This document shows, in pieces, positions 1-23,056 of a stretch of 23,056 nucleotides of DNA. Location of the stretch: IMG/VR virus record IMGVR_UViG_3300048996_000103, positions 1 to 23,056 of that record; one strand, written 5' to 3'. The first letter of the stretch is position 1, and every line of letters begins with the position of its first letter. This stretch comes from a virus. Position numbers and translations under genes: made by a program. The notes beneath the pieces were generated by a model, which worked only from the letters and a program-made list of their open reading frames with translations, did no database searches and was not told where the DNA came from.

Positions 1-955
1 CGGGGCCGGCCATAACCCCATCGAGGTGCATCGTCGTCGCGCCGGTGGTGGTGAGGCGCACCCCGATGTGGGTGACGGATTGCGCGGCGGCGACGGTGTA
101 GTTGCCCTCGATGCGCGTCCACGTCGCGGCGGCCGGGGTCGTCGCGGACACGGAGGACAGAAGCGTCGCCCCGTTGAAGAACATCAAGTTCACCGCGCTG
201 ACCCCGGTCAGCGACGGCAGGTACACGTACGCCGACGCGCGGACTGCGGTGGCGGCCGGGTAGCTGGTGCCCAGGGTGTACCGGGCGCCGCCCGTGCCCG
301 AGGCCGTCCACGTGACGAGCGCGGTGTCCACTCCGAACCGGGCCCCGAACCCAGGCGAATTCTGCGCCACGGTGGGCGCAGTGCCCGCCGAGGAGTACGC
401 CACGATGTTGGCGACGTCCAGCTCAGCGGACGGGTTGAGGACCGAGTTCAGGAGCTCCGTCACCCCGGGGTACACCAGCGGGTACGTGCGTCCGGCGGCC
501 GGGGAGTACGCGGTCGTCGACGCGGTGTACTCCTCCAGGGAGTACAGGTACGGGTCGGCGCAGTACAGCTCCAGCGCCGCTGACCCGAGGGACCACAGGT
601 TTTCGGCGTCGTACGGCAGGGCCCGCCGCCGCACCTTCCCGTACACGAGGGTGTCCTGATCGAGGAACTCCAACGGGGCTGGTTGGCTCTGCGGTTGTGT
701 GGCCGCGCGCAGGGCGAGGGTGAGAGCCCGCAGATCGTCGGGGCTTTCGCCGCGCAGACCCAGGCCGAGCTGGATGATGCGGGCGCCGGTGGTGTCGGGG
801 CCGGTGTAGTCGCCGTGCTGGTCGGGCCGGTTGAGGTCCTCGGCCCGGATCTCGGGCATGTCGTCCATGCCGTCCAGGGCGGTGACGTGGTACTGGCTCC
901 CGGGGCCGAACGTCAGGTCGCCCCACTGGATACGCCCCATGCGCTGCTGAGCCAT
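1..955 (-). CDS. Distal tail protein with carbohydrate-binding-like domain (partial, C-terminus cut by window)
   Basis: Open reading frame from ATG at 955 to the left edge with no stop, about 318 residues visible. Residues 1-140 resemble the Sipho_tail/distal tail (Dit) family, whose members form the ring between tail tube and tip; they start MAQQRMGRIQWGDLTFGPGS and include the typical Dit stretch LELYCADPYLYS. Residues 150-318 are a Ser/Thr/Gly-rich beta stretch ending TTMHLDGVMAGP, which looks like a CBM_4_9-type jelly roll, as often attached to actinophage Dit proteins to touch cell-wall glycans. The start overlaps the tape measure stop as TGATG, so translation is probably coupled. The position right after the tape measure supports the call. 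The Dit part is fairly secure; the sugar-binding role is inference. Confidence 0.8.
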   Translation of the reverse strand, partial: MAQQRMGRIQWGDLTFGPGSQYHVTALDGMDDMPEIRAEDLNRPDQHGDYTGPDTTGARIIQLGLGLRGESPDDLRALTLALRAATQPQSQPAPLEFLDQDTLVYGKVRRRALPYDAENLWSLGSAALELYCADPYLYSLEEYTASTTAYSPAAGRTYPLVYPGVTELLNSVLNPSAELDVANIVAYSSAGTAPTVAQNSPGFGARFGVDTALVTWTASGTGGARYTLGTSYPAATAVRASAYVYLPSLTGVSAVNLMFFNGATLLSSVSATTPAAATWTRIEGNYTVAAAQSVTHIGVRLTTTGATTMHLDGVMAGP

Positions 956-3900
956 CAGTGCCCCTTCCGTCCGATGAGGCCCTGCCACTGAAGGGCGTTC
1001 AGGATTCCGCCCGGGGTGGCGTCCGACTGGTAGAGGTTGAACGTGTTGTTGGTCGTCCCGGCGCCGGCCGTGCCCGCGTACGCGGCGGTCAGCTGACCCG
1101 GTACGGGGATGCTCGATGACACCGTCGCGACGGTTGATGCGGCGCGGGCCGCAGCCCCGGCCACCGACGCCGCCGACGCGGTGACCTTCGCCCGCATCGC
1201 CTCGAACCCCAGCGGCATGCCCTGCATGAACTGGACACCGATCCGCTGGGCGACGCGGGACGGGGAGTGGATGTCGAGCTTTTTCGTCAGCGCCTTAACG
1301 ATCGCGGTGGCGATCGACTCCATCGCCCGCTCGATCGCGCCCTTCTGCTGCTTCAGCCCGGTGATCAGGCCTTGCGCGGCCTTGACCCCGGCGTCGTACA
1401 TCGCGCCGGCCACGATGGTTCCGGACGCGGACGCGCTCCGGACGATCGACCCCTGGAGTTCGTTGATCTTTTTGATCTCGTCCGGGGTTGCGTTGGCGAG
1501 TGCGGCTGCTGTTGCGGCCCCGCCCTCGACTCCTGCGGCGGCGATGTCGTCGAGGAGGGTGGTGCTGAGTCCGGCGTTCTTCAACTTGCCCAGGTTGACC
1601 TGGAATCGCTTCGATTCAAGCGCGGCCTGCTGGAGGCCGAGGGTGATCGCGGACACCGAGTTGACGAGGCTGTTGCCGGTGGTGATGTTCGCGCCGCCGA
1701 TGATGCCGTCGCGGATCTGCGCGGCCGCATCGGTCCGCTGCTTGAGGACGTCGTCCAGCTTGACCTGCGCGGCCTTCAACTGAGTCGCGATGGTGTCGCG
1801 TTGCTTGGCCAGTTGGATGAGTCGGCGGTTGTCCCGCTGCACCATGTCGAGGAGCGGGCCGAGGCTGCTCTTCCCTTTCCTGTTCCGCGCGTCGATCGAC
1901 ACGGCCCGCTGGATCAGGCTGGTGATCGTGGACAGCTTCTTCTGGAGCGCGTCGGCCCCGGCGTTCAGGCCGTCGATGAGGCCCTTGATGATGGATTTGC
2001 CCGCCGGGGTGAGCAGGGTGGCGTCCCTCTTCTTCGGGCCCTTCCAGTCGGGGATCTTGTTGGTGAGCGAGTTGAGGACACCCTGCACGCTGGGGATTTG
2101 CGACTGAATGCCCGCGATGAACCCGGCCACGACCGACGCCCCGGCTCCCACGAGGTAGCCGCGGAGGTCACCAAGCGCGGCGCGCGCCCGCTCCGGGAGT
2201 TTCGCGATCTCCTGCACCGCCGCGTCCCGTTTTTTCTGGATCGCGACGACCATCTGGACGCCGGCCTCTTCGATTTTCTGCCGGAGTTTCGCGGCGAGAG
2301 GGAGGAGCGCCATCGTGAGTTTCACGGGCAGTTCGGAGAACCGGGCGACCAGCGTGGACACGAGGCCGGACAGGGTGCGCTTCGCTGCCTCGATGGCGCC
2401 GTTGACGTCGCCGTGCAGCAGCGCGGTGAAGGTTTGCAGGGCGGGGACGACAACGTCATGGATGGTGCGGGAGAGGTCGTCGGCGAAATACGCGGCGAGC
2501 ACGCCGACGATCTTGATGAGGAGTTCGAGGGCGGGCATGAGCGCGGTCAGGAGTTCGGCGCTCATCGTGGTCCAGGCCTCGATGAGGGGGGTGAGGGCTA
2601 CGAGAAGTTCGCCGCAGGATTCACCGAGGCTGACGAGGCTGGGGCTCAGTTCGGTGAGGAGTTCGCCGAACAGGGTGAGGGCGGTGACGAGTTGGAACGC
2701 CAGCAGTTCCGCGAACGGCTGGATGATGCCGGGCAGCGCGGCAAGAACGGGGGTCAGGGTGTCACGCAGAGTGTCCGCCACCTGCTGGACAACTGGGGCA
2801 AGTGCGGCGAAAACGGTGGTGCAGGCGTCGAGGAGTGGGGTTAGTGCGGGCAGCAGACTCGCTACGAGCTGACCCGCCACGGTGAGCAGCGGCGACGCGG
2901 CAACTACCAGTGCGCCTACGGCGGTTGCTGCGCCCTCCAGGACGGGGCCGAGGGCCTTGATCACGGGGGACAGCCCGGTACCCAAGGCCTTGACGAGGGT
3001 CTGGACGGGCGGGCCGAGCGCAGTAATCACGGGGCCGACCGCAACCAGAGCCTGGCCGAGGAGCGGAGCCACCGTCTTTCCGATGGTCTGCATGGTGGCG
3101 AACAGCGACTTGAACGCGTCCTGCACCGCGTCGGTCTTCGCGATGCGGGCGATTTCCGCTGTGATGGATTCCAGCACGCCGAGCATGCCGCCGCCCTGCG
3201 ACTGTGCCGCACCGAAAACGGACCCAAAGATGCTGCCGACGTTCCCGATGACGTGGACGAGCTGGCCGATCAGGTCGATGGCCTGCTCGATCGCCTTCTC
3301 CATGCCACCCGACTCGAACGACGCGCTGATCTTCGCGGCGATCTTGTCGAGGGCGGTCCCGCCCGCCTTCGACAGCCGGGCGAACGCGGGTGCTGCTGCG
3401 GCGCTGATCTGGCCGAGGGCGGTGACGACCTGCCCGGGGGCGCGAGAGAACTCACGCAGCCCGGTGGTGGCGCCCTTGAGCGCCGTGCCGAAGGTGCCGT
3501 CCTTCCCGAGACCGCGGACGGCAGTGAACACGCCCGTGGCCATTCGGTTGAGCGTCCCGGCAGTACTGTCGAGCGCGCCACGGAACGCCGGCAGGGTTGT
3601 CTTTGCGGTAGAGGTGAGTTGCTTGTCGAGCCCGGCGAACACCCGGTCCTGCACGGACTTCTTGATCGCGTCGAGCGCGGGGCTGGCCTTGTGGATCTCC
3701 TCAACGAACGACCTCGCGTTCGGGGAGAGCTTCTCCAGCGCCTCCCCGTACTCCTTCGCCTTCGACGGGTCCAGCGCCGCCGTGACCGCATCCCCCACCC
3801 CGGACATGGCCAGCTTGAACGTGTTCGTCGCCAGCTGAAGGGCCAGGATGCCGGACAACCCGACCGCGGCCGCCGGCGCGATGTTCACGAGCGTTGCGAC

Positions 3901-4500
3901 CAGACCAGCAACCACCGGAACCAGCGCACCGATCGCCACCGACGCCTTCGCGCCCAGAGCCGCGATCGAGCCGAGGCCGGCCGCCGCCCCAGCGACGCGG
4001 CCCAGAGATTCGCGGACGCTCGCCAACCGCCGGTTGAGGCCACGGTCGTCGACGTCGACGTCGATGGTGACGTCCGTGTCGTCGACCTGCCGGGCGGCGT
4101 CGCGGAGGCGGGTGAGGTTCGTGAGCGCGCCGCTGACCTGCGCCTGCACGAGGACGCTGGGGTGTGAGCGCTGAAGGCGTTCGAGGTGCGGTTGCAGGCG
4201 CTCCATCTGACGGAGCGCGTCCTCGATGCTGATATCGACGCCGATGCGCTGGTTGGCGAGTTCGTCGAGTTCGCCGCGGACCCGGTGCAGGTCGCGGTCC
4301 AGGTCGGTGCTGTCTGCGGTGAGGTCGAACGGGGGGATGCTGTCCGTCGCGGCGCGCAGGGTGCGCTGCATCGATTCGCCGAGGGCAGCGCCGACGGACG
4401 ACCCCTGCCGGGTCGCGTCGGCCACGATCCCGCTGGTGTTGCCGAGGTTGACCTGTAGGTGACTGATCAGATTCGGCAGATTGATGTCGTCAGCAGCCAC
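955..4500 (-). CDS. Tail tape measure protein
   Basis: 1181 residues, by far the longest gene here. It sets tail length and is ejected with the DNA. A mostly helical N-terminus (residues 65-170) is followed by a long hydrophobic Ala/Gly/Val stretch (170-225), then repeated hydrophobic Leu/Pro/Gly segments around 470-640, then Ala/Lys/Arg-rich helices; this pattern is typical of tape measure proteins. The start is GTG at 4500, decided by AGGAGGTG seven bases upstream and the residues MAADDINLPNLISHL. The Shine-Dalgarno overlaps the stop of the frameshifted chaperone at 4514. Order chaperone, tape measure, distal tail is the standard siphovirus order. I see no lytic transglycosylase or peptidase domain in it, although such domains are common in this family. 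Confidence 0.95.
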   Translation of the reverse strand: MAADDINLPNLISHLQVNLGNTSGIVADATRQGSSVGAALGESMQRTLRAATDSIPPFDLTADSTDLDRDLHRVRGELDELANQRIGVDISIEDALRQMERLQPHLERLQRSHPSVLVQAQVSGALTNLTRLRDAARQVDDTDVTIDVDVDDRGLNRRLASVRESLGRVAGAAAGLGSIAALGAKASVAIGALVPVVAGLVATLVNIAPAAAVGLSGILALQLATNTFKLAMSGVGDAVTAALDPSKAKEYGEALEKLSPNARSFVEEIHKASPALDAIKKSVQDRVFAGLDKQLTSTAKTTLPAFRGALDSTAGTLNRMATGVFTAVRGLGKDGTFGTALKGATTGLREFSRAPGQVVTALGQISAAAAPAFARLSKAGGTALDKIAAKISASFESGGMEKAIEQAIDLIGQLVHVIGNVGSIFGSVFGAAQSQGGGMLGVLESITAEIARIAKTDAVQDAFKSLFATMQTIGKTVAPLLGQALVAVGPVITALGPPVQTLVKALGTGLSPVIKALGPVLEGAATAVGALVVAASPLLTVAGQLVASLLPALTPLLDACTTVFAALAPVVQQVADTLRDTLTPVLAALPGIIQPFAELLAFQLVTALTLFGELLTELSPSLVSLGESCGELLVALTPLIEAWTTMSAELLTALMPALELLIKIVGVLAAYFADDLSRTIHDVVVPALQTFTALLHGDVNGAIEAAKRTLSGLVSTLVARFSELPVKLTMALLPLAAKLRQKIEEAGVQMVVAIQKKRDAAVQEIAKLPERARAALGDLRGYLVGAGASVVAGFIAGIQSQIPSVQGVLNSLTNKIPDWKGPKKRDATLLTPAGKSIIKGLIDGLNAGADALQKKLSTITSLIQRAVSIDARNRKGKSSLGPLLDMVQRDNRRLIQLAKQRDTIATQLKAAQVKLDDVLKQRTDAAAQIRDGIIGGANITTGNSLVNSVSAITLGLQQAALESKRFQVNLGKLKNAGLSTTLLDDIAAAGVEGGAATAAALANATPDEIKKINELQGSIVRSASASGTIVAGAMYDAGVKAAQGLITGLKQQKGAIERAMESIATAIVKALTKKLDIHSPSRVAQRIGVQFMQGMPLGFEAMRAKVTASAASVAGAAARAASTVATVSSSIPVPGQLTAAYAGTAGAGTTNNTFNLYQSDATPGGILNALQWQGLIGRKGH

Positions 4501-4513
4501 CGCAGGTCACCTC

Positions 4514-5136
4514 CTATTGCATGGCGGCCATGGCCATGAGGCCGGGACCGGATTCCGTCGTCTGGGTGCCGCCGGTGTTGTGGGCGGCCTGGTGCTGGTC
4601 GGCGAGCGTGATGAGCTGCGCCTGCGTCATGCCCCAGAAGGCGTCGGGAGGAATGTGGAGGGCACCGACGGCGAGGTAGTAGAACTCGGCCCAGGGGTAG
4701 ACGGCAGACTCACGTCCGTGACCGCCGGGCCCGGGTCGTTTCCCACGGACTCCAGGGCCTTGCCCAGTGCAGCGCCGAACGCGTCGGTGTACTCGCCGAT
4801 GCGACCGGGGTGCAGGAGGTCGGCGAGGTCGGCTCCGTCGGTGCGGCGCCGGTACACGATGTCGGAGATGGTGCGCTTCCCCTTGGCGTCGACGTGCTCG
4901 CGCAGGTGGGGTTCGAATCCGCCGGGGCCGACCATGCCGGCGCCGAGCATTTGGTGGAGGGGGCCGAATGCGGCGCCGCCGCCGGTGGCGTCGATCGCGG
5001 CCTGCACTGCGCCGATGCTGCCGAAGCGTGCTTCGAGGAGGGCGAGTGCACGGAAGCTGTAGCGGAGGGGGACGGTGCTGCCGTCGGTGAGGGTGACGGT
5101 GCCGCCCTCGGCGAGGAGGTCGAGGCCTGTGGTCAT
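4514..5136 (-). CDS. Tail assembly chaperone, long -1 frameshift product (gpGT-like)
   Basis: Joins residues 1-133 of the zero-frame chaperone (5136 to 4738) to 74 residues read in the -1 frame (4738 to the TAG at 4514-4516), about 207 residues in all. The -1 extension has no start codon of its own near its beginning and contains PWAEFYYLAVGALHIPPD and FWGMTQAQLITLADQH, which look like the helical T-part of lambda gpGT-type chaperones (a W/F-rich segment, then FW-MT--L--L). The slip site GGGAAAC is at 4744-4738 in the right phase. These products bind the tape measure and recruit tail tube subunits during assembly. The stop overlaps the tape measure ribosome site. It was assembled by hand from the two frames. 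Confidence 0.85.
4627..5136 (-). CDS. Tail assembly chaperone, short zero-frame product (gpG-like)
   Basis: 169 residues from ATG at 5136 (MTTGLDLLAEGGTVTLTDG), with AGGAG six to seven bases upstream. The N-terminus (TVTLTDGSTVPLRYSFRALALLEARFGSIGAV) matches the usual build of actinophage tail chaperones: a short beta hairpin, then a helix. After the slip site the zero frame runs on for only 36 residues of Pro/Ser/Thr-rich sequence, as expected for a tail with little constraint. Most ribosomes should make this form, a minority the longer one. It lies between the major tail protein and the tape measure. Longer upstream starts in this frame run back into the tail protein gene and were rejected. 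Confidence 0.85.
   Translation of the reverse strand: MTTGLDLLAEGGTVTLTDGSTVPLRYSFRALALLEARFGSIGAVQAAIDATGGGAAFGPLHQMLGAGMVGPGGFEPHLREHVDAKGKRTISDIVYRRRTDGADLADLLHPGRIGEYTDAFGAALGKALESVGNDPGPAVTDVSLPSTPGPSSTTSPSVPSTFLPTPSGA
4738..4744 (-). promoter_or_regulatory. Programmed -1 ribosomal frameshift site GGGAAAC
   Basis: On the minus strand the bases GTG GGA AAC GAC contain the heptamer G GGA AAC in the zero frame of the chaperone, the X XXY YYZ form needed for a tandem -1 slip. Lambda G/GT uses the closely related GGGAAAG. The palindrome CCGGGCCCGG begins five bases after the heptamer and, with GACC/GGTC flanking it, could form a stimulatory hairpin. The -1 frame is open from here to 4514. 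Confidence 0.85.
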
Positions 5137-5184
5137 GCGGGGCTCCTGGGTGAGTGCCGGGTTTCGGCCTGCGGGAGGGAGGGG

Positions 5185-5229
5185 CCGGGCGGGCGGCGGC
5201 GTAGACAAGGGGTCCGCGCGCCCGCCCGG
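5185..5229 (-). terminator. GC-rich hairpin after major tail protein gene
   Basis: An 11-bp perfect inverted repeat (CCGGGCGGGCG at 5185-5195, its complement at 5219-5229) with a 23-base loop sits 11 bases after the tail protein stop and about 50 bases before the chaperone start. There is no T-run. It could be an intrinsic terminator or attenuator that keeps chaperone and tape measure below the abundant tail tube protein. Function is inferred from position only. Confidence 0.5.
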
Positions 5230-5240
5230 GGTAGAAGGGG

Positions 5241-5807
5241 TCAGACGATCGCGGCGGCGGTCTCGTTGATGACGATGTCCAACCACTTGTTGTTGGAGAT
5301 CAGCGGATCGGCGTTCGCGGTGAACGACGCGATGCGGTAGTCCTCCTCGGCGAAACCGAGGTCCGGGAAGGCGCTGCACGTGAGCTTGTGCATGACGACG
5401 TGGACGTCGCCGCCGATGATGTCGATGCCGTTCGGCGGGGTGACCCCTTCGAGCTTGAAGGCGGGGAACACAGCGTTCGCGCCGGTCAGGCCCCACGAGG
5501 TCTTCTGTGCCGGGGTCGTGCCCGAGTCGGTGACGGTGCCGCCGATGATCGCGGCCAGCACATCAAGGCTCATCTTGGCGTGCGTGATCGCCACCTGCAC
5601 GTTCGTCAGCGCCGAGTTCGACGCCAGCTTCTGGTTATCCCCGCGCAGGGTTTTGACCTCGATCTCACCAGTGATCTCGTACGTCTTGATGCCCGGCACG
5701 TCGATCGCGGTCCCGTACGTCGGGGTGCCGGCCGCCGGGTCGGTGAGGAGCGGGCTGATCTTGGCGTCCTGGATTCCGTAGACGCGAGTGAATCGCTGGA
5801 GCGGCAT
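5241..5807 (-). CDS. Major tail (tube) protein
   Basis: 188 residues from ATG at 5807 (MPLQRFTRVYGIQDAKISPL), with AGGA upstream. Composition is beta-rich with few Cys and no membrane segment. The run KTYEITGEIEVKTLRGDNQ matches the way actinophage tube proteins begin, where a K-L-GD- loop follows the first strands. Tube proteins polymerise into hexameric rings around the tape measure. The place between the tail terminator region and the frameshifting chaperone is the standard one. A hairpin follows the gene. The ORF could start further upstream, but that part overlaps the neighbour and has shadow-like Pro/Arg composition. Confidence 0.88.
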   Translation of the reverse strand: MPLQRFTRVYGIQDAKISPLLTDPAAGTPTYGTAIDVPGIKTYEITGEIEVKTLRGDNQKLASNSALTNVQVAITHAKMSLDVLAAIIGGTVTDSGTTPAQKTSWGLTGANAVFPAFKLEGVTPPNGIDIIGGDVHVVMHKLTCSAFPDLGFAEEDYRIASFTANADPLISNNKWLDIVINETAAAIV

Positions 5808-5848
5808 GTCCTGGTCCTTCCTGGTGCCGGGGTTCGGCCCGGACGGGG

Positions 5849-6160
5849 TTACTGATCGGTGTGGGGCGGGGTCGGGTTGTCGTCCGGGGGTGGGGGCAGC
5901 TCCAGCACGGAGCCGGGGATCTGAGCGGCCAGTTCGGGGGTGAGGTCGCCTGCGGCCTGCGGGGGGATTGCCCCGTCGATCAGCCACCACAGGTAGCCGG
6001 GCTGGCCCGGGGTGGGGTAGATGACCACCGCACCGTCCGTGATGCCTTCGTCGTTCGGCACCCGCAGCAGCGGCCCGCCCGGGCGCACCGGCCAGAACAT
6101 CGGGCCAAGATTCGTGATGACGTCCTCGCGGGGCAGGGCGATCGTCAGTGCGGTGCTCAT
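5849..6160 (-). CDS. Hypothetical small protein between tail terminator and tube protein genes
   Basis: 103 residues from ATG at 6160 (MSTALTIALPREDVITNLGP); the start overlaps the upstream stop as ATGA, arguing for coupled translation. It has a short aromatic segment (YLWWLIDGAIPP) and an acidic, Pro-rich C-terminus (ELPPPPDDNPTPP). No membrane segment, Cys pair or family is recognisable. Its place in the tail module suggests a minor tail or head-tail joining role, but nothing in the sequence shows this. The longer upstream extension of this frame was rejected as an antisense-like shadow of its neighbour. Confidence 0.72.
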   Translation of the reverse strand: MSTALTIALPREDVITNLGPMFWPVRPGGPLLRVPNDEGITDGAVVIYPTPGQPGYLWWLIDGAIPPQAAGDLTPELAAQIPGSVLELPPPPDDNPTPPHTDQ

Positions 6161-6609
6161 GCGGGGGTGACCTCCGAGGTGAGGAGCTGCCGGTGAATCT
6201 CGACGGTGATCGAGGACCGGACCCGGTTGTCCTTGATCTCGAACCGGTCGAGGTCGATGACCCGAACCGCGGTCACCTTCGCCGGGTGGGCGGGCAGCGG
6301 CCGGCCGTGCAGCTGGTGCGCGATCGTCTCGGCGAGCCCGTACCGCTCCGCGTTCGGCGCGGTCGACGCAGTGGCCTTGGTCCGGGCGTTCTGGACGAGA
6401 TCGACGGTGACGGTCTCGACGATCGCGAGGCCGGCGTTCGGGTCGCCGTAGTCCCCATTGGCCTTGCGGTCGAGGCCGGTGGACACAGCCTCGGTGACGA
6501 CGACGAACGGGCACGCCTGGCCCTCGCGCGGCCCGTCGCGGAACACCGGCACGTTGAGGCCGAGGGACTCGATGCGGGCTTTGATCGCCCCGGAGGTGGT
6601 GGCGGCCAT
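6157..6609 (-). CDS. Tail terminator-like protein (DUF3168-type)
   Basis: 150 residues from ATG at 6609, overlapping the upstream stop as TGATG. The layout suits the tail completion/terminator family: an N-terminal helix (TTSGAIKARIESLG), a strand with CPFVVVTEA, a conserved ETVTVDLVQNARTKA strand and helix, then LAETIAHQLHGRPL and a closing beta strand RSSITVEIHRQ. Such proteins cap the tail tube and fix its length before joining to the head. It follows the gp10-like gene and precedes the tail tube gene by one small gene, the usual position. The call rests on layout and order rather than a catalytic motif. Confidence 0.7.
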   Translation of the reverse strand: MAATTSGAIKARIESLGLNVPVFRDGPREGQACPFVVVTEAVSTGLDRKANGDYGDPNAGLAIVETVTVDLVQNARTKATASTAPNAERYGLAETIAHQLHGRPLPAHPAKVTAVRVIDLDRFEIKDNRVRSSITVEIHRQLLTSEVTPA

Positions 6610-7064
6610 CAGCGCCGCCCCCGCCCGGCACGAACCTGCGACAGGTTCGCGCGGAAAAAGATCTCCGTCATTTCGATCGCGGGCCGCAGGAACGGCTGCG
6701 CGCGGGTGCCGGGGTGGTTGACCCGGGCGACGGGGTGGCGGGCGCCGGGCCAGTACAGAGCCTTGCCGTTCTTCGGGACGATGACGTGCGGGTCGGTGCC
6801 ACCCTCAACGTCGGCGGCGTAGTTGACGTTCGTGCCGACGACGTAGCCGACGCTGCGCCCGGTGTTCGTGGCGCGGGACACGATCGAGGACCGCAGGCGG
6901 CCGGTGTCCACGGCGGCGCGGCGGCGGGCTTCGTTCTGCACGTCGGTGCCGGTCCGGTCTACGGCCGTCTTCACGTCGTCGGACATGCCGCCGAGGGCAC
7001 GGCGCAGCCCGCGCTCATACGCGCGAGTGTTGAGGGTGACGGAGGCCGTCGCGCCGATACGCAT
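6609..7064 (-). CDS. HK97 gp10-like head-tail joining protein
   Basis: 151 residues from ATG at 7064, overlapping the stop of the connector gene. It shows the hallmarks of the HK97 gp10 family: the helix MSDDVKTAVDRTGTDVQNEARRRA, the strongly conserved VDTGRLRSSI motif, the YVVGTNVNYAADVEGGT strand with the Y-A--VE-GT pattern, and the late motif GTRAQPFLRPAIE. Family members work at the neck or first tail ring during tail assembly. Length and order are normal for the family, and I see nothing odd in it. Confidence 0.9.
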   Translation of the reverse strand: MRIGATASVTLNTRAYERGLRRALGGMSDDVKTAVDRTGTDVQNEARRRAAVDTGRLRSSIVSRATNTGRSVGYVVGTNVNYAADVEGGTDPHVIVPKNGKALYWPGARHPVARVNHPGTRAQPFLRPAIEMTEIFFRANLSQVRAGRGRR

Positions 7065-7741
7065 CAGATACCGCCGATCAGCGCGGGCCGGTTGAGGAAC
7101 GTCACGAGGAGGGCGTCTGCCTGCGTCGATCCGGTCGACGACGACGGGGCGACGACGCCCGTCTCCTCGGTCTCGTTCTCGATGCGGACGTTGTTGCCCT
7201 CGTCATCCACATCGAGGCCCGGGGACTGCTGGGCGTCGGCGTCGGACGGGGCGGCCCCGGCCTGCTTGTCCGCAGCCAGCAGGGCGCACGCCTGGCTGAC
7301 CAGGAACGGCACCTCGGCATACCCGAACTCCCCAGTGATGCGGGCCTGCTCCAGCCCCCACGACTCGAACAGGCCACGCCACCCGCCGTTGTACGACTCG
7401 GCGCCGACGATCAGGTCGTCGTACCCGCCCCACCGCAGGAACACCGCGTCGACTGCGCCGAGGGTGTCGGCCGAGGTGACCCGCCATGCCGACGACGGGA
7501 GCGACGGGGCGTCGTCAGCGGCGACGACGGGCGTCACCGTAGTGATCGTGCGGACGCGGCGCGGGAGGAGAACAGTCCCGTCCGGTGCCACGTCCGCGAC
7601 GATCACCAACTCGGTGGGCTCGAACAGCTGCTGGGTGTACCGCTCGATGCGCTCCGTGGCAGCAGCGATCCACGCGGCGACCTCGGCATCGGTGCCGGTG
7701 CAGCCTGCGGTGCGCGCGTCGTCCACGGAGCAGTACGCCAT
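7064..7741 (-). CDS. Head-tail connector (HK97 gp6-like adaptor)
   Basis: 225 residues from ATG at 7741 (MAYCSVDDARTAGC). The opening is typical of gp6/gp15-like adaptors: a short SVDDAR turn and a helix AEVAAWIAAATERIERYTQQLFEP, followed by strands with LPRRVRTITTVTPV and a late helix LVSQACALLAADKQAG. These proteins form a ring under the portal. The insert between residues 40 and 160 makes it longer than minimal gp6 proteins and resembles the larger adaptor forms in actinophages. The C-terminus (ADALLVTFLNRPALIGG) is the usual short hydrophobic end. Overlap with the gp10-like gene supports joint expression. Confidence 0.82.
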   Translation of the reverse strand: MAYCSVDDARTAGCTGTDAEVAAWIAAATERIERYTQQLFEPTELVIVADVAPDGTVLLPRRVRTITTVTPVVAADDAPSLPSSAWRVTSADTLGAVDAVFLRWGGYDDLIVGAESYNGGWRGLFESWGLEQARITGEFGYAEVPFLVSQACALLAADKQAGAAPSDADAQQSPGLDVDDEGNNVRIENETEETGVVAPSSSTGSTQADALLVTFLNRPALIGGI

Positions 7742-7744
7742 GGG

Positions 7745-8029
7745 TCAGCCCTCGCCGTCCTGCTCGGCCTCGGCCTCGGCTGCGTCCAGCTCACGGCGTA
7801 CACCCGCGGTGATCAGTCCGCCCTTGACGACGATCTGTCGGGCGTACCCGCCCGGGTGCTCATGCACGACCGGCCCGGTCGGCGTCGCGAAGTCCGCCGT
7901 GTCGAGGGCCCGGAACGCGTCCTCGGGCGCGACCTGCCCGACTTCCCACCCGGTGCCGGCCGCGTACTCCTGCGTGCGGACCGTGGCCTGCGGCTTCTCT
8001 GTGCTGATGGGCTTCTTGGCGTCTGCCAT
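7745..8029 (-). CDS. Hypothetical head-module protein
   Basis: 94 residues from ATG at 8029 (MADAKKPISTEKPQATVRTQ), chosen because GGAG sits seven bases upstream and because the longer frame reaching 8263 overlaps the neighbour with Arg-rich shadow sequence. The protein is charged and soluble, has a central GGYARQIVVKGGLITAGVRREL segment that could be two strands, and ends in an acidic tail (DAAEAEAEQDGEG). No family is recognised. Lying between capsid and connector, it may be a neck or capsid-decorating protein; this is inference from position. Confidence 0.7.
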   Translation of the reverse strand: MADAKKPISTEKPQATVRTQEYAAGTGWEVGQVAPEDAFRALDTADFATPTGPVVHEHPGGYARQIVVKGGLITAGVRRELDAAEAEAEQDGEG

Positions 8030-8037
8030 GAGGGCTC

Positions 8038-8247
8038 CTAGGAGATGACGCCGCGCGTGCGAAGCGCAGCGAGGAGGGCGTTGAACTGGGCCTGCGTCGG
8101 GGCGGCCCCGGCGTCGACGATGGCGGGCTTGGTCGTGCCGTCCATGAGGGCGGGGGCCGCGCCGAGGACGCGCATGGTCACGACCTCTTGGCCCTCGGTG
8201 CGGGCGCCGCCCTTGGTGAGGTTGACCTGGATCGGTACGCCGGCCAT
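8038..8247 (-). CDS. Small protein after major capsid gene, possible head fibre-like
   Basis: 69 residues from ATG at 8247, whose first base pair overlaps the capsid stop as TAATG. The N-terminal half is beta-like (VPIQVNLTKGGARTEGQEV) and the C-terminal part (AGAAPTQAQFNALLAALRTRGVIS) is a short amphipathic helix of the form seen at the end of phage head fibre proteins (Phage_fiber_2), where an FN-LL-AL--AG pattern is common. That resemblance is weak because the protein is so short. Immediate coupling to the capsid gene implies high expression, which would fit a capsid-attached protein. Confidence 0.68.
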   Translation of the reverse strand: MAGVPIQVNLTKGGARTEGQEVVTMRVLGAAPALMDGTTKPAIVDAGAAPTQAQFNALLAALRTRGVIS

Positions 8248-9533
8248 TACGGCAGCGCCGCAAACGTGATCTTGACGAACGCCTGCGGGGTGTGAACCGC
8301 GACGTTCGCCCGGCGCTCGGCCAGGATCACCAGCGTGTTCGCGGTGAAATAATCGGCATGGCTGTCAGTCATCAGGATCGTGATGCCCTGGCGCTCCCAC
8401 AGGGTCGCGCCGGTGCGGTAGCCGCCGAGGAGCGCGGTGCCCGCGGTCATCGCGACCGACGTGACGACGGTGAGGCCCCAGATACGCATCGGAGCACCGG
8501 AGTCCGTGACCGTCGTGATGACGCGGAACTGGCCGTTCGCGTCGGTGTCCAGCTCGATGTCCTGCCAGTCGAGCGGGTTCATGACGATGGCGTCCGGCGG
8601 GTACATCGCCAACTCGCCCTGGGTCTTGGCCTTGCGGACCGTGATCAACTTGGCGTCCGTGTTACCCGAGGCGGGCTGGTACGAGCCGATACCGGCCGTG
8701 GTGAGGATGCCCTGCATCTCGGTCGTGCCGTTGCCGGTGAGGATCTCCCGGTCCAACTTGTAGTCCAGGCCATAGGTGAGGCGGCCGTTGATGTAGCCGA
8801 CCAGCTGCGAGTTGTCGTCCGCGGCCTGCCTCGTGATCGGCACCCAGTGCGCGACCGTCTTGAGCGTGGTCGTGATCAGGTCGAAGCTGAACGGCCCGGT
8901 CTTCGGCTTGTCCGCACCTTCGGCGACCACCGCCGCCTTGTTCCAGGTGGACTGCGGGCCGGACGTGTCCCGCATGTACTCCAGCGTCGTGCCGTCCGAC
9001 GTCTGCCGGTCCAGGAGGTTCGCGACCAGCAGCGGGAAGTCCGGGTTGTTCGGGATGATCCCCGGGACCCGGGTGTTCTGCTGCGGCTGCGTGCCCGTGG
9101 TGACGGTGCCGGCCGGGGCAACGCGCTGGTCTACGGAGAACTGGCCGCGCTTGCCGTTCGCACGGAACGTCTCCAGCGCCGCCGAGCGGATGAACGCCTC
9201 GGCAACACTGACCGGGTGCTGGTTGCCCTGGTCGTCGGGCTGCATGCCCGGGTGCTGGCGCTGGCCGGGCTGCGGCTGCGGGTCGCCCGGGGGGACTGAG
9301 CCTTCCAGGGCGCGGAGTCGGGCATCGCGCCGGTTGGCGGCCTCGATCTTCTTCTCGATCTCCTCGGCGCGCTGGTCGAGTTCGTCGAGGTCGCCGTCGA
9401 ACGCGGGGTCGCGGAGCTGCGCGATGATCGCGTCGCGTTGCTCGATGAGGGTGGGTGCCCCGCCCTTGATGGGGTAGATCGGTCGGCCGTCGCGGCGGCG
9501 ACCGATGGGGCGGATCTTCGCGAAGTTGCTCAC
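8247..9533 (-). CDS. Major capsid protein, HK97 fold
   Basis: 428 residues from GTG at 9533 (MSNFAKIRPIGRRRDG), with AAAGGA upstream. Residues 28-75 are a charged helix or coiled coil (IEQRDAIIAQL to EIEKKIEAANRRDARLRALE) like the HK97 delta/scaffold domain, then a Pro/Gln linker (82-110) where the prohead protease probably cuts, then the capsid core: RVPGIIPNNPDFPLLVANLL, the E-loop region, LKTVAHWVPITRQAADD, LDYKLDREILTGNGT, PDAIVMNPLDWQDIEL and a closing VHTPQAFVKITF. These are the standard landmarks of actinophage HK97-fold capsids. The protease gene lies upstream across a 213-base spacer. Confidence 0.95.
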   Translation of the reverse strand: MSNFAKIRPIGRRRDGRPIYPIKGGAPTLIEQRDAIIAQLRDPAFDGDLDELDQRAEEIEKKIEAANRRDARLRALEGSVPPGDPQPQPGQRQHPGMQPDDQGNQHPVSVAEAFIRSAALETFRANGKRGQFSVDQRVAPAGTVTTGTQPQQNTRVPGIIPNNPDFPLLVANLLDRQTSDGTTLEYMRDTSGPQSTWNKAAVVAEGADKPKTGPFSFDLITTTLKTVAHWVPITRQAADDNSQLVGYINGRLTYGLDYKLDREILTGNGTTEMQGILTTAGIGSYQPASGNTDAKLITVRKAKTQGELAMYPPDAIVMNPLDWQDIELDTDANGQFRVITTVTDSGAPMRIWGLTVVTSVAMTAGTALLGGYRTGATLWERQGITILMTDSHADYFTANTLVILAERRANVAVHTPQAFVKITFAALP

Positions 9534-9570
9534 CGCGGAGTCCTTTCGGTCCGTGGACGGCTCGCAGCCG

Positions 9571-9584
9571 CCCAGATGTCTGGG
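9571..9584. repeat. Palindrome CCCAGATGTCTGGG in capsid leader
   Basis: Perfect 6-bp inverted repeat around TG. It is followed on the plus strand by GGTCTGCGTC, which partly repeats the start of the 19-base element at 9702-9720. It could be an operator or a small leader hairpin about 40 bases before the capsid start. Confidence 0.4.
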
Positions 9585-9701
9585 GGTCTGCGTCCGTCTG
9601 TCACGGCCGGTGGATCGCGCCCGGCATGCCCGTGGCTTTCACGTCCGGTACGGGCGGCCCGGATGGGTGGAGGGTAGATCGAATGGGGGGTGGCGTGTTT
9701 C

Positions 9702-9720
9702 TGGGGTCTGTATGTCGCGG
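9702..9720 (-). repeat. 19-base repeat, copy A (capsid gene leader)
   Basis: Minus-strand sequence CCGCGACATACAGACCCCA, identical to copy B at 15179-15197. In both copies TACCCTCC follows 24-25 bases downstream. Copy A lies just after the protease gene and 168 bases before the capsid start. Placement suggests a phage promoter, processing site or regulator-binding site. Confidence 0.6.
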
Positions 9721-9722
9721 CC

Positions 9723-9748
9723 GACGACGGGCGTTGACCTGCGTCGTC
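9723..9748 (-). terminator. Small hairpin at prohead protease stop
   Basis: GACGACG (9723-9729) and CGTCGTC (9742-9748) form a 7-bp stem with a 12-base loop, overlapping the protease stop codon. There is no T-run. It may weaken read-through or stabilise an RNA end just before the 19-base repeat. Confidence 0.35.
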
Positions 9749-10400
9749 AGGCGAGGCGGAGGAGCGCGGCGCGGCGTCGTCGCTGCGCCATGCGGCGCTC
9801 CTGCTCGACGTCGTGGGCGATGGCCGTGTCCCGGCCGTGCTCGCGGTCGTAGTCGGCCAGCCGCTCGGCGAGGGTGGGTTCGCCGGTCTCGGTGTACATC
9901 GCGCCGAGCGCACTGCGCACGGTCTTCAGCTTGGAGCCGGGGACGGCCGCCATGCGGGCGGTGATCTGCGAGACCTCCACCAGGCGCGCGGAGCGGATGT
10001 TCTCCAGCACGTCGGCCCGGTCCTCATCGCCCATCTCGGCCAGCTTCTCCCACGGCGGGAGGTCGGTCCGCACGAATCCCACGCTGAGCTCGCGTGCGGA
10101 ACCGGACTTGGCCATGGCGCGCTTGTCGCGTCCGTCGGTCGTGTCGTCGTATCGGCCGCGAATGTAGAGCCGGGTGCTCTCGTCGTCGCCGTTGAAGGTG
10201 CCAATGGGCGCGTAGGGGCTGTGCATCCACAGGTAGGCGTATGCGCTCCTGTCGATGCCCCGCTTGAATACACCGGGCTGGAAGGTCGTTCCATACGAGT
10301 CCTTCTTCCCGTACTGGCAGGCCACCCCCTCGAACGTGCCATCGTCGCCGTCGTCGACGCGGAACTCGTGCGTCTCGAAGACACGGAACTCGATGTCCAT
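9747..10400 (-). CDS. Prohead protease, HK97 family (peptidase U35)
   Basis: 217 residues from ATG at 10400, chosen over the adjoining in-frame GTG at 10403 because AAGGAGG lies seven bases before the ATG. It matures the prohead by removing the capsid delta domain. Visible landmarks: beta start DIEFRVFETHEFRV, G-A-QYGKKDSYGTTFQPGVF (residues 26-45), catalytic His60 in YLWMHSPYAPIGTF, catalytic Ser106 in ARELSVGFV, and LVEVSQITARMAAVPGSKL (140-159), where Glu142 is the likely third residue. The C-terminal 45 residues are charged and Arg-rich, perhaps an internal packaging tail. The overlap with the upstream stop is TGATG. Confidence 0.93.
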   Translation of the reverse strand: MDIEFRVFETHEFRVDDGDDGTFEGVACQYGKKDSYGTTFQPGVFKRGIDRSAYAYLWMHSPYAPIGTFNGDDESTRLYIRGRYDDTTDGRDKRAMAKSGSARELSVGFVRTDLPPWEKLAEMGDEDRADVLENIRSARLVEVSQITARMAAVPGSKLKTVRSALGAMYTETGEPTLAERLADYDREHGRDTAIAHDVEQERRMAQRRRRAALLRLA

Positions 10401-10744
10401 CACTGGCCCTCCTTCGTGCGTGCGTGCTCGGCGTAGACCTCGGCAACCCCGTCCATGACGGACCGGTGCGACGGCGACAGGAGCGGCGAGTATCGGTACA
10501 CGGCGCGCCGGCCGCCGCGGTCGTAACCGTCGTGTTCGTAGACGATCCGGCCGTCGCCGAACGTCATGTGTCGGGGCAGGCCGCCGTCCTGGTCGGGGCG
10601 TACGACGATGTCCTGCTTGCCGTCGAACGGGCCGCGACGGACCTCGGCGAGCGGGATGCCGTGCGGGCGGTACGCGCCCTTGTACTGGGCGGGTCCGGCG
10701 GGCTGGAGGATCACGGGGACCTCGCCCCGCAGCAGAGTGGCCAT
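10400..10744 (-). CDS. Hypothetical protein upstream of prohead protease
   Basis: 114 residues from ATG at 10744 (MATLLRGEVPVILQPAGP), chosen because GAGGAG lies eight bases upstream; the longer frame to 10915 overlaps the neighbouring gene with Arg-rich shadow sequence. It is soluble, rich in Gly/Arg/Asp/Tyr, with a basic central part (HMTFGDGRIVYEHDGYDRGGRRAVYRY) that looks like beta strands, and a helical end. No family is recognised. The place between portal and protease is often filled in actinophages by small unknown proteins. Its ribosome site lies inside the last codons of the upstream gene. Confidence 0.7.
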   Translation of the reverse strand: MATLLRGEVPVILQPAGPAQYKGAYRPHGIPLAEVRRGPFDGKQDIVVRPDQDGGLPRHMTFGDGRIVYEHDGYDRGGRRAVYRYSPLLSPSHRSVMDGVAEVYAEHARTKEGQ

Positions 10745-10746
10745 CG

Positions 10747-10986
10747 TTAGGACTCCTCGCGCTCGGGCCAGTGCCAGGAACCGCCCTCGTGTGAGCCGTC
10801 GTGCTTCGGCTCGCCGTGGGTCACCTCGCGGTTGAAGAACATGCCCTCGGGATTCAGCACCGCGAGGTCGACGAGGAACGGGCCGTGCACGGCCGTGACG
10901 ATGGCGGCCCGGCACTGCGAGGTGTACTCGCCGCCCGGGGTGCCGTAGCTGACGTAGTGGACGATTCGGCCCACGGTGGGTTTCAT
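10747..10986 (-). CDS. Conserved small phage protein, VHY...WHWPE type
   Basis: 79 residues from ATG at 10986 (MKPTVGRIVHYVSYG), with GAGGAG eight bases upstream. The layout GRIVHYVSYGTPGGEY, CRAAIVTAV, LAVLNPEGMFFN, then GGSWHWPE at the end is one I know as a widespread small protein in Streptomyces and other actinophage genomes, usually left as hypothetical; it resembles a small SH3-like beta barrel. There is a single Cys and no membrane segment. Its function is unknown. It lies immediately downstream of the portal gene and ends in EES-stop, as does the portal. Confidence 0.82.
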   Translation of the reverse strand: MKPTVGRIVHYVSYGTPGGEYTSQCRAAIVTAVHGPFLVDLAVLNPEGMFFNREVTHGEPKHDGSHEGGSWHWPEREES

Positions 10987-10988
10987 GA

Positions 10989-13271
10989 TCAGGACTCCTC
11001 GAACTCGAAGGTCAGCGCGCACCGGCACTGAATGGACTGGTTCGCCGGGGCCGCCGGATCCGCCGGCCACCGCGACTCCGTGAGCGTGAACCGCTTGTTC
11101 ATCGCGGCCGTCGTGCCCTGCGCGGCCCGGTGCGTACGGCGGGTGCGCTTGTCGTCGGTGCTGATCCACGTCTTGCGGGTCGCGCCCCGGTCCAGGGCGG
11201 CCATGTGCGATGCGGCGTTGTACCCGCCGACCGTCTCCGTCCGGGCGATCATCGTGGCCCGGTAGTCGGACAGGCTGGTGAACACGCGCTGGATCCGGGC
11301 CCGCAGCTCCGGCACAGACTCGCCATCGGCCACGCCGTGCGCCAGCAGCTGGCTGCGCAACACCTGCTCCGTCGTCGCCGTGACCTGCCCAGCCAGCTCA
11401 TCGACACGGTCGTCGAGGGCCCCGGCCACGTCCGGCTCGTCCAGGTCGAACGACGGAGTGATCGACACCCCGCCGCGCTTCCATGCCCGCTCGACGAACG
11501 GGCGCAGCGCGGCCGCCGTCGCCCGACGCCAGTACGCACCGTCGAACAGCTCCCGCACCTTGATGCGCTCCTCCCACCCCTCGGGCCCGGTCGCGATGTC
11601 CATGTCGGTCGCGCGGGCGGCCGGCACGACGTCGAGGTCGGGCGGGGCGAGGGTGAGGGCCTGTTCGCGGGCGAGGGCGCACGACTCGGCCCGAACCTCA
11701 GTCAGCCACTGCGCGCCGCGCTCCGGCTTCTTCATCAGCCGGTCGAAATCGCGGAGGACGCGGGCCTGCTGCTCCCGGGCGAGCGCACGCACCGCGGCCC
11801 GACCGGTGTCCTCCAGCGCGTCGTACGCGTCGTTGATGTCCGTCAGCGACGGCGATGACGGGGCGTCGTCGGCGCGTGTCAGCTCCAGACGACGCGGCGG
11901 GGCCGGGGCGTTGACCTGCGTCATCCGCTCGACGACGGGCGCGAGGACGGCCGCGACCGCCCGGTGCACAGCAGTCTCCAACGACTCCGGATCGGCGCTC
12001 CGGTTGAGGCCGGGAGCGGCCAATCCATACTGCTGCCGGTACGCGGCGATGGTGAACTGGCCGGCGCCGCCCGGCAGCGGCTCGTAGCCGACGGCGGCGC
12101 GGGCCTCATCGAGCATGAGGACGTCGGAGTCGACGAGGTTCACGGTGCGATCGACGACGGCCGTCCGCGACTCCTGTAGGGCGTCGACACCGGACAGGTC
12201 GAACTCTGCCTCTTCGGTGTCGGACGGCAGGAGGACACGGTCGATCTCGCTGCCGATCAGCTCCAACTTGGGTTTGATCGTGTCCGACCACAGCAGGCTT
12301 TTCGCCGCGGTGCGGTTCTCGTACGTGGTGCCCGCGCTCAGGTAGTCGTGGGGGACACCGAACGCCATCATCACCTCGGCCGCGTTGGCCATGCGGGATT
12401 CGAGGTAGTCCATCTCCTCGGCCGTCAGCCCGACGCGGGCGTACGAGATGCCCTTCCCGCCGTCTCCGGCTGCGCCCGGCGCGGACCTGACCAGCAGGTT
12501 CTTCCCGGCGTTCGCGGGCCCCTGCACGCCGCTGCGCCACGCGGCGACAGTGGACCGGTACTCCTCTTCCTCCATCGCGCCGAGGTAGACCACACCCTTG
12601 GGCATGGCTCCGTTGGCGTAGCTGGAGCGCTGCCACTCGCGGGCGAACGCGTCCATGTCCACCGCGTGCCTGGCGGCCTTCCACGGGGCGAGGCAGCCCA
12701 GCGGATCAAAGGGGTGCGGGTAGCGGAGCCACAGCATTTCCTCGGGCAGGACGGGGACCTGTGTGCCGTCCGCCCGCCGGATCACGAACCCGATCAGGTT
12801 CGCCATGGTGGGGCGCTGCGCGATCGGCACGTCGACGATGACGTCGACCTGGTCGAACACGATGTGGGCCTCGGTCGGGTCGCCGAGGCCGGTCTCGCCG
12901 CGGTCCAGCCACACGAACGACTGCCCGGCCAGTTCGCACTGCTGAAGGATCAGGCTCTTGAAGACACGGGCGGACATGAGCGGGTTCGGTCGTTTGTTGA
13001 ACAGCCGTGCGACCGGGTGGCCCTCGATCTCCGACCCGTCCGGCCGGCGCACCACGAGCGGGACCGAGCTGCCGTTGTCGGCGATCGCCGCGACGCACCG
13101 GTACGCCACCGCGCTGTTGGCGTAGCCGCGGGCCTCGGCGTCGAGGTCGATGGTGAGGGACTGCTGCCCACCGATCGACGCGACGGTGATCGGGCGCCGG
13201 TCCCGCAGGCTGTCCATGCCGATCGCGCGTCGGCCGAACAGTGCGCTGGTCACATCCTTGAGTCGTCCCAT
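10989..13271 (-). CDS. Portal protein fused to MuF-like C-terminal domain
   Basis: 760 residues from ATG at 13271, with AGGAGG six bases upstream overlapping the terminase stop. Residues 1-430 are an HK97-type portal: NSAVAYRCVAAIADNGSSVPL (52-72), HPVARLFNKRPNP, WLRYPHPFDPLGCLAPWKAA (181-200), and MMAFGVPHDYLSAGTTYENR (301-320), the usual landmarks of the dodecameric DNA gate. Residues 430-575 form a variable helical linker. Residues 575-756 look like the SPP1 gp7/MuF minor head domain: IARTETVGGYNAA (675-687), TWISTDDKRTRRTHRAAQG (701-719) and the Cys pair QCRC (748-751). The two are normally separate neighbouring genes, so this is a true fusion in one open frame. MuF domains sit inside the head near the portal. 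Confidence 0.92.
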   Translation of the reverse strand: MGRLKDVTSALFGRRAIGMDSLRDRRPITVASIGGQQSLTIDLDAEARGYANSAVAYRCVAAIADNGSSVPLVVRRPDGSEIEGHPVARLFNKRPNPLMSARVFKSLILQQCELAGQSFVWLDRGETGLGDPTEAHIVFDQVDVIVDVPIAQRPTMANLIGFVIRRADGTQVPVLPEEMLWLRYPHPFDPLGCLAPWKAARHAVDMDAFAREWQRSSYANGAMPKGVVYLGAMEEEEYRSTVAAWRSGVQGPANAGKNLLVRSAPGAAGDGGKGISYARVGLTAEEMDYLESRMANAAEVMMAFGVPHDYLSAGTTYENRTAAKSLLWSDTIKPKLELIGSEIDRVLLPSDTEEAEFDLSGVDALQESRTAVVDRTVNLVDSDVLMLDEARAAVGYEPLPGGAGQFTIAAYRQQYGLAAPGLNRSADPESLETAVHRAVAAVLAPVVERMTQVNAPAPPRRLELTRADDAPSSPSLTDINDAYDALEDTGRAAVRALAREQQARVLRDFDRLMKKPERGAQWLTEVRAESCALAREQALTLAPPDLDVVPAARATDMDIATGPEGWEERIKVRELFDGAYWRRATAAALRPFVERAWKRGGVSITPSFDLDEPDVAGALDDRVDELAGQVTATTEQVLRSQLLAHGVADGESVPELRARIQRVFTSLSDYRATMIARTETVGGYNAASHMAALDRGATRKTWISTDDKRTRRTHRAAQGTTAAMNKRFTLTESRWPADPAAPANQSIQCRCALTFEFEES

Positions 13272-13281
13272 GTGCGTCCTC

Positions 13282-14628
13282 CTATGCGACCGCGGCGAGG
13301 TTGCCCGCGGGCGCGAGCATCAAGTTGGTGAGGGCCCACACCATGGCGTCGAGCCGGTCGGGTGAGTTGTCGCCGGGCACCCACGTCACCAGCTGCTCCT
13401 CCAGCTCGGGGAGCGAGTTGACGACGTGCGCGGCCAGCTGATCGAACAGGGCGGCCACCGGTTCGGCGCGCGTCGCCTTGCCGCGGGTCGCGGTCACGGT
13501 CCGGTAGTTCACCGTCCGGTCGATCTGCCGGAGCGTCGTCCCGATCCAGTCGCCACCGTTGTTGACCTCGGCGACGACGACGTCGGCTTTCCACGCGTGG
13601 TACGCCTGCGCGGCCCGGCGCATGCACTCCTCCGGCGACATGCGCCCCGACAGGTCATCGAGGATGTAGCCGTGCCTGCGGGAGAACCCGGTCTTGTCGG
13701 GGATGTACGCCTGGCCGAGGCCGGCCACGATGATGCCCATCTCGTCGGACTCGTCACCGCCCTTGGCTGCGGGGTCGATCGCGACGACGATGCGGGCCAT
13801 GGGTGGGGCGGCGCCGACCCGGGTGGTGTCCAGGCGGGTCCGGGACCACAGGGCGCCTTCGATGTCCTGGAGGAGTTTCCCGTCGAGCTCCTGCGCCTCC
13901 ATCCTGGTCCCGCTGTACTTCTTGATCAGCTTGTCTCGCTGCGCCTGGGGGAGGTGGTGGGCGTCGCGGGTGCGGCCCTGCGTGACGATGACGTCTGCCC
14001 GGCCCTTCAGTTCGATGATCTCGGTGCGCGGCTTCGGGGTCGTCGAGCCGATGTAGTGCGGGTTCGGGCCGATGCGGAGCCCCATCTCGGAGTGCGTGAT
14101 CGCTTCCTTCAGGCGGCGCTGCGCGGCGACCTCTTCCATCCACACCAGGCATCGGTTACCACCGGCGCGGAGACGTTCGATGTCGTCCGGGGAGTGGGCG
14201 CCGAACAGCTTGGCTTCGGCCCCGCTGGGCCAGCGCGCGAACGTACCGCCTGCGGTGGTGCGGAGGACGACGCGCGGGTCATGGCCGCGGAGCCCGGACG
14301 GCCCGTTCACGCAGGCCTCGACGGCGTCGCCCTGCGTGGGGGCGACGATCGCCATGCGGTGCCCGCCCCTCAACCGGGGGTCGCACGGGGGTCCGTTGAC
14401 GTGGTCGACCATGTAGCGGGCGCAGCCGTCCGTTTTGCCGGTGCCACGCCCGCCAAGTTGCAACCACCAGCCGAGGGTCTCGATCGCCTCGGGGGCGACC
14501 TGCCACGGGTACGGCGTCCACGCGTTCCAACGGCGCTGCCACAGCTTGGCGCGCAGCTTCTCCTCCAGCAGGGTCAGCTCCGCATCCGTCGCGCCGGAGA
14601 GCCGGCCCCGGAGGTCGGTGACGGTCAC
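13282..14628 (-). CDS. terL: Terminase large subunit
   Basis: 448 residues from GTG at 14628, overlapping the small subunit stop as GTGA. It is the packaging motor: an N-terminal ATPase and a C-terminal RNase H-like nuclease that cuts concatemers. Walker A is GGRGTGKT (59-66), Walker B plus catalytic Glu is LVWMEE (161-166), the coupling motif is probably GSTTP (194-198), and nuclease acidic residues are Asp285 in IVVAIDPAA, Glu354 in VVAEVNNGGD and Asp424/Asp427 in SPDRLDAMVWAL. All expected motifs are present, and length is normal though on the short side. It forms the usual terS-terL-portal run. Confidence 0.95.
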   Translation of the reverse strand: MTVTDLRGRLSGATDAELTLLEEKLRAKLWQRRWNAWTPYPWQVAPEAIETLGWWLQLGGRGTGKTDGCARYMVDHVNGPPCDPRLRGGHRMAIVAPTQGDAVEACVNGPSGLRGHDPRVVLRTTAGGTFARWPSGAEAKLFGAHSPDDIERLRAGGNRCLVWMEEVAAQRRLKEAITHSEMGLRIGPNPHYIGSTTPKPRTEIIELKGRADVIVTQGRTRDAHHLPQAQRDKLIKKYSGTRMEAQELDGKLLQDIEGALWSRTRLDTTRVGAAPPMARIVVAIDPAAKGGDESDEMGIIVAGLGQAYIPDKTGFSRRHGYILDDLSGRMSPEECMRRAAQAYHAWKADVVVAEVNNGGDWIGTTLRQIDRTVNYRTVTATRGKATRAEPVAALFDQLAAHVVNSLPELEEQLVTWVPGDNSPDRLDAMVWALTNLMLAPAGNLAAVA

Positions 14629-15125
14629 GGCCCGGCCAGCTCCTCGGCGAGGGCCTCGATCGCGGCGACGCGCTCGTCAGTGAGGGACACGTCGCGCTTC
14701 ACCGGAGCGTCGAGGCCGAGGAGCTTCGAGCGGCGCTCCTGGATCTTCAGGAGCCGGTCGATGGCCTGAAGGACGGGGGCGTCGTCCACGATGGGTGCAC
14801 CGTTGCTGGCGGACACGACACGGCCGTTGGACACGGTGATGTGCTCGCGTTCCAGGACCTCGGTCGCGGCGACGTACAGGGCGTCGAGGCGGGTGAGTTC
14901 GAGGGCGCGGAGTTCGTCGCCCGGTTCCTGGACGGTCTCGCGCAGCACCTTCTGTACGGCGTGGTGGGCGTCGCCCTTGTTGGAGTAGCCGACCTCGTCC
15001 GCGATCCGCTGGTAGGACCAGCCGCGGGAGCGGAGGCGGGCGGCCTCGGCCTCCTTCTCGGCGGTGGCGAGGGTACGGGTGAACCGGCCCTTCCCGTCGT
15101 GGGGGCGTGCGTTGGGGTCGTCCAT
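14625..15125 (-). CDS. terS: Terminase small subunit (HTH DNA-binding)
   Basis: 166 residues from ATG at 15125 (MDDPNARPHDGKGRF), with GGAGGAGG seven bases upstream. A helix-turn-helix spans about residues 25-62: a long helix AEKEAEAARLRSRG, then WSYQRIADEVGYSNKGDAHHAVQKVL, as in small subunits that recognise the packaging site. A helical middle (LRALELTRLDALYVAATEVLE) probably oligomerises, and the DRLLKIQERRSKLLGLDAP motif near the C-terminus is very typical of actinophage small terminases. It lies directly before the large subunit with a 4-base overlap, and after the 19-base repeat copy B. Confidence 0.88.
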   Translation of the reverse strand: MDDPNARPHDGKGRFTRTLATAEKEAEAARLRSRGWSYQRIADEVGYSNKGDAHHAVQKVLRETVQEPGDELRALELTRLDALYVAATEVLEREHITVSNGRVVSASNGAPIVDDAPVLQAIDRLLKIQERRSKLLGLDAPVKRDVSLTDERVAAIEALAEELAGP

Positions 15126-15178
15126 GGTCGTACCTCCTCCTGGTCGGGAGGGTACGGATTTCTGGCGGTGCGGGATCT

Positions 15179-15197
15179 TGGGGTCTGTATGTCGCGG
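15179..15197 (-). repeat. 19-base repeat, copy B (terminase leader)
   Basis: Minus-strand sequence CCGCGACATACAGACCCCA, identical to copy A at 9702-9720, followed 24 bases on by TACCCTCC. It lies between the strong hairpin at 15205-15243 and the small terminase start 54 bases downstream, where a promoter for the late block would be expected. Confidence 0.6.
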
Positions 15198-15204
15198 GGT
15201 GCAG

Positions 15205-15243
15205 CGATGCCCCGTCCCCGTCTGCAGCGGGGGCGGGGCATCG
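15205..15243 (-). terminator. Strong hairpin ending the membrane-protein cassette
   Basis: A 16-bp stem with one T·G pair: CGATGCCCCGTCCCCG (15205-15220) pairs with 15228-15243, loop TCTGCAG. It lies 47 bases after the last membrane gene. No T-run follows on the minus strand, which is common in high-GC actinobacteria, whose terminators often lack one. Confidence 0.75.
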
Positions 15244-15289
15244 GGGGCCGGGCGCTACCCGGCGTGCAGTGGCCGGTCTGTCAGCTGGG

Positions 15290-15613
15290 TCAGGTGCTGT
15301 CTGCCCGCTTCTGCCATTGCACGGTGCAGTGCCCCTCTCGGTCCTCCACGATCGTGAACTGCGGTTTTGTGTCCTCAACCACTTCCGGGGGCGGTGGGGG
15401 AGCGGGGTTAAGTGCACCCCACATGGATCGGGCGGCGTGCCACAACCCCACCGTGGCCCCCGCGGACGTGACGAGGACACCGACCGCCTCCGACACCACG
15501 TACACCGCAGCGAGGAGCACCACGGTGAGAATGACGAGGACGCAGGCCCCGGCCACCGGGCTACCCTCCGGGACCTCTTCCGGCTGCTCCTTCGCCTGCT
15601 TCTTCCGGCTCAT
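15290..15613 (-). CDS. Small membrane protein, last gene of membrane cassette
   Basis: 107 residues from ATG at 15613 (MSRKKQAKEQPEEVPEGSPV), overlapping the upstream stop as ATGA; the longer frame is Arg-rich shadow. A charged N-terminus precedes one clear membrane helix (residues 20-41, VAGACVLVILTVVLLAAVYVV), then a second weaker hydrophobic stretch (43-62), a Pro-rich spacer (PAPPPPPE) and a C-terminal soluble part with FTIVEDREGHCTVQWQ. No family is recognised. Coupling to the preceding membrane gene suggests the products act together. Its size and helix do not by themselves make it a holin, since no endolysin is near. Confidence 0.75.
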   Translation of the reverse strand: MSRKKQAKEQPEEVPEGSPVAGACVLVILTVVLLAAVYVVSEAVGVLVTSAGATVGLWHAARSMWGALNPAPPPPPEVVEDTKPQFTIVEDREGHCTVQWQKRADST

Positions 15614-16119
15614 CCGACGACCCCGTACAGCGCCCCGCCCGCCCAGTTCACGGCCTGCGCGAGGGGGACCGCAGCGAACCCGGCAACGCCGGCCGACGTG
15701 CCGAGGCAGACCCCGCACCACGCGCCCAGCTTGATGTTGCTGCCGTGCTTCGACTTCTTCACCGCGGCAATGACGACGGCGGTGAGGATCAGGACGACGG
15801 CGCCGCCGGTCTGGGTGAGGGGCAGGTAGGCGACGGTCCCGCCGTGCTGGCCGGGCTCACCACCGACCCCCCAGACCAGGGCGACGTCCCCCAACCAATT
15901 GCTGATCCACAGGGCGGTGTCGGCTACCCAGCCGATGAGGCCGCCGACAGTGAGGATCGCGAGGACGCCGTACGAACACGCGGCGAGGAACGGGAGGAGC
16001 GCGCCGGCCGAGCGGACAGGGTCCTTGCGGAGCGTCTTGGTACCAGGCCACCACATGACGAGGGTGTAGCCGAGGAGCAGCAGGCCGACGGTGACGCCGC
16101 CGAACGTAACGATGGTCAT
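15610..16119 (-). CDS. Multipass membrane protein of unknown function
   Basis: 169 residues from ATG at 16119 (MTIVTFGGVTVGLLLLGYTL), with GAGG upstream. About four membrane segments are visible, near residues 5-24, 38-66, 104-121 and 133-153, with a basic loop RKDPVRS after the first and KKSKHGSNIK before the last. The long loop 67-100 is Trp/Gly-rich (WISNWLGDVALVWGVGGEPGQ). Two Cys lie close together (WCGVC). No family is recognised. It sits in a four-gene leftward cassette with a DUF2637-like protein and two smaller membrane proteins, an arrangement that recalls spread-gene clusters of Streptomyces mobile elements, but this is only resemblance of type. Confidence 0.78.
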   Translation of the reverse strand: MTIVTFGGVTVGLLLLGYTLVMWWPGTKTLRKDPVRSAGALLPFLAACSYGVLAILTVGGLIGWVADTALWISNWLGDVALVWGVGGEPGQHGGTVAYLPLTQTGGAVVLILTAVVIAAVKKSKHGSNIKLGAWCGVCLGTSAGVAGFAAVPLAQAVNWAGGALYGVVG

Positions 16120-16127
16120 GGGATCCC

Positions 16128-16283
16128 TCAGCGGTGTACGGCCAGCCCGAAGGCGACCAGGGTGACGACGAATGCGAGTGCCCCGGTGATGCGGGGGACG
16201 TCGCGGGTGGTCACGTAGACCAGACCAAGCAGGCCGGACAGGGCGGCGACTGCGAAATACACCACGAGCGCGGCGGTGAGCAC
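16128..16283 (-). CDS. Very small membrane protein (51 residues)
   Basis: Read directly from the minus strand: GTG at 16283 to TGA at 16128-16130, 51 residues beginning MLTAALVVYFAVAALSGLLG. It has two membrane-length hydrophobic stretches, about 2-22 and 32-48, joined by a short polar turn VTTRDVPRIT, hence a probable small hairpin membrane protein. It fills the gap between two membrane genes, starting four bases after the upstream stop and ending eight bases before the next start. No clear Shine-Dalgarno is seen, so it probably depends on coupling. Support is codon bias, hydrophobic pattern and fit; the exact start is uncertain. Confidence 0.65.
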   Translation of the reverse strand: MLTAALVVYFAVAALSGLLGLVYVTTRDVPRITGALAFVVTLVAFGLAVHR

Positions 16284-16287
16284 GGGT

Positions 16288-17106
16288 TCAGGCGGTGCGT
16301 GCCGGGGCGATGGCCGGGGGCAGCTGCCGGAGGTGTGGTTCGTGCTCCTCGATCTCCGCGCGGATGGTGCCGCGGATGGTTGAGTCGCTGACGCGGCCGT
16401 GTCCGGCGAGGGCGAGGGCGTTGCGCATGGCGCCGGTGCCGGGCCGGGTGCCGGTGGCGTAGAGCGGGCGGATCACGGTGCAGCGGGGGTCTCGGTAGGC
16501 GATGGGGGCGGGGAGCAGCTGCTGCTCCTCGGCCGGCGGGAGCTGCGGGGCCTGCTCGGGCATGGGGGGCAAGGCGGGGGCCTGGGCGGCGGGGGCGACG
16601 CGCTCGACGACGGGGACGTCGGCCGGGGTGTCGACGCTGGTCGACGGGGCGACGACGGGCGTCCGACCGAACCAGCGGTGTACCTGCTGCATCAGCGCAC
16701 CGAACGCAAGCAGCGCAGCGACGGGGGGGACAGCGGCCACGATGTAGTTGAGGACCGCGGCATTCTCTCCGACGCCGGCCACGTTGAGGCCGATCGAGCC
16801 GAGGGCACCGAGGGCTGTGAGCGCGATGGCCCACGGGTCGACGGTGCGCAGCCACGAGGCGCGCAGGATGAGGAGTTCCCCTGCGAGGTAGAACAGGTCC
16901 AGGACGGCGGGCCATGCCCACGCGCGAGCGGGGTCTGTGGCGAGGCCGTGAGCGCTGGCGACGTCGTGCAGGTGGTAGTACGACAGCCAGAACGCGATGC
17001 CGGTGATGCCGATGATGATGGCCGCGGCGCCGATGGCGAGGCCGATGGCGGTTGCGCGGTGGGTGCCGCTACTGAAAGGCGGCACGCTAAGGTGCTGATC
17101 AGCCAT
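16288..17106 (-). CDS. DUF2637-like membrane protein with C-terminal soluble tail
   Basis: 272 residues from ATG at 17106 (MADQHLSVPPFSSGTHR), with AGGAG about 11 bases upstream. Four membrane segments lie near 19-42, 63-82, 92-112 and 119-140; the WAWPAVLDLFYLAGELLILRASWL stretch, then IALTALGALGSIGLNVAG, matches the DUF2637/spread-protein layout of Streptomyces phages and conjugative elements. After residue 150 comes a Pro/Ala/Gln-rich linker to about 225, then a short soluble region (GTGAMRNALALAGHGRVSDSTIRGTIRAEIEEHEP) that looks like a small helix-turn-helix. That would make it a membrane protein able to touch DNA or a partner; this part is inference. It is the first gene of the membrane cassette. 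Confidence 0.78.
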   Translation of the reverse strand: MADQHLSVPPFSSGTHRATAIGLAIGAAAIIIGITGIAFWLSYYHLHDVASAHGLATDPARAWAWPAVLDLFYLAGELLILRASWLRTVDPWAIALTALGALGSIGLNVAGVGENAAVLNYIVAAVPPVAALLAFGALMQQVHRWFGRTPVVAPSTSVDTPADVPVVERVAPAAQAPALPPMPEQAPQLPPAEEQQLLPAPIAYRDPRCTVIRPLYATGTRPGTGAMRNALALAGHGRVSDSTIRGTIRAEIEEHEPHLRQLPPAIAPARTA

Positions 17107-17130
17107 GGGAGGTCACATCTCCTGTGGTCA

Positions 17131-17178
17131 GGGCCTGGACCGGGGCTGCAATCCCCGTCGTCTGGGCCCGCTTTTTTT
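17131..17178 (+). terminator. Intrinsic terminator-like hairpin with T-run, plus strand
   Basis: GGGCC (17131-17135) pairs with GGCCC (17165-17169), and inside it CGGGG (17141-17145) pairs with CCCCG (17153-17157) round a 7-base loop; seven T's follow (17172-17178). This is the only good T-run terminator here, yet no plus-strand gene leads into it. It could stop antisense transcription through the membrane cassette. Confidence 0.45.
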
Positions 17179-17222
17179 GTTGTGGGACCGGCTCCGCTGC
17201 AATCGGTGTCGGTGCGTGCAGC

Positions 17223-17228
17223 AGCCTA
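17223..17228 (-). promoter_or_regulatory. Possible -10 box for the membrane cassette
   Basis: TAGGCT on the minus strand fits the actinobacterial TANNNT form. TGGACG lies about 19 bases upstream as a weak -35. Transcription would start about 110 bases before the 17106 start codon. The direct repeats at 17231-17288 overlap the spacer and -35, as operators would. Confidence 0.3.
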
Positions 17229-17230
17229 GT

Positions 17231-17288
17231 TGACGGGTGTCGTTGGCGTCCAGGTGACGGGTGTCGGTGGGGAGTTGACGGGGCGTCG
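17231..17288. repeat. Three direct repeats TGACGGG(T/G)(G/C)GTCG-type
   Basis: TGACGGGTGTCG at 17231-17242 and again, identical, at 17255-17266 (24 bases apart), then TGACGGGGCGTCG at 17276-17288 (21 bases further). About two helical turns between starts would put the repeats on one DNA face. They are candidate binding sites for a regulator. Confidence 0.5.
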
Positions 17289-17323
17289 GCCGTCGCTCTG
17301 TGTGGCTGTTGGTGGGGGTTCGC

Positions 17324-17359
17324 GCAGAGATAGTTACGCCTGGGTGTAACCATCTCTGC
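17324..17359. repeat. 36-base imperfect palindrome, operator-like
   Basis: Left arm GCAGAGATAGTTAC (17324-17337) and right arm GTAACCATCTCTGC (17346-17359) are inverted repeats matching at 13 of 14 positions, with the 8-base centre GCCTGGGT. It is unusually AT-rich for this genome and lies 141 bases before the plus-strand gene. It could be an operator, a recombination site or a transcript hairpin. Confidence 0.65.
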
Positions 17360-17386
17360 TGCGCCCGACGTGATCGTTCACTGTGC

Positions 17387-17417
17387 GTGACGACGCCCGT
17401 CGGGAAGGTGTCGTCAC
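17387..17417. repeat. Inverted repeat GTGACGAC...GTCGTCAC
   Basis: Perfect 8-bp arms at 17387-17394 and 17410-17417 separated by 15 bases, with a smaller CCCG/CGGG dyad inside. It lies 83 bases before the start of the plus-strand gene, where an operator or leader hairpin would be. Confidence 0.4.
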
Positions 17418-17499
17418 GGTTTCGCCACATGCGGGGCCGGTACGTCCGGGTGGGCCGTACGGTGTGCGCTCACGCCTACGCATCCCAGGGGGGATCACC

Positions 17500-18099
17500 A
17501 TGTCGAACGGCTACCCGCCGCCGCAGCCTGGCCAGCAGCCGCAGCAGAACCCGCACTGGGGCCAGCAGCCGGGCCAGTACCCGCCGCAGCCCGGGCCGGG
17601 GTGGGGCACGCCGATGCCCCCGCCGAAGAAGAACCGGGCGGGCCTGGTCGCGATCCTCGGCTGCTCCGGTGTGTTGGTCCTCGCGGTGATCGGCGGCGCG
17701 GTCGCGCTCATGGCGGCGGCCGGTGACGACACCCCGTCGTCGTCGGGCAAGGCGTCGTCGTCGCCGTCGGCTGCTGCGTCGGGCAAGGCCCCGGCGAAGA
17801 AGACGCCCGCGCCGAAGGGGGATGAGGGGGACGTGACGGTCACGGGGTGCGTGGTGAACTCCACGACGACGTGGCCGGCGGCGGACGTGGAGATCGTGAA
17901 CCACTCGGGGGCGAAGTCGAACTACATCGTGTCGGTGGAGTTCGTCGACAGCTCGGGCACGCGGTTGGGTGAGGCGATGGCGGCGGCAAACAACGTGGCG
18001 GTGGGGCAGAAGGTGCGGGCGAAGGCGCAGGGGCTGACGGACACGTCGGGCAAGGTGACGTGCAGGGTCAGCAAGGTGACCCGGTATCCGTCCGGCTGA
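17500..18099 (+). CDS. Single-pass membrane protein with extracytoplasmic domain, moron-like
   Basis: 199 residues from ATG at 17500 (MSNGYPPPQPGQQPQQNPHW), with a G-rich ribosome site seven bases upstream; the longer frame from 17383 was rejected. Residues 1-43 are Pro/Gln/Gly-rich and should be cytoplasmic, residues 47-73 form one membrane helix (AGLVAILGCSGVLVLAVIGGAVALM), 74-108 are a Ser/Ala/Lys/Pro-rich spacer, and 111-197 form a beta-rich domain with Cys117 and Cys188 that could pair. The domain resembles the FxLYD-type folds common on Streptomyces membrane proteins. It is the only gene on this strand, has its own control region, and ends in a hairpin, as morons do. A role such as altering the host surface or excluding other phages is speculation. 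Confidence 0.85.
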   Translation: MSNGYPPPQPGQQPQQNPHWGQQPGQYPPQPGPGWGTPMPPPKKNRAGLVAILGCSGVLVLAVIGGAVALMAAAGDDTPSSSGKASSSPSAAASGKAPAKKTPAPKGDEGDVTVTGCVVNSTTTWPAADVEIVNHSGAKSNYIVSVEFVDSSGTRLGEAMAAANNVAVGQKVRAKAQGLTDTSGKVTCRVSKVTRYPSG

Positions 18100-18120
18100 C
18101 GCCCGTCGTCTGCACGTAAC

Positions 18121-18153
18121 GACGCCCCGTCACTGGTGTGGTGGCGGGGCGTC
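18121..18153. terminator. Bidirectional terminator hairpin between convergent genes
   Basis: A 13-bp stem with one T·G pair: GACGCCCCGTCAC (18121-18133) pairs with GTGGCGGGGCGTC (18141-18153), loop TGGTGTG. It lies in the 66-base gap between the plus-strand gene and the convergent minus-strand gene ending at 18166, so it can serve both. No T-run is present. Confidence 0.75.
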
Positions 18154-18165
18154 TGTGCTGCGTCG

Positions 18166-18441
18166 TCACGCGTTGTCGGGCTGCTGCTCGGCCATGGCGC
18201 GCCGCCACAGTTCCTCGCCGACGGGGCTCTCATGGTGGGCGGTGACGGCTGGGGCGAGGTGCTCGATGAGGATCTCGCCGAGGGCGCGGCGCACCTTCGC
18301 GCGGAGGAACTCGCGGTAGTCCTCATCGCACTCGGCCCACGCGCGGCCGCCTACCTGCTGCTGCGCCATGGCGTGAAAGTCGCCGATGGTGAGCTCGGCG
18401 CGGAGGACGACGGGGGCGAGGGGTCCAGGCTGATCGGTCAT
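18166..18441 (-). CDS. Hypothetical small protein, end of early block
   Basis: 91 residues from ATG at 18441 (MTDQPGPLAPVVLRAELTIGDF), three bases after the upstream stop, with GGAG nine bases before. A short beta start (VVLRAELTIGDFHAMAQQQVGG) leads into a helical part (DEDYREFLRAKVRRALGEILIEHLAP). It is soluble, slightly acidic, with one Cys. No family is recognised. It is the last gene of the early-type block before the convergent terminator. Confidence 0.75.
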   Translation of the reverse strand: MTDQPGPLAPVVLRAELTIGDFHAMAQQQVGGRAWAECDEDYREFLRAKVRRALGEILIEHLAPAVTAHHESPVGEELWRRAMAEQQPDNA

Positions 18442-18444
18442 GGG

Positions 18445-18978
18445 TCAGCGCTCCGTCTCGGCCGGGCTGAGCGCCTCGGCTGTGGGGCATGGCCACGGGT
18501 AGTCCGTTCCGTCCGACTCGCAGCTGACGCAGACGTCCGTGGATCCGCCCGTGGTCTGGACGGTCTCGCGGCGGTGCAGGGCGCGGATGCGTCGGAGGAT
18601 GGTCGTTGCTTCGTCGACCTTGGCCTGGAGGGCGAACATGTCGTCGACGGTCTCGCGGATGTACACCTCGTCGTCGGGGTCAAGGGCACGCCGGATGCGG
18701 GCCAGCTCAGCAGCCAGCGGCTGGACGATCGGCATGACGACGTTGGTGAACCCGGCGCAGTGCTCATCCGGGCTGGCCTCGATGCGCTCCCGGGCGCGCC
18801 GGTAGTGCTCGGTGGTGAGCGCGGTGTGGATGCGGTCGCGGAGGGCGTCGTCGTCCGTCGTCGGCCCGTCGTCGTCGTAGTCGTCGACGGGTGTCGGCAT
18901 GGTGTCGGCTACCCGTCCGACCTGCGTCGTCAGCCGATCCAGTGCGGCGACGACGGTGCGGTACTGATCAAACGGCAT
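18445..18978 (-). CDS. Hypothetical helical protein with C-terminal Cys motif
   Basis: 177 residues from ATG at 18978 (MPFDQYRTVVAALDRLTTQV), with GGGAG upstream. Two long helical regions (about 1-26 and 85-135, the latter RIRRALDPDDEVYIRETVDDMFALQAKVDEATTILRRIRALH) are joined by an acidic linker (DDYDDDGPTTDDD). The end carries CVSCESDGTDYPWPCPT, a C-x2-C...C pattern of the YPWPCPT type that I know from many Streptomyces phage hypothetical proteins, possibly metal-binding. Function is unknown. Its place just after the WhiB-like gene is consistent with an early protein. Confidence 0.75.
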   Translation of the reverse strand: MPFDQYRTVVAALDRLTTQVGRVADTMPTPVDDYDDDGPTTDDDALRDRIHTALTTEHYRRARERIEASPDEHCAGFTNVVMPIVQPLAAELARIRRALDPDDEVYIRETVDDMFALQAKVDEATTILRRIRALHRRETVQTTGGSTDVCVSCESDGTDYPWPCPTAEALSPAETER

Positions 18979-19002
18979 GAGGTACTCCCTGGTTCGTGGT
19001 GG

Positions 19003-19554
19003 TCATGATGCGAGGGCCAACGCCGGCCCCTGCTGCTCCCGGGCCAGGCGCGCCGCCCGCTGGTCCTTGCTCTGCCTCGCCTCCGCGGCCCGGCACCGCA
19101 CGCACGTCTCCTCCCCCAACCGGCGGTGCAACGCGGCCCCGTTGACCGTCCCGCCCTTGGCGTGCGCCACGTCCAGCAGCCGCCGACGCTGCTCCTCCAC
19201 CCGCCCCGCCCGGGCCGTCTCACACACCTCGCACGGCTCGTCGTACCGGCGGTGCGCCCAGAACGCTGCGTCGGTCCCGCACGGCCGGCGGACGCGCCCC
19301 TGCTCGTCGATCCACGACTGATCGGCGGGACGGAGCAGGCGGCGGCGCTCCCGGGCGGTGAGGCCGCCCCACGTGCCGCGCTGCTCGCCGGTGGTGAGGG
19401 CGTAGTCGGCGCAGGCCTGACGGAGCGGGCAGGCCCGGCAGTGGGCGGCGGCGAGTGCTTCGTCGGCGGGGAGGGTGGAGTGCCAGAGCTCGGGGTTGTG
19501 TTCGGGGCGGGCGCAGGTGGCGGTTCCGTCGAGGAACGCAGGGAGTTTGATCAT
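19003..19554 (-). CDS. WhiB-like transcription factor with extra C-terminal Cys pairs
   Basis: 183 residues from ATG at 19554 (MIKLPAFLDGTATCARPE), with GAGGAG ten bases upstream. Wbl proteins bind a [4Fe-4S] cluster through four Cys and regulate transcription with sigma factors. The four Cys are Cys14, Cys39, Cys42 and Cys48 (C-x24-C-x2-C-x5-C), followed by GTWGGLTARERRRLL (60-74), the G-WGG turn. Phage members such as WhiBTM4 are known to alter host WhiB control and superinfection. The second half has two related units, HRRYDEPCEVCETA (101-114, preceded by Cys92) and HRRLGEETCVRCRAAEA (143-159), which may bind zinc. The C-terminus is basic and may touch DNA. The upstream frame extension (MTRPTPHRTPRSHHT) was rejected. 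Confidence 0.9.
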   Translation of the reverse strand: MIKLPAFLDGTATCARPEHNPELWHSTLPADEALAAAHCRACPLRQACADYALTTGEQRGTWGGLTARERRRLLRPADQSWIDEQGRVRRPCGTDAAFWAHRRYDEPCEVCETARAGRVEEQRRRLLDVAHAKGGTVNGAALHRRLGEETCVRCRAAEARQSKDQRAARLAREQQGPALALAS

Positions 19555-19595
19555 GGTGTGGTGGCTCCTCGGCGTGCGGTGGGGCGTTGGTCGGG

Positions 19596-19778
19596 TCAAA
19601 CGGTGGGGAGCTGTCGAGCCCGTCGGAGTGCTCGTTGTGCGGCTCGTCGTGCTGCCCGGTTGGGGAGCGGGTCGGGGTCGGGGGCGTTGTCGTCGATGTG
19701 GTGTTCGCCGGTGCTGGCGGCGTGGAGGTGGGGGCCTGGGGCGTGCCAGCCGTTGGGGAGTCGGCGGGGGCCGGTCAT
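19596..19778 (-). CDS. Small basic protein, 60 residues
   Basis: 60 residues from ATG at 19778 (MTGPRRLPNGWHAPGPHLHA), overlapping the upstream stop as ATGA, with GAGGAG eight bases before. It has a His/Pro/Gly-rich start, an acidic patch (DDNAPDPDP) and a strongly basic helical end (NRAARRAAQRALRRARQL). That last motif, N-R-AR-A, is common in small actinophage proteins and could bind nucleic acid. The ORF extends upstream to 19880, but that part overlaps the neighbour and lacks a ribosome site. Function unknown. Confidence 0.62.
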   Translation of the reverse strand: MTGPRRLPNGWHAPGPHLHAASTGEHHIDDNAPDPDPLPNRAARRAAQRALRRARQLPTV

Positions 19779-20074
19779 CGGGGCTGCTCCTCGGTGGCTC
19801 GGATCTTGAGCGAGTTCCTCGGTACGCCCCAGCTGTGCAGCAGGGTCGCCAGCCATTGGGCGTGGGCGCGGTCGTCGCACCTGACGTCGACGAGGTCGCC
19901 CGGCATGCGAACTTCCACAGTGGTGAACCGGTCTGGCATGCGCGCCCGCATCAGTTCCCAGCGGTGGGCGCCGTCGCGGGTTGCGAACTGTGCGACGCCG
20001 ATCTCGTCCACGCGGAGTACGGCGACCGGCGCGACACGCTGCGGCGGCATGTCGAGGGCCAGTTGCTGCGTCAC
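19775..20074 (-). CDS. Hypothetical 99-residue protein
   Basis: Starts at GTG 20074, overlapping the upstream stop as GTGA, with GAGG about seven bases before. The sequence (MTQQLALDMPPQRVAPVAVLRV, then ATRDGAHRWELMRARMPDRFTTVEVRMPGDLVDVRCDDRAHAQWLATLLHSWGVP) looks like an alternating beta/alpha small domain. There is one Cys, no membrane segment and no recognised family. It is co-transcribed with the zinc-ribbon protein before it and the small basic protein after it. Confidence 0.7.
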   Translation of the reverse strand: MTQQLALDMPPQRVAPVAVLRVDEIGVAQFATRDGAHRWELMRARMPDRFTTVEVRMPGDLVDVRCDDRAHAQWLATLLHSWGVPRNSLKIRATEEQPR

Positions 20075-20970
20075 TTCGCCGCCTCGGTCCCTGGCTGCTC
20101 CTCAGTCGGGGCGGGCTCGGGGTCGGTCTCGACGACGGTGGCGGTCTCGTCCCATCGCACGATGCGGAAGCGGCCAGCGTGGAGACGGCGGCGGTAGGTG
20201 TCGCGGCGGTCGCGGGCTTCGGCGAGGGTGAGGCAGTGGAAGCTGATGCCGATCCACTGGTCCGCCTCCCGGGTTTCGACGGCGTACTCGGTGGTCGACG
20301 GCCAGGACGTGGCCTCGGCGGTGGGCTGCTGCGCCTCGTCGGCCAGGCGGCGGAGGCCGGTGGCGACTGACGCGCATGCCCAGCCCGCCCGCGATGCCCA
20401 GTCCTCGTCGGCTGTGGCCATCGCGGTGGCGATCCGCTGCGCTTCGTCGGCGGCCTCCCGCAGTGCGGCGGCCCGGATCTCTGTGTCGCCCCGCAGCTCG
20501 AACTCCGTGGCCCGGTCAGGGGGTTCGGGTCGGTCCCAGGCCCGGGTGTAGCAGTTGGGGTGTTCGGTGCACGGCTCGGCCGGGGCGGGGGGTGCGGTGG
20601 TCTTGCCGCGCTCCAGCACGGTGCTCGCGGCGTCCGGGGCTGGGCAGTCGATGAGTGAGCACGTCACGTACCCGCCGTCTCCGAGGAACAGGCCGGTGGT
20701 GCCGCAGGCGGGGCAGCGGCCGGTGACGAGGGGCAGGCCGGCAGCGAGCGGCGCGGTGGAACGGTCGGTGGGTGCGGTCTCGGGCTGCTGGTCGGTGGTG
20801 CCGAGGACCTGCCGGGCGGTCGTGGCGGCGACGGCCGCGATGTTGCGCGGGTCATCAACGACGATGGTCTGCTCCGTGGCGCACTGCTCCCAGACGTTGG
20901 CGGCGATGGCCTCCATGAGCGGGTCGCCCTCGATCCAGACGGCGGGAGTGGTGGGTGTGGTGTCGGGCAT
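20071..20970 (-). CDS. Zinc-ribbon protein, DUF6085-like
   Basis: 299 residues from ATG at 20970 (MPDTTPTTPAVWIEGDPLME), with GAGGAG five bases upstream. An N-terminal helical part (18-55, IAANVWEQCAT...NIAAVAATTARQVL) is followed by a zinc ribbon with Cys86, Cys89, Cys104 and Cys109 (RCPACGTTGLFLGDGGYVTCSLIDCP, residues 85-110), the signature of the DUF6085 group found in Streptomyces and its phages. Residues 164-215 are helical (AALREAADEAQRIATAMATADEDW...). Residues 228-280 (YAVETREADQWIGISFHCLTLAEARDRRDTYRR) look like a separate small domain. It directly follows the helicase gene; a part in replication is possible but unproven. Confidence 0.82.
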   Translation of the reverse strand: MPDTTPTTPAVWIEGDPLMEAIAANVWEQCATEQTIVVDDPRNIAAVAATTARQVLGTTDQQPETAPTDRSTAPLAAGLPLVTGRCPACGTTGLFLGDGGYVTCSLIDCPAPDAASTVLERGKTTAPPAPAEPCTEHPNCYTRAWDRPEPPDRATEFELRGDTEIRAAALREAADEAQRIATAMATADEDWASRAGWACASVATGLRRLADEAQQPTAEATSWPSTTEYAVETREADQWIGISFHCLTLAEARDRRDTYRRRLHAGRFRIVRWDETATVVETDPEPAPTEEQPGTEAAK

Positions 20971-20985
20971 GGGTGCTCCTCGGGG

Positions 20986-22761
20986 TCAGGCGGCGGTGTG
21001 GTCGGGGTGGCTGCCGGTGGTGGGGTCGCAGCCGATGTGTGTGTCGTATCCGCGGTTGGCCCAGTCGGGGTTGAGGGGGGTTTCGCAGATGGTGCACAGG
21101 GGGTTTGCGGAGGTGTCTGTTCCTGGCGTTCCCTCCCCGTCCCCCCTCTCCGAGGGGGGGACGTGGGGAACGGGGGGCGTTCCTGACGTTCCCCGCGCGT
21201 TACCGGGCAACGTTTGACCTGCGGCTTTACCGTCCCTTGACGCGTTCCGGGGAACGTTACCGGGGAACGTCTGTTGATCATGGCCGGGGGAACGCTTCGG
21301 GGGAACGTTGGCAGCGTCCGATTTCGCCCGGTTCTGACGGGCCTTGACGATGCGCGCAACCTTGTCGCTGCCGGCCGGGATCTCCAGCTCCATGAGCGCC
21401 GCCTTCACAGCCCTGTTGCCCGCGGTGAGAGGCACGTGGTGCTCGTTCAGGCGCATGATGATGTGCTCGTCGCTGCCCGGGATGTTCTGCTCGCTGTGCT
21501 CGTACGCCATGACGACGTGGCGGGTCCCGCCGTGGGCCCAGTTGTCGCCGTCACGGCGCGCCTGGCGGACGATCGCGAACTCGTCCGGGCCGATACCGGT
21601 ACGGGTGTGGGTGCGGCGCAGGGACAGGTTCCCGCCGCCCTGCGCGGACAGCTCCCACACGTGGTCGACGTCCTGAGTTTTGGCGCTGCTGCCTCGGCCC
21701 CCGCGATCCTTCTCCTTACCGAAGTGGTCCAGGCGCACGGAACTGATGCGGTCGCGCTTCATCGGCAGGAGCGTGTGCCGGTACAGGGACAGCCACGTGT
21801 CCGCGTCGTTCTCCGGGCCGGAGATGAACCGCGACACGGTGTCGATGACGACCAGCTCGGCACCGGTGGCCTTCACGAGGGCGAGGAGATCCGCGCCGCC
21901 GCCGGCCGTGTCGAGGGGCCGGATCGGGGGGAACGACGCGTACAGCAGGTCGCCCATGCTGCGCGGGCCGGCGCCGAACGACAGGAACCGTTCCTGAACC
22001 TGCTCCTGCCCGTTCTCCGCGTCGAGGTACAGGACCCGGATCGGAGCCTGCGCTTCATCGCCGAGGAACGGCTGGCCGGTGGCCATGCGCCACATCCACT
22101 CCTGGCAGAACAACGACTTGCCGGCCTTGCCATCACCGAGGAGGGAGATCTGCTGCCCGGGTCCCATGAGCTTGCCGGGGAGGAGCTGGATCTCCCCGAA
22201 GTCAGTGGCGAAGAACGCGTCCCAGTTGAGGAGCGCGGCGACGAGGTGGGCGGGGCCGCGGCCGGTGGTCTCGCGGAGCTGCTCGCCCTGGTGGAAGCCG
22301 TGGACGACCTTGTCGAGCTCCTCGCCGGTTGCCCCGGACTGAACGGCGATCTTCAGGGCGTTGGCGTGTGCGTCGTAGCGGCGGCGGCGCGCGGTTTCGT
22401 AGACCTGCTCGGCGAAGTGGCTGGCCTGGCCGGCGGGGAGGGAGTCCGCGCCGAGGCGCATGACGTAGTTCCCACCGTCAACTTCACGGAGGCGTCCCTG
22501 CCGCTCGATTTCGGCGCGGATGAGAACGGGGTGGGGCGGCGTGCCGGTGGCTACGAGTCCGGCGACGGTGTCCCAGATGAGGCGGTGGGCGGGCTTGTAG
22601 ATGTCGTCGCGGGTGATGACGGTTGCGCAGTCCTGGTAGGCGGGTGCGCTGTGCATGATGGCGCTGATGACCAGGGCCTCGGCCTCGTCATCGTGGGGGG
22701 TGGTGAGGTTGAGGCCGTCGTGGTCCGCCTGGCGCGGTTCGAGGTGGCGGACTACATCCAC
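20986..22761 (-). CDS. DnaB-N-like / RecA-fold replicative helicase (RepA-like ATPase)
   Basis: 591 residues from GTG at 22761, with CGGAG eight bases upstream. Residues 20-130 look like the DnaB N-terminal domain (DDEAEALVISAIMHSAPAYQD, DIYKPAHRLIWDTVAGLV, RGRLREVDGGNYV). Residues 185-450 form a RecA/AAA_25-type ATPase: Walker A GDGKAGKS (209-216), Walker B LVVID (303-307), and the LDHFGKEKDRGGRGSSAKTQDVDHVWEL region (344-371) typical of hexameric RepA/RSF1010-type helicases. Residues 470-550 are disordered, Pro/Gly/Asn-rich with repeated NVP and FPGN pieces. The end has CTICETPLNPDWANRGYDTHIGC, a likely zinc finger. It is the probable replicative helicase or initiator. The disordered region is encoded by repeated DNA that may be an origin. 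Confidence 0.9.
   Translation of the reverse strand: MDVVRHLEPRQADHDGLNLTTPHDDEAEALVISAIMHSAPAYQDCATVITRDDIYKPAHRLIWDTVAGLVATGTPPHPVLIRAEIERQGRLREVDGGNYVMRLGADSLPAGQASHFAEQVYETARRRRYDAHANALKIAVQSGATGEELDKVVHGFHQGEQLRETTGRGPAHLVAALLNWDAFFATDFGEIQLLPGKLMGPGQQISLLGDGKAGKSLFCQEWMWRMATGQPFLGDEAQAPIRVLYLDAENGQEQVQERFLSFGAGPRSMGDLLYASFPPIRPLDTAGGGADLLALVKATGAELVVIDTVSRFISGPENDADTWLSLYRHTLLPMKRDRISSVRLDHFGKEKDRGGRGSSAKTQDVDHVWELSAQGGGNLSLRRTHTRTGIGPDEFAIVRQARRDGDNWAHGGTRHVVMAYEHSEQNIPGSDEHIIMRLNEHHVPLTAGNRAVKAALMELEIPAGSDKVARIVKARQNRAKSDAANVPPKRSPGHDQQTFPGNVPRNASRDGKAAGQTLPGNARGTSGTPPVPHVPPSERGDGEGTPGTDTSANPLCTICETPLNPDWANRGYDTHIGCDPTTGSHPDHTAA
21138..21307. repeat. Iteron-like repeat cluster and hairpin inside helicase gene
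   Basis: The core GGGGAACG occurs on the plus strand at 21165, 21249, 21262, 21287 and 21300, and inverted at 21187-21194, with shorter inverted forms at 21127 and 21178. The last four direct copies are spaced 13, 25 and 13 bases. A hairpin (CGTCCCCCCTC at 21138-21148 against 21152-21163, one bulged G) lies beside them. Origins built of iterons inside an initiator gene are known, as in lambda gene O. Confidence 0.55.
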
Positions 22762-22779
22762 GGGGGCGGCTCCGATCGG

Positions 22780-23056
22780 TCAGAAAAGGGTGCTGGGTGC
22801 GGGTGCGGTGGTGCAGTGGTGGTCTGTGACGTGGGGGTGGGGGCAGTCGGTGGGGTGACTGCCCCCGATCCAGCGGAGGCGGGGCGCGGCGTGGGGGCCG
22901 GTCTTCATGCACCAGATGAGGCGGTGGGGGGTGCGGGCGGCGGCCTGCTGCTCGGGGGTGAGAGGCCGGAGGTCCGCGGTCACCTTGAGGGCGGCGCGGT
23001 CGCCTACCCACTGGGTGAGGGTGGGCGCACGGCACTGGGGGCACCGGCTGGTGTCG
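22780..23056 (-). CDS. Zinc-ribbon protein (partial, N-terminus beyond window)
   Basis: Open from the right edge to TGA at 22780-22782, about 91 residues visible. The visible part opens with DTSRCPQCRAPTLTQWVGDRAALKVTADLRPLTPEQQAAARTPHRLIWC; the frame is open past the window, so the in-frame GTG at 22983 is not a credible start. Cys pairs CPQC, then C in LIWCM, and later TDCPHPH and DHHC give a metal-binding look. The RTPHRLIWC and CPHPHV pieces match a small protein seen in many Streptomyces phages next to replication genes. It ends 18 bases before the helicase start, probably in the same operon. Confidence 0.78.
   Translation of the reverse strand, partial: DTSRCPQCRAPTLTQWVGDRAALKVTADLRPLTPEQQAAARTPHRLIWCMKTGPHAAPRLRWIGGSHPTDCPHPHVTDHHCTTAPAPSTLF

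Follow-up and report, generated by a model that had tools for sequence, protein, structure and literature searches.

A probable iteron-type replication origin within the DnaB-like helicase gene of a phage resembling Streptomyces phage mu1/6

Introduction

The window analyzed here, a 23,056-base IMG/VR virus record taken over its whole length, resembles Streptomyces phage mu1/6 and carries short DNA repeats clustered within the gene for its own replicative helicase. The locus raises the question of whether a stretch of coding DNA that encodes a disordered linker also serves as a replication origin and, if so, which protein would bind it. A first-pass annotation had proposed an origin at 21127–21307, had suggested that the DNA rather than the peptide was under constraint, and had pointed to gene O of phage lambda as a parallel. 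No description of the array was found in a limited literature search of titles and listed abstracts, made under names other than mu1/6; the locus provides a concrete candidate origin for a phage family with none found described in the literature searched.

In this study, the array was analyzed in the window and in 44 distinct helicase loci from IMG/VR, GTDB contigs and phage records, 40 of which had enough sequence for a shuffle test. The features of the locus are collected in Table 1.

Table 1. Features of the helicase gene and of the repeat array, with positions in the window
Feature	Position	Strand	Basis
DnaB-like replicative helicase gene, 591 aa	20986..22761	-	Pfam, PHROG, predicted fold
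Small three-helix (HTH-like) domain, residues 425-482; candidate iteron-binding domain	21316..21489	-	AlphaFold
Disordered linker, residues 483-551, array-bearing	21109..21315	-	pLDDT and cross-frame repeat excess
C-terminal CxxC...C finger (CTICETPLNPDWANRGYDTHIGC)	21013..21108	-	
Iteron copy GGGGAACG; coding strand CGTTCCCC read N-V-P	21300..21307	+	
Iteron copy; coding strand read R-S-P	21287..21294	+	
Iteron copy; coding strand read T-F-P-G	21262..21269	+	
Iteron copy; coding strand read N-V-P-R	21249..21256	+	
Inverted iteron copy; coding strand read R-G-T	21187..21194	-	
Iteron copy adjoining hairpin	21165..21172	+	
Iteron-like sites, one mismatch each, at 21127, 21138, 21156 and 21205	21127..21212		
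GC-rich hairpin; 12-position stem, 11 Watson-Crick pairs, 8-nt loop	21135..21166		

The host helicase gene

The host gene belongs to the DnaB family, having a DnaB N-terminal domain and a RecA-like ATPase core with a Walker A motif (GDGKAGKS). Pfam matches were obtained to DnaB (1.1e-15) and AAA_25 (3.7e-20), the protein falls in PHROG_19 (DnaB-like helicase), and DnaB structures are the best PDB matches of the full predicted model (E about 1e-17). Pfam and the predicted fold together give the order of parts as DnaB_N, AAA_25 ATPase, three-helix domain, disordered linker and CxxC...C finger. Among phage records, only mu1/6, in two accessions, gave a match covering more than 80% of the helicase length. 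The name 'RepA-like helicase' used in the first-pass annotation is apt only in part, as DnaB gives the best PDB matches for the core of the window protein; it suits other relatives: L003, L004, L014, L016, L017, L030, L072, L083, L084 and L099 have a RepA-like AAA_25 core instead of a DnaB-like core, with an N-domain and C-terminal parts of the same kind as in the DnaB-like-core loci. The N-termini of L011 and L072 are nearly identical and their cores differ.

The encoded protein at the array is, as had been stated, a disordered linker between ATPase and finger, with a pLDDT of about 26–35 across most of residues 481–550; a small helical domain also precedes it. This three-helix domain, whose last helix spans about residues 465–482, was modeled by AlphaFold with a pLDDT of mostly 75–92. 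A Foldseek search returned no significant fold match in the PDB (best E 1.3, Fur), the best VIA-align score (Z 5.6, papillomavirus E1 helicase) lies within the range of common arrangements, a profile of the domain gave only weak, chance-level matches to PDB sequences, and Pfam held no significant match. WhiB-like genes lie in or near the replication region, at 19003–19599 in the window and as gp17 and gp29 in mu1/6.

The repeat array

Counted on both strands, GGGGAACG occurs in seven exact copies in the window against 1.64 ± 1.19 in shuffled sequences, and none of 100 shuffles reached seven. Six copies lie at 21165–21307, within the linker-coding part, and only the seventh, at 21928, falls elsewhere. 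Read on the coding strand, the word becomes CGTTCCCC, usually within the wider context ACGTTCCCC. The forward copies reported earlier at 21165, 21249, 21262, 21287 and 21300 are all exact, and the spacings of 13, 25 and 13 given for the last four are correct; among the inverted copies reported, that at 21187 is exact, while those at 21127 (CGTTCCCT) and 21178 (CGTTCCTG) carry one and two mismatches, respectively.

Clustering was also evident across genomes. In seven whole virus records of 38–58 kb that have the ACGTTTCC word, four to seven of the six to eight copies of ACGTTTCC[C/G] per record fall in the array, inside a stretch of about 130 bp in the helicase gene. GGTTCCCSG sites concentrate at the helicase in class-B phages (5/5, 5/5 and 2/3 copies) and are unclustered in other virus records, and eight of the 14 ACCTGCCC sites of mu1/6 (DQ372923) lie at 14134–14304. 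Multiple short, regularly spaced repeats clustered at one place, the arrangement that characterizes iteron origins, are therefore present.

Constraint on DNA rather than on peptide

The word ACGTTCCCC is read on the coding strand in all three frames as well as inverted, as TFPG, NVPR or DVP, RSP, GNV and RERS; therefore, repetition of the peptide cannot produce the array, and the coding sequence here retains one DNA word in three reading frames at once. A codon-shuffle null was applied in which the peptide is kept and pairs of linker 8-mers that recur in another frame or in the other orientation are counted (500 shuffles, p floor 0.002). The window linker contains 29 such pairs against 2.9 under gene-wide shuffling (p = 0.002) and 6.5 under local codon shuffling (p = 0.004), and the mu1/6 linker contains 57 against 5.1 expected from codon shuffles. 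These nulls were exceeded in all 40 relatives with enough sequence, the array always being at the same place in the gene: gene-wide shuffling gave p = 0.002 in 39 of them and p = 0.004 in L062, and local shuffling gave p ≤ 0.014 in every case. When five genes were scanned along their length, the array stood above the rest, which was mostly flat with a few other stretches at nominal p of 0.02–0.05.

Furthermore, of 88 ACGTT[C/T]CC sites, only four depart from the C/T state that prevails in their phage, where 25.5 would be expected (p about 5e-5). The C-to-T change is silent in the T-F-P copy but converts N-V-P to N-V-S and R-S-P to R-F-P elsewhere, and it is therefore the DNA word, and not the peptide, that is kept uniform. 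The array repeats are thus constrained as DNA and not as peptide, in agreement with what the first-pass annotation had supposed. In the relatives the DNA array persists while the peptides change with the reading frame, which is the opposite of peptide repeats being retained with other codons, the outcome that had been named as speaking against the proposal.

The possibility that the DNA repeats merely follow from a repetitive peptide or from an overlapping gene has in its favor that the linker is rich in Pro, Gly and Asn and that the local-shuffle null of the window is raised (the 6.5 pairs above), yet with words in all frames and inverted, and with peptide-preserving nulls exceeded in all 40 relatives, its probability is close to negligible. 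Both forms of the explanation were rejected, the second since none of the alternative frames is open throughout the relatives (28 of 39 at most). A search for known structured RNA in 20800–21600 gave no Rfam match.

The array in relatives

The layout of the array is broadly kept among relatives, with copies 12–13 apart, then 25, followed by an inverted copy, while the word itself varies: ACGTTCCCC, ACGTTTCCC, GGTTCCC, ACCTCCCC, ACCTGCCC and ACCTGTCC were found, of which ACGTTCCCC is shared by the window, L086 and L096, ACGTTTCCC is present in L007, GGTTCCC in L070 and ACCTCCCC in L014, ACCTGCCC belongs to mu1/6 and ACCTGTCC to L029. Copies agree within one phage, and the word changes in concert between clades. 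This behavior bears on whether the site is a recombination or mosaic junction rather than a protein-binding array, as might be suggested by the shuffling of helicase domains around it and by an apparent inversion in one relative with its breakpoint just before it. An exchange junction should share one sequence, whereas each clade has its own word, the spacing is conserved and the copies change together, so that a junction is very improbable.

Several relatives showed individual features. The helicase gene of L029 joins a RepA-like core to a three-helix domain of the mu1/6 kind and carries eight exact ACCTGTCC sites and near matches, some of them upstream of the usual array position. In L006 (7440–10900) and L085 (IMGVR_UViG_2862553101), an apparent inversion of about 3 kb interrupts the helicase gene after the three-helix domain and ahead of the first iteron, with array and finger downstream in opposite orientation and the first finger cysteine lost; this rearrangement looks like a decayed prophage or an assembly error. 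Two Streptomyces plasmids with DnaB-like genes contained no comparable array within the helicase gene. In L112 (1321–1890; a plasmid of Streptomyces sp. NBC_01361), five GCTTGCCC copies lie within 330 bp upstream of a DnaB-like helicase gene, and these are possibly iterons.

Co-segregation with the three-helix domain

As judged by sequence comparison, the type of word tracks the three-helix domain, the ATPase much less and the finger not at all. Among loci with a DnaB-type core, nearest neighbors by three-helix domain shared the word class in about 19–21 of 24 cases. The corresponding values were 11.7 when neighbors were chosen by ATPase, 9.5 by N-domain and 5.9 by finger; for the mixed class-B loci L010 and L095, the word class was decided on a tie or near tie. 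A rank regression that covered 37 loci assigned weights of 0.52 to the three-helix domain, 0.24 to the ATPase, 0.07 to the N-domain and 0.16 to the finger, with a 6-mer measure of word similarity that misses the likeness of L029 to mu1/6 (0.02). This likeness is apparent from direct comparison: the L029 word ACCTGTCC is one base from the mu1/6 word ACCTGCCC, and its three-helix domain is closer to that of mu1/6 (0.50) than to that of L014 (0.34), while its ATPase is L014-like (0.87). L002 and L070 have ATPases that are 95% identical and N-domains that are 92% identical, whereas their three-helix domains are 42% identical and their words differ. Natural swaps, in which the same ATPase is joined to a different three-helix domain and word, are thus available.

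Because the three-helix domain is encoded right beside the array, linkage may account for part of the co-segregation; the finger is encoded close to the opposite end of the array, and its type does not follow that of the iterons. Neither the three-helix domain nor the clade-specific words had figured in the earlier picture of the locus.

Hairpin and base composition

The strong C6/G7 hairpin described beside the repeats was located at the array flank (Table 1). A GC-rich hairpin was found in all loci scanned, about 30–85 nt ahead of the codons for the finger, except that the best score in L001 belongs to another, larger inverted repeat lying 103–55 nt ahead of them. Against codon shuffles the hairpin gave p ≤ 0.05 in most loci, a minority failing this level. 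Nineteen different stems occur among the 22 listed, and pairing holds at 260 of 275 positions. As each stem was chosen for scoring best in its segment, this rate is biased upwards, and the diversity of the stems carries more weight.

Local GC content has a minimum at the array, with a mean of 0.634 against about 0.70 around it, and beyond this dip no distinctly AT-rich tract is present there. A turning point of GC skew at the site, suggested earlier as a check, is absent: cumulative skew runs through the locus without inflection in all four records examined. As skew is confounded by gene direction, the result is not decisive, and GC skew was rejected as proof of an origin. The coding strands of G003 and G004 are most C-rich at third codon positions near the helicase (GC3 skew to -0.46), with weaker peaks near the helicase in G005 and mu1/6.

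The array as a probable replication origin

The location and clustering of the repeats, their kept geometry, the hairpin and the co-segregating domain support the earlier proposal of an origin inside the helicase coding region, and the array and hairpin at 21127–21307 are probably an iteron replication origin. The local GC minimum is in line with this reading; the lack of a skew inflection, the lack of an AT-rich tract beyond that dip and the want of a significant fold match for the three-helix domain count against it. In the mechanism that we propose, the array in the linker-coding part of the phage's own DnaB-like helicase gene would serve as the origin, the three-helix domain encoded just before it would bind the iterons, the helicase, made near its own origin, would assemble there, and the hairpin would help in opening, loading or priming. 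For the three-helix domain as the iteron binder the balance is modestly favorable, and the reading as a whole, an iteron origin in a DnaB-like helicase gene bound via the helicase's own domain with the hairpin assisting, appears rather likely from the comparisons above.

The binder may instead be another phage protein that recruits the helicase, in the manner of lambda O. Lambda works in this way, and no known fold matches the three-helix domain significantly; against this, no other gene family is present in all flanks examined (a WhiB-family gene at 27 of 41 loci by crude ORF calling, others at 23 or fewer, with the helicase at 41 of 41 because it was the search bait), and the word type tracks a domain of the helicase itself, the three-helix domain. 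We consider a separate binder unlikely. Multi-copy operators exist in actinophages, and the next start codon (20970) lies about 150–340 bp downstream of the array, which could therefore also be an operator or repressor-binding array controlling downstream genes. The words, however, cluster at one place and not at several promoters, in a replicative helicase gene and co-segregating with a helicase domain, and this role is quite improbable.

If the helicase does bind its own array, it would be a self-recruiting initiator of the DnaB type, SaPI Rep and pRN1 ORF904 being of other families. The more general notion, that a DnaB-family helicase acts as its own origin-binding initiator, with an iteron-reading domain, a core and an origin in the linker, and that domain and array are exchanged as one cassette, we would give an even chance.

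Comparison with known systems

A homologue, mu1/6 gp21 ('DNA helicase'; 47.7% identity), has its own array of eight ACCTGCCC sites and a hairpin; in the mu1/6 record gp21 is annotated only as a helicase and no origin feature is annotated. In lambda, the origin lies inside gene O, and extra iterons lengthen the protein (PMC7466680). The parallel drawn in the first-pass annotation is apt in that in lambda and its Stx-phage relatives, as here, iterons lie within the coding sequence of a replication gene. However, O is an initiator with an AT-rich tract beside its iterons, whereas the present gene is a DnaB-like helicase rather than an O homologue and has no strong AT-rich tract; here, unlike in lambda, the words vary by clade and a GC-rich hairpin stands at the array flank.

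SaPI Rep recognizes iterons via its C-terminal domain, with the origin just after the gene, and together with SCCmec Cch2 it is a self-loading initiator helicase (PMC7581432). These proteins belong to other helicase families and their origins are downstream of the gene, while the present array is inside a DnaB-family gene and its binding is predicted. In pRN1, the helicase ORF904 ends in a C-terminal winged helix and its gene is followed by a stem-loop origin, and in ORF904 and the BIP-1 phage replication protein the stem-loop near the 3' end of the gene is conserved in structure and not in sequence (PMC4234260). The present locus resembles these in joining a helicase to a C-terminal DNA-binding domain, here a candidate, and in having a stem-loop conserved in structure and not in sequence; it differs in that ORF904 and BIP-1 have an SF3 helicase with a primase domain, a stem-loop after the gene and no iterons. 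The best reading, by analogy, is that the present locus would work like the lambda origin, SaPI Rep and its origin, and pRN1, while being a member of none of these systems because its host gene is a DnaB-like helicase.
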